From NCBI RefSeq assembly GCF_025354435.1, contig NZ_JANXMU010000032.1:1-64000 (forward strand): a stretch of 64,000 bases of DNA, written 5' to 3'. The position numbers and the translations under genes are program-made. Source of the DNA: Rhodoferax sp. GTDB lineage: Bacteria > Pseudomonadota > Gammaproteobacteria > Burkholderiales > Burkholderiaceae_C. Every line of letters begins with the position of its first letter. Position 1 is the first letter of the stretch. Under the pieces are notes generated by a model that saw nothing but the letters and a program-made list of their open reading frames with translations, was not told the DNA's origin and ran no database searches. Positions 1 to 64,000 of this stretch are shown piece after piece.

Positions 1-62
1 TTGCGGTGCTGGGCGAATCCCGCTTCTTGGTCGGCGGCCAGGGCCAGGGTGTGTTGCTTCAT
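1..62 (-). CDS. IS5-family transposase, N-terminal fragment
   Basis: An ATG at 62-60 opens a frame that runs off the window edge. The 20 visible residues read MKQHTLALAADQEAGFAQHR, matching the usual IS5 transposase opening (MKQxTLA...F..YRK). The DDE catalytic domain would lie outside the window. A purine-rich stretch (AAGGCGACAAAG) just upstream is a reasonable ribosome-binding site. It belongs to the IS that ends at 134. Only the start is visible, so whether the transposase is intact is unknown. Confidence 0.6.
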   Translation of the reverse strand, partial: MKQHTLALAADQEAGFAQHR

Positions 63-134
63 CTTTGTCGCCTTGTGAGGGATGACAATACCAATGCAAG
101 TCACGCGCCAGGTCGGGACTTATTCAGCGTTGCC
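1..134 (-). mobile_element. Right end of an IS5-family insertion sequence (partial, runs off window)
   Basis: The terminal sequence read from 134 leftwards begins GGCAACGCTGAATAAGTCCC, which resembles IS5-type terminal inverted repeats (GG...CTGAATAAGTCC). It is followed by a transposase start codon at 62. The four bases outside it, TTAA at 135-138, fit the YTAR target preference of IS5 elements. The element interrupts the DUF3494-like gene that continues to 885. The other end lies outside the window, so the target duplication cannot be confirmed. Family assignment rests on the end sequence, the target and the first transposase residues. Confidence 0.7.
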
Positions 135-885
135 TTAAAACGGTACCGGCCGTTGTGGATAAGTTGGAGGCGCTGTAGATGCCAGGTAAAAGCGTGGTGT
201 CGGTGATCATCGTGGTCGACAAGGGGGTACCCAAGCCGAAGGCTTCCAGATAGGCTTGGGCCTGGATCGTCTGTTGCGCGTCATTGGCTTCGGCCTTTTG
301 CAAACCCTCCCGCCATATTGCGTCCAGTGGCGATGATTGCAAAGCACTGGTGGAGCGTGCAGAGCCGCCGTTGTTGCTGATTGTGAGAAGACCAGCCGAT
401 GCCACGTTGCGGGCGACCCTGGAATGCGCCCCCACCGTGGTAGCACCACCAGAACGGATGGAGCCACCCACTGTGGCGGAGTCGCCCGTGGTGGTTACGC
501 CGTTGGCCACAATGTTGCCCACCACCCTGGAATGATCGCCAATCATTGCGGCTTCACTGGATGTCAGGTTGCGCCCGACGACTGCTCCGGCACCAGCCGT
601 GGTGACCCCGCCGGACTTGACGTACCCGCCCACCGTAGCCCCGCCTCCGCCCGTGTTGGACGCGTTGACCGACGACATATTTCCAGAGACGTGGGAACTG
701 GCACCAGTGGTGGCCACGTCCCCAGACGAAATATTGCCCCAGACCGCACTGTTGGCACCCATGCTGGTGTAGGTGTGTGCAAAAACCGCCAATTTCGCCA
801 GATCAGACCCCAGCACGGGATCCACTACAGGATCGGCCCATACCTGTGTTGGCGCATACGCAAGCACGAGCAGCCAGTAGAGCAT
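124..885 (-). pseudogene. DUF3494 ice-binding-like secreted protein, 3' end removed by IS insertion
   Basis: The protein has a signal peptide (MLYWLLVLAYAPTQVWA, then DPVV), a VLGSDLAKLAVFAHT segment like the start of the ice-binding DUF3494 fold, and near its end LLPGIYSASNLSTTAGTVL, which in that family precedes the last beta strands. There it stops: the final residues RQR and the TGA come from the IS5 end, so the C-terminal domain is lost. Between the two family motifs lie about seven 17-18-residue repeats of the form G-A-x-S-x-V-x-G-N-I-x-S-G-x-x-T-T, likely a beta-solenoid. I chose the ATG at 885 because it puts the signal peptide at the N-terminus; an upstream ATG at 981 adds 32 residues from AT-rich DNA. 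An antifreeze or adhesin role is family inference, and this copy is probably non-functional. Confidence 0.65.
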
Positions 886-1284
886 TGGCTTAATATTTTT
901 TATATTCTTATATATTCCAGTTACATATTTTAACAAAAAACTAACCAATAAATCACACGAAAATACAATATCAAAAACCAAGTTTTACTTTATATAAATT
1001 TACAAAAAAATATTTATATATTTTTAACAGGGTGCTTTTTCAAAATAAATACTTTTTCTACCGCTTTCTGATTAGACGCTTTAAATTAAAAACATGTTTG
1101 TTTGTGTAACTGAAAAACAAATTCAAATAGCCAATAACCGCGATTGCGTCACACATAAGTCGATATCGATCGGGAAAATTCACTCGGCCAGAGGGTTGGA
1201 GCCCGAGGCCTTGCTGCGGACCTGGCTGCGCAGCCCAAGCTGGACCTGCGGGCAACACCAAAATCAATCCAAACACACACTGGA
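886..1284. other. AT-rich gene-free stretch
   Basis: Roughly 890-1130 is conspicuously AT-rich (runs such as TTTTTATATTC and AAAAATATTTATAT) against a GC-rich background. It lies 5' of the ice-binding-like gene and may hold its promoter. I see no convincing gene: the short frames on both strands have no recognisable domain or good ribosome-binding site. The composition suggests acquired DNA. Confidence 0.5.
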
Positions 1285-1428
1285 ATGGAAGTGATGAAGA
1301 AGCAAGGCAAAGTGCAACGCTGGGATGCCACGCGCGGCTTTGGATTCATCCGCCGCCCCGAGACCGTGGTGGCGCATTGCGCAGACGTGCGGGGAGGGTT
1401 CTTTTGGCTGCAGCCCAAACGCTACTGA
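1285..1428 (+). pseudogene. Cold-shock-domain protein remnant
   Basis: A 47-codon frame (ATG 1285, alternative ATG 1294) encodes KKQGKVQRWDATRGFGFIRR followed by PETVVAHCADV. This is the first two strands and RNP1-like motif (R-G-F-G-F-I) of a cold-shock domain as found in CSD-DUF1294 membrane proteins. In such proteins the domain continues with FVH and a further 35-40 residues and then membrane segments. Here the frame turns into GGFFWLQPKRY and stops. A copy of the Comamonadaceae-type repeat starts right at the stop. It is most likely the 5' stub of a decayed gene; a functional micropeptide cannot be excluded. Confidence 0.45.
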
Positions 1429-1466
1429 ATATGTAGCTACCAACGAAGCTTCTGCCTGAGCAACAG
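1421..1466 (+). repeat. Degenerate copy of the ~55-base intergenic repeat
   Basis: GCTACTGAATATGTAGCTAC and the following CAACGAAGC resemble the first half of the repeat family described at 38993-39050. The second half is poorly matched. It abuts the truncated cold-shock frame. Confidence 0.35.
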
Positions 1467-1542
1467 GGCCAAATAATACCAAAAATGTACGCATGTCCCT
1501 GCGCACCATGCGCCCTCCCTATCTGCGGGACAATCTCTAGCT

Positions 1543-3033
1543 ATGACTATTGCCGTTGAGACCCCCACCGAACTCGATCTGGGCCTGGCCTGGCGCAACC
1601 GCTTTGCCACCTTGGGCAGCACCTTCTACACCCACCTCCAACCCACGCCCCTGCCCGCCCCCTACTGGGTGGGCCACAGCCTGGCGGTGGCGCGGGAGCT
1701 GGGGCTGGACCCGGCCTGGCTGACGTCCGATGCAGGCGCACAGGCATTCACCGGCAACATGTCCATCCATGGCGCCCAAACCCTGGCCAGCGTCTACAGT
1801 GGCCACCAGTTTGGCCAATGGGCTGGGCAACTGGGCGATGGGCGGGCGATTTTGCTGGGCGAAGTGGTGGCGCCCAACGGCCAGGGGCTCGAGGTGCAAT
1901 TCAAAGGCGCGGGCCGTACGCCCTACTCCCGCATGGGCGACGGCCGTGCGGTGTTGCGCTCCAGCATCCGCGAATTCCTGTGCAGCGAGGCCATGCACGG
2001 CCTGGACATTCCGACATCGCGGGCGCTGTGCATCACCGGGTCGGACGCGCCCATCCGCCGCGAAACGGTAGAGACCGCCGCCGTGGTGACCCGCGTGGCC
2101 CCCAGCTTCATCCGCTTTGGGCACTTTGAGCACTTCGCAGCGCGCAACCAGATCGAGCCGCTGCGGCAACTGGCTGACTTTGTGATCGACACCTACTACC
2201 CCGCCTGTCGGGATGCCAGCAACCCGTATGCCGCCCTGCTGCAAGCCGTGACCGAGCGCACCGCCGAGTTGATCGCCCAGTGGCAGGCCGTGGGCTTTTG
2301 CCACGGGGTGATGAACACCGACAACATGAGCATCCTGGGCCTGACACTGGATTACGGTCCGTTCCAGTTTCTAGACGGCTTTGATCCTGGCCACATCTGC
2401 AACCACAGCGACGACCGCGGCCGCTACGCCTATGACCAGCAGCCCAACATCGGCAACTGGAACCTGTTTTGCCTGGGCCAGGCGCTACTGCCGCTGATCG
2501 GTGCACAAGAGCCCGCCCTGGCCGCACTGGAAACCTACAAGACCGCCTTCCCCGCCGCCCTGGCCCGCCGTATGCGCGCCAAGCTAGGCCTCGTCGACGC
2601 GCAGCCGGGCGACCAGGCGCTGGCCGACGGCATCCTGGCCCTGGTGGCGCAGGAGCATGTGGACTTCACGATTTTCTGGCGCGCTTTGAGCCACTGGGTC
2701 GCCCAAACGCCTGGTAAGTCACCCAATGCCGTGCGCGACCTGTGGGTAGACCGCGATGCCGCCGACGCGTGGCTACTACAATATTCAGAGCGGCTTGCGC
2801 AGGTAGACCGTACGCTAGCGGCCGATTTGATGCTTAAAACCAACCCGAAGTTCGTCCTGCGCAACCACCTGGGCGAAGAAGCCATCCGCCTGGCGAACCA
2901 AAAGGACTATTCCGGAGTCCACACCTTGTTGGCACTGCTGGAAACCCCATGTGATGAACATCCGGGGCATGAACACTATGCCGACTTCCCGCCCGACTGG
3001 GCTTCTTCTATTGCGATCAGCTGCTCATCATGA
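1543..3033 (+). CDS. selO: Protein adenylyltransferase SelO (YdiU/UPF0061 family)
   Basis: A pseudokinase-fold enzyme that transfers AMP from ATP to Ser/Thr/Tyr of target proteins in redox stress. The 496-residue length is normal for the family. Visible signatures are [17 protein letters not shown] (about 87-103), the [11 protein letters not shown] loop, [11 protein letters not shown] (about 253-263, with the catalytic/metal Asp and Asn), DYGPFQFLD and the conserved C-terminal ISCSS, where some homologues carry selenocysteine; here it is Cys. The ATG at 1543 gives the usual [19 protein letters not shown]-type start. The stop overlaps the msrB start, so the two are probably co-translated. The pairing fits a joint role in oxidative stress. 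Confidence 0.93.
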
Positions 3034-3440
3034 CCCACAAAATTGAAAAAACCGACGCTGAATGGAAAGCCCTGTTGGCCGAGAAAGGCGCGGAACCCGC
3101 CGCCTTCCAGGTCACCCGCCATGCAGCCACCGAACGCCCCCACACTGGCAAATACGACCAGAATTGGGTCGCGGGTGAATACCGCTGCATCTGCTGCGGT
3201 GCCAAGCTGTTTGACTCCAGCACCAAGTTCGACGCAGGCTGCGGCTGGCCCAGCTTTTCGCAAGAAGCCGAGCCCGGCGCGATCGAAGAAATCACCGATG
3301 TCAGCCACGGCATGCGTCGGGTGGAAACCGTGTGTGCCGACTGCGGCGCGCACCTGGGCCACGTGTTCGACGACGGCCCCTCGCCCACCGGGCTGCGATA
3401 CTGCATGAATTCCGCATCGTTGGACTTCAAACCCCAGTAA
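3030..3440 (+). CDS. msrB: Peptide-methionine (R)-S-oxide reductase MsrB
   Basis: Reduces methionine-R-sulfoxide in proteins. The 136-residue protein has the structural-zinc cysteines C53/C56 ([10 protein letters not shown]) and C102/C105 ([16 protein letters not shown]), the AGCGWPSF motif and the catalytic Cys at about 125 in [11 protein letters not shown]. All residues expected of an active zinc-type MsrB are present. The ATG overlaps the selO stop by four bases. The complementary S-epimer reductase msrA lies separately at 29863-30435. Confidence 0.95.
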
Positions 3441-3452
3441 CCCTTCCCGTCC

Positions 3453-4028
3453 ATGAAAATCCTGCTCGACTTTTTACCCATCCTGCTGTTTGTCGCCGCG
3501 TACAAATTCACCACCATCTACATCGCCACCGGCGTGCTGATGGTGGCCACGGTGCTGCAAATGGCCGTGACCTACGCCATCGACAAAAAGCTCACCGCCA
3601 TGCACAAGATGACCTTGGGCATGGTGCTGGGCTTTGGCGCGCTGACGCTGGTGCTGCAGGACGAAACCTTCATCAAATGGAAGCCCACCGTGCTCTACAT
3701 CGCCATGGCGCTGGCCATGTGCGTGGCCATGTGGGTGATGAAAAAGAACTACCTTAAACTCATGCTGGGCAGCCAGTTGGACCTGCCTGACCCGGTATGG
3801 GTGCGCCTGAACGTGGCCTGGATGCTGTACTGCCTGTTCATGGCGGCGGTGAATGGCTATGTGGCCGCCTACTACACCACCGACCAGTGGATCAACTTCA
3901 AGATCTGGGGCTACGTGTTTCCGCTGGTCTTCATGGGCGGGCAAGGCTGGTACATCTCGCGCTACCTGGGGCCGGATGAACCCGAAGTCGCGACTGTCGA
4001 GGCGGCCGAAACCGACAAGACCGTATGA
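3453..4028 (+). CDS. yciB: Inner-membrane septation/envelope protein YciB
   Basis: A 191-residue polytopic inner-membrane protein of the YciB/IspZ (intracellular septation protein A) family, linked to envelope synthesis and division. The N-terminus [18 protein letters not shown], the IYIATGVLM helix, the KWKPTVLYI segment and the C-terminal [15 protein letters not shown] helix are characteristic. About five membrane segments are visible, followed by a short charged tail. It starts 12 bases after msrB and its stop overlaps the bolA start, so it belongs to the selO-msrB-yciB-bolA transcription unit. The biochemical role is not established. Confidence 0.88.
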
Positions 4029-4285
4029 ACATTACCGCCGACAACTTGGCGCTGCGCCTGCGTGAAAAGCTGGGCCCCACCCAGCTCGAAGTGCTGGACG
4101 AAAGCGCCGACCACGCCGGGCACGCGGGCTCCAACGGCAGCGCGTTTGGCACGCATTTTCGGGTCCGAATCGCTTCACCTTTGTTTACGGGCAAGCCCCG
4201 CGTGGCGCGCCATCGCCTTGTGTATGATGCGCTGCAAGAATTCATTGACCAGGGCGTTCACGCCATCGCGATTGAAGTCCTCTAG
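4025..4285 (+). CDS. BolA-family protein
   Basis: An 86-residue single-domain BolA/IbaG-type protein; such proteins work with monothiol glutaredoxins in Fe-S/redox control or as regulators. The helix-turn-type region [20 protein letters not shown] and the [11 protein letters not shown] helix match the family, with the conserved His of the RVARHR stretch. An unusual [15 protein letters not shown] loop contains extra histidines. The ATG overlaps the yciB stop. It is close to the usual BolA size and complete. Confidence 0.85.
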
Positions 4286-4338
4286 CCTTTCTCAGAGCTG
4301 CCCATTCCGGCAGTTCCCAACCCCCTCCTAGGAAAAGT

Positions 4339-5124
4339 ATGAAAAAAACACTGTTATCCACCATGGTCACTGCTGCTTTGCTGGGTAGCCTGGCTCTGTC
4401 GGCTTCCGCACAAAACATCGCCATCGTGAATGGCAAGGCCGTGCCCAAGGCCCGCATGGACGCACTGGTGCAGCAAGTCACCCAGTCCGGCCAGCAAATT
4501 ACGCCCGACATCGAAGGCAAGATCAAAGAAGAAATCGTCGCCCGCGAAATCTTCATGCAAGAAGCGCAAAAGCGCGGCCTGGATGCCAGCGACGGCTTTA
4601 AGTCGCAAATGGAATTGGCCCGCCAGACCCTGCTGATCCGCGAACTGTTTGAAGACTACAAGAAGGCCAACCCCGTGACCGACGAGGAAATGAAGGCCGA
4701 GTACGACAAGTTCGTGGCGGCCAACGGCGGCAAGGAATACAAAGCCAGCCACATCCTGGTGGCCACCGAAGCCGAAGCCAAGGCGATCATCGCCCAGCTG
4801 AAAAAAGGCGGCAACTTTGCAGCCATTGCCAAGAAGTCCAGCACCGACAAGGGCTCTGGCTCCAAAGGTGGCGACCTGGAATGGGCCAACCCCAGCAGCT
4901 ACGTGAAGGAATTCACCGAAGCGCTGATTCTGCTGAAAAAGGGCCAGACCACCGACACCCCAGTGAAGAGCCAGTTCGGCTACCACATCATCCGCCTGGA
5001 CGACGAGCGCCAAGCCCAGTTGCCCAAGTTTGAAGAAGTGAAGCCCGAAATCGCCAAGCAAATGCAGCAACAAAAACTGGTCACGTTCCAACAAGACCTG
5101 CGCGCAGCAGCGAAAGTGGAATAA
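4339..5124 (+). CDS. Periplasmic peptidyl-prolyl cis-trans isomerase (parvulin/PpiC type)
   Basis: A 261-residue secreted folding factor. The signal peptide is MKKTLLSTMVTAALLGSLAL with cleavage after SASA. A SurA-like N-terminal helical region (about 25-125) is followed by one parvulin rotamase domain (about 132-222) with YKASHILVATEAEAKAI, GGDLEWANPSSYVKEF and FGYHIIRLDD. It has one rotamase domain where SurA usually has two. A ribosome-binding site (AGGAAAAG) precedes the ATG, and a bidirectional hairpin follows the stop. It probably assists outer-membrane protein biogenesis. Confidence 0.9.
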   Translation: MKKTLLSTMVTAALLGSLALSASAQNIAIVNGKAVPKARMDALVQQVTQSGQQITPDIEGKIKEEIVAREIFMQEAQKRGLDASDGFKSQMELARQTLLIRELFEDYKKANPVTDEEMKAEYDKFVAANGGKEYKASHILVATEAEAKAIIAQLKKGGNFAAIAKKSSTDKGSGSKGGDLEWANPSSYVKEFTEALILLKKGQTTDTPVKSQFGYHIIRLDDERQAQLPKFEEVKPEIAKQMQQQKLVTFQQDLRAAAKVE

Positions 5125-5140
5125 GCCTCTATGCACCCCA

Positions 5141-5165
5141 AAAAGCGGCTTCGGCCGCTTTTTTT
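5141..5165. terminator. Bidirectional Rho-independent terminator
   Basis: AAAAGCGGC, TTCG tetraloop, GCCGCTTTT then more T: a 9-bp stem flanked by A-tract and T-tract. It ends the PpiC unit on the plus strand and overlaps the end of the DUF1624 gene on the minus strand, so it can serve both. Confidence 0.85.
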
Positions 5166-5898
5166 ACGCCTTGATCCAGGTGAAGGCAGAGACCAGGCCG
5201 ATCAGCACAGGCTGGTGCAGCATGTAGTACGGCAAGCTCCAGCGGCCTAGCCAAGACAAGAAGTGCGGTGCCCTGCCTTGCAGCCACCGCGGATGATTCT
5301 GGAGCAACCAAAAGCCCGCAGCCATGCCCCACCACAGCACACCCAGCCAGGGGAAGATGGGTACGTAATCTTCGGTGATGGGCTTCTGGGTGATCCAGCC
5401 CAGCCAGTTGACGGAATTTTGGTTAAAAAATGTGGCGCTAGTGCTTATATCAATTGCGTAGGCAGCTATGAATTTAGAAGCAATGGCCAGTGCACCCATG
5501 GGCCACAGCCACCGACCGCAGCGGGCCGTGAGCCGGGCAATCAGCAGCATTGCGGCGATGCCGTGCAGCACGCCGAAGTAAATCCAGCTGTTCGGGAACA
5601 TGATGGCCGATCCGGCCGACACCAGCAACGCGCACCCCGCTACCTGCGCCCAGCGCCGCCAAAAGCGCCGCCAGCCCACGGCGTGCTGGGCGGCCACCGC
5701 CTGGCCCAGCCCGGCGCAAAACAGGAACAGGCTGACGATGGCCACCCGCTGCCAAGTCCAGAACGGATCGGCGTATAAGTTTTGCCGCCATAGACCCGCG
5801 TGGGCCAGGTCGAAGCTGAAGTGGAAGGCCGTCATCCACACCACGGCCAGCCCACGCAGGCCGTCGATGCGGTCGAACCGGGCCTTCAAAGCTGTCAT
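5164..5898 (-). CDS. DUF1624 / heparan-alpha-glucosaminide N-acetyltransferase-like membrane protein
   Basis: A 244-residue polytopic membrane protein with about seven hydrophobic segments. The start RFDRIDGLRGLAVVWMTAFH and the end GRWSLPYYMLHQPVLIGLV are typical of DUF1624 acyltransferase-like proteins; the substrate is unknown. A copy of the genome's short repeat lies inside the gene at 5425-5484 and encodes about residues 139-158, between an alanine-rich helix and the NWLGWITQKPITEDYVP segment. The reading frame is preserved. The ATG overlaps the leuA stop (TAATG), so it is translationally coupled to the leucine genes, and it ends in the terminator at 5141-5165. Confidence 0.8.
   Translation of the reverse strand: MTALKARFDRIDGLRGLAVVWMTAFHFSFDLAHAGLWRQNLYADPFWTWQRVAIVSLFLFCAGLGQAVAAQHAVGWRRFWRRWAQVAGCALLVSAGSAIMFPNSWIYFGVLHGIAAMLLIARLTARCGRWLWPMGALAIASKFIAAYAIDISTSATFFNQNSVNWLGWITQKPITEDYVPIFPWLGVLWWGMAAGFWLLQNHPRWLQGRAPHFLSWLGRWSLPYYMLHQPVLIGLVSAFTWIKA
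5425..5484 (-). repeat. Short repeat copy inside the DUF1624 coding sequence
   Basis: Reads AAAAAATG..GGCGCTAGTGC..TATAT..TTGCGTAGGCAGCTATG..TTAGAAGCAAT. This is the reverse orientation of the 38993-39050 copy. It adds about 20 codons in frame. Confidence 0.7.
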
Positions 5899-7436
5899 TA
5901 GCCTTGCGCCGAGACCCGGTCCGCCTTGCTTTGCAGCTTGTTCAGCGCGCTCAGGTAAGCCTTGGCAGAGGCGACCACGATGTCGGGATCGGAGCCGGTA
6001 CCGTTGACCACCCGGCCACTGTTTTGCAGCCGCACCGTGACTTCGCCCTGGCTCTCGGTCGAGCCGCTGATGGCGTTGACCGAGTACAGCACCATCTCGG
6101 CACCGCTTTGCACATGCATTTCAATGGCTTTGAGGGACGCATCCACCGGGCCGTTGCCGTCGGATTCGCCTTTGACCTCTTTGCCGTTGACGGTAAACAC
6201 CACGCTCGCCTGTGGACGCTCGCCGGTTTCACTGTGCTGCGACAGCGAAACAAAGCCGTACTGCTCGTTGTCGTGGGCCACGCTCTCGTCGCTGACCAGG
6301 GCCAGGATGTCTTCGTCAAAAATCTCGCTTTTGCGGTCGGCCAGCTCCTTGAAGCGGGCGAAGGCGGCGTTGATGTCGGATTCGCTTTCCATGCTCACGC
6401 CCAGATCTAACAGGCGCTGCTTGAAAGCGTTGCGACCACTCAGCTTGCCCAGCACGATCTTGTTGTGGCTCCAGCCCACGTCTTCGGCGCGCATGATTTC
6501 GTAGGTGTCGCGGGCCTTGAGCACGCCATCCTGGTGGATGCCAGAGGCGTGGGCAAACGCGTTCGCACCCACCACCGCCTTGTTCGGCTGCACCACAAAG
6601 CCAGTGGTCTGGCTGACCATGCGGCTGGTGGCCAGAATGTGTTTGGTGTCGATGCCGATGTCCAGCCCGAAGTAGTCGCGCCGGGTTTTGACGGCCATGA
6701 CGACCTCTTCCAGCGAGCAATTGCCCGCCCGTTCGCCCAAGCCGTTGATGGTGCATTCCACCTGGCGCGCGCCGCCTATCTTCACGCCAGCCAGCGAATT
6801 GGCCACGGCCATGCCGAGGTCGTTGTGGCAATGCACGGACCAGATGGCTTTGTCGCTGTTGGGCACGCGTTCGCGCAGGGTCTTAATGAAGTTGCCGTAC
6901 AGCTCGGGAATGGCGTAGCCCACGGTGTCAGGCACGTTGATGGTGGTGGCCCCCTCGTTAATCACCGCCTCGATGACGCGGCACAGAAAGTCCACATCGC
7001 TACGGTAGCCATCTTCGGGGCTGAACTCCACATCCGCCACCAGGTTACGGGCAAAACGCACCGACTGCTTGGCCTGCTCGAACACCTGGTCGGGTGTCAT
7101 GCGCAGCTTTTTCTCCATGTGCAGCGCCGAGGTGGCGATGAAGGTGTGGATGCGGGCGTTGGCTGCGTCTTTCAGCGCCTCAGCGGCACGGGAAATATCG
7201 CGGTCGTTGGCGCGCGACAGGCCACAGACGGTCGCATCCTTGATGGCGCGGGCAATCGCCTGCACGCATTCAAAGTCCCCCACCGAGCTGGCCGGAAACC
7301 CTGCCTCGATCACGTCCACCTTGAGGCGCTCCAGCTGGCGGGCGATGCGCAGCTTTTCGTCGCGGGTCATGCTGGCGCCGGGCGACTGCTCGCCGTCACG
7401 CAAGGTGGTGTCAAAAATGATGAGTTTGTCGGTCAT
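5898..7436 (-). CDS. leuA: 2-isopropylmalate synthase (short, bacterial type)
   Basis: Condenses acetyl-CoA with 2-oxoisovalerate, the first committed leucine step. The 512-residue protein has the catalytic barrel with [17 protein letters not shown] (6-22), [10 protein letters not shown], the metal ligands in [18 protein letters not shown] and [14 protein letters not shown], followed by the C-terminal regulatory dimer domain ending near [12 protein letters not shown]. It lies 27 bases behind a second, longer-type leuA in the same direction and is followed directly by the DUF1624 gene. It should share the leucine attenuator upstream of the first leuA. Having two adjacent synthases of different subfamilies is unusual. 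Confidence 0.93.
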
Positions 7437-7463
7437 GGGGTGCTGCTCCAGTGGGGATTTTTC

Positions 7464-9095
7464 TTAGGCGGATGCCGATGCGGTCAGTTGCGTATTTTCG
7501 CGCTGAATCGCATGGTTTTTGGCACGTTGCAAGCCGCTGAGGATGGCTTTCAACGAGGCAGACACGATGTTGGCGTCCATGCCCACGCCAAATACCGTGT
7601 GCTGCTCGTCAATGCGCAATTCCAGATAGGCCACGGCCTGGGCATTGGCACCGGCACCCAGCGCGTGCTCGTGGTAGTCCAGCACGCGTACCTGGGTGGC
7701 GGACGTGACGTTCCAGTTGTTCACGAAAGCATCGATGGGACCGACACCCTGCCCGCCCACCGGCACTTCCGGCGTGGCGATGCTGGACGTGCCGTATTCG
7801 CGCTCAAACAAGGCCCATAAATCCTGTGCGGTGAGCTCTTTGCCCGCGCCGTCCATCACGGCCTGCACGATCTGGCTGAACTCGATCTGCAAACGGCGCG
7901 GCAATTCCAGGCCGTATTCGCTCTCCAGCAAATAGGCGATGCCGCCCTTGCCCGACTGGCTATTGACGCGGATCACGGCTTCGTAGCTGCGGCCCAAATC
8001 CTTGGGGTCGATGGGCAAATACGGAATATCCCAGGCCGATCCTTCTTGGCGGGCCGAGAACGCCTTGCGGATGGCATCCTGGTGCGAACCCGAGAACGAG
8101 GTATAGACCAGATCGCCCGCATACGGGTGGCGCGGGTGCACCGGCAACTGGTTGCAATGCTCCACGGTGCGGCGGATTTCGTCGATTTGCGAGAAGTCCA
8201 GGCCGGGCGACACACCCTGGGTGTACAGGTTTAAGGCTACATTGACCAGGTCCAGGTTGCCGGTGCGCTCGCCGTTGCCAAACAAACAGCCTTCGATGCG
8301 GTCGGCCCCGGCCATCAAGGCGAATTCGCCTGCCGCCGTGCCCGTGCCCCGGTCGTTATGCGGGTGTACCGACAACACAATGCTGTCGCGGCGCTCCAGG
8401 TGACGGTGCATCCACTCGATCATGTCGGCAAAGATGTTGGGCGTGGAATGCTCCACCGTAGACGGTAAATTGACGATGCATTTATGTGCTGGCGTGGGCT
8501 GCCACACGCCGGTGACCGCATCCACCACGCGCTTGGAAAACGCCAGCTCGGTGCCCGAAAACATCTCCGGCGAGTACTGGAAGGTCCAGCGGGTGCCGGG
8601 CTGCGCGGCGGCGATGTCGCAAAACATCTGCGCATGGCGCACCGCCAAATCCACAATGCCGTCTTCGTCCATGCCCAGCACCACCCGGCGCATCACTGGC
8701 GCGGTGGCGTTGTACATGTGGACGATGGCCTGCTTGGCACCCACCAGCGACTCGAAGGTGCGGCGGATCAAGGATTCGCGGGCCTGGGTGAGCGCCTGGA
8801 TGGTCACGTCATCGGGGATCAGATTCTCGTCGATCAGGCGGCGCACAAAGTCGAATTCGATCTGCGATGCAGACGGGAAGCCGACTTCGATTTCCTTGAA
8901 TCCAATGGCCACCAGCGTCTCAAACATACGCAGCTTGCGGGCCATGTCCATGGGCTCGATCAGCGCCTGGTTGCCGTCGCGCAGGTCGGTGCTGAGCCAA
9001 ATGGGGGCCTGGGTCAGCACGGCATCGGGCCAGGTGCGGTCGATCAAGCGGATGGGGGCAAAAGCTGGGTACTTGCTGGCAGGTTGCTTCAACAT
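7464..9095 (-). CDS. leuA: 2-isopropylmalate synthase (long, LeuA type 2)
   Basis: A 543-residue enzyme of the longer LeuA subfamily known from Corynebacterium and many betaproteobacteria. It opens [20 protein letters not shown], with the catalytic [16 protein letters not shown], the metal site [16 protein letters not shown] and [18 protein letters not shown], then a C-terminal regulatory domain with [18 protein letters not shown] chose the ATG at 9095, where homologues begin, with GAGAG upstream; a start at 9128 would add 11 unconserved residues. It is preceded by a leucine-rich leader peptide and terminator hairpin, so expression is likely controlled by leucyl-tRNA supply. Confidence 0.93.
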
Positions 9096-9134
9096 GGTCG
9101 TTTCTCTCAAAGTTTTCAAAACCAGCAACCCAAT

Positions 9135-9169
9135 GAAAAACGGCCCGTTGCTGGTGCATACGGGCCGTT
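9135..9169 (-). terminator. leuA attenuator terminator hairpin
   Basis: On the minus strand AACGGCCCGT, an 11-nt loop, ACGGGCCGTT and a run of T: a perfect 10-bp stem with U-tract. It lies between the leader peptide stop (9201) and the leuA start (9095). A CGGGC in the last leader codons could pair with GCCCG of the 5' arm as part of an antiterminator; this pairing is my inference. Confidence 0.8.
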
Positions 9170-9200
9170 GTGACTGGTGATGACGCTTTTTTTGCGTGCG

Positions 9201-9254
9201 CTACCGTCTCCGCCCGAAGGGGATCAGTAGTAGTGCTAGCGAGATAAAGTGCAC
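9201..9254 (-). CDS. leuL: Leucine-rich leader peptide of the leuA operon
   Basis: A 17-codon frame with GTG start (9254-9252) and TAG stop: VHFISLALLLIPFGRRR. It contains four Leu codons, CTA-GCA-CTA-CTA-CTG; three are CTA, which is rare in this GC-rich DNA. This is what ribosome-stalling attenuation needs. The stop lies about 30 bases before a terminator hairpin and the leuA gene follows. An Ile codon adjoins the Leu run. No strong Shine-Dalgarno is seen, so the exact start is uncertain; the codon pattern plus hairpin make the assignment. Confidence 0.72.
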   Translation of the reverse strand: MHFISLALLLIPFGRRR

Positions 9255-9277
9255 AAGTGTGGATTTTAGCCTTGTTT

Positions 9278-10093
9278 TTACTTGTGCAGGCCGCGCTCGT
9301 CGGGCTCGTCCTTGGAAGTACTGATGACGCTGGTCTGCACACCCTTGAATTTGCGCCAGGCATACACGCCGTAGCCGCTAAACCCGTACACCACAAAGGC
9401 CGCAAACAGCACGATAGGCGGGTGGATGGTGATCACGGCCAGGCCCAGGGCGATCAGCACGATCACCACAAACGGCACGCTCTTTTTCATCTGGACGTCT
9501 TTGAAGCTATAGAACGGCGCATTGGTCACCATGCTCAAGCCCGCGTACAGCGCCAGCGCAAACATCACCCACGACACATCGGTGGGCGGTACCTCCAGGT
9601 CGTTCATGAGCCAGATGAATCCGGCAATCAGCGCGGCAGCGGCGGGAGACGGCAGGCCCTGGAAATAACGCTTGTCGACCACCGTGGTGTTGACATTGAA
9701 GCGCGCCAGCCGCAAAGCCGCGCAGGCGCAGTGCACAAATGCGGCGATCCAGCCCCAGCGACCCAGGCCTTTGAGGGTCCACATGTAGGCGATCAGCGCC
9801 GGGGCCGCGCCGAACGACACCATGTCGGACAGCGAATCCATCTGCTCGCCAAAGGCGCTCTGGGTGTTCGTCATGCGGGCCACGCGGCCGTCCAGGCTGT
9901 CGAGCACCATGGCGCAAAACACGCCGATGGCGGCCTGGTCGAAGCGCCCGTTCACCGCCATCACGATGGCGTAGAAACCGCCAAACAAGGCTGCCAGGGT
10001 GAACAGATTGGGCAGGATGTAGATGCCCTTGCGGCGCTTGCGCACCAGCACTTCAGGGTTGGAATTTAGGCGGGGGTCATTGCCGTGTTGCAT
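9278..10093 (-). CDS. pssA: CDP-diacylglycerol--serine O-phosphatidyltransferase
   Basis: Makes phosphatidylserine, the precursor of phosphatidylethanolamine, at the inner membrane. The 271-residue polytopic protein carries the CDP-alcohol phosphatidyltransferase signature D-x2-D-G-x2-A-R-x8-G-x3-D-x3-D in LDSLDGRVARMTNTQSAFG followed by EQMDSLSD. It begins RKRRKGIYILPNLFTLAALF, typical of the type II bacterial enzyme. It lies directly upstream of the leu leader in the same direction, a neighbourhood common in Burkholderiales. Confidence 0.93.
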   Translation of the reverse strand: MQHGNDPRLNSNPEVLVRKRRKGIYILPNLFTLAALFGGFYAIVMAVNGRFDQAAIGVFCAMVLDSLDGRVARMTNTQSAFGEQMDSLSDMVSFGAAPALIAYMWTLKGLGRWGWIAAFVHCACAALRLARFNVNTTVVDKRYFQGLPSPAAAALIAGFIWLMNDLEVPPTDVSWVMFALALYAGLSMVTNAPFYSFKDVQMKKSVPFVVIVLIALGLAVITIHPPIVLFAAFVVYGFSGYGVYAWRKFKGVQTSVISTSKDEPDERGLHK

Positions 10094-10235
10094 GGCGGTT
10101 GCCTGTCAAAAATAGAAAATTGCGCGGTTTACGCTGGAGAAAATGGGCCTGAGCCCATGAAAGTGAGGCCGGTGTCAAGCAAGTAATGCACGCTGGCCCA
10201 TGGGCACCAGCGGAATGCGGCCAAGTGTAAGCCAG

Positions 10236-11843
10236 TCAACCCGCCTTGCCACCCATTTGCGGCTCGTCGCGCGTGAGGCGGAAGGTGTGCACCATCTGCG
10301 TGAGTTTGCCCGCCTGGTCTTGCAGGCTGTCGGCGGCCGCCGCCCCCTCTTCCACCAACGCTGCGTTTTGCTGGGTCACGGCATCCAGTTGCTCCATTGA
10401 ATAGCTCACCAGGCCGATGCGCTGGCTTTGCTCCTCGGTGGCCGCGGTGATCTCGCCCATGATGTCGGACACCCGCTGCACCGACTGCACCAGCTCCTGG
10501 ATGGTTTGGCCCGCATGGCTGGCCAGGCTGTTGCCCACCTGCACCCGCTCCACGCTGCTACTGATCAAGGCCTTGATTTCACGCGCCGCCGTGGCCGAGC
10601 GCACGGCCAGATTGCGCACCTCGCTGGCCACCACCGCAAAGCCCCGCCCCTGCTCGCCCGCCCGTGCCGCTTCTACTGCGGCATTCAGCGCCAGGATGTT
10701 GGTCTGGAAGGCAATGCCGTCGATCACGCCGATGATGTCGGCGATCTTTTTCGAACTGGTGCTGATCTCATCCATGGTGCGCACCACCTGCAGCACCACC
10801 TCGCCGCCGCGCTTGGCCACTTCCGAGGCCGATGCGGCCAGGGTGTTGGCCTGGCGGGCCGAACCGGCGCTTTGGCTGACGGTGCCAGTCAGGTCCGACA
10901 GCGCGGTGGCCGCACCCTGCAGATTGGTGGCGGCCTGCTCGGTGCGCTGGCTCAGGTCCAGGTTGCCGGAAGCCACCTCGGCACTGGCGACCTGGATGGA
11001 CTCTGCCGTCTGGCTGATCTCGCCCACTACGGAGCGCAACCGGTCTTGCATGGCGGCAATGGCTTCCAGCAGGCGGCCGGTTTCGTCGTGGATGCGCACC
11101 TCGACCTGCGATGTCAAATCGCCCCGCGCAATGCGCTCGGCCACCACCACCGCCCGGCCCAGGGGCTGGGTGATGCTGGCAGTGATGCGCCAGGCAATCA
11201 AGCCGCCCAGCCCCAGTGCCAGCAGTACCAGCAGGCCGCCGGTGAAGCGCGCGCGGCTTTGGGTCTGCTCGGCCAGGGCCGTGGTGTCCTTATTCAAGGT
11301 GTTTTGCAGCTCGATCAACTCGGCCAGCTTGGCGCGCCACAGGGTTTCGCCCGGGTCCACCCGGTTCATCAGGCCGATGGTGGCGGCCACGGTGTCGCCG
11401 TCGGTGGCCGATTGGATGGCATTGGCCAGCTCGGGCCGGGTGGTGCGGCCGATGTCGGTAATGTCCTGCAGCAGCTTGCGTTCGGCGGCGGTGGTGTCGG
11501 CGGCGGCGAACAGCGTGGTCAGCGCGGCTTCGCGCTCGCCGTACTGCACCAGGGTCTGCTGGAGCTGTTTGACCAGTTCAGCCGACCTTTTAGCGTCAAT
11601 TTCATTCAGCATGGCCGCCGATCGGCTCTGGATACCCAGGGTGCTGACGCTTTCCAGCATGCTATTGACCAGCCGGGTCTTGGTGGCGTTGGTGCCGGTG
11701 ATCTGGCGCATCTGATCGTGAACCGTTCCTGCCGATATCTGGCCTACGGCGGCAACGGCAATAACCAGTACCAGCATGCAGCCAAAACCCAGGCCCAGGC
11801 GGCTGGAGATAGACAAAGAGGTGGGTCGAGAGGGAGTTTGCAT
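10236..11843 (-). CDS. Methyl-accepting chemotaxis protein
   Basis: A 535-residue transmembrane chemoreceptor. It has an N-terminal membrane segment (about 17-38), a periplasmic four-helix-bundle ligand domain of about 160 residues, a second membrane helix (about 200-218, TGGLLVLLALGLGGLIAW), a HAMP domain (ITASITQPLGRAVVVAERI) and a cytoplasmic signalling domain. The CheA/CheW-binding hairpin IDGIAFQTNILALNAAVEAA with EQGRGFAVVASEVRNLA is intact. The ligand is unknown. It stands alone; no che genes are in the window. Confidence 0.93.
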   Translation of the reverse strand: MQTPSRPTSLSISSRLGLGFGCMLVLVIAVAAVGQISAGTVHDQMRQITGTNATKTRLVNSMLESVSTLGIQSRSAAMLNEIDAKRSAELVKQLQQTLVQYGEREAALTTLFAAADTTAAERKLLQDITDIGRTTRPELANAIQSATDGDTVAATIGLMNRVDPGETLWRAKLAELIELQNTLNKDTTALAEQTQSRARFTGGLLVLLALGLGGLIAWRITASITQPLGRAVVVAERIARGDLTSQVEVRIHDETGRLLEAIAAMQDRLRSVVGEISQTAESIQVASAEVASGNLDLSQRTEQAATNLQGAATALSDLTGTVSQSAGSARQANTLAASASEVAKRGGEVVLQVVRTMDEISTSSKKIADIIGVIDGIAFQTNILALNAAVEAARAGEQGRGFAVVASEVRNLAVRSATAAREIKALISSSVERVQVGNSLASHAGQTIQELVQSVQRVSDIMGEITAATEEQSQRIGLVSYSMEQLDAVTQQNAALVEEGAAAADSLQDQAGKLTQMVHTFRLTRDEPQMGGKAG

Positions 11844-12036
11844 GGGGATTTTGCCCAGGGAGGCTAATTTGTATCAAAAAGTGACAAGCATAAGGGATGT
11901 AGGTAAACCCTGAAGAAATAGCGGTGCGAATGTGCGACACACATCTAGATACGAATAAATCGCATTACGAAGCTAGAATCGCCTGCTTTGCAAGCCGACA
12001 CCCCGCAGGGGCCATGTAGCCAGCGTCTATTTATTT

Positions 12037-12061
12037 GCCCGCAATGTGTATAGCTGCGGGC
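12037..12061. other. GC hairpin upstream of the PepSY gene
   Basis: GCCCGCA, 11-nt loop, TGCGGGC: a perfect 7-bp stem in the 289-base gap between the chemoreceptor and the PepSY gene. No T-tract follows. The rest of that gap shows no recognisable gene. Confidence 0.35.
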
Positions 12062-12132
12062 CTAGCGCCTGGGCTTCACATGTTGGTTTCGTCTAGTATT
12101 TTCCTGAAGGCTCCCCGGCCTGCGGACCCCTG

Positions 12133-13257
12133 ATGGTGTCCGCTGTCGCCCTGCGCCGTTGGTCCTGGGTCCACAAGTGGTCTAGCCTGGTGTGCACCGT
12201 GTTTATGCTGCTGCTGTGCCTGACCGGCCTGCCGCTGATTTTTCACCACGATATCGAGCATCTGCTGGGCACTGGTGTGGAAGCGCCCAGCCTACCTATC
12301 GACACTCCGCGCGCCAGCCTGGACACGGTGATGCAAACCGCCCAGGCGCGTTACCCGCAACTGGGCGGCATGTTTGCCTCGCAAGAGGCTGACGACGACC
12401 GCGTGTGGTTTGTCACCCTGTCCCGCACGCCCACGGCCGAAGAAGGCATGAAGCAGGTGGCGGTGGACGCACGCACCGGCCTGGCGCTGGCCGAGCCCAA
12501 GCTGGACGAAGGCTTCATGGTCATCATGTTCAAGCTGCACGTAGACCTGTTTGCCGGGTTGCCGGGCACGCTGTTTCTGGGCTTGATGGGCATTTTGCTG
12601 GTGGTGGCCATCGTCTCGGGCGTAGTGCTGTACGCGCCCTTCATGCGCAAGCTGGACTTTGGTACCGTGCGCCGCACCCGCAGCACCCGCACACGCTGGC
12701 TGGACCTGCACAACCTGCTGGGCATCGTGACCCTGGTGTGGGCGCTGGTAGTGGGCGCCACCGGCGTGATCAACACCTGGGCCGACCTGGTCATTAAATA
12801 TTGGCAGAACGACCAGATGGCCCAGATGGTGGCCCCGTACAAGGGCAAGCCGCCGCTGGCGCGGTTGGGCTCGCTGCAAACCGCCGTAGCTGCGGCCCGC
12901 GCGCTGGAGCCGGACATGAAGATCAAGTTCATCGCCTTTCCGGGCACCAGCTTCTCCAGCCCGCACCACTACGCCATCTTCATGCGCGGCACCACGCCCT
13001 TGACGGCGCGCCTGTTCAAACCGGTACTAGTCGACGCGCAAACCGGCGTGGTCACCGACAGCCGCGCCCTGCCCTGGTACGTCACCGCCCTGCTGGTCTC
13101 GCAGCCGCTGCACTTTGGCGACTACGGCGGGCGGCCGATGCAGATTTTGTGGGCGCTGCTGGACGTGGCCACCATCGTGGTCCTGGGCAGTGGCCTGTAC
13201 TTGTGGCTACAGCGCCGCCAGCCCAAAGCCGTCACGATTCCGGGCCGTACCGCATGA
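12133..13257 (+). CDS. PepSY-associated transmembrane protein (iron/siderophore uptake related)
   Basis: A 374-residue inner-membrane protein with an N-terminal helix (WSWVHKWSSLVCTVFMLLLCL, with HKW as in PepSY_TM proteins), a PepSY-like periplasmic region, a middle pair of helices (FLGLMGILLVVAIVSGVVLY; WLDLHNLLGIVTLVWALVVG) and a C-terminal helix with QPLHFGDYGG just before it. The His residues at helix ends resemble haem or metal ligands. Such proteins are thought to act with TonB receptors, for example as ferric-siderophore reductases. Here it precedes a small membrane protein and a siderophore receptor, which supports an iron-uptake role. Confidence 0.85.
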   Translation: MVSAVALRRWSWVHKWSSLVCTVFMLLLCLTGLPLIFHHDIEHLLGTGVEAPSLPIDTPRASLDTVMQTAQARYPQLGGMFASQEADDDRVWFVTLSRTPTAEEGMKQVAVDARTGLALAEPKLDEGFMVIMFKLHVDLFAGLPGTLFLGLMGILLVVAIVSGVVLYAPFMRKLDFGTVRRTRSTRTRWLDLHNLLGIVTLVWALVVGATGVINTWADLVIKYWQNDQMAQMVAPYKGKPPLARLGSLQTAVAAARALEPDMKIKFIAFPGTSFSSPHHYAIFMRGTTPLTARLFKPVLVDAQTGVVTDSRALPWYVTALLVSQPLHFGDYGGRPMQILWALLDVATIVVLGSGLYLWLQRRQPKAVTIPGRTA

Positions 13258-13433
13258 GCGACGGCTTCAAAAAACTGTGGCTCTGGCCCACCGTGATGGG
13301 CCTGCTGACCCTGAGCGGCCTGCTCAGCGCCCTGGTGTCTGACGGCTTGGGCGACTGGTGGTCGTGGCTAGGCCTGGGCCTGCCGGTGGCGGCCATGGGC
13401 TGGTACGCCCTGCCCTGGCAAAAATTTAAGTAA
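13254..13433 (+). CDS. Small membrane protein of the PepSY/TonB receptor unit
   Basis: A 59-residue frame, ATG at 13254 overlapping the PepSY stop (ATGA). It encodes MSDGFKKLWLWPTVMGLLTL, then SGLLSALVSDGLGDWWSWLG and LGLPVAAMGWYALPWQKFK: two hydrophobic helices joined by a short loop, and a basic tail. It has no named family that I recognise. Its overlap and position suggest it is made with the PepSY protein and serves the same iron-related process. Confidence 0.7.
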   Translation: MSDGFKKLWLWPTVMGLLTLSGLLSALVSDGLGDWWSWLGLGLPVAAMGWYALPWQKFK

Positions 13434-13489
13434 AAACAGCTTCTAGCGCATATAGCACCTGCGTTAGCAGCTATTTTTTTAATAGCAAC
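13432..13489 (-). repeat. Short repeat copy
   Basis: AAAAACAGCTTCTAGCGCAT, ATAGCACCTGCGTTAGCAGC and TATTTTTTTAATAGCAAC in sequence. A near-consensus copy in reverse orientation, between the small membrane protein and the TonB receptor. Confidence 0.8.
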
Positions 13490-13511
13490 TTTAAAACCGA
13501 AGGGAAAACCC

Positions 13512-15752
13512 ATGGCACACCGCCGCAACTTCCAACGCGCCTCTATTAGCCCAGTTACCCCGATTGCCACTGCCGTACTGCTGGCCCTGGCCAGCGCCGT
13601 GCATGCGCAATCCAGCGCCAACACCGCAGGCACTTTGGCAGCCGTGCAGGTCAACGCCAGCGCCGATGCATCGGCTGAGGGTCTGAGCCCCGCCTACGCC
13701 GGCGGCCAGGTGGCACGCGGCGGGCGGGCCGGGATTCTGGGCACCAAAGACAATATGGACACGCCGTTTTCCATCACCAGCTACACCAACGCGCTGATCC
13801 AGGACCGCCAGGCCAAGAGCGTGGGCGATGTGCTGCAAAACGACCCCTCGGTGCGCATGGCGCGCGGCTTTGGCAACTTCCAAGAGGCGTATTTCATCCG
13901 CGGCTCCATCCTCACGTCGGACGACGTGGCCTACAACGGCATGTACAGCCTGCTACCGCGCCAGTACATCGCCACCGAGCTGTTTGAGCGCGTGGAAGTG
14001 CTGCGCGGTGCGTCGGTATTTTTGAACGGTGCCAACCCCAGCAGCGGCGGCGGCATTGGTGGTGCCATCAACCTGCTGCCCAAGCGTGCACCCAACGAGC
14101 CCCTGAACCGCATCACCCTGGGCACTGACAGCGGCGGCCAAACCTCGCTGTCCGCCGATATCGCCCGCCGGTTCGGCCCCGACCAGGCCACCGGCATCCG
14201 CCTGAACGTATCTACCCGCGGCGGTGGCTCGGCCGTCGATAGCGAAAAATCTGAACTCAACGTATTGGCCCTGGGCCTGGACTGGCGCAGCCGCGATGTG
14301 CGCCTGTCGGCCGATATCGGCTGGCAAGACAACCGCCTCAAACGCACCCAGCCCAACGTCACCCTGGTGGGCGTGAGCGCCGTGCCCAGCGCGCCGTCGG
14401 GCACCGTCAACACGGCCCAGCCTTGGTCGTATTCGAATGAAAAAGACACCTTCGGCACCGTCCGCGCCGAAGTCGACATCAACCCCAACCTCACCGCCTG
14501 GGCCGCCGCCGGGGCCCGCCGTGGCGACGAGGCCAACTCGCTGTCCAACCTGAACGTCACCAACTCCAGCACCGGCGCGGGCAACACCAGCCGCTTCGAC
14601 AACACCTCCAAAGAAGACATCACCACCGCCGAAGCCGGCCTGCGCGGCAAGCTGCGTACCGGCGACATCGGCCACGAATGGGTGGTCTCGGCCCAGCACT
14701 ACGCCAAAAAGCGCGCGAACTCGTACGCCTGGGACTTCTTCAACACCCAGGCCACCAACCTCTACAACCCGACTTACCTGGCCACGCAGCCCGCGTTCAC
14801 CAGCGGCGCGTTTACCGGCGGCACACTGGGCTCGCCCACCGTCACAGCGCGCACCCGGCTGTCCAGCATCGCGGTGGCCGACACCATGGCTTTCCTGAAC
14901 GACAAGCTGCTGCTCACGCTGGGCCTGCGCAACCAGACCCTGAAGTCCGAAGGCTTTGCCTATAGCACCGGTGTGCAGACCGACAGCTACAGCAAAAGCC
15001 ATGTCAGCCCACTGGCCGCCGTGGTCTTCAAGCTGGACAAGCAGGTATCGCTGTACGCCAACACCATCGAGGGCCTGGTCAGCAATGCCGCGCCCACCGG
15101 CGGCTACAACCGCAGCGGCGCGTATGTCACCGTGGCCAACGGCGGGCAGCAGTTGTCACCCCAGGTGTCCAAGCAAAAAGAAATCGGCGTGAAATACGAC
15201 GGCGGGCATTTTGGCGGTTCGCTGGCCCTGTTCACCGTCAACAAGCCGCACTACGTGATCAGCAACGCCAACAGCTACTCGGCCGAAGGCGAAGACTAGC
15301 ACCGGGGCATGGAATTGAACACCCAGGGCGAGCTCACCAAAGGCCTGCGCCTGCTGGGTGGCCTGACCTGGCTGGATGCCAAGCAAAAAAGCGCCTACCT
15401 GGCCGCCGCCGACGGCAAGCGCGTGATCGGCGTGCCCAAGGTCCAGGCCACCCTGGGCACCGAATGGGACGTACCCGGCGTGCCCGGCCTGGCGCTGGAC
15501 GGCCGCGTGGCCTACACCGGCTCCAGCTACGCCGATGCCACCAACACCCTGAAAGTCCCCGGCTGGACCCGCCTGGATGCCGGTGCCCGCTACCTGACCG
15601 AAGTGCAAGGCAAGCTGCTGACCCTGCGCCTGCGCGTGGACAACGTGGCCAACAAAAAGTACTGGGCTTCGTCCGGCGGCTACCCCGACAACGGCTACCT
15701 GATGGTGGGTGCGCCGCGCAGTTTCAATCTGAGTGCCAGTATTGATTTTTAA
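13512..15752 (+). pseudogene. TonB-dependent siderophore receptor with one in-frame amber stop
   Basis: The outer-membrane ferric-siderophore receptor is encoded in one continuous frame of about 746 codons but is cut by TAG at 15297-15299. It has a signal peptide ending HAQSS, a plug domain (TPFSITSYTNALIQDRQ, GDVLQNDPSVRMARGFGNFQ, FIRGSIL, RVEVLRGASVFLNGANPS) and barrel strands up to VNKPHYVISNANSYSAEGED. After the stop the same frame continues HRGMELNTQGELTKGLRLLG and ends NLSASIDF with the usual terminal Phe. Homologues have a residue such as Q before HRG-E-L-N, so CAG to TAG is the likely change. The upstream part alone would lack the last barrel strands. It could also be a sequencing error. 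A ribosome-binding site (GAAGGG) precedes the ATG. Confidence 0.85.
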
Positions 15753-15757
15753 GGGTT

Positions 15758-15814
15758 AAATAGGCTTCCAGCGCATATGCGATATACGCTAGTAGCTATT
15801 ATTTTAATAGTAAC
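15758..15814 (-). repeat. Short repeat copy
   Basis: AAATAGGCTTCCAGCGCATA, TGCGATATACGCTAGTAGCT and ATTATTTTAATAGTAAC in sequence. It is in reverse orientation, directly after the receptor stop. The receptor is thus flanked by two repeats in the same orientation (13432-13489 and this one). Confidence 0.8.
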
Positions 15815-15856
15815 AAGGTTAGACGCCACGCGTCTCGCCCATGGACAGACCCCACT

Positions 15857-16777
15857 TCAGCCCACCTTGGGCAACGGCTCGCCGCGCACAAAGGCCACCA
15901 CGGTGGACAATACCGGGGCCAGCCAGTCCAGGGGCCGGGCCAGGGCAGCTACGGTCGTCACATGGCCGATGTTGTCAAAAATGCGCACGTCCACCTCGGT
16001 GCCCGCAGCCCGCAGCCGGTTCGCCAGGCCGACGGTATTGCGCTGCTCATCTACCACCGTGTCATTGCGCGCGGCCAGCAGCAAGGTCCGGGGGGCTTTG
16101 GCGGAGGCGTAAAACAGGGGTTGGGAATTGGCCGGGGTCTGCGGCCAGCCGAAGGCGACCTGCACCTCGGGGTCGCCGATCGGTAAAAAGTCGTACGGCC
16201 CGGCCAGGCCAATCCAGCCCGCCAGGCGCTTGGGTGCCAGACCCAGAGGGAGCAGCCAGCGCGGGTCCAGGGCCAGCATGGCGGCGTTGTAGGCACCGGC
16301 GGAATGGCCCATCACCATCACGCGGGCCGGGTCGCCGCCCAGGCTGGCGGCATGCGAAAGAGTCCATTGCAGGGCCAGCGCGCAATCGCCCAGCAGACCG
16401 TCGTAGTGCACCTGTGGGCTCAGGCGGTAGTCGGCCACCACGGCAATGATGCCGTTGGCCGCCAGGGCTTCGCCTACAAAGCGGTAGTCGGCACGCTCAC
16501 CGCGCGTCCAGTTGCCGCCGTAAAAAAACAGCACTACCGGCGCACCGCCAGGGAACATGCCGGTGGCGGGCTGGTACACGTCCAGCAGATGCCGTGGGTC
16601 GGGGCCGTAGGGCACGCCGGTGGGGCCGTGGTAGGTGTCGTGGGCTACCAGGCGGTCCAGTATCTGGGCACCAGAACAACCCGACACCAGCGCAGCGATG
16701 GCCGAGCCGATGCCCAAAAGACCCAGGCGACGGGAAACGGAATGAGAAGGATGAGAAGGCTGGAAAAAGATAGACAT
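15857..16777 (-). CDS. Alpha/beta-hydrolase lipoprotein (carboxylesterase-like)
   Basis: A serine hydrolase of the esterase/BD-FAE type. From the ATG at 16777 the protein begins MSIFFQPSHPSHSVSRRLGL and continues to ALVSGC, a lipobox, so it is probably a lipoprotein; a longer frame to 16921 would bury this signal and overlap the upstream gene. Catalytic features are the oxyanion loop VVLFFYGGNW, the nucleophile elbow VMVMGHSAGAYN (Ser in G-H-S-A-G), the acid in LLLAARNDTVVD and a terminal His in FDNIGHVTTV. The length of about 306 residues is typical. The substrate is unknown. Confidence 0.85.
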   Translation of the reverse strand: MSIFFQPSHPSHSVSRRLGLLGIGSAIAALVSGCSGAQILDRLVAHDTYHGPTGVPYGPDPRHLLDVYQPATGMFPGGAPVVLFFYGGNWTRGERADYRFVGEALAANGIIAVVADYRLSPQVHYDGLLGDCALALQWTLSHAASLGGDPARVMVMGHSAGAYNAAMLALDPRWLLPLGLAPKRLAGWIGLAGPYDFLPIGDPEVQVAFGWPQTPANSQPLFYASAKAPRTLLLAARNDTVVDEQRNTVGLANRLRAAGTEVDVRIFDNIGHVTTVAALARPLDWLAPVLSTVVAFVRGEPLPKVG

Positions 16778-16809
16778 CCAGGTAGTACGCCGCGAATCGC
16801 CTTTTGGAT

Positions 16810-17286
16810 TCACCGGCCCGCCGCCGTCCGCCGCTGGTGCCACAGCCGAAACACCAGATAGCCGGTCAGCAGCACATTGCTGGCCAGCACCAGGGCGGCG
16901 ATGGCCGTGGGACGGTGCCACAAATGGCTGATTTCAAACGGGATGTACAAGCCGCCCGACACCGCCGCCAGCACCTCGCCCCAGGTTTTGTCAAACCACA
17001 GCCCGTAGGCTTCCACCAGCCGCACCGCTACGTAGCACACCCCCAGCAGCACCAGAGACTGCAGGTGCGCACCCGGCAACAAATCGGCGTAGTGCAGCAA
17101 CAGGGACGGATAGCGCGCGTCCGGGTTCAGGCCGAAGCGGCCAATCAGCTCGATGGCCAGGTGCCGCACGTCGTGGTGCACCAGGTCCAGCAGGCCCAGC
17201 AAGGCAGCCAGGGCGGCAAAGCCCTTGAGGGCCTCAAAGGCCGCGATGGCGTGCAGGGCCTTACGGCCGCTGGGCTGGGCGGGCAT
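16810..17286 (-). CDS. DUF2127 family membrane protein
   Basis: A 158-residue protein with four hydrophobic segments. The AIAAFEALKGFAALAALLGL start, the DVRHLAIELIGRFGLNPDA segment and RLVEAYGLWFDKTWGEVLAA followed by SGGLYIPFEISHL match DUF2127. The function is unknown. Its ATG overlaps the stop of the PLP enzyme (TGATG), and the hydrolase gene follows 33 bases after its stop, so the three genes are probably one transcript. Confidence 0.85.
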   Translation of the reverse strand: MPAQPSGRKALHAIAAFEALKGFAALAALLGLLDLVHHDVRHLAIELIGRFGLNPDARYPSLLLHYADLLPGAHLQSLVLLGVCYVAVRLVEAYGLWFDKTWGEVLAAVSGGLYIPFEISHLWHRPTAIAALVLASNVLLTGYLVFRLWHQRRTAAGR

Positions 17287-18518
17287 CAGGCCAGGGCTTG
17301 TGCGAAGTCGGCCAGCAGGTCGGCGGCATCTTCCAGGCCCACCGACAGACGGATCAGGCCGTCGGCAATGCCCATTTGCGCGCGCACCTCGGCACCGGCT
17401 TCCCAGAAGATGGTGGGGGCCACGGGAATGATCAGCGTGCGGGTGTCGGCCAGGCCGGTGGCCTTGATGGGGATGTGCAGGCGGTTGATGAAGGCCAGGC
17501 AGGCATCGGCATCGGCCAGCTCAAATGACAGCAACCACGATCCGGCGCTGAAATGCGCCTTCGCCTGTGCGTGCTGCGGGTGCGATTCGAGCATCGGGTA
17601 ATGCACCTTGACGACCGCCGGATGGGCTTCCAGAAACTGCGCCAATGCCATCGCGGTAGCGCTGCTATGCCCCACACGCAGAGCCAGGGTTTCGGCACCC
17701 AGAGCGATCTGGTGGGCGTGCTCGCTCATCAGGGACGCACCCATGTCGCGCAGGCCTTTTTTGCGGATTTGCTGCAGGCCCCATTGGCGCGGGTCGCCCT
17801 TGCGGTAGTTGGCAAAAATAGCGGGGTAGTTGCTCCAGTCGAACAGGCCGGTGTCGGTTACCGCGCCGCCCATCGCGCTGCCGTGGCCCGCAATGGTCTT
17901 GGTCAGCGCGTTGACCACCAGGCTGGCACCCACGCTCTTGGGCTTGAACAGCACCGGCGAGGTGATGGTGTTGTCGACCACGTAGACCAGACCGTGCGCT
18001 TTGCACACCGCATCAATACCCACAAAGTCGGGAATCTGCGTGCCGGGGTTGGCGATGGTTTCCACGAACACCATGCGGGTGTTGGGCTGCACGGCTGCGG
18101 CCACGGCGGCGGCGTCGGTGGCATCCACCGTAGTCACTTCGATACCCAGGCCGCGCAGCGTGCCGAAGATGCTGTTGGTGTTGCCAAACACGTAACGGCT
18201 GGCCACCAGGTGGTCGCCCGCACGCAGCAGGGTCAAAAAGATGCCGCAGATCGCGCCCATGCCGGTGGCAAAACAGATGCTGCCCAGGCCGTCTTCCATC
18301 TTGGTGATCTTGGCTTCCAGCGCCGCGGTGGTGGGCGTGCCTTGGCGGGCGTAGTTGTAGGCGCCTTTGAGCGTGCCCTGGAACACGCCGATCAAGTCTT
18401 CGACCTTGTCAAAACCGTACTGCACCGAGGTGTGCACGGGCATGTGCACCGCACCGTTCTCGACCCCAAAGGCCTTGTCGCCGTGCACGATGGTGGTGGT
18501 AAATCCTTGCGTAGCCAT
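17286..18518 (-). CDS. Cystathionine gamma-synthase family PLP enzyme
   Basis: A fold-type I PLP enzyme of the Cys/Met metabolism family, 410 residues. It has YNYARQGTPTTAALE (substrate/PLP Tyr-Arg), FATGMGAICGIFLTLLRAGD, VVDNTITSPVLFKP and the Schiff-base Lys in NALTKTIAGHGSAMGG. The C-terminal SVGLEDAADLLADFAQALA is the usual end. I use the ATG at 18518 with AGGGAAG upstream; the longer frame to 18668 is not conserved. It could be a gamma-synthase, gamma-lyase or O-acyl-homoserine sulfhydrylase; the sequence alone does not decide. Confidence 0.88.
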   Translation of the reverse strand: MATQGFTTTIVHGDKAFGVENGAVHMPVHTSVQYGFDKVEDLIGVFQGTLKGAYNYARQGTPTTAALEAKITKMEDGLGSICFATGMGAICGIFLTLLRAGDHLVASRYVFGNTNSIFGTLRGLGIEVTTVDATDAAAVAAAVQPNTRMVFVETIANPGTQIPDFVGIDAVCKAHGLVYVVDNTITSPVLFKPKSVGASLVVNALTKTIAGHGSAMGGAVTDTGLFDWSNYPAIFANYRKGDPRQWGLQQIRKKGLRDMGASLMSEHAHQIALGAETLALRVGHSSATAMALAQFLEAHPAVVKVHYPMLESHPQHAQAKAHFSAGSWLLSFELADADACLAFINRLHIPIKATGLADTRTLIIPVAPTIFWEAGAEVRAQMGIADGLIRLSVGLEDAADLLADFAQALA

Positions 18519-18616
18519 GCTCTTCCCTAAAGTGACTTTGGCCCCAATTAGAGCATCCCCTAGCCGGAAATCCGTCTGCAGGCGTGTGATCCACCGGATG
18601 CACAACAGGATGTTAC

Positions 18617-18643
18617 GATTTAGTGCTACTTCCAACCTAAATC
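18617..18643. promoter_or_regulatory. Inverted repeat in the divergent promoter region
   Basis: GATTTAG and CTAAATC separated by 13 bases, in the 164-base gap between the divergent PLP-enzyme and aldehyde-dehydrogenase genes. It is a possible operator for either gene. No regulator is encoded beside it. Confidence 0.3.
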
Positions 18644-18682
18644 GGCTCGGCTCCCTTTCCTCTACCAACCTGAAACACTTCC

Positions 18683-20152
18683 ATGCTGCAATCTATCGAA
18701 GCCCGTACTGGCACCGCCGTCGGCGCGCAATGGTCCGAATCCACCCAGGCCGACATTAACCAGACCGTGGCCGCCGCCGCTGCAGTGGCCGATGCCTTTG
18801 CCGCCACCTCGGCCGCCCAGCGCGCCAGCCTGCTGCGCGCCCTGTCCACCGCCCTGGAGGCCGAGCGTGCCACCCTGGTCGCCCTGGCCGACCGCGAAAC
18901 CGGCCTGGGCCTGGGCCGTCTGAACGGCGAACTCGACCGCACCACCTTCCAACTGCGCGGCTTTGCCGATGTGCTGGATGCGGGCACGGTACATGCCTAC
19001 GTGGACGACGCGGCCGTGGCCGGCCCGCCCCCCGCAGGCCGCCCGCACCTGGCCCGCATGCGCGTGCCGGTAGGTCCGGTGGCAATGTTCTCGGCCAGCA
19101 ACTTCCCGTTTGCCTTCTCGGTGCTCGGCGGCGATACCGCTGCGGCGCTGGCCGCCGGTTGCCCGGTGGTCGTCAAAGGCCACCCCGCACACCCTGAACT
19201 GTCGCGCCAAACCGCCGCATTGGCACAACGCGTGGTGGCAGAACAGAACCTGCCCGCAGGCGTGTTCGGCTTTGTGCAAGGCGGCTCCATAGAAGTGGGC
19301 GTGCAACTGGTGCAGGCCCCGGCCATCGCCGCTGTAGCCTTTACCGGTTCGTTCAAAGGCGGCACCGCTCTGGCCAAGATCGCAGGCGACCGCCCCCGCC
19401 CCATCCCTTTCTACGGCGAACTCGGCTCGGTCAACCCGCTGGTGGTGCTGCCCGCCGCTGCCGCTAAAAACGGCACCGAACTAGCCGCCACGTTGGCCGG
19501 TTCCATCTGTGTCGGCGCAGGCCAGTTCTGCACCAGCCCCGGCATCATCCTGGTGCAAAAAGATGCCGCCTCCGATGCGTTCATCACCGCCTTTGCCGCG
19601 GCCCTGCAGGCCTTGCAGCCGCACGCCATGCTGTCATCCGCCATCCGCTCCACCTTCGACAAGGGCGTGGCCCGCTGGCGCGCCGACCCGGCCCTGACCC
19701 CGCTGGTAGCCGATGTGTCGGAAGCCGTCACGCCCCGCCCCTTCCTGGCCGAAGTGCAGGCCGCCGACTTCATCGCCAGCCACGCGCTGCACGAAGAAGT
19801 GTTTGGCTCCGCCGCCCTGGTGGTGCGCGTGGCATCCGTCGATGAAACCATTGCCGTGCTGCGCGCCATCGGCGGCACGCTGACCGTCACGCTGTGGGGT
19901 GCCGAGACCGAAGACGCGTCCACCCGCAACCTGGTCCGCGCCGCCACCCAGGTCGCCGGCCGCGTGCTGTTTGCGGGCGTGCCCACCGGCGTGGCCGTCA
20001 CCGGCGCGCAGCACCACGGCGGCCCCTTCCCGGCCTCCACCCAGCCCTTCACCACCTCGGTGGGCTATGCGGCGGTAGACCGCTTCCTGCGCCCCGTAGC
20101 CTTGCAAGACGCACCCGCCTGGCTGGTGGAACGCAAGGGTGTGCCCTGCTGA
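18683..20152 (+). CDS. NADP-dependent aldehyde dehydrogenase (2,5-dioxovalerate/ketoglutarate-semialdehyde type)
   Basis: A 489-residue aldehyde dehydrogenase of the subgroup that oxidises alpha-ketoglutarate semialdehyde at the end of sugar-acid or hydroxyproline breakdown. The features are FSASNFPFAFSVLGGDTAAA, VVKGHPAHPELS, FTGSFKGG, the general-base Glu in YGELGSVNPLVVLP and the nucleophilic Cys in GAGQFCTSPG, ending in NADP-type residues. No sugar-acid pathway gene is adjacent, so the physiological substrate is open. It is divergent from the PLP enzyme and is followed by a long hairpin. Confidence 0.87.
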   Translation: MLQSIEARTGTAVGAQWSESTQADINQTVAAAAAVADAFAATSAAQRASLLRALSTALEAERATLVALADRETGLGLGRLNGELDRTTFQLRGFADVLDAGTVHAYVDDAAVAGPPPAGRPHLARMRVPVGPVAMFSASNFPFAFSVLGGDTAAALAAGCPVVVKGHPAHPELSRQTAALAQRVVAEQNLPAGVFGFVQGGSIEVGVQLVQAPAIAAVAFTGSFKGGTALAKIAGDRPRPIPFYGELGSVNPLVVLPAAAAKNGTELAATLAGSICVGAGQFCTSPGIILVQKDAASDAFITAFAAALQALQPHAMLSSAIRSTFDKGVARWRADPALTPLVADVSEAVTPRPFLAEVQAADFIASHALHEEVFGSAALVVRVASVDETIAVLRAIGGTLTVTLWGAETEDASTRNLVRAATQVAGRVLFAGVPTGVAVTGAQHHGGPFPASTQPFTTSVGYAAVDRFLRPVALQDAPAWLVERKGVPC

Positions 20153-20199
20153 GGATGTGACTCACCCCCAGGCTGCGGTGCTTTGCATCTTTCGCCACG

Positions 20200-20236
20200 C
20201 CCCCTCGTATCTGTTGGAAAAACAGATACGAGGGGG
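20200..20236. terminator. Long perfect hairpin after the aldehyde dehydrogenase gene
   Basis: CCCCCTCGTATCTGTT, loop GGAAA, then its exact complement: 16 bp paired without mismatch. No T-tract follows on either strand, so it is an atypical terminator or an RNA-stability or processing element. Confidence 0.55.
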
Positions 20237-20358
20237 GGTAATACCAGCAGACTAGCAAAGCCAGTTCTGCGGTATCTCTGGAAGGGGTGTCGTTACCTTC
20301 AGCGGGTGTTTTTCAGGCGCTTGCCCCCCAAAGTCGTCCCAGCCGCTGGTAAATCAGC

Positions 20359-20415
20359 TTGCTATCTAATGTATAGCTTCTCGTGCTGATGAAATAAGCG
20401 CTAGCGGCCTAAAAA
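20359..20415 (+). repeat. Short repeat copy upstream of the TIR operon
   Basis: TTGCTATCTAATGTATAGCT, TCTCGTGCTGATGAAATAAG and CGCTAGCGGCCTAAAAA in sequence. It is in forward orientation and lies about 105 bases before the TIR start codon. Confidence 0.75.
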
Positions 20416-20520
20416 GCTTGTAAACGGAAGATGTAAACAAACTGCCTGTTGTTCCTACCCGGGGCAAGATATTTGCTGCCCCCGGCCTGCCGGGTGGCAT
20501 CCATCGCCACGGGGAACGTC

Positions 20521-21327
20521 ATGGCCGACATCTTCCTGAGCTACAACGAAAAAGACCGCCCACGGGTGCGCCAACTGGCGCAGGCCCTGGAGCGCGCGGG
20601 CTGGTCCGTCTGGTGGGACCGCCGCGTGCCTGCGGGCCTGACCTGGCGCAGCCTCTTGGAGCAGGAGCTGCAAAACATGCGCTGCATGCTGGTGCTGTGG
20701 TCGAATAACTCCGTCAAAAGCGAATGGGTCTGCGAAGAAGCCACCGAAGGGCGGCTGCTGGGGCGGCTCATCCCCGTGTTCCTGGAGCGCGTGCGCCCGC
20801 CCGCCGGGTTCCGTGAAGTGCAGGCCGCCGACCTGGTCGACTGGGACGGCACTAACGACACCATCGGCCTGCAGCAACTGCTGGACGACATTGCCCACAA
20901 ACTGGGCGCACCGCCGGTAATACCGCAAGACCCAGCCGTCCCTGTGGAGCCACCACAACCACCCCATCCATCATCCGCCCCTTGGAAACCTTGGGTGGTG
21001 ACCACGGCGCTGCTGCTGGTGGCCGTGGGCATCTACCTGGGCGTGGGCGCCGTCGCACGCCGCGAGGCAGTGGTGCCCCTGGCGACCCCACCGGCTACCA
21101 GCACCCCCAGTGCCGCGGTGATTGCCGAACCGCCTAGCCTCACGGCCTCTACAGCCCCAACGCCCGTGGTCATCGCCGCCACGCCCACCGTCAAGCTACC
21201 GCCTGTAACGCCCGCCACTCCAGCCAAACGTCCGCTGCCCGCCCGCTGTAACGCCATCCACGAGCGCCAGGGGCTGGGCGAGGCCCCGTCGGCGGCAGAC
21301 CAGACCTTTCTGAACAAGGAGTGCTAG
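20521..21327 (+). CDS. TIR-domain protein with transmembrane anchor
   Basis: 268 residues from the ATG at 20521; the upstream frame to 20449 lacks conserved sequence. Residues 1 to about 125 form a TIR domain: MADIFLSYNEKDRPRVRQLA, BB-loop-like WWDRRVPAGLTW, VLWSNNSVKSEWVCEEATEG with the Glu region where TIR NAD-hydrolases have their catalytic Glu, then RLIPVFLERVRPP. A proline-rich linker leads to one membrane helix (about 160-182), a second Pro/Ala/Thr-rich stretch and a C-terminal cap LPARCNAIHERQGLGEAPSA ending LNKEC with two cysteines. The TIR domain should face the cytoplasm. It starts a three-gene set with an OmpA-like lipoprotein and a small membrane protein. NADase activity or defence is inference. 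Confidence 0.85.
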   Translation: MADIFLSYNEKDRPRVRQLAQALERAGWSVWWDRRVPAGLTWRSLLEQELQNMRCMLVLWSNNSVKSEWVCEEATEGRLLGRLIPVFLERVRPPAGFREVQAADLVDWDGTNDTIGLQQLLDDIAHKLGAPPVIPQDPAVPVEPPQPPHPSSAPWKPWVVTTALLLVAVGIYLGVGAVARREAVVPLATPPATSTPSAAVIAEPPSLTASTAPTPVVIAATPTVKLPPVTPATPAKRPLPARCNAIHERQGLGEAPSAADQTFLNKEC

Positions 21328-21329
21328 CC

Positions 21330-22532
21330 ATGCAACGCCTCTCCCTTTTCGCCCTGGCCCTATTGGCCGCTTGCACGAACATGCCGCCACCCGGCCCCGC
21401 GACGGCTCCAGTGCCCGTGGCTGCCGCCCCTGCACCACCGCCCCCCACCCTCCCCTATGACGAGGCCGTCACCAGCGCCGCCACCGCACTGCTGAACAAC
21501 GCCAAGCTGCCCGGCCCGCCGCGCTACACCGTGGTGATCGACCCGCTGGTGGACGGCATGACCGGGGCGCAGTCCAACGCCACCCGTTCCATGGGCCAGC
21601 GGCTGGAGGCCATGATCCGCGCGCAGTACCCGCAGTTCGACCTGCAGCCGTTTACCGCCGCCAATGTGGCGCGCAGCCCGCTGGTGCTGATAGGCACCTT
21701 CACCGGCGTGAACGCGGCGCGGCAAAGTGCGGGCGTGCGCGAGGCCTACCGCATCTGCTTTGCGCTGGCCGACCTGAAGACCGGCAAACTGGTCAGCAAG
21801 GGCCTGGCGTTTTCCAAACCCGAGGGCGTGGACAGCACCCCGCTGGCCAGCTTTCGCGACGCGCCCGCCTGGACCGAAGACCCTGCCACGCTGGGCTACA
21901 TCCGCACCTGCCTGGGCACGCGGGCGGGCGACCCCATCAACGCCCTGTACACCGAGCGCATCGTCGCCGCCGCCCAGGTAGCCGAAGCCATGGAGGCCTA
22001 CGACGCGGGCCGCTACCAGGAGGCGCTGGACTTGTACACCAGCGCCCAGCACACGGCGGCAGGCGATCAGTTCCGGGTCTACAACGGCATCTACCTGGCC
22101 CAGTGGAAGCTGGGGCGACGCGACCGGGCCGAGGCCGCCTTCGGCAAGATCGTGGACTTTGGCCTGGCGCAAAAACGCCTGGCGGTGAAGTTCTTGTTCC
22201 GCCCAGGGTCCACCGCTTTCGGTACAGACAACCGCCAGACCGAGGCCTACCCGCTGTGGCTCAAGTCCATCGCCACCCAAACTGCCACCAGCCCCGCCTG
22301 CCTGGAAATCACCGGCCACACCAGCGCCACCGGTCCCGAACCGCTGAACGAGCGCCTGTCGCAACTGCGCGCCGAATACGTCAAAACCCGGTTGGAGGCC
22401 ACCAACCCCGCTCTCGCCAAGCGCAGCATCGCCAACGGCATGGGCTCGCGCCAGACCCTGGTGGGCAACGGGCGGGATGATGCATCCGACGCGCTGGACC
22501 GCCGGGTGGAGTTCAAAGTGATTGGGTGCTAG
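21330..22532 (+). CDS. OmpA-domain lipoprotein of the TIR operon
   Basis: 400 residues from the ATG at 21330, two bases after the TIR stop. The signal MQRLSLFALALLAAC is a lipobox, so it is a lipoprotein; a Pro/Ala-rich linker follows. The N-terminal domain (about 45-190) has VVIDPLVDGMTGAQSNATRS and SPLVLIGTFTGVNAA, reminiscent of LpoB/CsgG-like folds. A short TPR-like helical pair (about 210-265, AYDAGRYQEALDLYTSAQ) comes next. An OmpA-like peptidoglycan-binding domain closes it (KFLFRPGSTAF, EITGHTSATGPEPLNERLS, RAEYVKTRLE). It probably bridges outer membrane and cell wall and connects to the TIR membrane protein. Confidence 0.82.
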   Translation: MQRLSLFALALLAACTNMPPPGPATAPVPVAAAPAPPPPTLPYDEAVTSAATALLNNAKLPGPPRYTVVIDPLVDGMTGAQSNATRSMGQRLEAMIRAQYPQFDLQPFTAANVARSPLVLIGTFTGVNAARQSAGVREAYRICFALADLKTGKLVSKGLAFSKPEGVDSTPLASFRDAPAWTEDPATLGYIRTCLGTRAGDPINALYTERIVAAAQVAEAMEAYDAGRYQEALDLYTSAQHTAAGDQFRVYNGIYLAQWKLGRRDRAEAAFGKIVDFGLAQKRLAVKFLFRPGSTAFGTDNRQTEAYPLWLKSIATQTATSPACLEITGHTSATGPEPLNERLSQLRAEYVKTRLEATNPALAKRSIANGMGSRQTLVGNGRDDASDALDRRVEFKVIGC

Positions 22533-23024
22533 ATGGCTACCGCCGCGCTGGATCTGCTGCGCCAGGCCAAAGCCGCTTACGGGCCCGAGTACGAAAAGCA
22601 CCTGTTCGAGCAGTACAAACTGTACGTCGACATGGCCGACCGCATCAGCGCCCGGCGCATGCTGGCCAATTCGTTTTTTGTGGGCGTGCACACCGCGCTG
22701 ATCACCGCCTTCACCGTGATGCTGAAGGAAAAGGTGCTGCAGCCCACACTCACCGGGCTGGCCCCGTTTCTGGCCGTGGTGCTGCTGTGCTTCATCTGGT
22801 GGCGGGTGGTGCACTCCTACCGCCAGCTCAATTCGGCCAAGTTCAAGGTGGTCCACGCCCTGGAGCAAATGCTGCCCGTCGCCCCCTATGACGCCGAATG
22901 GACCGCCCTGGGCCGCGGCAGCAATGCCCGCCTCTACCTGCCGCTGACCCACGTGGAGAACTGGGTGCCGGTGTGCTTTGGCGTGCTGTATGTGCTGCTG
23001 GCGGTGACGCTGTATACCGGCTGA
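22533..23024 (+). CDS. Small membrane protein of the TIR operon (RipA-like)
   Basis: 163 residues, ATG immediately after the previous stop. The start YGPEYEKHLFEQYKLYVDMA then DRISARRMLANSFFVGVHTA leads into two close helices (LITAFTVMLK; LAPFLAVVLLCFIWWRVVHS), a cytoplasmic segment and a last hydrophobic stretch (VPVCFGVLYVLLAVTLY). The Y-K-L-Y-x-x-x-A-D-R-I-S-x-R-R pattern resembles the RipA family of octameric membrane proteins, an assignment from memory that needs a profile search. It ends three bases from the convergent DUF3299 gene. Confidence 0.7.
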   Translation: MATAALDLLRQAKAAYGPEYEKHLFEQYKLYVDMADRISARRMLANSFFVGVHTALITAFTVMLKEKVLQPTLTGLAPFLAVVLLCFIWWRVVHSYRQLNSAKFKVVHALEQMLPVAPYDAEWTALGRGSNARLYLPLTHVENWVPVCFGVLYVLLAVTLYTG

Positions 23025-23027
23025 GGT

Positions 23028-23519
23028 TTATTTGACGCTCACCGCATCCACCATCCGGTAATACAGCCCGTACTGGTCATCGTTCAGCACCGCAAACGTG
23101 CCCTCCACGATGACCGGCTCCAGGCTGTACTTCACCGGGGTTTTGGTCTTGACCTCGACCATGCTCTCCGGCCCGCCGGGCAGACAGAACGAGCAGGTCA
23201 GGGGTACCGAGGTGAGCAGGAAATGCTTTTGCTTTTCGCCCGCATCCAGCGGCACCATGAAGCCCTGCACGCGCTGGGTTTTCTGGTGCAGTGCGAGCTG
23301 CGGCAGGCCAAAATTGGGCAGGATGCGGTTCTTGATGGCCTTGGTCTTGACCGCCGTGAGCACCGACCACGGCACCACGTCGGCCCGCTCGGACAGCGGC
23401 GCGAACGGGCTGTTCGGGCTATGGAAACCGGGGCCGGAGCCTGCGGGCAAATCAATGGGCTGGGCGCAAACGCTGCCCGCGGCGACAACACAGGCTGCGA
23501 GAACGGATGCAAATTTCAT
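23028..23519 (-). CDS. DUF3299 periplasmic protein, Zur-linked ABC operon
   Basis: A secreted protein of 163 residues with signal MKFASVLAACVVAAGSVCAQ. It contains a DUF3299 region: VQGFMVPLDAGEKQKHFLLT and VPLTCSFCLPGGPESMVEVK, whose C-x2-C plus nearby His could bind metal. I use the ATG at 23519, which gives a clean signal peptide. It is the last gene of the leftward zur-ABC set. In Pseudomonas aeruginosa a DUF3299 protein is encoded with a MacB-like ABC pair in the Zur-controlled PA4063-PA4066 cluster (recalled), which supports a zinc role. Confidence 0.78.
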   Translation of the reverse strand: MKFASVLAACVVAAGSVCAQPIDLPAGSGPGFHSPNSPFAPLSERADVVPWSVLTAVKTKAIKNRILPNFGLPQLALHQKTQRVQGFMVPLDAGEKQKHFLLTSVPLTCSFCLPGGPESMVEVKTKTPVKYSLEPVIVEGTFAVLNDDQYGLYYRMVDAVSVK

Positions 23520-23535
23520 ACTGTGCTCCACGGGC

Positions 23536-23778
23536 CTAGTGTTCATGCTTCATTCCGCAGTATTTGCCAATCGCAATGCCCTTGCAAGCCGCTTGCAGGG
23601 CTTTCAGGCACAACTCTTCGTCTTTACCCGCTTCTCGGCATTTGGCGGCGTCTTCGTGGGCGGCGGCGATGGCGCGGTGGCGGGCGACGTCTTCTTTGGT
23701 GTCCTGGGCGCTCTCGGCAGCGATGGCGCTGACGGCGAACAGGCTGGAGAGGAGCAAGGCGGCGAGGGTTTTGGTCAT
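23536..23778 (-). CDS. Small secreted Cys/His protein of the zinc operon
   Basis: 80 residues from the ATG at 23778. Signal MTKTLAALLLSSLFAVSAIA then AESAQDTKEDVARHRAIAAA and HEDAAKCREAGKDEELCLKA, ending GKYCGMKHEH. Three Cys, four or more His and many acidic residues suggest a periplasmic metal-binding or disulfide-bonded helical protein. I know no named family. It sits between the FtsX-like permease and the DUF3299 gene, where the P. aeruginosa cluster instead has a His-rich DUF2796 protein. Confidence 0.7.
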   Translation of the reverse strand: MTKTLAALLLSSLFAVSAIAAESAQDTKEDVARHRAIAAAHEDAAKCREAGKDEELCLKALQAACKGIAIGKYCGMKHEH

Positions 23779-23789
23779 GGAATTTCCGG

Positions 23790-24992
23790 TTAACGGTGGT
23801 TGAGCAAGGTGGTTACGTCCAGACGGTAGGCCTCCCAGGCGGGCAGCGCGGCGGCCAGGGTGGCGACCACTGCGCCCAGCAGCAGCACCCACCACTCACT
23901 GGGCAACCAGATCCAGCCGGTCAGCGGCAGCGAGCGTTCGGCCTGCAGCCAGGTGCCCACCAGGCCTGCCAGCAGATGCCCGCCCAACAGCCCCAGGGCG
24001 GTGGCCATGGCGGCCAGCAGCAAGGCCTCACAGAGCACCAGTCCAGCCACTTTGAAAGGGGACGCGCCCAGCATGCGCAGCATGGCCAGGTCGGCGCGGC
24101 GCTCACGCACGGCGTTCCACAGGGCGATGAAGACGCTCAGGCCCGCCGTCAGCAGCAGCACCGCGCCAAAGCCGCGCAGCACGTCGGTGCCCACGCCCAC
24201 CATGCGCAGCAGGCGGGTGATTTCCACGGCGGGCGCAGCGGCCTGCATCTCGGTGGTGGTGTTGATGAAGCGCGGAAAGGTCACGGCGGCCAGCGGGCTT
24301 TTATAGGTGATCAGCGCCAGGGTGATTTCACGCTCCTGCTCCAGGATTTTCTGGTCTTCGTCGTCCAGTGCGGTGGCCTTTTCGTGCACTTTCCAGACCG
24401 ATTCGGTGGCGGTCAGCACCAGCCGGTCCAACACGCAGCCGCAGGGGGCCAGCACGCCGGTGACGGTGTAGGGAAAGTCGCCGTGGATGTGGCCGGTGCC
24501 GCCCAGGCCGTGCGATCCGTAGAAAGTGTTGCCGACAGCCAAGCCGGTGTTTTTGGCGACCTGCGCGCCCACCAGGGTCTGCATAGACTGGGTCCACAGT
24601 GTGCCCTGGGCCAGGGTGGCACCGTAATGCGCAGCGTAGGCCGGGCTGGTGCCGACGATGCGAAAACCCCGGAAGGTATCGCCCAGGCTGATGGGGATGA
24701 GCTGGGCCACGCGCGGATCTTTTTCGATCTGCTGCACAGCCTCCAAAGGGATGTTGCCCGGCGGTACGTCGATGTGGAACACGCCGGCCAGAATCAACTG
24801 CATGGGGCTGCCTTTGGCACCCACCACCGCGTCGATCCCGGCCAGATCACGCTCAAAAGCCCGGTCCATCTGCTCGCTGGTGATCCACACAAAGGTGATG
24901 CTGGCCAGGCCCAGCGCCAGCAGCAGCAAATTCAGCGCGGCAGACAGGGGGCGTGACCACAGGTAGCGAAAGGCAATTGCTATTATTTTCAT
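23790..24992 (-). CDS. MacB/FtsX-type ABC transporter permease
   Basis: 400 residues. It has one N-terminal helix (LSAALNLLLLALGLASITFV), a large periplasmic domain (about 45-260, including the GSPMQLILAGVFHID motif and a CGC in LAPCGCVLD) and three C-terminal helices of the FtsX domain (LRGFGAVLLLTAGLSVFIAL; GLVLCEALLLAAMATALGLL; WWVLLLGAVVATLAAALPAW). The architecture is that of MacB/LolC-like mechanotransmitting exporters without fused ATPase; the ATPase gene is adjacent. The ATG at 24992 lies inside a short-repeat copy, so the first codons MKIIAIA derive from the repeat. Confidence 0.87.
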   Translation of the reverse strand: MKIIAIAFRYLWSRPLSAALNLLLLALGLASITFVWITSEQMDRAFERDLAGIDAVVGAKGSPMQLILAGVFHIDVPPGNIPLEAVQQIEKDPRVAQLIPISLGDTFRGFRIVGTSPAYAAHYGATLAQGTLWTQSMQTLVGAQVAKNTGLAVGNTFYGSHGLGGTGHIHGDFPYTVTGVLAPCGCVLDRLVLTATESVWKVHEKATALDDEDQKILEQEREITLALITYKSPLAAVTFPRFINTTTEMQAAAPAVEITRLLRMVGVGTDVLRGFGAVLLLTAGLSVFIALWNAVRERRADLAMLRMLGASPFKVAGLVLCEALLLAAMATALGLLGGHLLAGLVGTWLQAERSLPLTGWIWLPSEWWVLLLGAVVATLAAALPAWEAYRLDVTTLLNHR

Positions 24993-25032
24993 AGCTACTT
25001 GTGTATATAGTGCATGCGCTACAGGCCAATTT
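24977..25032 (+). repeat. Short repeat copy spanning the ATPase stop and permease start
   Basis: TTGCTATTATTTTCATAGCT, ACTTGTGTATATAGTGCATG and CGCTACAGGCCAATTT in sequence. On the minus strand it supplies the TAG stop and last codons of the ABC ATPase and the ATG plus first codons of the permease. Confidence 0.78.
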
Positions 25033-25657
25033 GGCATGTAAACACGCCAGGCAGGGCTGCTCCCACCCGTGCATCGTGGGTGGCGATGACCAGCGTGGCG
25101 TTGCAGCGCTGGGCACAGGCTTGAAGCAAGGCCAAGGCGGATTGGGCGGCCTCGTCGTCCAGGCTGGCGGTGGGCTCGTCGGCCAGGATCACTTTGGGTT
25201 GTAGCAGCACGGCCCGGGCCAGGGCGACGCGCTGGGCCTGGCCGCCAGACAGCTGGTGCGGCTTGCGGCCGGCCAGGTCTGCCAGACTCAGGGCTTCCAA
25301 TGTGCGGCGCACGGCTTGCGGGTCGTCGGGCACGCCAGCGGCCCACTGCGCCATGGCCAGATTCCCGGCTACGGTGAGCGCTTCGCTCAAATAGAGTTTT
25401 TGGGGCAAAAAGCCGATGGCGCTTGCCCGCCATGCATCGGTAGCTATTTTTTGGATAGCAGTCAGGTCTTGGTCCGCCACTGTGATCTGCCCGCTGGCGG
25501 GGCGCAGCAAACCCGCAGCCAGCGCCAGCCAGGTGGATTTACCCGCGCCCGACGGGCCGCGCAGCAGCAGCACGCCGCCTTGGGGGATATCGGTATCGGG
25601 GAATTCCAGCTTTGCTGCGCCGGGGTAGCGGTAAACGAGTTGCGTGGTGCGGATCAA
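25019..25657 (-). CDS. ABC transporter ATP-binding protein (MacB/LolD type)
   Basis: 212 residues if translation starts at the TTG at 25657, which overlaps the zur stop (TTGA); no ATG is available near the conserved start IRTTQLVYRYPG. It has Walker A (LRGPSGAGKST), the signature QLSGGQAQRVALARA, Walker B (VILADEPTASLDDE) and the H-loop (LVIATHD). Between Walker A and the Q-loop (GFLPQ) a short repeat at 25406-25460 encodes AIQKIATDAWRASAIGF in frame. The ATPase pairs with the adjacent FtsX permease and is probably translationally coupled to zur. Confidence 0.87.
   Translation of the reverse strand: MIRTTQLVYRYPGAAKLEFPDTDIPQGGVLLLRGPSGAGKSTWLALAAGLLRPASGQITVADQDLTAIQKIATDAWRASAIGFLPQKLYLSEALTVAGNLAMAQWAAGVPDDPQAVRRTLEALSLADLAGRKPHQLSGGQAQRVALARAVLLQPKVILADEPTASLDDEAAQSALALLQACAQRCNATLVIATHDARVGAALPGVFTCQIGL
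25406..25460 (-). repeat. Short repeat copy inside the ABC ATPase gene
   Basis: CAAAAAGCCGATGGCGCTTG, CCCGCCATGCATCGGTAGCT and ATTTTTTGGATAGCA in sequence, in reverse orientation. It is in frame with the ATPase and encodes residues before the Q-loop. Confidence 0.6.
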
Positions 25658-26142
25658 CGCTGGAATCCCTTGGCGGGGGCGCAATCGCCGCAGATGCCGC
25701 GCAGCGCCAGGTCCACGCTGACGTTTTGCTGGCCCAGGGTTTTGAGGGCCTGGATGGCAGCAATGGCGGCTTGGGCCAGCTCGGCGTTGGTTTTGTCCAT
25801 CTGGCCTTCCAGCGGTAGGTCGCGGTGGCAGTTGTTGCATTCGAAATGCGGTGCAGCAGGCACGTCTTCCAGAATGGCCTGGTAGTGGCGCACGCGCTCG
25901 GCATCCACCTTGCAGCGCAGCAGGCCGACCTCGGACAGGCGGTCCAGCAGGCGGTAAAGCGTGACGCGGTCCAGGGTAATACTGGATTCACGGGCCAGCG
26001 CCTCTTGCAGCTGCGCGTGGGTCCAGCGGGTGTCGGCGTGGGCGCGCAGCCAGTCCACCACCAAGCGGGCGGCATTGGTACGGCGCAGACCGTGGGCGAC
26101 CAGCAGGTCGTCTGAAGAAGTGGAAGGTAAAGATGCAGCCAT
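25654..26142 (-). CDS. zur: Fur-family zinc uptake regulator Zur
   Basis: 162 residues from the ATG at 26142. The winged-helix part has GLRRTNAARLVVDWLRAHAD, SSITLDRVTLYRLLDRLSEV and GLLRC. The dimerisation/metal part has HFECNNCHRDLPLEG (C-x2-C) and the C-terminal GICGDCAPAK (second C-x2-C), the structural-zinc cysteines of Fur proteins. It is divergent from the znu genes, and two palindromes lie between them. Together with znuCBA this identifies Zur rather than Fur. It is the first gene of the leftward unit with the ABC exporter-like pair. Confidence 0.88.
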   Translation of the reverse strand: MAASLPSTSSDDLLVAHGLRRTNAARLVVDWLRAHADTRWTHAQLQEALARESSITLDRVTLYRLLDRLSEVGLLRCKVDAERVRHYQAILEDVPAAPHFECNNCHRDLPLEGQMDKTNAELAQAAIAAIQALKTLGQQNVSVDLALRGICGDCAPAKGFQR

Positions 26143-26160
26143 AAGGTTCTCGCAGCCATT

Positions 26161-26181
26161 TATCGCAACACTGTTGCGATA
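26161..26181. promoter_or_regulatory. Probable Zur operator 1
   Basis: Perfect palindrome: half-site TATCGCAACA, one central base, then its exact reverse complement. It lies 19 bases upstream of the zur start and in the shared region with the znu genes. It suits binding of a Fur-family dimer. Confidence 0.75.
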
Positions 26182-26188
26182 TAATTCG

Positions 26189-26205
26189 ATGCAATTGGGT
26201 TGCAT
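26189..26205. promoter_or_regulatory. Probable Zur operator 2
   Basis: ATGCAA, five bases, TTGCAT. It is a second, weaker palindrome with the same GCAA/TTGC core, seven bases beyond operator 1, on the znu side. Confidence 0.55.
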
Positions 26206-26249
26206 TATCGCGCTAAACCGGCGGCGTACCCACACTTTACCCAGCCTCT

Positions 26250-26381
26250 ATGACAACACCTTCACGCTCCAGATCCCGTCCTCGCTTCTTGGCCTTGTCC
26301 GCATCGGCCCGCCTGCTGCGCGTCGTCCCCGCCCTGGTGGTGTTGTGGCTGGCCGTGGCCTGGGCATCTGGGCCATGGTGA
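26250..26381 (+). CDS. Small single-pass membrane protein leading the znu operon
   Basis: 43 residues: a Ser/Arg-rich N-terminus (MTTPSRSRSRPRFLALSASA), then RLLRVVPALVVLWLAVAWAS and GPW, which is one membrane helix with a basic cytoplasmic side. The stop overlaps the znuC start by seven bases, and it is the first frame after the Zur operators. It may be a real microprotein coupled to znuC, or a leader-like frame. I know no family for it. Confidence 0.5.
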   Translation: MTTPSRSRSRPRFLALSASARLLRVVPALVVLWLAVAWASGPW

Positions 26382-27091
26382 CGTTGGACGGCCTGACCGT
26401 CACCTACCGCGACCGCCCCACCCTGCACGGGGTCAGCGGCAGCTTTGCGCCCGGCTCACTCACGGCGGTGGTGGGGCCCAACGGCGCGGGCAAAAGCACG
26501 CTGCTGAAAAGCATCTTGTCGCTGCTACCCATCGCCCAGGGCAGCCTGCAGGTGCACACCCCGCGTTCGCGCATCGCCTATTTGCCACAGCAGTCGGCCA
26601 TTGACCGCAGCTTTCCCATCACCGTGCACGACTGCGTATTGCTGGGGGCCTGGCAGGCGGCAGGCGCGCTGGGTGGCCTGAGCAATGCGGTGCTGGACGA
26701 GGCAGATGCAGCCTTGCACACCGTGGGCCTGTGCGGGTTTGCGCAACGGCCCATCAGCGCCTTGTCGGCCGGGCAGTTCCAGCGGGTGCTGTTTGCGCGG
26801 CTGCTGCTGCAGGACGCAGATTTGATCCTGTTGGACGAACCCTTCAACGCCATCGACAGCAAAACCACCGCCGAGCTGCTGGCCCTGGTGGCCGACTGGC
26901 ACGCCCGCCAGCGCACGGTGATTGCGGTGCTGCACGACCACAGCCAGGTGCACCAACACTTTCCGCAGACCCTGCTGCTGGCGCGCGGCGTGGTGGCCTG
27001 GGGCGACACCGCCGAAGTCTTGACTCCGCAACACTTGGGACAAGCCCGGTTGCTGGGCGAAAGCTGGGACGACCATCTCCATGCAGCTTGA
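26375..27091 (+). CDS. znuC: Zinc ABC transporter ATP-binding protein ZnuC
   Basis: Energises high-affinity zinc uptake. 238 residues from the ATG at 26375: VTLDGLTVTYRDRPTLHGVS, Walker A VVGPNGAGKST, Q-loop YLPQQSAIDRSFPITV (typical of metal ABC ATPases), signature ALSAGQFQRVLFARLLLQ, Walker B LILLDEPFNAID and H-loop VLHDHSQV. The signature is LSAGQ where LSGGQ is usual, as in many Mn/Zn importers. The zinc assignment rests on the Zur linkage. It overlaps the 43-residue frame upstream and znuB downstream. Confidence 0.88.
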   Translation: MVTLDGLTVTYRDRPTLHGVSGSFAPGSLTAVVGPNGAGKSTLLKSILSLLPIAQGSLQVHTPRSRIAYLPQQSAIDRSFPITVHDCVLLGAWQAAGALGGLSNAVLDEADAALHTVGLCGFAQRPISALSAGQFQRVLFARLLLQDADLILLDEPFNAIDSKTTAELLALVADWHARQRTVIAVLHDHSQVHQHFPQTLLLARGVVAWGDTAEVLTPQHLGQARLLGESWDDHLHAA

Positions 27092-27965
27092 ACCCATGCA
27101 ACATTTTTACGACCTGGCGATTGCCCCGTTTGCCGACTTCCTGTTCATGCGCCGCGCACTCGTCTCCGCCTTGGCGCTGGCCCTGGGCGCGGCTCCGTTG
27201 GGGGTGCTGTTGACGCTGCGCCGCATGAGCCTGTTTGGCGAGGCACTCAGCCACGCCATCCTGCCCGGCGTGGCGCTGGGCTTCATGTTCTTTGGCCTGT
27301 CTGCCATCGCCATGACAGTGGGCGGGCTGCTGGCGGGCATGCTGGTGGCGGCGGTGTCGGGTCTGGTCAGCCGCGCCACGGTGCTGCGCGAAGACGCGAG
27401 TCTGGCCGCGCTGTACCTGGTGTCGCTGGCGTTGGGCGTGATGCTGGTGTCGCGCCGCGGCTCGCAGCTGGATTTGCTGCACATTTTGTTTGGTAGCGCG
27501 CTGGGCGTGGATGCCAGCGGGCTGACGCTGGTGGCCGGTGTGGCCACCATCACCGTGGGCGCGCTGGCGCTGTTTTACCGGGCATTTTTGCTGGAGAGTT
27601 TCGATCCGGCCTACCTGCAAAGCGCCAGTGGCCGCAAGGCCGCCGTGGTGCAGCAGGGCTTTTTGCTGCTCGTCGTTTTGAACCTGGTCGCGGGCTTCCA
27701 GACCTTGGGCACGCTGATGGCCGTGGGCATCATGATGCTGCCCGCCGTGTCGGCCCGCCTGTGGCACGACACCCTGCCCGCGCAGATGCTCAACGCCGTA
27801 GCCCAGGCCGCCCTGGCCAGCTATGTCGGCCTGCTGCTGTCTTACCACCTGGACACCGCCAGCGGCCCCACCGTGATCGTTTGCGCCGGGAGTTTGTACG
27901 CCCTGTCGCTGCTGTGCGCGCCAAGGGGCTGGCTGCCCAGCCTGCGCAAAACCCGATTTTCTTAA
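27081..27965 (+). CDS. znuB: Zinc ABC transporter permease ZnuB
   Basis: 294 residues with seven or eight membrane helices of the ABC-3 family. Typical segments are RRMSLFGEALSHAILPGVAL, LLHILFGSALGV, GFQTLGTLMAVGIMMLPAVS and LDTASGPTVIVCAG. The start at 27081 overlaps znuC by 11 bases; ATG 27096 is an alternative. It forms the membrane channel with ZnuC and ZnuA. The znuC-znuB-znuA order is compact and complete. Confidence 0.88.
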   Translation: MQLEPMQHFYDLAIAPFADFLFMRRALVSALALALGAAPLGVLLTLRRMSLFGEALSHAILPGVALGFMFFGLSAIAMTVGGLLAGMLVAAVSGLVSRATVLREDASLAALYLVSLALGVMLVSRRGSQLDLLHILFGSALGVDASGLTLVAGVATITVGALALFYRAFLLESFDPAYLQSASGRKAAVVQQGFLLLVVLNLVAGFQTLGTLMAVGIMMLPAVSARLWHDTLPAQMLNAVAQAALASYVGLLLSYHLDTASGPTVIVCAGSLYALSLLCAPRGWLPSLRKTRFS

Positions 27966-27977
27966 AGGAGTATTTCC

Positions 27978-28871
27978 ATGTTGTTCAAACGCCTATCCGT
28001 CGTATTAGCGGCGCTGGCCGCGGCCGCGTCGTTCGGAGCTTCGGCCCAGACACCCATCCCCGTCACCACCAGTTTCAGCATCCTGGGCGACCTGGTGAAG
28101 GTGGTGGGCGGCGACCGGGTGGCCGTGACGGCCCTGGTCGGCCCCAACGAAGATGCCCATGTGTTCGAGCCCAAGCCGGCCGATGCCAAGGCCATCCTGC
28201 AGTCCAAACTGGTGGTGACCAATGGCCTGGGATTTGAGCCCTGGATGGGCAAACTGGTGAAATCCGCCGGCTACAAGGGTGCCAGCGTGATCGCCTCCAC
28301 CGGCGTGCAGCCGCGCAAGATGGAAGACGATGGCCGCGTCATCACCGACCCGCATGCCTGGCAAAACCCGACCAACGTGGTCTTCTACGTCAACAACATC
28401 CGCAAGGCGCTAGAGCAGCTCGACCCCGCCGGAGCCGCCACCTACCAGGCCAACACCAGCGCCTATGTGGCCGAACTGCAAGCGCTGGACACCTGGGCCG
28501 TGACCCAGTTTGCCGCCGTGCCCGCCGACAAGCGCAAAGTAATCACCTCGCACGACGCGTTCGGCTATTTCGCAGCCCACTACCAGCTGAAATTTCTGGC
28601 CCCGCAAGGCGTGTCTACCGACGGTGAAGCCAGCGCCAAGCAGGTCGCCAGCCTGATCCGCCAGATCCAGCGCGAGAAGATCAAGGCGGTGTTTCTAGAG
28701 AATATGGCCAACCCCAAGTTGCTGGCGCAGTTGTCCAAAGAAGCCAACGTAGTCCCCGGTGACACCTTGTACGCCGACGCGTTATCGGCCCCCGACCAGC
28801 CCGGTGCTAGCTATTTGAAGATGGCGCGCCACAACATCACCGCACTGGTGGCGGGTTTGCAGAAGAACTAA
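27978..28871 (+). CDS. znuA: Zinc ABC transporter periplasmic binding protein ZnuA
   Basis: 297 residues, cluster A-I metal-binding protein. The signal ends GASAQ. Probable metal ligands are the His of EDAHVFEP, the His of DPHAWQNP, the His of SHDAFGYF and the Asp of DTLYADALS. There is no His-rich charged loop, which is common in ZnuA, so Mn/Fe specificity cannot be dismissed from this protein alone; the Zur palindromes favour zinc. AAGGAG stands before the ATG. Its last 35 bases overlap the convergent methyltransferase gene. Confidence 0.88.
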   Translation: MLFKRLSVVLAALAAAASFGASAQTPIPVTTSFSILGDLVKVVGGDRVAVTALVGPNEDAHVFEPKPADAKAILQSKLVVTNGLGFEPWMGKLVKSAGYKGASVIASTGVQPRKMEDDGRVITDPHAWQNPTNVVFYVNNIRKALEQLDPAGAATYQANTSAYVAELQALDTWAVTQFAAVPADKRKVITSHDAFGYFAAHYQLKFLAPQGVSTDGEASAKQVASLIRQIQREKIKAVFLENMANPKLLAQLSKEANVVPGDTLYADALSAPDQPGASYLKMARHNITALVAGLQKN

Positions 28872-29457
28872 AGACCAGCAGCAGGTTGTTGGCGGGCATG
28901 GCCACCCGCTCCCGCATCGCCAAGCCCACCAGCGCCGCCTGCTGCACCACGTCATCTAGCTGGCGGATGCTCCAGGCAGGGTCGCGCTGGCGAAGGTCGG
29001 CATCAAAGTCCAAGTTGCCCGGCGACGTGGGCACACCGCGCTCCAGGTAGGGGCCATAGGTAATGAGCACGCCCTGCGGTGCCAAATGCTGGGCGGCACC
29101 TTGCATCAACGCCGCGCAGGTAGCCCAGGGTGAGATGTGCAGCATGTTGGCGCAGTAGATGGCATCAAATTTGCCCACCGGCGGCCACTGGGCCAGCACA
29201 TCCAGCCGCACAGGCGGCAGCACATTCGCCACCGCAGCTTGCGCACACCAATAGGCAATGGAACCAAAGGCATCGTCCTGCGCATCGCTGGGCTGCCAGG
29301 TCCAGCCGGGCAGGCCCTGGGCAAAACCGGCGACGTGCTGGCCGGTGCCGCTGGCGATTTCCAACGCTGTGCCATGGGCGGGCAAGACGCGCTGCAGAAC
29401 GGTCAGGATGGGCGCCAGGTTGCGCTCGGCGGCGGGGCTGTGTTGGGGAATGTTCAT
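28837..29457 (-). CDS. DUF938 SAM-dependent methyltransferase-like protein
   Basis: 206 residues from the ATG at 29457. Features are HSPAAERNLAPILTVL, SAM motif I LEIASGTGQHVAGFA, the acidic QPSDAQDDAF and YCANMLHISPWATC, all characteristic of DUF938. The substrate is unknown. The longer frame to 29502 is not conserved. It overlaps the 3' end of znuA on the opposite strand. The DUF2007 gene upstream ends within 12 bases, so the two are probably co-transcribed. Confidence 0.85.
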   Translation of the reverse strand: MNIPQHSPAAERNLAPILTVLQRVLPAHGTALEIASGTGQHVAGFAQGLPGWTWQPSDAQDDAFGSIAYWCAQAAVANVLPPVRLDVLAQWPPVGKFDAIYCANMLHISPWATCAALMQGAAQHLAPQGVLITYGPYLERGVPTSPGNLDFDADLRQRDPAWSIRQLDDVVQQAALVGLAMRERVAMPANNLLLVFSSSANPPPVR

Positions 29458-29468
29458 TTCTCTATTTT

Positions 29469-29771
29469 TCAAGCAGGCATCCAGGCCGCACAGTGCCAGC
29501 ACTGTTCAAACCCACCCTCCACCAGCTCACCGCAGGCGCACAGCCAGCGGTGCTGGGGCACGTTTTGCAGATGGTGCAAGAGGGTACGGGCACGGGCTTC
29601 CTGGGTGGGGTGGTGGATCCAGACCTCGGGCAGGCACTGGTCGGGTGGTAAATCTCCGGCAATGCCGGCCAGGTACTGGCGCTGCACGCTGGCGGCAATA
29701 CCTTCAAACTGCAACGCATCGACCCACAGCGTGGCGATGGCGAGATTCGGGGCTTGGGTTAGGCGCAGCAT
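29469..29771 (-). CDS. DUF2007-type small protein with C-terminal zinc-ribbon-like cysteines
   Basis: 100 residues from the ATG at 29771 (an ATG at 29783 adds four). LTQAPNLAIATLWVDALQFE, then SVQRQYLAGIAGDLPPDQC and a C-terminal WLCACGELVEGGFEQCWHCA with C-x-C and C-x2-C pairs able to bind zinc. Similar proteins are annotated as putative signal-transducing DUF2007 proteins in Burkholderiales. The function is unknown. Confidence 0.75.
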   Translation of the reverse strand: MLRLTQAPNLAIATLWVDALQFEGIAASVQRQYLAGIAGDLPPDQCLPEVWIHHPTQEARARTLLHHLQNVPQHRWLCACGELVEGGFEQCWHCAAWMPA

Positions 29772-29809
29772 GCGGCAGAGCATACGCCGCCGAATGTAGA
29801 AAAACTACA

Positions 29810-29858
29810 TTTTTTATAGCAGCTTGTGCAGGTAGTACCTACGCCAGAGGCTTAAAAG
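29810..29858 (+). repeat. Short repeat copy
   Basis: TTTTTTATAGCAGCTTGTGC, AGGTAGTACCTACGCCAGAG and GCTTAAAAG in sequence. It is forward orientation with a shortened 5' part, between the msrA 3' end and the DUF2007 gene. Confidence 0.65.
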
Positions 29859-29862
29859 ATGG

Positions 29863-30435
29863 TCAATGTTTGACCAGATTGGCGAAGGTCTTGCGAAACT
29901 TTTCCACCTTGGGCGCAGCCACCATCAGGCAGTAGCCTTGGTGCGGGTGGTTCTCGAAGTAATCCTGGTGGTAGGCCTCGGCGGGCCAGTAGTTGGTCAG
30001 CGGCTGCACCTCGGTGACGACCGGCTTGCGGTAGGTACCGCTGACCGCTATCTCGGCCAGCACGGTGTTTATCACCTCCAATTGCTCGGGCGTGCTGGTG
30101 TAGATGCCACTGCGGTACTGCGTGCCCACGTCGTGGCCCTGCTGGTTCAGCGTGGTCGGGTCGTGTATGACAAAAAAGACTTCCAGAATCTCGCGCAGGC
30201 TGATCTGCTGCGGGTCAAACTCCAGCCGCACGACTTCGTTATGGCCGGTTTCGCCGCTGCATACTTCTTCGTAGCTGGGGTTCTTGGCCTGGCCATTGCA
30301 GTAGCCGCTTTCTACATCGGTGATGCCCTGCACCTTCACAAACACCGCCTCCGTACACCAAAAACATCCGCCTCCTAGGGTAATCACTTGGCGAGGGCTG
30401 GGTGCAGAGGTAGTAGAGAAGGACGTGTTTTGCAT
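29863..30435 (-). CDS. msrA: Peptide-methionine (S)-S-oxide reductase MsrA
   Basis: Reduces methionine-S-sulfoxide. 190 residues with the catalytic GGCFWCTEAVF motif (about 22-32), SGYCNGQAKNPSYEEVCSGE, HDPTTLNQQGHDVGTQYRSG and YWPAEAYHQDYFENHPHQGY. The catalytic Cys, Glu and Tyr/Asp residues are in place. It is monocistronic, with a GTACTCCT palindrome just upstream. The partner msrB is at 3030-3440. Confidence 0.94.
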   Translation of the reverse strand: MQNTSFSTTSAPSPRQVITLGGGCFWCTEAVFVKVQGITDVESGYCNGQAKNPSYEEVCSGETGHNEVVRLEFDPQQISLREILEVFFVIHDPTTLNQQGHDVGTQYRSGIYTSTPEQLEVINTVLAEIAVSGTYRKPVVTEVQPLTNYWPAEAYHQDYFENHPHQGYCLMVAAPKVEKFRKTFANLVKH

Positions 30436-30444
30436 AGGCTGCCT

Positions 30445-30465
30445 TGTACTCCTTTTTTAGGAGTA
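30445..30465. promoter_or_regulatory. Palindrome upstream of msrA
   Basis: GTACTCCT, five T, AGGAGTAC: a perfect 8-bp stem 10 bases upstream of the msrA start codon. On the msrA transcript it would place an AGGAG sequence in a hairpin. It could control translation or be an operator. Confidence 0.4.
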
Positions 30466-30657
30466 CGGACTTGTACACTCATATTGTCTTCAACTTTACC
30501 TAAATACACTTACCTCCAGGCTGTGTGCAAACACTTTGCGCCACTCCCCGTCTTGGCGTAAAAAGCCAATACAACAGCCTGGCCGAGCCAGTTCTGCGGT
30601 GTTTGCGCAGAGGATCGTTCCAACTGCACGGGTTTGGTTGATAGCAACAAGTTTTAA

Positions 30658-30710
30658 ACAAAAACCGGCTTTAGCGCATATACCCTCTACGCAAGCAGTT
30701 ATCAAAAAGT
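30658..30710 (-). repeat. Short repeat copy
   Basis: CAAAAACCGGCTTTAGCGCA, TATACCCTCTACGCAAGCAG and TTATCAAAAAG in sequence. It is in reverse orientation and ends seven bases before the ydcF-like start codon. Confidence 0.65.
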
Positions 30711-30716
30711 GAGTAT

Positions 30717-31496
30717 ATGGAATTAGGCGAATTCAAACCCCTGTTGACCGCACTGGTCTTGCCACCTGCAGCCCCGCTGCTGCTGGCGTTGCTGGGACTG
30801 CTGCTGGTTTGGCGTAAAAAAGTACTGGGTGGCGTGCTCTGTGTGGTGGCGCTGGGCGGGTTGTGGCTGCTGGGCTGCAACGCGGTAGCTGTGTGGCTGG
30901 CGCTGCACATCCTGCCGCAGGTGTCCGCCCTGCCCCCGGCCACGGCCGTTGCGGCGCTGCAGGCGCGCCAGGTGCAGGCGGTGGTAGTGCTGGGCGGCGG
31001 CGTGCAGGCGTTTGCGCCCGAGTACGGGGCGGCCCAGCCCACGGCGGACACGGCGATGCGCCTGCGCTACGGCGTGTGGCTGGCCCGCCAGTCGCAGTTG
31101 CCGCTGGCCTTTGCCGGGGGCGTGGGCTGGGCCAACAGCGGCACGGCCACAGCATCTGAAGGGGCGGCAGCCCGCGCCACCGTGGCTCAAGACTACGGCC
31201 TAGCGTTGCGCTGGGTGGACGACCAGTCGCGCGACACGGCAGAAAACGCGGTCCAACTGCACACCCTGCTGGCACGTGACGGCGTGCAGCGCATCGCCCT
31301 GGTGACCCAGGCCTGGCACATGCCGCGTGCGCAGTTGGCTTTTGAGCGGGCCGGGTTTACCGTGACCCCCGCGCCCACCGGCTTTACCTTGCCGCAGCAG
31401 CGCAGCCTGTTGGAATGGCTACCCACCGCCCACGGCCTGCAGTCGTCCCGCGAGGTGCTGCGCGAGTGGCTAGGGTTGCTGGTGGCCAGACCGTGA
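30717..31496 (+). CDS. YdcF/ElyC-type DUF218 membrane protein
   Basis: 259 residues. Two N-terminal helices (TALVLPPAAPLLLALLGLLL; GGVLCVVALGGLWLLGCNAV) precede a DUF218 domain with AVVVLGGGVQAFAPEYGAAQ, MRLRYGVWLARQSQLPLAFA, DDQSRDTAENAVQLH and LVTQAWHMPRAQLAFERAGF. ElyC/SanA-like members act in envelope integrity or lipid-carrier metabolism; the reaction is unknown. No strong Shine-Dalgarno is seen because a repeat lies directly upstream. Confidence 0.85.
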   Translation: MELGEFKPLLTALVLPPAAPLLLALLGLLLVWRKKVLGGVLCVVALGGLWLLGCNAVAVWLALHILPQVSALPPATAVAALQARQVQAVVVLGGGVQAFAPEYGAAQPTADTAMRLRYGVWLARQSQLPLAFAGGVGWANSGTATASEGAAARATVAQDYGLALRWVDDQSRDTAENAVQLHTLLARDGVQRIALVTQAWHMPRAQLAFERAGFTVTPAPTGFTLPQQRSLLEWLPTAHGLQSSREVLREWLGLLVARP

Positions 31497-31570
31497 TGGG
31501 CTAATGCCCCCCCGTATTGACGGGAGCCCAACGCACGGGCTATATTAATAACCCGTCAGTCAGTAACACC

Positions 31571-32239
31571 ATGCCCATCCAGACACATCCACCCACAGCG
31601 GAACCCCAGGCCAAGCGTGCGCGCCGCAAGGAAGCGCGGCCGGGGGAATTGCTGGCAGCGGCGCTGGACCTGTTTGTGGAAAAAGGCTTTGCCGCCACCC
31701 GGGTGGAAGAAGTAGCCCAGCGCGCCGGGGTGTCCAAGGGCACGTTGTTCCTGTACTTTCCCAGCAAGGAAGAGCTGTTCAAAGCCGTGGTGCGGCAAAG
31801 CCTGTCGGCCCGGTTTTTTGAGTGGAGCGCCGAGGTAGACGATTTCACCGGCAGCAGCGCCGACCTGCTGCGCCACGGCATGCTGAGCTGGTGGGAGCGC
31901 GTGGGCGACACCCAGGCATCGGGCATGACCAAGCTGATGCTGACCGAGGCGCACAACTTTCCCGAAATGGCCGCGTTCTACCAAACCGAGGTCGCCCTGC
32001 CCTACCAGGGGCTGATACAGCGCATTCTGCAGCGCGGCATCGACAGCGGCGAATTCGCCCCAATCAACACGGAACTGGCCACCTACAGCGTCACCGCACC
32101 ACTAATTTTTCTGGCCATGTGGAAACACTCCCCGGTCAACCATCCGTGCGCGCCCGCAGCGCTGGACCCGCAGGCGTACCTGGCCTCGCAGCTCCACATC
32201 CTTCTCAATGGGCTGCGCCCACGGACCTCGCCACTATGA
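31571..32239 (+). CDS. TetR-family regulator of the RND efflux operon
   Basis: 222 residues from the ATG at 31571. The N-terminal helix-turn-helix reads LLAAALDLFVEKGFAATRVE then EVAQRAGVSKGTLFLYFPSK; the C-terminal ligand domain ends LASQLHILLNGLRP. The stop overlaps the adaptor start (ATGA). As in similar operons it probably represses itself and the pump genes. The stretch ACCCGTCAGTCAGTAAC right before the start is a possible operator region. The inducer is unknown. Confidence 0.87.
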   Translation: MPIQTHPPTAEPQAKRARRKEARPGELLAAALDLFVEKGFAATRVEEVAQRAGVSKGTLFLYFPSKEELFKAVVRQSLSARFFEWSAEVDDFTGSSADLLRHGMLSWWERVGDTQASGMTKLMLTEAHNFPEMAAFYQTEVALPYQGLIQRILQRGIDSGEFAPINTELATYSVTAPLIFLAMWKHSPVNHPCAPAALDPQAYLASQLHILLNGLRPRTSPL

Positions 32240-33369
32240 CGACCTGGAAGCAGTGGGCGGCCGTGGCCGTGGTCACCGTGTTGTTGGCCGGCGGTGTTGC
32301 CCGCGCCGTACATACCCGCCAGCAGCAACAGGCCACGGTCGCCGCCGCCGCGCAAGCCAAACCCGCCAATGCCGTCGAGCTGGCCCACAGCGACGTGGTG
32401 CTGGCACAAACCCGCAATCTGGCCCAGGGCCTGCCGATCTCCGGGGCGCTGAAGGCCGCCAATTCCGCCGTGGTCAAGGCCCGCGTAGCCGGGGAACTGC
32501 AAGGCCTGAGGGTACGCGAGGGCGACAGCGTGCAAGCCGGGCAGGTGCTGGCCCGCATCGCGCCCACCGAAGTACAAGCCCGCCTGCAGCAGGCCCTGGA
32601 ACAAGCCGGTGCAGCCAAGGCGCAGATCGACATTGCCCAGCGCCAATTTGCCAACAACCAGGCGCTGGTAGACCAAGGCTTCATCTCCAAAACCGCGCTG
32701 GATGCCTCGCAGGCCACGCTGAATGCCGCCCAGTCCACTCACCGTGCAGCCCTGGCCGCGGCTGCCGTGGCGCGCCAAACCGTAGACGACGCGGTGCTGC
32801 GCGCACCCATCTCGGGGCTGATCGCGCAGCGCCTAGCCCAGCCCGGTGAACGCGTGGCCCTGGACACCCGGGTGCTGGAGATTGTGGACATCCGCCGCAT
32901 GGAGCTGGAGGCCTCGGTCAGTGCGGCCGACGCGGTGGCCTTGCGGGTCGGCCAGAAGGCGCAATTGCACATCGAGGGCAGCGCCTCCGATACCCAGATT
33001 GCCGCCACCGTGGTGCGCATCAACCCCAGCACCCAGGCGGGCAGCCGCAGCGTGCTGGTGTACCTGGCCGTGGACGCAGTGCCCGGCCTGCGCCAGGGCC
33101 TGTTTGCCGAGGGCACGCTGGGTACGGGGCAAACCTCGGCGCTGGCCATGCCGGTGAGTGCGCTGCGCACCGACAAACCCTTGCCCTACGTGCAGGTGGT
33201 GGAAAACCACCGGGTGGTGCACAAGACTGTGGTGCCCGGCCTGCGTGGCCAGGTTGGCACGGAAACCATGGTGGCGGTGACCGGGCTGGCCGATGGCGCG
33301 CAGGTCATCCAGGGGAGCCTGGGCAGTTTGGCCGAAGGCACGGCCGTCACCTTTACCGCTGCGCACTAA
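32236..33369 (+). CDS. RND efflux periplasmic adaptor (membrane fusion protein)
   Basis: 377 residues. One N-terminal membrane helix or uncleaved signal (QWAAVAVVTVLLAGGVARAV), a lipoyl/barrel-sandwich domain (SAVVKARVAGELQGLRVREG DSV-type hairpin), an alpha-helical hairpin (about 105-175), a second lipoyl half (VLRAPISGLIAQRLAQPGER) and beta-barrel and membrane-proximal domains. There is no lipobox. It links the inner-membrane pump at 33376 to an outer-membrane channel, perhaps the TolC at 37664. Confidence 0.9.
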   Translation: MTTWKQWAAVAVVTVLLAGGVARAVHTRQQQQATVAAAAQAKPANAVELAHSDVVLAQTRNLAQGLPISGALKAANSAVVKARVAGELQGLRVREGDSVQAGQVLARIAPTEVQARLQQALEQAGAAKAQIDIAQRQFANNQALVDQGFISKTALDASQATLNAAQSTHRAALAAAAVARQTVDDAVLRAPISGLIAQRLAQPGERVALDTRVLEIVDIRRMELEASVSAADAVALRVGQKAQLHIEGSASDTQIAATVVRINPSTQAGSRSVLVYLAVDAVPGLRQGLFAEGTLGTGQTSALAMPVSALRTDKPLPYVQVVENHRVVHKTVVPGLRGQVGTETMVAVTGLADGAQVIQGSLGSLAEGTAVTFTAAH

Positions 33370-33375
33370 ACCGCC

Positions 33376-36300
33376 ATGTGGTTCACCCAGGTCAGCCTGA
33401 AAAACCCGGTTTTTGCCACCATGGTGATGCTGGCCCTGGTGGTGCTGGGCGCGTTCTCGTACCAGCGTCTGCAGGTGGACCAGTTTCCCAACATCGACTT
33501 TCCGGTGGTGGTAGTCACAGCGGACTACCCCGGTGCCTCGCCCGACATTGTGGAAAGCGAAGTCACCAAAAAGCTCGAGGAAGGCGTGAACGCCATTGCC
33601 GGTATCAGCGCCCTCACCTCGCGCAGCTACGAGGGCCAGGCGGTCGTCATCATCGAGTTCCAGCTCTACGTGGATGGCCGCAAGGCTGCCGAAGATGTGC
33701 GCGAAAAAGTGGCCGCCGTGCGCCCGCTGTTGCGCGACGAGGTGAAGGAACCTCGGGTGCTGCGCTTTGACCCGAGCAGCCGCGCCGTCTGGTCTTTGGC
33801 GGTGATACCCGATGCCAGCAAAGGCAAGGCCTTGAGCGCTATCGAGCTCACCAACTGGGCCGACCAGGTATTGAAGAAGCGTCTGCAAAACGTGCGTGGC
33901 GCGGGCTCGGTCACGCTGGTGGGCGGTACCCAGCGCCAGGTCAACATCTACCTGCAACCCCGCGCCATGGAAGCCCTGGGCGTGACGGCCGACCAGGTGG
34001 TCAACGCGGTGAAGAGCGAAAACCAGAACCTGCCGCTGGGGGCCATCCGCAGCCTGGCGCAAGAGCGGGTGGTGCAGATCGACGCACGCATGCAGCGCCC
34101 CGAGGACTTTGGCCAAATCATCGTAGCCCGCAAAAACGGCTCCATCCGCGTGGACCAGGTGGCCAGCGTGGTGGACGGGGCACAAGAGATCGACTCCCTG
34201 GCGCTCTACAACGGCCAGCGCACCCTGCTGCTGAGCGTGCAAAAGTCGCAAGACGAAAACACCATCGAGGTTGTCGATGGACTGAACAAGGCGATTACTG
34301 AGCTCACCCCCCAGCTACCGCCCGGCCTGCGGCTGGAACGCATCACCGACGCGGCCCGGCCCATCCGCGTGGCGGTAGACAACGTGCGCGAATCGCTGTT
34401 TGAGGGGGCGGCGCTGACCATCCTGATCGTGTTTTTGTTCCTCAACTCCTGGCGCTCCACCGTGATCACCGGGCTGACGCTGCCGATTGCGCTGATTGGC
34501 ACTTTTTTGTTCATGAACATCTTTGGCTTCACCATCAACATGATCACGCTGATGGCGCTGAGTCTGTGCGTGGGCCTGCTGATCGACGATGCCATCGTGG
34601 TGCGCGAGAACATCGTGCGCCACGTACAAATGGGCAAAACACCCTACCAGGCGGCGCTGGAGGGCACGCAAGAGATCGGCCTGGCGGTGCTGGCCACCAC
34701 GTTCTCTATCGTGGCGGTGTTTTTGCCGATTGGCTTCATGGGCGGCATCATCGGCAAGTTCTTCCATGAATTTGGCATCACCATCGTGGCCGCGGTGCTG
34801 ATTTCGATGTTTGTCAGCTTCACGCTGGACCCGATGCTGTCCAGCATCTGGCACGACCCGGCCATCGAAACGCACGGCCAACACCATGCGCCGGTGGGCT
34901 TTTACGACAAGACCATCGGCCGCGTGACACAGTGGTTCGAGCGCGCTACCGACCGGCTGGCCGATGGCTACCAAAACATCTTGCGCTGGGCGCTGGCGCA
35001 CAAGCCCACCACGCTGGCCTGCGCCCTGGCCATCTTTGTCACCAGCCTGTTCATGGTGCCGCTGTTGGGCACCGAATTTGTACCCAAAGCCGACTTTTCG
35101 GAAACTACGCTGAATTTCTACACCCCGGTGGGCTCATCGCTGGAGGTAACCGAGGCCAAGGCCCGGCAGGTCGAGGCCATCGTGCGCGAATTTCCCGAGG
35201 TACGCTACACCTTGGCCACCATCAACACCGGCAATGCCGCAGGCAAGATGTACGCCTCGCTGTATATCCGGCTGGTGGACCGAAAGGCCCGCAGCCGCAG
35301 CGTGGACGACATGGCCAACATCCTGCGCGAGCGCCTGCGCACCGTGCCGGGCATCACCGTCACCCACGTGGGCCTGCTGGACTCGGTGGGCGGCAACAAG
35401 CAGGTCGAGTTCTCGCTACAAGGGCCCGATTTGCAGGAGCTGGAACGCCTGTCGCGCCAGGTCAGCGCCAAGATACGCCACCTCCCCGGCCTGGTTGATC
35501 TGGACTCCAGCGTCAAACCCGACAAGCCCACCGTCCACGTGGAAGTGCGCGCCGAGGCCGCCAGCGACCTGGGCCTGGGCGTGGCCAGCATTGGCAGCCA
35601 GCTGCGCACCCTGATTGCCGGGGAAACCGTAGGCAACTGGCGCGCACCCGACGACCAGACTTACGATGTCAACGTGCGCCTGGCCCCCAGCGCCCGCAAC
35701 GTGGCCGAAGACCTGCAGCGCCTGCCCTTCATCACCGCCACCAACGCCGACGGCAGCCCGCGCGTGGTGCGCCTGAACCAGGTCGCCCGCATCACCGATG
35801 CCACCGGCCCGAACCAGATCAACCGCCGCGATATGGCGCGCGAAGTGGCCGTTAACGCCAACGTCTACCTGCGCTCGGCGGGCGAGGTGTCCAACGACAT
35901 CCGCGCTGTGCTGGACGGCATGGCTTTTCCGCCGGGCTACCGCTACCAGTTCAGCGGCTCCACCAAGAACATGGCCGAGGCCTTTGGCTACGCCATCTCG
36001 GCCCTGGTGCTGGCGGTATTGTTCATCTACATGATTCTGGCCAGCCAGTTCAAAAGCTTTTTGCAGCCGCTGGCCCTGATGACCGCCCTGCCCCTGACGC
36101 TGATCGGTGTGGTGCTGGCGCTGCTGCTGTTCCAGTCCACGCTGTCGATGTTCTCGGTGATTGGCGTGGTGATGCTGATGGGCCTGGTGACCAAGAACGC
36201 CATTTTGCTGGTGGACTTCGCCATCCGCGCAAGAGACGACGGCATGGAGCGCTCCGCAGCCTTGCTGCTGGCTGCCAAGGTGCGCCTGCGACCCATCCTG

Positions 36301-36537
36301 ATGACCACGCTGGCGATGATTTTTGGCATGGTGCCGCTGGCCTTTGCGCTCAGCGAAGGCTCCGAGCAGCGCGCCCCCATGGGCCAGGCGGTGATTGGCG
36401 GTGTCATCACCTCGTCGCTGCTGACGCTGGTGGTGGTGCCGGTGGTGTATTGCTATATGGATGACCTCGCAACATGGTTGCAAGGTAAATGGACACCTAA
36501 ACGCCCGGTCATGCCACTTTCCCCCCCTAAAATCTAA
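33376..36537 (+). CDS. RND multidrug/HAE1-type efflux pump permease
   Basis: 1053 residues, the full length for an RND exporter. It has 12 membrane helices in two halves and two large periplasmic loops. It opens [40 protein letters not shown]; the TM4 proton-relay DD lies in [17 protein letters not shown]; the second half carries [20 protein letters not shown] and [20 protein letters not shown]. This is the HAE1 (hydrophobic/drug) class rather than the heavy-metal class. It follows its adaptor by six bases. Confidence 0.93.
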
Positions 36538-36570
36538 CGTTAACCTCGCACTTGAACCCAAAGACCCACC

Positions 36571-37236
36571 ATGACCACCACCGCCCAGCTTGAACAGACC
36601 CGCTTCAACATGATCGAACAGCAAATCCGCCCCTGGGATGTGCTGGAGCCGGCGGTGCTGGCGCTGCTGAACACCGTCAAACGCGAGAAGTTTTTGCCTG
36701 CCGCGAGCCAGGCCTTTGCCTTTGTGGACATGGAAGCCCCGCTGCCCGGTGGCCAGTGCATGCTGTCGCCCAAGGTGGAAGCCCGCGCCCTGCAAGACCT
36801 GAAGATCCAGAAACATGAAAAGGTGCTGGAAATCGGCACCGGCTCCGGCTACATGGCCGCACTGCTGGCCGCCAGCGCGCACAGCGTGCTGTCGCTCGAA
36901 ATATTGCCCGAACTGGCCACCCTGGCGCGCAACAACCTGCGCAATGCTGGTGTGCGCAACGTCGAAGTCCGCCAGGCGGACGGTGCCCTGGGTGCTGCGG
37001 CCGACGGCCCATTTGATGTCATCGTGCTCAGCGGCTCGGTGGCGGCAGTGCCTGAAGCCATCAAGGCCCAGCTCAAGGTCGGTGGCCGCCTGTTTGCGGT
37101 GGTCGGCCAAGAGCCCATGATGTGCGCCAACTTCGTCACCCGCACCGGCGAAACCACCTACGCCACCACCAATCCCTGGGACACCGTGGCTCCGCGCCTG
37201 GTGCACTTCGCCGAGCCTTCCAAGTTCTCGTTCTAA
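36571..37236 (+). CDS. pcm: Protein-L-isoaspartate O-methyltransferase-like protein
   Basis: 221 residues. FNMIEQQIRPWDVLEPAVLA, the KREKFLPAASQAFAFVDMEA motif, PLPGGQCMLSPKVEARALQD and SAM motif I KVLEIGTGSGYMAALLAASA identify the Pcm family. These methylate isoaspartyl residues in damaged proteins. In Burkholderiales this gene regularly precedes a rhodanese and tolC, as here. It follows the RND pump by 33 bases in the same direction. Confidence 0.85.
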   Translation: MTTTAQLEQTRFNMIEQQIRPWDVLEPAVLALLNTVKREKFLPAASQAFAFVDMEAPLPGGQCMLSPKVEARALQDLKIQKHEKVLEIGTGSGYMAALLAASAHSVLSLEILPELATLARNNLRNAGVRNVEVRQADGALGAAADGPFDVIVLSGSVAAVPEAIKAQLKVGGRLFAVVGQEPMMCANFVTRTGETTYATTNPWDTVAPRLVHFAEPSKFSF

Positions 37237-37261
37237 TCCAGATTTATTCCATGTCTCATCC

Positions 37262-37594
37262 ATGATTTCCCAAATCACCCCGACCGATCTGCCCCAGTGG
37301 CTGCAAAGCCAGACCGCCCCCGTGGTGCTGGATGTGCGCGAACCCGGTGAATGGCAGGCCGCCAGCGTGCAGCCCGAGGGCTTTACCCTGGTCCAGCTCT
37401 CCATGGGCGACATCCCCGCCCGCCTGGCCGAGCTAGACCCGCACCAGCCGATTGCCTGTCTGTGCCACCACGGTGCCCGCAGCCAGCGCGTGGCGCAGTT
37501 TCTGGTGCAAAACGGTTTTGAGAATGTGGTCAACATCGCCGGTGGCATCGATGCCTGGTCGCTGCAACGCGATGCCAGCGTGCCCCGGTACTGA
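37262..37594 (+). CDS. Rhodanese-like sulfurtransferase domain protein
   Basis: 110 residues, a single rhodanese domain: VVLDVREPGEWQAASVQPEG, ACLCHHGARSQRVAQFLVQN with the persulfide Cys in C-H-H-G-A-R, and NVVNIAGGIDAWS. The physiological acceptor is unknown. The short spacing to pcm (25 bases) and tolC supports one transcription unit. Confidence 0.9.
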   Translation: MISQITPTDLPQWLQSQTAPVVLDVREPGEWQAASVQPEGFTLVQLSMGDIPARLAELDPHQPIACLCHHGARSQRVAQFLVQNGFENVVNIAGGIDAWSLQRDASVPRY

Positions 37595-37663
37595 ACCGAA
37601 TTTGAACCGCCACACACCGTTCCTGAACCGCGACTGACCGCCCGTGAAATGACAAGGATGACC

Positions 37664-38992
37664 ATGCACCGCTTCCCGCTTGCCTCCCCCGCTTTGGCTT
37701 TGGCTTTTGCGGCCGCTTTCACCGGCGCTGCCCATGCGCAAAGCCTGGTAGAGCTGTTTGATGCGGCACGGGCCACCGACTCAACCTACCAGTCGGCCAA
37801 AGCGCAATATGACGCGAATCTGGCCAAGGCCGATCAAGCCAAGGCCTACATCCTGCCCACCGTTGGTGCCTCCGCCGGACTCACCCGCAGCATGGTGGAT
37901 GGCAGCAATCCCAGCCTGGACAGCCACTACACCACCCAGACCGCTACCCTCAGCGCCTCCCAGCCCCTGTACCGCCCGGCCAACCGTATCAGCTACCAGC
38001 AAGGTCTGAAGCTGGTTGATGTAGCCCAGGCCCAGCTTGCCGCCGCCGAGCAAGACCTGGTGGTGCGCGTGGCCCAGTCCTATTTCGACGTACTGGGCGC
38101 GGGCGACAGCCTGGCTTTTGTGCGGGCCCAAAAAACCGCCGTGGCCGAGCAACTGGCTTCGGCCAAGCGCAACTTTGAAGTCGGTACCGCCACCATCACC
38201 GACACCCGCGAAGCCCAGGCCCAGTTCGACCTGGTACGGGCCCAGGAAATTGCCGCCGAAAACGACCTGCTGGTAAAAAAACTGGCGCTGGACACCCTGG
38301 TCAGCAAGGTCAACGCCCAACCGACCCCACTGGCCTTGCCGGTGGTGTTGCCGTCCGTCCAAGCAGCCGACATCAGCACCTGGGTGCAGCAAGCCGAAAG
38401 CCTGCAACCCAACGTCGTGCAAGCCGTGGTGGCCCTGGATGTGGCCCGGCTGGAAACCCAAAAAGCCAAGGCCGGCAACCTGCCCACGCTGGACCTGACC
38501 GCGGGCTACAACGTCAACCGCTACCCCAACGGCACCACCAGCCTGCCCAACAATTCGCGCAACAACGGTGCCAGCGTTGGCCTGAGCCTGAACATCCCGC
38601 TGTTTGCAGGCTTCTCCATCCAGAACCGCATCCGCGAAACGCTGTCGCTGGAAGACAAAGCACAGGCCGACCTGGATGCCGCCCGCCGCGCCGTTACCCA
38701 GGCCACCCGTGCCGCCTTCTACGGCGTGCTGTCGGGCGTGGGCCAGGTCAGCGCCCTGGAAGCAGCCGAAGCCTCCAGCCAGATCGCGCTGGATGCCAAC
38801 AAGCTGGGCTACCAGGTCGGCGTGCGCATCAATATCGACGTGCTGAATTCACAAAGCCAGTTGTTCCAGACCAAGCGTGACCTGGCCCAGGCCCGCTACA
38901 ACGTGCTGCTGGGTGGGCTGAAGCTGCGCCAAGCCAGCGGCAGTTTGAAGCCGGATGATCTGCAGGCGGTGAACGCGCTGCTGGTACGCTGA
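37664..38992 (+). CDS. tolC: TolC-family outer-membrane efflux channel
   Basis: About 442 residues. I choose the ATG at 37664 because GACAAGG sits six bases before it; in-frame ATGs at 37649 and 37658 are possible. The signal peptide ends GAAHAQ. The two repeats of the TolC fold are visible: SLVELFDAARATDSTYQSAK, AEQDLVVRVAQSYFDVLGAG, then QAVVALDVARLETQKAKAGN, LSLNIPLFAGFSIQNRIRET and GYQVGVRINIDVLNSQSQLF. It exports substrates for tripartite pumps such as the RND system just upstream. Confidence 0.9.
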   Translation: MHRFPLASPALALAFAAAFTGAAHAQSLVELFDAARATDSTYQSAKAQYDANLAKADQAKAYILPTVGASAGLTRSMVDGSNPSLDSHYTTQTATLSASQPLYRPANRISYQQGLKLVDVAQAQLAAAEQDLVVRVAQSYFDVLGAGDSLAFVRAQKTAVAEQLASAKRNFEVGTATITDTREAQAQFDLVRAQEIAAENDLLVKKLALDTLVSKVNAQPTPLALPVVLPSVQAADISTWVQQAESLQPNVVQAVVALDVARLETQKAKAGNLPTLDLTAGYNVNRYPNGTTSLPNNSRNNGASVGLSLNIPLFAGFSIQNRIRETLSLEDKAQADLDAARRAVTQATRAAFYGVLSGVGQVSALEAAEASSQIALDANKLGYQVGVRINIDVLNSQSQLFQTKRDLAQARYNVLLGGLKLRQASGSLKPDDLQAVNALLVR

Positions 38993-39050
38993 TTGCTATT
39001 TAAATAATAGCTACTCACGTAGATAGGACATACGCTAGAGGCTGTTTTTA
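38993..39050 (+). repeat. Short repeat, near-consensus copy
   Basis: TTGCTATTTAAATAATAGCT, ACTCACGTAGATAGGACATA and CGCTAGAGGCTGTTTTTA in sequence. I use this as the reference (forward) orientation. The ends are partly complementary (TAGCTACT / AG-x-GGCTATT types) and the core holds CGTA...TACG. It lies between convergent tolC and the M19 dipeptidase gene. Confidence 0.85.
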
Positions 39051-39058
39051 TCTAAAAA

Positions 39059-40024
39059 CTAACTCCATACCTGCTGCGCCACCCGCAGCATGTTGCCGCC
39101 CATGGCCAACGCAGCATCGTCGGCGGTCATCCCTACATCCTGCAAAGCCTGGCCCAGCACCTGCCAAGTCTCCACCGGGGTGTAGCGGGCGCGGCTGATG
39201 GCCCGGTCGTAGCCTGCGGATTTGGGCCACCAGTAGCTGGGGTCGTAACCGCCGGGCGGGTCGTCGTTGAGTTCCGGCTGCGCAAAGCTGATGTCCAGCC
39301 CAATGCCCACATGCTGCACACCCACCAGCTCGGCCACATAAGCCGCGTGGCGGGCTACATCGGCAGCGGTAGGGGCATCGTTCCCCAAAAAGAACGACAC
39401 CCCCGACACGCACACCACCCCGCCGGTGGCGGCGCAGGCGCGGATTTGCGCATCGGTAATGTTGCGGCCATGCTCCACCAGCGCCAGCGGATTGGCGTGG
39501 CTGAAGATCACCGGGGCGCTGGAGGCGGCCATGATGTCCAGGCTGCATGCGCGCCCGGTGTGCGAGCAGTCCATCAGCATGCCTGCCGCGTTCACCGCTT
39601 GCACCATGCGCACGCCTAGCGGGGTCAGGCCGCGCTCGGTGTCGTGGCAGCCGTCGGCCACGCTGTTGTTGCGGTTGTAGGCAAAGTGGATCTGGCGCAC
39701 GCCCAATGCCGCGTACAGCGCCACCATCTCGGGCTGCTCCAGCAGCGGGATCGCACCTTCCAGGTCAAACCCAATGGCGATCTGGCCACCTGCTTTAGCC
39801 AGCGCAATGTCGGCCACGCTATAGACCAGCCGGTAGCGCTCCGGGTAGGCGGCAATGGTGGTGCGAAACCCGGCAATCACGGCCATCACCTGCGGCACCG
39901 GGTTCATGTCCATGCCGACGTTAATCGACACGTAGTCCACCCCGGCGGCGTGCAGCCGGGCTATCGGTGCAAAACTGGCCTGCGGGTGCAGCGGCAGGCA
40001 GGCGTGGGATTCCCAATGGATCAT
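39059..40024 (-). CDS. M19-family (membrane/renal type) dipeptidase
   Basis: 321 residues of the M19 metallopeptidase fold: GQIAIGFDLEGAIPLLEQPE, IHFAYNRNNSVADGCHD, the His ligand in LMDCSHTGR, PVIFSHANPLAL, GIGLDISF and the closing MGGNMLRVAQQVW. The usual N-terminal H-x-D zinc motif (DGHND) is replaced by WESHACLP, with His but no Asp, so metal binding or specificity may differ. M19 enzymes cleave L,D- or L,L-dipeptides. It is the last gene of the Ddp-type operon; its start overlaps the end of the ATPase gene. Confidence 0.83.
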   Translation of the reverse strand: MIHWESHACLPLHPQASFAPIARLHAAGVDYVSINVGMDMNPVPQVMAVIAGFRTTIAAYPERYRLVYSVADIALAKAGGQIAIGFDLEGAIPLLEQPEMVALYAALGVRQIHFAYNRNNSVADGCHDTERGLTPLGVRMVQAVNAAGMLMDCSHTGRACSLDIMAASSAPVIFSHANPLALVEHGRNITDAQIRACAATGGVVCVSGVSFFLGNDAPTAADVARHAAYVAELVGVQHVGIGLDISFAQPELNDDPPGGYDPSYWWPKSAGYDRAISRARYTPVETWQVLGQALQDVGMTADDAALAMGGNMLRVAQQVWS

Positions 40025-40788
40025 GGTGAGACTTCTTTTCTACGGAAGCCCACAGCGGCTTCCATCAATTGGCGGGTGTAAGGCTGGGCGACACGGCTGG
40101 CGGCCAGGTCGGCGGAGGCCAGCATCTCCACCGTCTGGTCACGCTGCATCACCATCAGGCGTTGGCATAGGTGCGTGACCACGGCCAGGTCGTGGCTGAC
40201 CATGATGAAGGTCAGGCCGCGGCGGGCGCGCAGGGTTTCCAGCAGGTTCAATACCTCGGCCTGCACCGACGCATCCAGGGCCGAGGTGGGCTCGTCCAAC
40301 AGCAGAATCTGCGGCTCCAGAATGAGGGCACGCGCGATGGCGATGCGCTGGCGCTGCCCGCCCGAGAGCTGGTGCGGGTAGCGGAAACGAAAGCCCTGCC
40401 CCAGGCCCACCTCGTCCAGCGCGCGCTCAATCCGCGCCTGCTCGTCGCCCATCCCATGGATGGCCAGCGGCTCGGCCAGCAGGCGGTCTACTGTGTGGCG
40501 CGGGTGCAGCGAGCCGTAGGGGTCCTGGAACACCATTTGTACCAAGCGGCGGAACGGTTTGCTGCCTGGCAAGGGCTGGGGAGCTGGCCCCAGCAGTTGC
40601 ACGGTGCCGGTTTCGCGTTTCGCCAACCCGCAGATGGCCCGCAGCACAGTGGATTTGCCCGAACCCGATTCGCCCACAATGCCAAAGCTCTCGCCCGCCC
40701 GCACGGTGAACGCGGTGTCGGCCACGGCCACAAAGCTGTCGAAGCTGACGCGCAGGTTTTTGACCTCCAAGCCCACAGACGCGCTCAT
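40021..40788 (-). CDS. ddpF: Dipeptide ABC transporter ATP-binding protein DdpF/DppF type
   Basis: 255 residues from the ATG at 40788, overlapping the upstream stop (ATGA); a GTG at 40797 is possible. Walker [18 protein letters not shown]-loop MVFQDPYGSLHPRHTVDRLL, signature QLSGGQRQRIAIARAL, Walker [15 protein letters not shown] and H-loop MVSHDLAVVTHL, with a C-terminal QPYTRQLMEAAVGFRRKEV as in oligopeptide ATPases. It forms a heterodimer with the ddpD product. Confidence 0.85.
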   Translation of the reverse strand: MSASVGLEVKNLRVSFDSFVAVADTAFTVRAGESFGIVGESGSGKSTVLRAICGLAKRETGTVQLLGPAPQPLPGSKPFRRLVQMVFQDPYGSLHPRHTVDRLLAEPLAIHGMGDEQARIERALDEVGLGQGFRFRYPHQLSGGQRQRIAIARALILEPQILLLDEPTSALDASVQAEVLNLLETLRARRGLTFIMVSHDLAVVTHLCQRLMVMQRDQTVEMLASADLAASRVAQPYTRQLMEAAVGFRRKEVSP

Positions 40789-41624
40789 AGTGCCCACTCC
40801 GGCTGGCGGTCCAGCGTGGGCAGCGGATGCCGGTCATCGCCCAATTGCGGCAGGCAGTTCAGCAGGCCCAGGGTGTAGGGGTGCTTGGCCTGCGCCAGCC
40901 CGCCCGCAGGCAGTTCCTCGACCACCCGCCCGGCGTACATCACCAGAATGCGGTCGCAAAAGGTGGAGACCAGGCGCAGGTCGTGCGACACAAAAATCAG
41001 GCCCATGCCGCGCTGCACCACCAGCGCGTCCAGAATCGCCAGCACCTGGAGCTGCACGGTCACGTCCAGGGCCGAGGTGGGCTCGTCGGCAATCAGCAAA
41101 TCGGGGTTGGCAATCAGCATCATGGCGATCATGGCGCGCTGGCCCATGCCGCCCGACACCTCGTGCGGATAGAGCTTGTACACGCGGGCCGGGTCGTCGA
41201 TCTGCACCTGCTCCAGCGCCGCCAGGGCCTGCTTTTTGGCCTGGGCGTTGGATACCTTGCTGTGCGCCTGCAGCGTCTCGACGATCTGGTCGCCGATGCG
41301 CATCACCGGATTCAGCGAAAACTTGGGGTCTTGCAGCACCATAGCAATGCGACCACCACGCAAGGTACGGCGCTCTTGGGCACTGCAGTGCAGCAAATCC
41401 GTGCCTTTGAATGCCAGGCGTTTAGCGGTAACCCGGCCTTCGGGGGCCGTGAGGCCCAGAATCGCGCGGCCCGTCTGCGACTTGCCCGAACCCGATTCGC
41501 CCACGATGCCCAGGCGCTCCTTGCCCAGCGTGAACGACACGCCCCGCACCACCTCGACCCAGCCACCATCGCGGTTGGGAAAGGCGACCCGCAGGTCATC
41601 GACCACCAACAGGGGTTCTGTCAT
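40785..41624 (-). CDS. ddpD: Dipeptide ABC transporter ATP-binding protein DdpD/DppD type
   Basis: 279 residues. Walker [22 protein letters not shown]-loop [20 protein letters not shown], signature [18 protein letters not shown], Walker [16 protein letters not shown]-loop [12 protein letters not shown], and the C-terminal [19 protein letters not shown] peptide-transporter tail. The start overlaps the ddpC stop by four bases. It is co-translated with both neighbours. Confidence 0.86.
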
Positions 41625-42529
41625 TTGATTCCCTTGGGGTCGAGCGCGTCACGCAAGCCATCGCCGACCAGATTGAAGGCCAGGCTGACCAGAAAGATTG
41701 CCGCCCCCGGTGCCGCCGCCACCCACCACTGGTCGAGCACGTACTGGCGGCCATTGGCGATCATCGCGCCCCATTCGGGCGTGGGCGGCTGCGCGCCTAG
41801 GCCCAGAAAGCCCAGCCCGGCGGCCGTCAAGATAATGCCAGCCATGTCCAGCGTAACCCGCACGATCACCGACGACAGGCACAGCGGCATGATGTGGTGC
41901 AGCACGATGCGCCAGGGCGACGCGCCGATAAGCTGCACGGCGGCAATGTAATCGGTCTGGCGGATGGTCAGCGTCTCGGCCCGGGCCATGCGCGCATACG
42001 GCGGCCAGGCCGTGATGGCGATGGCGATGACCGCGTTTTCAATACCCGGGCCCAGGGCGGCCACAAAAGCCAGCGCCAGAATCAGCCGGGGAAAGGCCAG
42101 AAAAATATCGGTGATGCGCATCAGCGCCGCATCCACCATGCCACCCGCATAACCCGCCACCGTGCCCACCAGCAGCCCGATGGGCGCGGCCAGCACAGCC
42201 ACCAGCACGACGACCATCAAGGTGATGCGCGAGCCATGGATGAGGCGCGACAAAATGTCCCGCCCCTGGTCGTCCGTGCCCAGCCAGAACAGGTGCGAGG
42301 GCGGCAGCAGGCGGGTGGTGCGCAAATCGCCCACGGTGGGTGAATACGGCGCGATCCACGGGGCCAGCAGGGCCACCAGCACCAGCGCCAGCACGATGCC
42401 CAGGCCCAGCACCGCCAGCCGGTTGCGCAGAAAGATGCACCACGCGCCATAGGCCCGGCCCCAGGCGGCCTGGCGGCGCGAGGCGGGCCGGTCGCTCATC
42501 AGCCAGTCGTGCAAACTTAGGGTGCTCAT
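41621..42529 (-). CDS. ddpC: Dipeptide ABC transporter permease DdpC/DppC type
   Basis: 302 residues from the ATG at 42529, which overlaps the ddpB stop. An N-terminal helix (RLAVLGLGIVLALVLVALLA) is followed by HLFWLGTDDQGRDILSRLIH and GSRITLM, five more helices and the EAA-like loop YIAAVQLIGASPWRIVLHHI. The ending [14 protein letters not shown] is typical of DppC/OppC. It is paired with ddpB as the channel. Confidence 0.86.
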   Translation of the reverse strand: MSTLSLHDWLMSDRPASRRQAAWGRAYGAWCIFLRNRLAVLGLGIVLALVLVALLAPWIAPYSPTVGDLRTTRLLPPSHLFWLGTDDQGRDILSRLIHGSRITLMVVVLVAVLAAPIGLLVGTVAGYAGGMVDAALMRITDIFLAFPRLILALAFVAALGPGIENAVIAIAITAWPPYARMARAETLTIRQTDYIAAVQLIGASPWRIVLHHIMPLCLSSVIVRVTLDMAGIILTAAGLGFLGLGAQPPTPEWGAMIANGRQYVLDQWWVAAAPGAAIFLVSLAFNLVGDGLRDALDPKGIK

Positions 42530-43593
42530 CGTGTTCGGGTACGGGGGTCTAGGGTTTTGTAGAGCAGGTCCGACAGCAGGTTCAGGCCAATGAAGATCGA
42601 GCCCACCACGATGGTGCCGCCCAGCACCGCGTTCATGTCGGCGTTTTGCAGCGAATTGGTGATGTACAGGCCAAGGCCCGGCCAAGCGAACACGGTCTCA
42701 GTCAGCACCGAGCCCTCCAACAGGCCGGCATACGACAGGCTGATCACAGTGACCAGTGGCACCATGGCGTTGCGCAGCGCATGCCGCCAAATGATGCGTG
42801 ACTCGCTCAGGCCCTTGGCGCGGGCGGCCACGATGTATTCCTGCGCCAGTTCATTGAGCATGAAAGAGCGCGTCATGCGGCTGATGTAGGCCAGTGAAAA
42901 ATAGCCCAGCAGAGACCCGGGCAGGATCAGGTGCGACAGCACATTGCCAAACGCATCCCACTGCCCGGCCATGGCCGCGTCCAGCAGCAGCAGGCCCGAA
43001 ACATTGACCAGGGTGTACTCGTACGTCACGTCCACCCTGCCCGGCCCGCCTACCCAGCCCAGCTTGGCGTAAAACAGCACCAGCCCCATCAGCCCGAGCC
43101 AAAAAATCGGCACTGAATAACCTACCAGGCCCATCACCCGAACAGCCTGGTCCACCACACCACCCCGGCGCACGGCAGCCCACACGCCCAGTGGCACGCC
43201 CAAACCCACGCCAATGATGATGCCCAGCGTGGCCAGCTCCAGCGTAGCGGGAAAGGCGCGGCGGATGTCGTCCATCACCGGGTGCGCGCTCAACACCGAA
43301 GTGCCAAAGTCTCCGTGCAACACCTTGCTGACGTAGATATAAAACTGCTCCCACAGCGGCTTGTTGAAGCCCATTTCTTCGCGCACCCTGGCCACCAGTT
43401 CGCCCGAAGCCCGGTCGCCCACGATGGCTAGCACCGGGTCGATCGGCATGACCCGGCCAATGAAGAAAGTAACGGCCAGCAGGCCCAGGTAGGTCAGGAC
43501 AATGACCCCCAGGAAGCTGGCCGCAGTATGGAGGGCGCGCCGCCCACGGGCGGACTTGCGGCCCCCCGTAGACATCTGGCTGGACGTGCTCAA
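42526..43593 (-). CDS. ddpB: Dipeptide ABC transporter permease DdpB/DppB type
   Basis: 355 residues, six helices. It has ASFLGVIVLTYLGLLAVTFF, GDFGTSVLSAHPVMDDIRRA, the EAA loop YIVAARAKGLSESRIIWRHA and the ending FIGLNLLSDLLYKTLDPRTR. A Ser/Gly/Arg-rich N-terminal extension of about 20 residues precedes the first helix. It lies 13 bases behind the substrate-binding protein gene. Confidence 0.87.
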   Translation of the reverse strand: MSTSSQMSTGGRKSARGRRALHTAASFLGVIVLTYLGLLAVTFFIGRVMPIDPVLAIVGDRASGELVARVREEMGFNKPLWEQFYIYVSKVLHGDFGTSVLSAHPVMDDIRRAFPATLELATLGIIIGVGLGVPLGVWAAVRRGGVVDQAVRVMGLVGYSVPIFWLGLMGLVLFYAKLGWVGGPGRVDVTYEYTLVNVSGLLLLDAAMAGQWDAFGNVLSHLILPGSLLGYFSLAYISRMTRSFMLNELAQEYIVAARAKGLSESRIIWRHALRNAMVPLVTVISLSYAGLLEGSVLTETVFAWPGLGLYITNSLQNADMNAVLGGTIVVGSIFIGLNLLSDLLYKTLDPRTRTR

Positions 43594-43606
43594 ACGGCAG
43601 TGCCGG

Positions 43607-45220
43607 TCAGCGCTTGCTGATCTTGAACATGTAGTCGGTATCCGATGTAGGACCGATCTTTACGCCGTCCACATTGCTGCGCACTGCGGCAACCTCGGTC
43701 TGCTGGTAGAGCATGATGAAGGGGCTGGTTTTGCGGAACTCGGCTTGCATCTCTTCGTACATTTTTTTACGCTTGCCGGTGTCGCGCTCCAGTACGGCGG
43801 CATCGGCCATTTTGTTCAGCTCGGGCACCATCCAGGCGTTGCGCCAGGCCAAAGGTTTGGCTTTGGCATCGTCGCTGTTGTCGGTGTTTTGCACAAAAGT
43901 GGCGTTGGTGTTGGGATCCCAGTAGTCGGCGCCCCATTGGCCAATGTACATGTCGTGGGTGCGGGCGCGGTACTTGGTCAGCACCTGTTTGCCGTCGCCA
44001 GGAATGATCTCGATATCAATGCCCGCACGCTTGGCGGTTTGCTGGAAGGCCTCGGTAATGCCCTGCACCGGCTGCACCGTGCGCATGTCGATGGTGACCT
44101 TGAAGCCATTGGGCAAACCGGCCTTGACCAGCAGCGCTTTGGCCTTGTCTACGTCCAGCTTGTAGGGGCTGGTATTACTGGCACCCAACAGGCCTTGCGC
44201 CATGAAGTTTTGGTCGATGATGCCGATATTTTTGATCAGCGTGTCGCCAATGGCGGCGTAGTCCACCAGCCATTTCAGGGCTTCGCGCACCTCGGGCTTG
44301 GCCAGGTTGGGGTTCTTTTGGTTCAGGCTGATGTAGTAGACCGTGCCCTTGGGGGCGGACACCATCTTGATATCTTTGTTGCCCGCCAAAGCAGCCAGAT
44401 CTTGGGGCGAGAGGTTGCGCGCAATGTCGGCATCGCCTTTTTCCAGCAGCAGGCGCTGGGTGGCAGATTCCTTGACGTGGCGGTAGATGACACGGGCCAT
44501 TGGCGGCTTATCGCCGTAGTAGTTTTCGTTGCGCTCCAGGGCCACCACTTCATTGGCCCGCCATTCGCGCAATTTCATGGGGCCGGAGCCCGCGTAGTTG
44601 GTTTTGAGCCAGGCATAGCCCAGATCGCCCGCCACCACTTTGGACAACAATAGCTTCTTGTCAACCACCGCTGCTACGTTGGCGGTTAAACAGTTGAAGA
44701 AAAAGGATGGCGCGTAGGCTTTGTCCGTCTCCAGGGTCAGGCTCAGCGGTCCGGTCTGCTTGATTTTTTCTTTGACGTTGTCTTTGCTGAAACCAAACTG
44801 GGTCAGGATGAAGGCCGGGCCTTTGTCCAGAAGCACCGCACGCTGCAGGCTGAAGGCCACGTCTTCTGCCGTCAGCGGATTACCCGACGCAAATTTCAAA
44901 CCCGGTTTGAGCTCAAAGTTGTAGGTTTTTCCATCGGCCGACACTGTCCAGCTCTTGGCAATGTCCCCCAGCAGCTTGGTCGGGTCGCTCAGGTCCAGAC
45001 GCAGCAAGCGGTCATAGGTATTACCCATCACCTCGCCGGCCGAAATCTCAAAAGCCTCGGCCGGGTCCATGGTGATGATATCGTCAAACGCAAATGCCAC
45101 CACCAGCGTGTCCTTCGGCGTGGCGGCCAGGGCGGGTGCCATGCCGTAGCCCAGGACCAGGGTAGAAGCCACCGCCGCCGCCATCGCGCGGCGCGAAAAT
45201 ACAGGTGTCGAAAAACGCAT
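43607..45220 (-). CDS. ddpA: Peptide ABC transporter substrate-binding protein DdpA/DppA type
   Basis: 537 residues from the ATG at 45220 (AAGGA upstream). The signal contains SRRAMAAAVASTLVLGYGMA and ends ALAA, with twin arginines. Family 5 solute-binding features are TPKDTLVVAFAFDDIITMDP, FELKPGLKFASGNPLTAEDV, YAGSGPMKLREWRANEVVAL, VREALKWLVDYAAIG and QWGADYWDPNTNATF. It captures dipeptides or peptidoglycan fragments in the periplasm; the specific ligand is inferred from the neighbouring D-Ala-D-Ala dipeptidase. Confidence 0.86.
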   Translation of the reverse strand: MRFSTPVFSRRAMAAAVASTLVLGYGMAPALAATPKDTLVVAFAFDDIITMDPAEAFEISAGEVMGNTYDRLLRLDLSDPTKLLGDIAKSWTVSADGKTYNFELKPGLKFASGNPLTAEDVAFSLQRAVLLDKGPAFILTQFGFSKDNVKEKIKQTGPLSLTLETDKAYAPSFFFNCLTANVAAVVDKKLLLSKVVAGDLGYAWLKTNYAGSGPMKLREWRANEVVALERNENYYGDKPPMARVIYRHVKESATQRLLLEKGDADIARNLSPQDLAALAGNKDIKMVSAPKGTVYYISLNQKNPNLAKPEVREALKWLVDYAAIGDTLIKNIGIIDQNFMAQGLLGASNTSPYKLDVDKAKALLVKAGLPNGFKVTIDMRTVQPVQGITEAFQQTAKRAGIDIEIIPGDGKQVLTKYRARTHDMYIGQWGADYWDPNTNATFVQNTDNSDDAKAKPLAWRNAWMVPELNKMADAAVLERDTGKRKKMYEEMQAEFRKTSPFIMLYQQTEVAAVRSNVDGVKIGPTSDTDYMFKISKR

Positions 45221-45376
45221 CAGGAAATCCTTAGAGTTAAATAGACAAAGCAGAAACAGCATACCAAGCGGTTCACATTGCAAGATCCATGCTAACCCTC
45301 CTGTCTAGGCAGGTGCGGTATGCGCTTATGACTTTTCCAGCCGATGCCCGCTTCGTCTCTGCTGCGCCCTACCCAC

Positions 45377-45943
45377 CTATACAGCTGGACGCATCGGGCT
45401 CAGATCGCCCAGCACAGCGCTGTCGATCAGGCCATAGTGGCCGGGCAGCGCGTAGTGCCACCATTCGTGGGGCAAGTGTTCAAAACCGGCATCCTCCATT
45501 ACCTGCAGCAGCAGCAGGCGGTTGGCCTGCGCTGGGGCCGACACCTGTTCACTGAAATGGTGCGATGCGTCGGTCATATCGTCAAAACCCGTGCCCATGT
45601 CCAGCTCGGCGCCCTGCGCGTCGACCAGGGTCAAGTCCACCGCCGTGCCGCGCGTGTGGTTGGAGCCGATGGCGGGGTCGGCCACATAGGCCTGGTCTGG
45701 GGCGGTTTCCCACAGCAGTACCTGCGCCTCATGGGGGCGGAAAGCATCAAAAATCTTTAGCCGCAACCCCGACTTCGCCGCCAGCAGCACGGCCTTGCGC
45801 AGGCAAGCCTCGGCATCGCGGTGCAACAGGCAGTGGGCACGGTCGTAAATCGGGCGGCCTGCAACGTTGTTGGCGGTGGCGTAGGCCAAGTCAAGCACGA
45901 TGCCATGGGTTTCCGGATGGACTTGTACAAGAGGGTGGGGCAT
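45377..45943 (-). CDS. ddpX: D-alanyl-D-alanine dipeptidase (VanX/DdpX family)
   Basis: 188 residues of the M15D zinc peptidase family. Zinc/catalytic motifs are present: GSNHTRGTAVDLTL (S-x-H-x3-G-x-A-x-D) and LPHEWWHYALPG (E-x2-H). FDAFRPHEAQ carries the conserved Arg. The enzyme hydrolyses D-Ala-D-Ala, giving D-Ala as a nutrient or recycling wall fragments. It leads a Ddp-type operon (ddpX-A-B-C-D-F) like that of E. coli, separated from ddpA by 156 bases. Confidence 0.9.
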   Translation of the reverse strand: MPHPLVQVHPETHGIVLDLAYATANNVAGRPIYDRAHCLLHRDAEACLRKAVLLAAKSGLRLKIFDAFRPHEAQVLLWETAPDQAYVADPAIGSNHTRGTAVDLTLVDAQGAELDMGTGFDDMTDASHHFSEQVSAPAQANRLLLLQVMEDAGFEHLPHEWWHYALPGHYGLIDSAVLGDLSPMRPAV

Positions 45944-45956
45944 GGAGAGTTAGGGT

Positions 45957-46014
45957 TAAAAAGAGGTTCTTGCGTAATTTCTGCCTGCACTTATAGCTAC
46001 TTATTTTATAGCAA
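45957..46014 (-). repeat. Short repeat copy
   Basis: AAAAAGAGGTTCTTGCGTAA, TTTCTGCCTGCACTTATAGC and TACTTATTTTATAGCAA in sequence. It is in reverse orientation, in the divergent gap between ddpX and the solute-binding protein gene, just upstream of ddpX. Confidence 0.65.
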
Positions 46015-46132
46015 ATAGCCTAAGGCGTACCCAATAAAAATTCGGATTAAATTGAGCGCATAAAAAAATATAAAGAATTTTGTATGCAAAATACCCGGTG
46101 GCCAATAAAGCCGCTCACCTATAAGGATATCC

Positions 46133-46885
46133 GTGAAGCGCTTTGTATTCTCCCTGGCCCTGGGGATGTGCACCACCGTGCACTGCCAGGCCGCAACCGA
46201 TGCCGGATTGATCCGCCTGGCCACCCTGGAGTGGCCGCCCTACAACGGCCAGCTACTGCCCCATGGCGGCTTGTCGGGCTACATCACCTCGGTGGTAGCC
46301 AAGGCAGCCGGTTACCGCCTGCTGACCACGTCGTTCGAATGGGGCACCACGGTTCGCAAGGGCAAGCAAGACCCCTTTTTTGATGGCTATTTTCCCGAGT
46401 ACTACAGCAAGGAACGGGCGCTGGCCTGCTACCTGTCGCAATCCATCGGCAACAGCGTTCTGGGGCTGGCCACCCTGCGGACCGCGCCCATTTACTGGAC
46501 CGCCATCACCGACCTGGCACCCTACCGGCTGGGGGTTGTCGATGGCTACCTCAACGGCGAGGTCTTGGACCAGGCCATCCAGGACAGACGCCAGGCGGTG
46601 GAAACCGGGGCCAGCGATGCCGTGAATATCCAGAAGCTGCGCACGGGCAAGCTCCGCGGCATCGTGGTGGATAAAAACGTGTTCAGGTACACCTTGCAGC
46701 ATGCAGGTGGCTCCGGGACCATGGTGCTCAATACCCGGCCGATTGCGCAGCTGAGCCTGCATGTGTGCTTTAGGCGCACCGCCACCGGTTTGCTGATGCG
46801 CAATACCTTTGACACCGCCCTCCAACAGCAGAATCTGGTGCAGCTGGAAAACACCTATTTCAAGATGTTCCCGGCGCTTCGCTGA
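46133..46885 (+). CDS. Family 3-like extracellular solute-binding protein, orphan
   Basis: 250 residues with signal MKRFVFSLALGMCTTVHCQA. ATLEWPPYNGQLLPHGGLSG, VVAKAAGYRLLTTSFEWGTT and YFPEYYSKERALACYLSQSI fit the periplasmic binding-protein 2 fold of polar amino-acid binders. No permease or ATPase is adjacent, so it may feed a distant transporter or be a sensor-like domain. It ends 11 bases from the convergent lipoprotein gene. Confidence 0.78.
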   Translation: MKRFVFSLALGMCTTVHCQAATDAGLIRLATLEWPPYNGQLLPHGGLSGYITSVVAKAAGYRLLTTSFEWGTTVRKGKQDPFFDGYFPEYYSKERALACYLSQSIGNSVLGLATLRTAPIYWTAITDLAPYRLGVVDGYLNGEVLDQAIQDRRQAVETGASDAVNIQKLRTGKLRGIVVDKNVFRYTLQHAGGSGTMVLNTRPIAQLSLHVCFRRTATGLLMRNTFDTALQQQNLVQLENTYFKMFPALR

Positions 46886-46896
46886 ACGCCGCCCAG

Positions 46897-47397
46897 CTAC
46901 TGCGCCGCCGGGGCGGAGGTCGCGGCCATCGGTGCGGGTAGAGCCGTCTGTAGCAAGACGGGCTGGACCACCGGTTCCGCAAAGCGCTGCCCCGCAGGCA
47001 ATGGCAGGTAGGCCGAGGCATCCGCTGACCCCATGCCCCAGGTGAATGCGGCCGGGCCCTGCTCGGTGGCACCCGATCCAAAGCCACGCATCGCCTCTGT
47101 GGCGGTAAACGCCATACGCAATTGCACGCCGCCATCGCAATGCAGACTGAGGCGGCCTGCTGCCGTAGCGGTGTAGCGCAGGTCACCCACGCAGGTCAGG
47201 GCTGGCTGGCTGGCCGTGAGCTTCAAGGTGCCGCCGGAGCGGTCGTTGAAAATGGTGGCCCGGCCTTCCAGTAGTACGCCGTTGACCACGGCGTAGGCCG
47301 GCACGCTGCTGGCCATCCAGCCCTGCATGTGGGCATCCATCTTGGCGCAGCCCAGCAAGGCCAGGGTGGCCGCAAGCGCAGGAAAAATTGCTTTCAT
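46897..47397 (-). CDS. Hypothetical lipoprotein
   Basis: 166 residues. MKAIFPALAATLALLGC is a lipobox signal. The middle has VPAYAVVNGVLLEGRATIFN and SQPALTCVGDLRYTATAAGR then LSLHCDGGVQLRMAFTATEA, with two Cys that may form a disulfide. An Ala/Pro-rich tail closes it. It is not assigned to a family I can name. Confidence 0.75.
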   Translation of the reverse strand: MKAIFPALAATLALLGCAKMDAHMQGWMASSVPAYAVVNGVLLEGRATIFNDRSGGTLKLTASQPALTCVGDLRYTATAAGRLSLHCDGGVQLRMAFTATEAMRGFGSGATEQGPAAFTWGMGSADASAYLPLPAGQRFAEPVVQPVLLQTALPAPMAATSAPAAQ

Positions 47398-47488
47398 CGC
47401 GCGATGGTAGCCCCGCGGGCCAGGGACTTAAGCTCGGGCAAGCGGGTGCAAACCCGGCTATTTGTGCGCTTAGTGCTGGTTCAAATGC

Positions 47489-51145
<3,657 letters not shown>

Positions 51146-51149
<4 letters not shown>

Positions 51150-54100
51150 GTTGTTTCGGCCATGGATAAGGCCGACTCCATATCGACTGCCACGATGCGT
51201 GAAACGCCCTGCTCCTGCATGGTCACACCAATCAGTTGCTGGGCCATTTCCATGGCGATCTTGTTGTGGCTGATGAAAAGAAACTGGGTTTCGCGGCTCA
51301 TGCTGGCAACCAGTTTGGCATAGCGTTCGGTGTTGGCGTCGTCCAGCGGCGCGTCCACTTCGTCCAGCAGGCAAAACGGTGCCGGGTTCAGCATGAAAAT
51401 TGCGAACACCAGGGCGATGGCGGTCAGGGCTTTTTCTCCGCCCGACAGCAGGTGGATAGTCTGGTTCTTTTTGCCCGGCGGTTGGGCGATCACCTGCACA
51501 CCGGAGTCCAGAATTTCGTCCCCGGTAATAACCAGGCGCGCATTGCCGCCGCCAAACAGCTCGGGGAACATCTTGCCGAAGTGGCCGTTGACGACGTTGA
51601 AGGTGCCCGACAACAGCTCGCGGGTTTCGCCGTCGATCTTCTTGATGGCGTCTTCCAGCGTGGTCATGGCTTCGACCAGATCGGCGGTCTGGGCATCCAG
51701 GAATTGCTTGCGCTCACGGGCCACGTTCAGCTCGTCCAGCGCGGCCAGATTCACGGCACCCAGCGCGGTGATTTCGCGGTTCAGGCGGTCGATTTCGCTT
51801 TGCATGCCCGGGATGCGTACATTGCCCTGGACTATGGACGTAGCGATGGCTTCCAGATCGGCGTTGGCTTCCGTCAACAACTGGCTGAACTGCTCAGAAC
51901 CCAGGCGCGCGGCCTGCTCTTTCAGCTGGAATTCGGTGATGCGCTGACGCAGCGGGTCCAGGGCGCGCTCGTTCTGCATGCGGGCCTCGTCGCTGGCGCG
52001 CAGGCGGGCGGTCAGGTCGTCGTACTGGCTGCGCTGGGCGGCCATTTCGGCCTCGCGCTCCAGCTTCTGCGCCAAGGCGGTTTGCAGGCCACCCTGGGCG
52101 GCAGCGTCGTTCAGGCGGGCCAACTCGTCTACCGCGCGCTGCTGCTCATCCATCAGGGCCACGGTTTGCTGCTGCGCCATGTCCAGCGAACGGGTCAGTT
52201 CTGCCCGGCGGGCGCCCAGGCTGCGCTGGGCGAAAGTGGCTTCTTGCGCTTGCCGCTCCAGGCTGCGCTGCTGCTCGCGGCATTCGGCCAGCTTGCGCTG
52301 CACTTCGATAACGCGCTCGTCCAGCTGGGCGTGGCGCTCCTGGCTGTCGGCGAGCTGCATGTCGAGTTCTTCAAACCGGCCTTCCGCGTTGACGCGGCGC
52401 TCTTGCAGCTCGTCCAGCTGGGCTTCGACCTCGGCCAGATCGCCTTCCAGCTGCTGGCTGCGCACCCGGGCCTGCTCGGCCAGCTGGCCCAGTCTCAGGG
52501 TTTCGACCTGCAGGGCGTGGGCCTGGGTTTGCGCCTCGGTGGCTTCGCGCCGGGCGCTGACCAAGCGGCTGGAGGACTCGTTGTAGGCGGCTTCGGCCCG
52601 CACCAGGGCGTAGCGGGTTTCCTCATTGATGAGGGTCTGGGCGCGCAGTTGTTTTTCTAAATTCTCAATCTCTTGCGCCCGCGCCAGCAGCCCGGCCTGC
52701 TCGGAATCAGGCGCGTAGAACGACACGCTGTGCAGGCCCACGGCGTGGCCGCTTTGCACGTAAATCACCTCGCCCGGCCGCAACTGGCTGCGCTGGAGCA
52801 GGGCATCTTCAAAACTGGGCGCGGTGTAGCAACCGTGCAGCCAGTCGGCCAGCAAGGCGGCCAGACCGGCATCGTTAAGGCGCAGCAGATCCGCCAGGCG
52901 CGGCAGGCTGTTCGAGGGGAGCGCGGGGCTAGCGGGCGGCGGGCTGTAGAAGGCCAGCTTGGCGGGCGGCACATCGCGGCCATCCAGCCCGGCAAACGCC
53001 CGCACCATCTCTAGCCGGGACACGGCCAGCGCGCCCATGCGCTCACGCAGCGCGCCTTCCAACGCGTTTTCCCAGCCCTGCTCAATGTGGAGCTGGGTCC
53101 AGATGCCTTGCAAGCCGTCCAGGCCGTGGCGGGTCAGCCAGGGCTTGAGCTTGCCATCGGTTTTAACTTTTTCTTGCAGGGCCTTGAGGGCTTCCATGCG
53201 GGCCGACACATCGGCCTGGCGGGCGGATTCGGTGTTGACGGCGGCCTGTTTGGCGCGGCGGTCTTCGTCGAGTTGGGGCAGAAATTCTTGCAGGTCGTGC
53301 AGTCGCGCATCGGCGACGCTGGCGGCCTCGGTGGCTTCCTCCAACTGGGCTTGTAGTTGCGATAAGCGGGCTTCGTCGGGGGCCGCCAGGGCTTTTTTGT
53401 CGGCTAGCAGACGTTCACGGCGCTGATCGAACTGGCGGCTTTGCTCTTCGATGCTGCGCTGATCGGCTGCCAGCACCTGGATCTGCTGCTGCACCTGCAC
53501 CACGCCCGTGCGCTGTTCGTTGGCGGCGCGGCTGGCGCTTTGCAGGGCATCTTCCAGGTCGGGGATTTGCCCGGCCTGCTCTTCCACCTGGGCGGCCAGC
53601 AGCTCGGCTTTCTCCTCGGCTTCGATGCCGGTGGCTTCCAAGTTTTCCAATTCGTACTGGGCATCTTCTTGCCGCGTGGCCCATTGCTGGATCTGCTCTT
53701 TCAGGGTGGCCATGCGCAGCTCGACGCGCTGGCGGCCTTCCACCACAAAGCGGATTTCGCCCTCCAGCCGCCCTACTTCGGCGCTGGCCTCGTACAGCTT
53801 GCCCTGGGCGCGGTTGACGGCATCGCCCGCGTCGTAGTGCGCCTGGCGGATGGTTTCCAGCTCGGCTTCGACATGGCGCAGGTCGGCGATGCGCGACTCC
53901 AGGTCGTTCACCGCCTGGGCGGCATCGGCTTGGACCTTGCTTTGGTCGGATTCGCTATCGACCTTCTTCAAGAACCAGAGCTGGTGTTGCTTCAGCGTGG
54001 CGCTGGCGTGCAGGGTGTTGTACTTGTGCGCCACCTCGGCCTGCTTTTCCAGCCGCTCCAGGTTCGCGTTGAGCTCGCGCAGGATGTCTTCCACGCGGAT

Positions 54101-54673
54101 CAGGTTTTCGCGGGTGTCGCTAAGGCGGTTTTCGGTTTCGCGGCGGCGCTCTTTGTATTTGGAGACCCCGGCGGCTTCTTCGAGGAACAGGCGCAGCTCT
54201 TCAGGGCGCGACTCGATGATGCGGCTGATGGTGCCCTGGCCAATGATGGCGTAGGCGCGCGGGCCCAGGCCGGTGCCCAAAAACACATCCTGCACGTCGC
54301 GGCGGCGCACCGACTGGTTGTTGATGTAGTAGCTGCTGGTGCCGTCGCGGGTGAGCACGCGCTTGACGGCGATTTCGGCAAACTGGCCCCACTGGCCACC
54401 TGCGCGGTGGTCGTTGTTCTCGAACACCAGCTCCACACTGGCGCGGCTGGCCGGTTTGCGGGTGGTGGTGCCGTTGAAGATCACGTCCTGCATGGACTCG
54501 CCGCGCAACTCGCTGGCCTTGCTTTCGCCCAGCACCCAGCGCACCGCGTCCATGATGTTGGATTTGCCGCAGCCGTTCGGCCCCACCACGCCGACCAACT
54601 GCCCGGGCAGGTGGAAGGTGGTGGGTTCGGCGAAGGACTTGAAGCCCGCGAGCTTGATGGATTGGAGGCGCAC
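51146..54673 (-). CDS. smc: Chromosome segregation ATPase SMC
   Basis: About 1175 residues. N-terminal ATPase half with RLQSIKLAGFKSFAEPTTFH and Walker A GVVGPNGCGKSNIMDAVRWV; long coiled coils (about 170-500 and 690-1000) around a hinge (about 500-670, DGLQGIWTQLHIEQGWENAL); C-terminal half with HLLSGGEKALTAIALVFAIF and Walker B PFCLLDEVDAPLDDAN. I take the GTG at 54673, where homologues start; an ATG at 54733 would add 20 basic unconserved residues. It is first in smc-zipA-ligA-def. Confidence 0.92.
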
Positions 54674-54963
54674 CGGTAAGTGGGGCTTTTGGCGTGGTCT
54701 GGAAGTGGGTTTACGTGCGCCCGCAGACGGCACAGAGAAAAGTCAGTTTACCCGAGGCCTCCAAGGCACTGGCGCAGACCTGGGGAAAACAGCTATATTT
54801 TACGTAGCTGCTCGCGTTCGCTGCATAAGCACAGAATGCCTATTTTATGCGCCATCGTGACCCCCAACTCTACCCGGCGGTTACGGCTTTTATGGTTTTA
54901 TTATTTTGACAGGCATAAAATTACCCCATCACGAATAATTTGACCCTAAAACCTGGGAGCCCC

Positions 54964-56118
54964 ATGGCTGACATCTTTACCTACCGCCGTACCGCCCTGG
55001 CCGCCAGCTACTGTGATGCGCTGGAAGGCCGCGGCATTCTGGACGCGACCTCGGGCCTGTTTCTGGCCGCACCCCGGCGCACCGGCAAATCCACCTTCCT
55101 GCGCGAAGACATGGTTCCCGAAATGCGCGCGCGCGGCTGGCAAACCCTGTATGTCGATTTGTGGTCCGACCGCAGCCGCGATCCGGCGGAGCTGATCATC
55201 GCCGTGGTGCGCGACACCCTGGCCCAGCTGGACGGCCCGGTGCTCAAGGCCGCCAAAAGCGTGGGCCTGGACAAGCTCAACGTGCTGGGGGCGCTGAGCC
55301 TGGATCTGAGCAAGATCGGCCAGCCCGGCGGGGCCACCCTGTCCGACGCGTTGGAGCGGCTGCACGCCAAAAGCGGCAAACCCCTGGTTTTGCTGGTGGA
55401 CGAAGCCCAGCACGCCCTGTCCACCGAGGCCGGCACGCGGGCCATGTTTGCGCTGAAGGCGGCCCGCGACCGGCTCAACCAGGGCCGGGCCGTGCGCGGC
55501 CTGCACCTGGTGATGACCGGATCGAACCGCGACAAGCTCACCCACCTGGTGCTGCGCCGCAGCGAACCGTTTTACGGTGCCGGGGTGACGCGCTTTCCGC
55601 TGCTGGACCGCGGTTTCGTGGAGGCCTATGCCGAATGGCTCAAACCCCAGTTTGCCGACGGCAAAGCCTTCAGCGCCGACACGCTAGAGCGGGCCTTCAC
55701 CCTGGTGGGCCGCAGGCCGGAAATGCTCAAACGGGTGGTGGGCGAAGCCGTGGCCGACTGGGGCGGTGCGCAAGCGCTGGACGCGCTGATCGAGCGCAAT
55801 GCCCAACTGATACAGCACCGGGCCTGGCAGGAATTTGCCTCGACCTACAACGCCCTGCCCGACGCGCAAAAAGCCGTGCTGGACGCTATTGCCCGCCTGT
55901 CGCCCGACTACACCCCGTTTGCCGAAGCCGCGCTGTCCGCCTACCAGGCGGTGGTGGGCAAGCCGCTGAACAACTCGGCCATCCAGGGCGCGCTGGACGC
56001 GCTGCGCGACAAGGAGCTGATCTGGCGCGCGGGACGCGGCGACTACGCGTTCGAGGACGACGGGCTGCGCGCCTGGTACCTGGAACAGCACCCGCAGCCA
56101 CAGTTGCTGGGAACTTGA
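54964..56118 (+). CDS. Orphan AAA-type ATPase with C-terminal winged-helix-like region
   Basis: 384 residues from the ATG at 54964 (GGGAGCCCC upstream). Walker A APRRTGKSTFLREDM (about 36-50), Walker B LVLLVDEAQHALS and sensor-like VMTGSNRDKL resemble the archaeal-ATPase/STAND-like group of AAA proteins. The C-terminal part (QEFASTYNALPDAQKAVLDA then SAIQGALDALRDKELIWRAG) looks like a winged helix. It stands alone between divergent smc and the liv operon, behind an AT-richer 200-base gap. The function is unknown; relatives occur in mobile or defence contexts as well as on core chromosomes. Confidence 0.75.
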   Translation: MADIFTYRRTALAASYCDALEGRGILDATSGLFLAAPRRTGKSTFLREDMVPEMRARGWQTLYVDLWSDRSRDPAELIIAVVRDTLAQLDGPVLKAAKSVGLDKLNVLGALSLDLSKIGQPGGATLSDALERLHAKSGKPLVLLVDEAQHALSTEAGTRAMFALKAARDRLNQGRAVRGLHLVMTGSNRDKLTHLVLRRSEPFYGAGVTRFPLLDRGFVEAYAEWLKPQFADGKAFSADTLERAFTLVGRRPEMLKRVVGEAVADWGGAQALDALIERNAQLIQHRAWQEFASTYNALPDAQKAVLDAIARLSPDYTPFAEAALSAYQAVVGKPLNNSAIQGALDALRDKELIWRAGRGDYAFEDDGLRAWYLEQHPQPQLLGT

Positions 56119-56129
56119 GCGAAACGGTT

Positions 56130-56187
56130 TTGCTATTTATTTAATAGCTACTAACGTATGTAGAACATACACTAGAGGCATTTTTTC
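56130..56187 (+). repeat. Short repeat, near-consensus copy
   Basis: TTGCTATTTATTTAATAGCT, ACTAACGTATGTAGAACATA and CACTAGAGGCATTTTTTC in sequence. It lies between the convergent AAA ATPase and livF. Very close to the 38993-39050 copy. Confidence 0.85.
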
Positions 56188-56206
56188 TATAAATTTTAAA
56201 ACCAGT

Positions 56207-56932
56207 CTACCGCGCTACGCCCAGCAGCTTGTCCAGCAGCTCCGGCTGCTCCTGCAGGCTGCGCGCCGTGCCGGTGTAGACCACAGTGCCGCGGTCCAGC
56301 ACGGCAGCGGTGTCGGAGATGGCCAGAATCGCCTGCGGGTGCTGCTCCACCAAAATGGCCGACAAACCTTCTTCGCGGGTGATGCGGCGGATGGCGCGCA
56401 GCAGCTCCTGCACGATGATGGGTGCCAACCCCTCACAGGGCTCGTCCAGCAGCAGCAGCGTGGGGTTGAGCACCAGGGCCCGGCCCATGGCCAGCATTTG
56501 CTGCTCGCCGCCCGAAAGCTGGGTGCCCAGGTTGGTCTTGCGCTCGGCCAGCCGGGGAAACAGGCTGTAGACCCGCTCGGGTGTCCAGGGGCTGGCGCTG
56601 CGACCGGCGCGGGCTGGCCGGGCCACGGCAGTCAGGTTCTCGTGCACCGTCAGCGATTTGAAGATGTTGCGCTCTTGCGGCACCCAGCCAATGCCCGCAG
56701 CGGCACGCTCGTGCGAGGGCAGGCGGTGCAGTGCCACACCGCCCAGCGTCATGCTGCCCGCGTGTTGGCGCGTGGCCCCGGCCAGGGTGTTGATCAGCGT
56801 GGTTTTGCCGGTGCCGTTGCGGCCCAGCAAGGCCAGGGTCTGGCCCGCGTGCAGGGCCAGCGACACGCCGTGCAACACCACGGCCTCGCCGTACCCGGCA
56901 CTCAAACCTTCGATGTTCAAGAGTTCAGCCAT
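56207..56932 (-). CDS. livF: Branched-chain amino-acid-type ABC ATPase LivF
   Basis: 241 residues. LLNIEGLSAGYGEAVVLHGV, Walker A LLGRNGTGKTT, the LivF hallmark IGWVPQERNIFKSLTVHENL, signature QLSGGEQQMLAMGRALVLNP, Walker B LLLLDEPCEGLAPIIVQEL and H-loop VEQHPQ. It is the last gene of livH-M-G-F and overlaps livG by eight bases. Confidence 0.9.
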   Translation of the reverse strand: MAELLNIEGLSAGYGEAVVLHGVSLALHAGQTLALLGRNGTGKTTLINTLAGATRQHAGSMTLGGVALHRLPSHERAAAGIGWVPQERNIFKSLTVHENLTAVARPARAGRSASPWTPERVYSLFPRLAERKTNLGTQLSGGEQQMLAMGRALVLNPTLLLLDEPCEGLAPIIVQELLRAIRRITREEGLSAILVEQHPQAILAISDTAAVLDRGTVVYTGTARSLQEQPELLDKLLGVAR

Positions 56933-57689
56933 GGACTTCCTCGCTGTGTCCCAAATAGACGGCCTTGACCTGCGGGTCGTTGGCGATGGTTTGCGGGTCG
57001 CCCTCGGTGAGCACCGTGCCGTTGACTAGCACCGTCATGCGATTGGCAAAGCTGAACACCAGGTCCATGTCGTGCTCGATCAGCAAAATCGACACTTCGG
57101 GCGGCAGCGCGGCCACGGTGTGCAGCAGCTCCTCGCGTTCGCCTGCGGGCACACCGGCCACCGGTTCGTCCAGCAGCAGCACACGGGGTTCGCAGGCCAG
57201 GGCGATGGCGATTTCCAGCAGGCGGCGCTTGCCGTAGGCCAGCACCCGGGTTTCCTGGGCCATCACGGCGGTCAGGTGGAACTGCTCCAGCAATTCTTCG
57301 CAGCGCTGGGTCACATCGCGGCGCGCCCCCAGGGCCTGCCACCAGGAGCCGCCCAGGCCCCGATGCTGCGACACCACCATGGCCAGGGTTTCCAGCGGGG
57401 TCAGCGAGTCAAACAACTGGTTGATCTGGAAGGTGCGCACCAGGCCACGGTGCACGCGCTGGTGCGGCGGCAGCTGGGTGATGTCCTGCCCCTCCAGCAC
57501 GATGCGGCCCGCGGTGGGCTGCAGCACGCCGGTCAGCAGGTTGATCAGCGTGGTCTTGCCCGCGCCGTTGGGGCCAATCAGCGCGTGGCGCGCACCCTGG
57601 TGCAGGTCCAGCGTGACGTTGTTGGTGGCGGTGATGCCGCCAAACTGCATCACCAGGCCCTGGGCCGAAAGTACCGTCTTGGCGCTCAT
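56925..57689 (-). CDS. livG: Branched-chain amino-acid-type ABC ATPase LivG
   Basis: 254 residues. Walker A GPNGAGKTTLINLLTGVLQP, the region RGLVRTFQINQLFDSLTPLE, KRRLLEIAIALACEPRVLLL with Walker B DEPVAGVPAGE, and H-loop LLIEHDMDLVFSFANRMTVL. The signature is degenerate (AYGKRRLLEIA, with no SGG), as in some Liv ATPases. The A-G-V-P-A-G-E after Walker B is the LivG-type loop. It overlaps livM by four bases. Confidence 0.9.
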   Translation of the reverse strand: MSAKTVLSAQGLVMQFGGITATNNVTLDLHQGARHALIGPNGAGKTTLINLLTGVLQPTAGRIVLEGQDITQLPPHQRVHRGLVRTFQINQLFDSLTPLETLAMVVSQHRGLGGSWWQALGARRDVTQRCEELLEQFHLTAVMAQETRVLAYGKRRLLEIAIALACEPRVLLLDEPVAGVPAGEREELLHTVAALPPEVSILLIEHDMDLVFSFANRMTVLVNGTVLTEGDPQTIANDPQVKAVYLGHSEEVHG

Positions 57690-58660
57690 GGTGTGCTCCC
57701 ATGCTTGCGCGGTAAGCGCCAGGTCCAGGGGCGCAGCAGGCGCTCGCGGCCCACCAGCACCAGCACCACCAGGAACAGGCCGATCCAGAAGGTCCAGTAC
57801 TGCGGCGTGATGCTGGACAAGGCATCTTGCATCAGCTTGAACACAATTGCGCCCAGCACGCCGCCGTACAGCCAGCCCACGCCGCCCACCACCAAAATCA
57901 GCATCACGTCGGCCGAGCGGTGGAACTCAAAAAGGTCCAGCGACGCAAAACCCGAGGTCTGCGCCAGCAAGGCCCCCGCCGCACCCGCCATGCCAGCAGC
58001 CAGGGTGTACACCACCACCAAGCGGCGGTGCACCGGGATGCCGATGGCCATGGCCCGCAGCCGGTTGTCGCGGATAGCCTTGAGCGTGGCCCCAAACGGC
58101 GAGTGCACCAGCCGCCGCGCCAGCACAAACAGCACCAGCAGCACCAGCAGCGAATAGCAGGCCGAGGTCTGCCCCGCCAGATCGAACTCAAACCGACCCA
58201 GCACTGGCCCCAGCACCACGCTTTGCAGGCCATCGGCACCGCCGGTCAGCCAGTCCAGTTTGTTAGCCAGCTCCATCAGGATGAGGCCCACGCCCAGGGT
58301 CACCATCAGCCGTGTCAGGTCGGTGCCGCGCAAAATCGTGGCACTGCAGGCAGCGCCCAGCAGCGTGGCCGTGGCGATGCCCACCGCCAGGCCCACCAGC
58401 GGGTCGGGCATGACCAGCTTGGCAAACAGCGCGGCCGAGTAGGCCCCCATGCCAAAAAACGCCGCGTGGCCCAGCGAGACGATGCCGGTGTAGCCCAGAA
58501 TCAAGTCCAGCGACAAGGCAAACAGCGCCACGATGGCGATCTCGTTGACGATCAGCGCATGCCGCGGCAGTACCCAGGGCGCGGCCAGGGCCAGCAGCCA
58601 CAGGGCGAACTCCCAGGATTTCCAGCGGCCCGCTTTGAGCAAGAGGTTTTGGGTAGTCAT
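57686..58660 (-). CDS. livM: Branched-chain amino-acid-type ABC permease LivM
   Basis: 324 residues from the ATG at 58660, overlapping the livH stop by one base. Eight or more helices, with LILGYTGIVSLGHAAFFGMG, SPFGATLKAIRDNRLRAMAI and LVVGGVGWLYGGVLGAIVFK as LivM signatures. It ends WTFWIGLFLVVLVLVGRERL and a basic tail. It forms the channel with LivH. Confidence 0.9.
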   Translation of the reverse strand: MTTQNLLLKAGRWKSWEFALWLLALAAPWVLPRHALIVNEIAIVALFALSLDLILGYTGIVSLGHAAFFGMGAYSAALFAKLVMPDPLVGLAVGIATATLLGAACSATILRGTDLTRLMVTLGVGLILMELANKLDWLTGGADGLQSVVLGPVLGRFEFDLAGQTSACYSLLVLLVLFVLARRLVHSPFGATLKAIRDNRLRAMAIGIPVHRRLVVVYTLAAGMAGAAGALLAQTSGFASLDLFEFHRSADVMLILVVGGVGWLYGGVLGAIVFKLMQDALSSITPQYWTFWIGLFLVVLVLVGRERLLRPWTWRLPRKHGSTP

Positions 58661-59532
58661 CACTTGCCCCCCTGGCGCACAAACAAGCCCTGGGGCCGCC
58701 AGATCAGAATCGCAATCATCAGGCTGTAGACGATGAAGGCGCCCAGCTTGGGGATGTAGTACTTGCCCGCCACGTCGGCAATGCCCAGCAGCAAGGCGGC
58801 CAGCAGGGGCCCAGTGATGCTGGAGGTGCCGCCCACGGCCACCACAATCAAAAAGTACACCATGAACTTGAGCGGAAAGGTCGGGTCCAGGCCCAGCACC
58901 TCGGCACCCAGTGCGCCGCCCAGCCCGGCTAGGCCGGAGCCCACGGCAAAGGTGCCCAAAAACACCACGTTCACATTGATGCCCAGGCCTGCGGCCACCC
59001 GCTGGTCGTCCACCGAAGCGCGCAAGCGGGTGCCAATCCGGGTGCGGGCCAGCACGTACTGCAAGGCCACGGTCAGCGCCGCGCATACCGCGATGATGAA
59101 CAAACGGTAGTGCCCCATGCCGAGCATGAAAGCGCCCTCGCCCAGCTCGGTGCGGCCCTTGAGCCACGCGGGCAACTGAATGATTTGCGGACTGGAGCCA
59201 ATGAAGTAATCGGCACTGGCCACGGCCATGAAGGTCAGGCCGATGGAAAACAGCACCTGGTCCAGGTGCGGCTTGCGGTACAGCGGCCGGTACAGCGTGC
59301 GCTCCAGCACCGCGCCCAGCACGGCCGAGATGGCAAACGCCAGCGGCAGGCACAGCAAAAACGGCACGCCGCCGCGCTGCATCAGCAGCACCGTGGCATA
59401 GCCGCCCACCATGGCGAATGCGCCGTGGGCCAGGTTGATGAAGTTCATCAGCCCCATGGTCACGGCCAAGCCCACGGCCAGAATGAACAGCAGCATGCCG
59501 TAGGCGATGCCGTCAAAAAGAATGGTCAACAT
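58660..59532 (-). CDS. livH: Branched-chain amino-acid-type ABC permease LivH
   Basis: 290 residues, about eight helices. IAYGMLLFILAVGLAVTMGL, MNFINLAHGAFAMVGGYATV, LARTRIGTRLRASVDDQRVA and VVAVGGTSSITGPLLAALLL are typical LivH elements. It is the first transporter gene after livK, with a 169-base gap holding GC-rich hairpins that may tune expression between binding protein and permeases. Confidence 0.9.
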   Translation of the reverse strand: MLTILFDGIAYGMLLFILAVGLAVTMGLMNFINLAHGAFAMVGGYATVLLMQRGGVPFLLCLPLAFAISAVLGAVLERTLYRPLYRKPHLDQVLFSIGLTFMAVASADYFIGSSPQIIQLPAWLKGRTELGEGAFMLGMGHYRLFIIAVCAALTVALQYVLARTRIGTRLRASVDDQRVAAGLGINVNVVFLGTFAVGSGLAGLGGALGAEVLGLDPTFPLKFMVYFLIVVAVGGTSSITGPLLAALLLGIADVAGKYYIPKLGAFIVYSLMIAILIWRPQGLFVRQGGK

Positions 59533-59624
59533 GCGGTATTGAATCTCTCAAACAATGAGAACACTTCGACTGGCCACAGCGCTGTCATCGGACGCGCCGA
59601 CCTCATCCCAGAACATTCGCGGAA

Positions 59625-59675
59625 CCGGCTTTGCCGAGCCGCTGAATGTGCCCCCTGCAAGGGGGTTGGCGGAAA
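59625..59675. other. GC-rich hairpins between livK and livH
   Basis: CGGCTTTGCCG and GCCCCCTGCAAGGGGGT are adjacent stem-loops within the 169-base livK-livH gap. They could be processing or partial-termination signals that make more binding protein than permease, as seen in many ABC operons. Confidence 0.35.
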
Positions 59676-59701
59676 GTGCGCAGCACTGTGGCCTGGGGGT
59701 G

Positions 59702-60874
59702 TTACTTTGCTTTCCCTGGGTCTTTCACGTCCTTTATGACCGCGAACTCCACGTTGTAGAGCTGGCCATTCTTGCGCTCCACTTTGCGCAGGTAGACGTT
59801 TTGCACGATGTCCCGGGTTTGCGCGTCGATGAAGATCGGGCCGCGCGGGCTCTCGAAAATCTGGCCTTTCATGGCCGCCAGCAGCGCATCGCCATCGCCC
59901 TGCCCTTTGCTAACGCGCAGGGCCTCGTAGATCACGCGCATGCCGTCATAACCGCCCACGGCCATGAAATTGGGGCGCAGTCCCTTGTTGGCCTTGGTGA
60001 AGGCCTCGACAAACTTGGTGTTCAGCGGCGACGGGTGGTCGGTGGAATAGTGGTGCGAGGTGACCACGCCCAAAGCGCCGTCGCCCATGTCGTTGAGCTG
60101 GTCGTCATCGGTCACGTCGCCGGTGCCGATCAGCTTGATGCCGGCCTTGTCCATGCCGCGTTCCAGAAACTGCTTCATCACCGCTGCGCCCGCACCCGAA
60201 GGCACAAACACAAACAGCGCATCGGGCTTCAAATCGCGCACTTTTTGCAGAAACGGCGCAAAGTCTGGGCCGCGCAAAGGCACGCGCAGCGACTCGGGTA
60301 CCTGGCCGCCGTTGAACAGAAAGCGCTCCTTGAAATACTTCTCGGCATCCAGACCGGGGCCGTAGTCGCTGACCAGGGTGACCACGGTTTTGATGCCATT
60401 TTTGGGTGCCCAGTCGGCCATGGTGACCGCCACCTGGGGCAGCGTGAAGCTGGTGCGCACGATGTAAGGCGATGCCTGGGTGATGCTGCTGGTGGCCGCA
60501 GCCATCACTACCAGGGGGGTTTTGGACTGGGTGGCGATGGGTGCGGTGGCCAGGGCCGAAGGCGTGATACCAAAGCCCGCCAGCACGTTGACCTTGTCGT
60601 TGACTACCAGTTCCTGGGCCAGGCGCTTGGTCACGTCGGGCACGCTGGTGTCGTCTTTGACGATCAGCTGGATCTTTTTGCCCGCCACGGTGTCGCCGTT
60701 TTGCGCCATGTAGAGCCGGGCCGCTGCTTCGATCTGCCGCCCGGTGGAGGCCTGCTGGCCGGTCATGGGCAGGATCAGACCAATTTTGAAAGTGTTGTCT
60801 TGCGCTATGGAATAAGTAGCTACCAACGCAGTGACGGCAAGCGCCGATGACCGTAGAAAGTATCTTTTTTGCAT
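59702..60874 (-). CDS. livK: Branched-chain amino-acid-type ABC substrate-binding protein LivK
   Basis: 390 residues. AGGAGA precedes the ATG. The signal peptide MQKRYFLRSSALAVTALVAT then YSIAQ is partly encoded by a degenerate short repeat. The type I binding fold follows: FKIGLILPMTGQQASTGRQI, KIQLIVKDDTSVPDVTKRLA, TPLVVMAAATSSITQASPYI, VVTLVSDYGPGLDAEKYF and FMAVGGYDGMRVIYEALRVS. The ligand may be a branched-chain amino acid, amide or aromatic acid; the sequence does not settle it. Confidence 0.87.
   Translation of the reverse strand: MQKRYFLRSSALAVTALVATYSIAQDNTFKIGLILPMTGQQASTGRQIEAAARLYMAQNGDTVAGKKIQLIVKDDTSVPDVTKRLAQELVVNDKVNVLAGFGITPSALATAPIATQSKTPLVVMAAATSSITQASPYIVRTSFTLPQVAVTMADWAPKNGIKTVVTLVSDYGPGLDAEKYFKERFLFNGGQVPESLRVPLRGPDFAPFLQKVRDLKPDALFVFVPSGAGAAVMKQFLERGMDKAGIKLIGTGDVTDDDQLNDMGDGALGVVTSHHYSTDHPSPLNTKFVEAFTKANKGLRPNFMAVGGYDGMRVIYEALRVSKGQGDGDALLAAMKGQIFESPRGPIFIDAQTRDIVQNVYLRKVERKNGQLYNVEFAVIKDVKDPGKAK
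60800..60852 (+). repeat. Degenerate short repeat copy in the livK signal-peptide region
   Basis: TTGCGCTATGGAATAAGTAG, CTACCAACGCAGTGACGGCA and AGCGCCGATGACC in sequence. The TAGCTACC and AGCGC blocks fit the family. On the minus strand it encodes SALAVTALVATYSIAQ. Confidence 0.45.
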
Positions 60875-61103
60875 GTTTTGTCTCCTGGTTTAATTCTGGC
60901 GTTGGCCTGCTCAAGCACCTAACTGGAGCAGACCATAGCCACTTATCTCAACAAGTGTAAGTCGGTGAAACAGCTAACTGTTAGTGTAAAAAATCATACC
61001 GGGCGTAGGACGACAACTACATGCATTAGCGGTTTCGTCTGCTAGGTGTCGCGCAGCACGTTTTCCATACTGGAGGCATATGTCACACCACAAGGAAACC
61101 ACC

Positions 61104-61325
61104 ATGAACTCCCTTCGCCACTATGCAAGTACTGCAACCATCGCCGCCATTGCGGCCGCCGTGCTCACCCTCAGCGGCTGCGCCGGCATGACCCGCCAAG
61201 AAAAAGGCACTGCCACCGGTGCAGCCATCGGCGGCGTAGCCGGTGCCGTAATGGGTGGGGGCGCACTGGGCACGGCCGCCGGTGCCGCCGTCGGCGGTGT
61301 CATCGGCCACGAAACCACCAAGTAA
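61104..61325 (+). CDS. Glycine-zipper lipoprotein (OsmB-like)
   Basis: 73 residues from the ATG at 61104, which has AAGGAAACC just upstream (a start at 61080 is less likely). The lipobox is AAAVLTLSGC. The mature part GMTRQEKGTATGAAIGGVAG then AVMGGGALGTAAGAAVGGVI is a classic glycine-zipper (G-x3-G repeats) that can form paired membrane helices. Similar small lipoproteins are induced by osmotic or envelope stress. A hairpin follows. Confidence 0.85.
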   Translation: MNSLRHYASTATIAAIAAAVLTLSGCAGMTRQEKGTATGAAIGGVAGAVMGGGALGTAAGAAVGGVIGHETTK

Positions 61326-61346
61326 ACACCAAGTAAGGCCACTACC

Positions 61347-61376
61347 CTGCGGCCAAGCCTCTGGTCTTGGCCGCAG
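61347..61376 (+). terminator. Terminator hairpin after the glycine-zipper gene
   Basis: CTGCGGCCAAG, loop CCTCTGGT, CTTGGCCGCAG: a perfect 11-bp stem followed only by GAATTTG, so the T-tract is weak. Confidence 0.65.
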
Positions 61377-61379
61377 GAA

Positions 61380-61436
61380 TTTGCTACGTTATCCATAGCT
61401 GATAGTGCAGTGAATATATGTGCTAACTACCTATTT
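61380..61436 (+). repeat. Short repeat copy
   Basis: TTTGCTACGTTATCCATAGC, TGATAGTGCAGTGAATATAT and GTGCTAACTACCTATTT in sequence. It is diverged, in forward orientation, upstream of tauA. Confidence 0.5.
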
Positions 61437-61462
61437 GGATGATTTTTAAAAGACCATCCAAA
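61434..61462. promoter_or_regulatory. Inverted repeat upstream of tauA
   Basis: TTTGGATG and CATCCAAA separated by 13 AT-rich bases, about 120 bases before the tauA start. It is a possible operator for sulfonate-responsive control; no regulator is visible. Confidence 0.35.
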
Positions 61463-61580
61463 CTGCATTATTCGAATATCGTATGTTGGTATCGTTCTAT
61501 ATCCACGTACCCATCTAACTCTAAGATTCCGTTCAAGGTCGCCAGTTGCTGCGGCCGAACTGTTCCAAGGAGTTAGACAC

Positions 61581-62597
61581 ATGGCATTCGTTAAAAAACT
61601 ACTCATCACCGCCGCGGTGGGCGCGTTGGCTTTGGCCGCCGCCAGCATCGGCTACGCGGCTGACAAAAAAGTGGTGGTGGGCTACCAGACCGATGCCCTG
61701 CCCTCGTCGGTGGGCATTGCCAACGGTGACTACGCCAAGGCCACCGGTTACGACATCGACTTTCGCCGCTTCAACTCGGGTGCGGACATCTTTGCCGCCA
61801 TCGCCTCGGGTGACGTGCAGATCGGCTACGTGGGCTCTAGCCCCTACGCGGCCGCCACCTCGCGCGGGCTGGACGTGAAGGCGTTCTATGTGGCATCCAT
61901 CTCTGGCACCGACGAGGCGCTGGTGGTGCGCAATGGCTCGGGCATCAACACCGTGGCCGACCTGAAGGGCAAAAAGCTGGCCGCCGCGCCCGTGTCCACC
62001 GACCACTACCAGTTGCTGGCGTTGATCAAAAGCCAGGGCCTGACCGAAAAAGACGTGCAGGTCTTCACCATCCCGCAGCCCGAAATCGTGGCGGCCTTCA
62101 ACCGCGGCGATATCGACGGCGGCTTTGTCTGGGACCCCGCGCTGACCGAGCTGAAGAAGACCGGCAAGGTGCTGGTCACCTCCAAGGACGTGGCCGACAA
62201 GGGTGCACCGACCTTCTCTGCCTGGGTAGCCACTGCCGCCTTCGCCAAGGACCACCCTGAATTCCTGAAGTCCTTCTCGGGTGTGATCGACAAGTACTCC
62301 AGCTCGTTTGCCAACAACAAGGCGGCCTGGACGGCGGACAGCGACAACACCAAGGCACTGGCCAAACTGCTGGGCGGTACCTCGGCCGACCAAGCGGCTG
62401 CGCTGCAAAACCTGTCGCTGCTGAGCCTGAACACCCAGGCATCCGATGCCTGGCTGGGTGGCGGCGAGAAATCCGGCGTGGCCCGCATTCTGAAGGAAAC
62501 CTCGGTTTTCCTAAAGGAGCAAAAGAAGATTTCCGAAGTGCTGCCCAGCTACGCAGCCTTCGTGACCCCCACCGCCGTGGTCGCCCTGAAGAAATAA
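61581..62597 (+). CDS. tauA: Taurine/sulfonate ABC transporter substrate-binding protein TauA
   Basis: 338 residues. AAGGAG precedes the ATG. Signal MAFVKKLLITAAVGALALAA ending SIGYAA. VVVGYQTDALPSSVGIANGD, FRRFNSGADIFAAIASGDVQ, IGYVGSSPYAAATSRGL, EALVVRNGSGINTVADLKGK and DIDGGFVWDPALTELKKTGK match TauA. It binds taurine or a similar sulfonate in the periplasm when sulfate is scarce. A GC hairpin separates it from tauB. Confidence 0.9.
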   Translation: MAFVKKLLITAAVGALALAAASIGYAADKKVVVGYQTDALPSSVGIANGDYAKATGYDIDFRRFNSGADIFAAIASGDVQIGYVGSSPYAAATSRGLDVKAFYVASISGTDEALVVRNGSGINTVADLKGKKLAAAPVSTDHYQLLALIKSQGLTEKDVQVFTIPQPEIVAAFNRGDIDGGFVWDPALTELKKTGKVLVTSKDVADKGAPTFSAWVATAAFAKDHPEFLKSFSGVIDKYSSSFANNKAAWTADSDNTKALAKLLGGTSADQAAALQNLSLLSLNTQASDAWLGGGEKSGVARILKETSVFLKEQKKISEVLPSYAAFVTPTAVVALKK

Positions 62598-62615
62598 CCC
62601 CGCTCCCCCCGTAAA

Positions 62616-62647
62616 GCCGCGCCAACCGGGACAGCCCGTGGCGCGGC
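62616..62647 (+). terminator. Intra-operon hairpin between tauA and tauB
   Basis: GCCGCGCCA, 14-base loop, TGGCGCGGC. A 9-bp GC stem without a good T-tract, placed to protect the tauA message or lower downstream transcription. Confidence 0.55.
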
Positions 62648-62675
62648 ATCGTTGTATCCCGATAGAAAGATTCCC

Positions 62676-63467
62676 ATGCTGCGAGTTGACAATGCCAGCG
62701 TATTTTTTGCGGCCCGCGACGGCCGAGCCGTGCAGGCCCTGGACCGCGTTTCGCTGGACATTCCCCAAGGCGGCTTCGTGGTCGCGCTGGGCACCTCCGG
62801 CTGCGGCAAGTCCACGTTGCTCAACGCCATGGCCGGTTTTTTACCGCTGTCCAGCGGCTCCATCACCCTGGACGGCCGTCCGGTTGAGGGCCCCGGTGCC
62901 GACCGCGGCGTGGTGTTTCAGAAAGACACCTTGTTGCCCTGGAAGTCGGTGATCGACAACGTCGCCCTGGGACTGAAGTTTGCGGGCGTGGGCCGCAGCG
63001 AGCGCCGTGAACGCGCACAGGAGTTGCTGCGCCTGGTGGGCCTGCAGGACTTTGTCGATGCCGCACCCTACGAGCTGTCGGGCGGCATGCGCCAGCGTGT
63101 GGGCCTGGCCCGGGCCCTGGCACCCGACCCCGATATCTTGCTGATGGACGAGCCCTTTGGCGCGCTCGACAGCATGACCCGCGAGCAGATGCAAGAGTTA
63201 CTAGTGTCGGTTTGGGCGCGCACCGGCAAGCGGGTGTTTTTCATCACCCATTCGATCGAAGAAGCGCTGTTTCTGGGTACCGAGCTGATTGTGATGTCGC
63301 CCCGGCCCGGCCGCATCGTTGCCCGCTTCGACCTGGACTTTGTACGCACCTACGCCCGCGATGGCGACGCCCGGGCCATCAAGACATCCCCCGCATTTGC
63401 GCACCTGCGCGAAGAAATCCGCGCCATCGTGCACCAATCAGAAACGCTGGAAGAAACCACCGTATGA
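62676..63467 (+). CDS. tauB: Taurine ABC transporter ATP-binding protein TauB
   Basis: 263 residues from the ATG at 62676 (GAAAGA upstream). [23 protein letters not shown]-type Walker A, Q-loop [20 protein letters not shown], signature [20 protein letters not shown], Walker [16 protein letters not shown]-loop [13 protein letters not shown] and the sulfonate/nitrate-type MSPRPGRIV. It overlaps the tauC start by four bases. Confidence 0.9.
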
Positions 63468-64000
63468 CCGAACTCACCGCCTCTTCCCTGGGCGCTGCGC
63501 GACAAGCCGCAGCCGAAGCCCCACCGCAGCCCGCAGCGCCACGCCTGGTACAGATGCGCAGCTTCGGCATCGGCGCGCATTCCACAGTACCCACCAGCCT
63601 GGCCACCGGCGCGGTGATTTTGCTGCTGTGGTGGGCCGTGGCGCAGACCGGCGTAGTGCCACACCTGTTCCTGCCCACCCCGGCCGAGGTGCTGTCGGTG
63701 GCGCAGTCCATCTGGGCCGACGGCTATGCCAACGCCACGCTGTGGGAGCACGTATCGGCCAGCCTGCTGCGCATTCTGTCGGCGGCGGCCATCGCGGTGG
63801 TGCTGGGCATCCCCACCGGGTTGGCCATGGGGCTGAACCGCTGGGCCAAGGGCATTCTGGACACGCCCATCGAGTTCTACTGGCCGCTGCCGCCACTGGC
63901 CTACTTGCCGCTGATGGTGATCTGGCTAGGGATTGGCGAAACCTCCAAGATCGTGCTGCTGACGTTGGCTATGTTTGCGCCCATCGTGCTATCGGCCCAG
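63464..64000 (+). CDS. tauC: Taurine ABC transporter permease TauC, N-terminal part
   Basis: The frame opens at the ATG at 63464 (overlapping the tauB stop) and runs off the window after 179 codons. [20 protein letters not shown] is a soluble N-terminus. Helices [34 protein letters not shown] and [20 protein letters not shown] follow, then [32 protein letters not shown] and [11 protein letters not shown] are typical of SsuC/TauC permeases. The remaining helices lie outside the window. Confidence 0.88.

Follow-up and report, generated by a model that had tools for sequence, protein, structure and literature searches.

A Putative Two-Gene Unit of a Tailed Enzyme and an OmpA-Type Lipoprotein, Represented in Rhodoferax by a TIR Protein

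Closest described systems

Most bacterial TIR, caspase, and kinase effectors are known in combination with cytosolic sensors. In the YfiBNR system, an OmpA-type outer-membrane lipoprotein controls the inner-membrane cyclase YfiN across the periplasm, where YfiR is a soluble component; in Ser/Thr kinases with PASTA domains, the kinase resides in the inner membrane and the wall-sensing part is outside. The EACC1–caspase system, as presented in PMC7159879, combines a constant transmembrane protein, EACC1, encoded by the 5′ gene, with a partner encoded by the 3′ gene, usually a caspase. The iSTAND ternary systems outlined in the same source possess a MoxR–vWA–iSTAND core and include OmpA or PASTA domains among their variable parts. 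Zorya is described as a membrane complex that is anchored to peptidoglycan and linked to effectors inside the cell, with ZorAB forming a motor-like 5:2 complex (PMC11890865).

An earlier note on this DNA knew of no described system that contains a TIR protein, an OmpA lipoprotein, and a small membrane protein together. No description was found in the open-licence PMC papers searched, and the two-gene unit of an enzyme–tail protein and a lipoprotein (LP) considered here is apparently undescribed.

The three genes of the window

In the window (the whole stretch of 64,000 nucleotides that was analysed), three genes are located on one strand at positions 20521–23024, separated by 2 and 0 bases, and their order, strand, coordinates, and tight spacing had been given correctly. 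The Pfam search confirmed matches of the three proteins to TIR_2, OmpA, and 8xMP. Rfam families and tRNA genes were not found within the window.

Table 1. Positions in the window of the three genes and of the features of their products
Feature	Position	Strand	Basis
Gene 1, P0001: TIR / membrane helix / Pro-rich linker / tail, 268 aa	20521..21327	+	ORF, Pfam
TIR_2 domain, Glu73 (catalytic type) within SEWVCEE	20530..20883	+	Pfam, 1.1e-24
Predicted membrane helix, aa 159-182	20995..21066	+	structure prediction; charge bias over the set
Pro/Ala/Thr-rich linker, aa 183-240, low confidence (disordered)	21067..21240	+	structure prediction
Tail, aa 241-268; Cys243 and Cys268 flank two predicted helices	21241..21324	+	alignment, structure prediction
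AAGGAG at the tail Lys-Glu codons, probably serving gene 2 as ribosome-binding site	21316..21321	+	read from sequence
Gene 2, P0002: OmpA lipoprotein (LP), 400 aa	21330..22532	+	ORF, Pfam
Signal peptide with lipobox LAAC (Cys15)	21330..21374	+	read from sequence; Cys15 invariant in alignment A1
N-terminal alpha/beta region without Pfam family, aa 61-200	21510..21929	+	Pfam, structure prediction
Four helices with weak TPR resemblance, aa 205-280	21942..22169	+	structure prediction; TPR_19 17.7 bits, below cut-off
OmpA-type peptidoglycan-binding domain, aa 290-384	22197..22481	+	Pfam, fold search
Gene 3, P0003: 8xMP/RipA-type membrane protein, 163 aa	22533..23024	+	ORF, Pfam

The TIR_2 family (PF13676) covers residues 4–121 of P0001 with an E-value of 1.1e-24 and 87.7 bits against a cut-off of 28, and Foldseek returned fold matches of this domain to the TIR domains of SPARTA, AbTir, and SARM1. 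Glu73 aligns with the Glu of the WTNYE motif in AbTir, the catalytic residue of that protein. The Glu that the earlier note had singled out in SEWVCEE is retained in all 23 aligned TIR–tail proteins (23/23); the putative catalytic Glu of P0001 lies in a WxxxE stretch, as expected of a TIR NADase. The ThsB_TIR profile of Thoeris reaches 19.1 bits on P0001, below its cut-off of 21.2.

The OmpA family (PF00691) matches P0002 with an E-value of 1.3e-9 and 38.7 bits against a cut-off of 27.2. The fold matches of the OmpA domain have Z of 12–15, those to TagL, Pal, and YfiB being at Z 13–15; the search barely reached the residues before 180. The lipobox LAAC, the Pfam match, and the fold matches bear out the reading of gene 2 as a lipoprotein with a peptidoglycan-binding-type OmpA domain. 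Its other attribute, LpoB-like, is unsupported by sequence: P0002 has no LpoB (PF13036) match at E ≤ 1, and the sole match in its own genome is on another contig (17.8 bits, cut-off 22.3). The ZorB model matches residues 326–397 only, not the full length.

P0003 belongs to the 8xMP family (PF24838; residues 25–159, 9.9e-43, 145.7 bits against a cut-off of 30), and its proposed RipA-like identity is confirmed, gene 3 encoding a full-length member. There is no match to 8xMP among the solved structures at E ≤ 1, and a literature search for it returned unrelated papers only.

Gene 1 was found in seven of the eight genomes of the window's genus, and the full trio is present in five of the eight (G000, G002, G003, G006, and G007), in the same syntenic place in G002, G003, and G007. 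The dN/dS values against L040, L041, and L042 are 0.027, 0.018, and 0.216 for the TIR domain and 0.094, 0.106, and 0.162 for LP; those of 8xMP against L040 and L042 are 0.055 and 0.171. Given this recurrence and the low dN/dS, the trio is more than a chance association. Its occurrence in other genomes held within the genus; 8xMP stands by none of the 154 other LP loci examined. The coupling of 8xMP to TIR and LP is seen only in this genus (5/159 LP loci), and the trio was rejected as a unit on these grounds. A comparison of length, strand, and spacing, made by eye and without clustering, revealed no recurrent third gene downstream at other TIR loci. The wider unit consists of genes 1 and 2, and the window contains one version of it.

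The flanking window proteins that were scanned include an esterase, a Cys/Met enzyme, an aldehyde dehydrogenase, a DUF3299 protein, an FtsX permease, and a winged-helix protein; there is no YfiR or GGDEF (YfiN-type) protein beside LP among them, and no MoxR–vWA–iSTAND core is adjacent in the window. PADLOC matches only the FtsX-type permease and an ABC ATPase among the ten window neighbours, and none matches ZorA. At the LP loci of the family, 235 neighbours qualified and 120 were drawn at random; 33 of these were dropped by hand (neighbours from the partial LP-like loci L265–L269 and most frames cut by locus ends), and 87 were scanned. Among the 25 Pfam families listed of 86, none has more than three members, and those with three are kinases; the 25 PADLOC families listed of 38 are nearly all PD-T4-6 kinase models with three members each. 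A defence island or secretion cluster was rejected, since no such family recurs among the 87 neighbours within the families listed.

The tail, the lipoprotein, and their enzyme partners

The most telling feature of gene 1, its Cys-bracketed C-terminal tail, was absent from the earlier note. LP mostly adjoins proteins that share this tail of about 28 residues (consensus C..LL.R.QLGE.LS...KEC) and differ in their main domain. The tail helices (residues 241–251 and 258–267) are predicted with a pLDDT of 94–96 as a hairpin, and the last Cys is within eight residues of the protein end in 107/107 adjacent tails. The N side of the membrane helix is positively charged on average over 23 TIR, 56 kinase, and 6 AAA proteins, and the topology predicted from sequence points to a periplasmic tail. 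Four tail proteins resemble, by eye, a signal segment with a linker and the tail. In the tail proteins that were scanned, Pfam assigns no family to the tail, and annotation of tail genes therefore probably names the enzyme domain only.

Of 399 family genomes, 64 contain LP, as do 4 of 398 genomes at the level of the phylum. All 47 family genomes with a tail fall within the 64 with LP, and 52 of the 54 tail matches in the 399 genomes end no more than 200 nt upstream of the LP gene, the other two lying 2.3–2.4 kb upstream. Four tail matches were obtained in the 398 phylum genomes, two of them, internal and partial, in genomes without LP (G731 and G764). The search has false negatives, because it missed the true tail of a caspase in G790. 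In G436, LP occurs without a tail in the stretch examined, and a kinase-like frame downstream is cut by the stretch end.

A survey of 159 distinct LP loci gave, as the tail partner directly upstream, a Ser/Thr kinase in 57, a TIR protein in 24, a caspase in 8, an AAA ATPase in 6, and an unrecognised or cut protein in 12; merging was restricted to loci with identical last LP residues (up to 300), and near-copies such as L048 and L088 are possibly counted twice. Partner classes come from Pfam runs on representatives, and partners were taken from stop-to-stop frames because the gene calls were made by a home-made codon-bias caller; of 304 LP relatives, the best 80 provide the named loci. Two tail caspases are located downstream of LP, and six tail proteins lie 2–2.5 kb from it. 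The 44 loci without a tail include 8 that a contig end truncates, 5 that are LP-like and partial, 12 with a WD40–caspase downstream, and 7 with nothing recognised. The TIR frame of L115 was classed as tail-less, and L059, one of the TIR–tail–LP loci, is split across several frames.

Judging from these sequences, the tail and the lipoprotein are inherited as neighbours, with the enzyme being TIR, Ser/Thr kinase, caspase, or AAA ATPase across relatives. The enzyme label changes 13 times on the LP tree against a possible minimum of 7, the tree having been built quickly and bearing long branches (L103, L115, L263, and others). Across TIR–kinase pairs, the tail distance tracks the LP distance (rho 0.52; 0 of 500 within-class shuffles as high). 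The earlier view of a membrane-tethered TIR protein coupled genetically to a peptidoglycan-binding-type lipoprotein holds well beyond this genome, with 24 distinct TIR–tail–LP loci; the finding is wider, TIR being one of several interchangeable domains.

Possible function and relation to known systems

We propose that genes 1 and 2 are probably one edition of a modular trans-envelope relay with an exchangeable enzyme, in which docking, trigger, and output are inferred. By sequence and prediction, the tailed protein starts with an enzyme domain, crosses the membrane with a single helix, and continues through a disordered Pro-rich linker to a tail predicted as a helix hairpin between two conserved Cys. 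The periplasmic tail, closed by a disulfide, would dock on peptidoglycan-bound LP and hold the enzyme in a set state as long as the envelope spacing and peptidoglycan are intact. Envelope damage would alter the tail–LP contact, the TIR domains would cluster, and their activity, NAD cleavage or production of a cyclic ADP-ribose-type signal, might lead to arrest or death. The weakest step is that 8xMP, in the window's genus, may serve as a membrane effector or partner of the TIR output.

Several observations speak against such a relay. Co-descent of neighbouring genes alone could yield the tail–LP distance correlation, and LP can act without a tail, as the 44 tail-less loci indicate. The charge bias is neutral in the window's own TIR protein (+1/+1) and reversed in L044. 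The tail, with dN/dS of 0.2–0.5 over 28 codons, is looser than the TIR domain, the linker being the loosest region of gene 1 by dN, and the model of whole P0001 has a pTM of 0.52. A ribosome-binding role may be what preserves the final Lys-Glu of the tail motif.

A less likely reading is that the module serves envelope homeostasis and not death, reporting the state of peptidoglycan or the outer membrane to an enzyme that tunes growth or wall synthesis, with TIR as a signalling or scaffold domain. The prevalence of kinases among the partners, the OmpA type of LP, the housekeeping type of the neighbours, and inheritance that has long been vertical in part of the genus agree with it; however, TIR and caspase partners are ill-suited to mere tuning, and the caspase forms appear wholly periplasmic.

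We consider it unlikely that the locus mediates abortive infection through a TIR protein triggered by the envelope, with 8xMP acting as a nucleotide-gated pore, comparable to TIR plus SLATT arrangements. The role in phage defence suggested earlier is unsupported, as PADLOC revealed no defence-island setting among the ten window neighbours or, within the families listed, among the 87 neighbours at the LP loci of relatives. The conserved catalytic Glu, the patchy spread of LP, and the fact that TIR, caspase, and kinase are effector domains typical of conflict systems, as treated by Kaur et al. 2020 (PMC7159879), would fit defence. Against it stand the lack of recurrent defence genes around LP loci, the absence of 8xMP from other LP loci, a SLATT_1 (NF033634) score of P0003 of 13.2 bits, below the cut-off of 41, and the shared syntenic place of the trio in three genomes. 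Moreover, a search of 50,697 phage records found nothing for P0001, and among 72,556 plasmid records a single one, in which no genes are annotated, matched P0002.

That the tail is a by-product, conserved as the ribosome-binding site or start region of LP or as an export or stability signal, is very unlikely: AAGGAG encodes Lys-Glu in 35 of 41 KE tails (35 of all 107 adjacent tails) and every tail of the adjacent set is C-terminal, but a ribosome-binding site accounts for neither the first helix nor the cysteines, the last Cys keeps its distance from the end throughout, and some tails are downstream of LP or 2–2.5 kb off.

The relay with an exchangeable enzyme could report cell-envelope damage to the cell inside. 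A bolder version, which we advance tentatively, is an undescribed envelope-sentinel family of Proteobacteria, in which LP would be the socket and the disulfide-stapled tail the plug, and a breach by a phage, rival, or antimicrobial would cluster or free the TIR, Ser/Thr kinase, caspase, or AAA ATPase and cause suicide or arrest. If true, one general rule would describe how the envelope state reaches TIR, caspase, and kinase enzymes, a 28-residue tail would suffice to predict the input for many TIR, metacaspase, and kinase genes that stand alone, and the modular receptor could be re-plugged in the laboratory.

The unit resembles YfiBNR in its OmpA-type lipoprotein and inner-membrane enzyme, and YfiB structures match P0002; the differences are the direct tail and the TIR partner. 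Whereas PASTA kinases carry the wall-sensing part themselves, here wall binding is assigned to the lipoprotein as a protein of its own, and the enzyme can be exchanged. With Zorya, as portrayed in PMC11890865, it shares an OmpA/MotB-type domain and membrane–effector coupling, whereas LP is a lipoprotein without a membrane motor and the ZorB match is limited to the OmpA region. The iSTAND ternary systems are similar in placing conflict-type effectors alongside peptidoglycan-binding domains (PMC7159879). The EACC1–caspase system, in the account of the same source, is alike in its two genes, constant membrane-linked part, and variable partner effectors including caspases; by that description, the unit is set apart by its constant parts, an outer-membrane-type lipoprotein, usually encoded 3′, and a short periplasmic tail.

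A conserved gene pair and a genus-specific third gene

The association of a TIR protein, an OmpA lipoprotein (LP) and a small membrane protein, pointed out in the earlier note, is real and unusual; the genes are tightly packed on one strand, and the proposed profile search of all three products matched TIR_2, OmpA and 8xMP. The search for the trio in other genomes supported it in part. The full set is present in five of the eight genomes of the genus (G000, G002, G003, G006, and G007), and the TIR protein in seven, with the exception of G005; however, the 8xMP gene adjoins only 5 of 159 distinct LP loci, every one in this genus. The conserved unit is genes 1 and 2, and 8xMP, which had been counted as part of it, is a genus-specific third gene.

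Features of the window and of related LP loci
Feature	Location	Strand	Length	Description
Three-gene set	20521-23024	+		Intergenic gaps 2 and 0 bases
Gene 1	20521-21327	+	268 aa	TIR_2 at aa 4-121, 1.1e-24 (Pfam)
Gene 2	21330-22532	+	400 aa	Lipoprotein; lipobox LAAC; OmpA domain aa 290-384, 1.3e-9
Gene 3	22533-23024	+	163 aa	8xMP/RipA-type membrane protein, 9.9e-43
Two same-register frames	13512-15752 (13512-15299, 15309-15752)	+		In-frame TAG at 15297-15299 between them
Frame 3' of the trio in G007	L040:11207-11632	-		Resembles PIN/VapC-type toxin (by eye)
Second TIR_2 protein of G004	L047:8323-9954	-	543 aa	TIR - hydrophobic helix - TPR
Tail-less LP with downstream WD40-caspase	L049, L052, L109, L121, L122, L125, L129, L131, L199, L204, L216, L264

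The trio occupies a common position, with aldehyde dehydrogenase upstream, in G007, G002, and G003; no such arrangement was found in the parts of G006, G001, and G004 examined. The scanned flanking proteins were assigned by Pfam to an esterase, a Cys/Met-metabolism enzyme, aldehyde dehydrogenase, DUF3299, an FtsX/MacB-type permease, and a winged-helix protein. The phage-defence role considered likely in the earlier note found no backing in this neighbourhood, as PADLOC matched only the permease and an ABC ATPase among ten window neighbours. Elsewhere in the window, two frames separated by a stop codon look by eye like a single TonB-type receptor; either the gene is disrupted or the sequence contains an error. 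In G007, the toxin-like frame lies immediately 3' of the trio.

LP was detected in 64 of 399 family genomes and in 4 of 398 phylum genomes (E<=1e-15). Among named species genomes, the best 80 of 304 LP relatives include Rhodoferax, Dechloromonas, Zoogloea, Accumulibacter, Rubrivivax, Competibacteraceae, Skermanella, Bosea, and Bradyrhizobium.

A shared tail on exchangeable enzymes

The gene 1 product ends in CNAIHERQGLGEAPSAADQTFLNKEC, a Cys-bracketed tail whose consensus, RC.DLL.R.QLGE.LS........KEC, terminates very different protein types adjoining LP genes. Tail and LP are genetically coupled. The tail profile gave 54 matches in 47 of the 399 family genomes, all 47 among the 64 with LP; 52 matches stop at most 200 nt before the start of a same-strand LP gene, and the remaining two 2.3-2.4 kb upstream. 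In the 398 phylum genomes, it gave four matches, two true and two internal partial, and overlooked the genuine tail of a caspase in G790. Neither the tail of the window protein (E<=1) nor that of the other scanned tail proteins (E<=0.01 or 0.001) corresponds to a family listed by Pfam.

Domains were named from Pfam searches of representatives and profile matches. Of the 159 LP loci, 57 have a Ser/Thr kinase as the adjacent upstream tail partner, 24 a TIR protein, 8 a caspase, and 6 an AAA ATPase; 12 others have a tail partner with no recognised domain, five of these being cut by contig ends. By eye, four tail proteins (L217, L226, L229, and L237) are short and seemingly secreted, with a signal segment and a Pro-rich stretch before the tail, and three (L255, L256, and L257) have several hydrophobic segments and no recognised enzyme domain. 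Off-position tail proteins comprise two caspases downstream of LP and six proteins 2-2.5 kb upstream. Four loci (L214, L218, L223, and L225) carry two kinase-tail/LP pairs each, in tandem, 3.1 kb apart.

The tail was not seen at 44 of the 159 loci. Twelve of these have a WD40-caspase gene directly downstream, that of L052 beginning with a signal-like segment, and six have an opposite-strand caspase downstream (L110, L113, L114, L118, L119, and L130). The only one of the six scanned, L113, also contains an FGE-sulfatase domain; the named cases read are Bradyrhizobium. A kinase lies ~2.5 kb away at four loci, once on the other strand; one locus has a TIR protein (L115), and one a kinase whose C-terminus looks by eye like a degenerate form of the Cys-bracketed end (L263). 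The 20 loci without a recognised partner include eight at contig ends, five partial LP-like proteins, and seven unexplained cases. The second TIR_2 protein of G004 has no tail, and no LP match was found in the stretch examined.

On a quick LP tree (152 rows), the eight known enzyme labels require 13 changes, the least possible being 7; TIR alone requires 5, at least four on starred branches. When the unknowns form a ninth group, the count rises to 27, versus 85 in shuffles. LP lineages thus mostly retain their enzyme, yet have swapped it several times. Across 1311 TIR-kinase pairs, tail distance tracks LP distance (rho 0.52; within-class shuffles 0 +/- 0.09, 0 of 500 as high), which fits joint evolution of tail and LP; common descent of neighbouring genes would also produce this correlation.

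A small part of the motif may have a translational explanation. AAGGAG encodes the Lys-Glu before the last Cys in 35 of 41 tails with this pair, and in the window it ends 8 bases ahead of the LP start. The Lys-Glu part may be kept for translation; this role leaves the tail cysteines and first helix unexplained. A constant tail and LP, on which TIR, kinase, caspase, and AAA domains take each other's place, is better supported than an envelope-triggered TIR defence trio. It is also the wider and more interesting finding, with a putative function.

Predicted topology and the TIR domain

The TIR, kinase, and AAA forms have a single hydrophobic helix C-terminal to the enzyme domain. Mean positive charge on its N side exceeds that on the other side (+2.35 v +0.48 in 23 TIR proteins, +2.71 v +0.04 in 56 kinases, and +2.17 v +0.5 in 6 AAA proteins); given this average, the enzyme should face the cytoplasm and the tail the periplasm. 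The window TIR protein itself is neutral (+1 / +1), and L044 is reversed. In the eight caspase forms, the strongest hydrophobic stretch is N-terminal, so caspase and tail alike would be periplasmic.

AlphaFold2 predicted the window TIR domain at pLDDT 86-96 by blocks, a helix at 159-182, a low-confidence linker, and two tail helices (241-251 and 258-267) at pLDDT 94-96; the whole-model pTM is 0.52. The LP model (pLDDT 92.4, pTM 0.88) has an alpha/beta region at its N-terminus and four TPR-like helices at 205-280. Its remaining part is an OmpA fold of the peptidoglycan-binding type, which in a fold comparison bearing on residues from 180 onward resembles TagL, Pal, YfiB, and other solved structures (Z 12-15).

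Glu73, retained in all 23 TIR-tail proteins, aligns with the catalytic Glu in WTNYE of AbTir. In a structure search, the fold resembles TIR domains of SPARTA, AbTir, SARM1, and MyD88, the last a non-enzymatic protein. The dN/dS of the TIR domain (0.027 vs L040, 0.018 vs L041, and 0.216 vs L042) is lower than that of the linker (0.27-0.45) and tail (0.20-0.51). Conservation of Glu73, fold, and low dN/dS support a maintained TIR domain. NAD cleavage is its candidate activity.

Proposed mechanism and known systems

Most likely, the tail would dock on peptidoglycan-bound LP as an envelope-damage switch: when damage abolished or altered the contact, the membrane enzyme would be reorganised and turned on. 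A disulfide, clustering, NAD cleavage, lethality, and a role of 8xMP may also be involved.

Among open-licence PMC papers, no description of the tail or the tail-LP pair was found. YfiBNR, whose YfiB matches the OmpA fold of LP in the comparison made here, and the PASTA kinases offer analogies to the tail-LP module. The nearest published systems are the two-gene EACC1-caspase system and OmpA-bearing iSTAND systems of Kaur et al. (PMC7159879). Also near is a survey of prokaryotic caspases, which points out their operon partners and that some may be exported (PMC3501461). Zorya (PMC11890865) is a further system for comparison.
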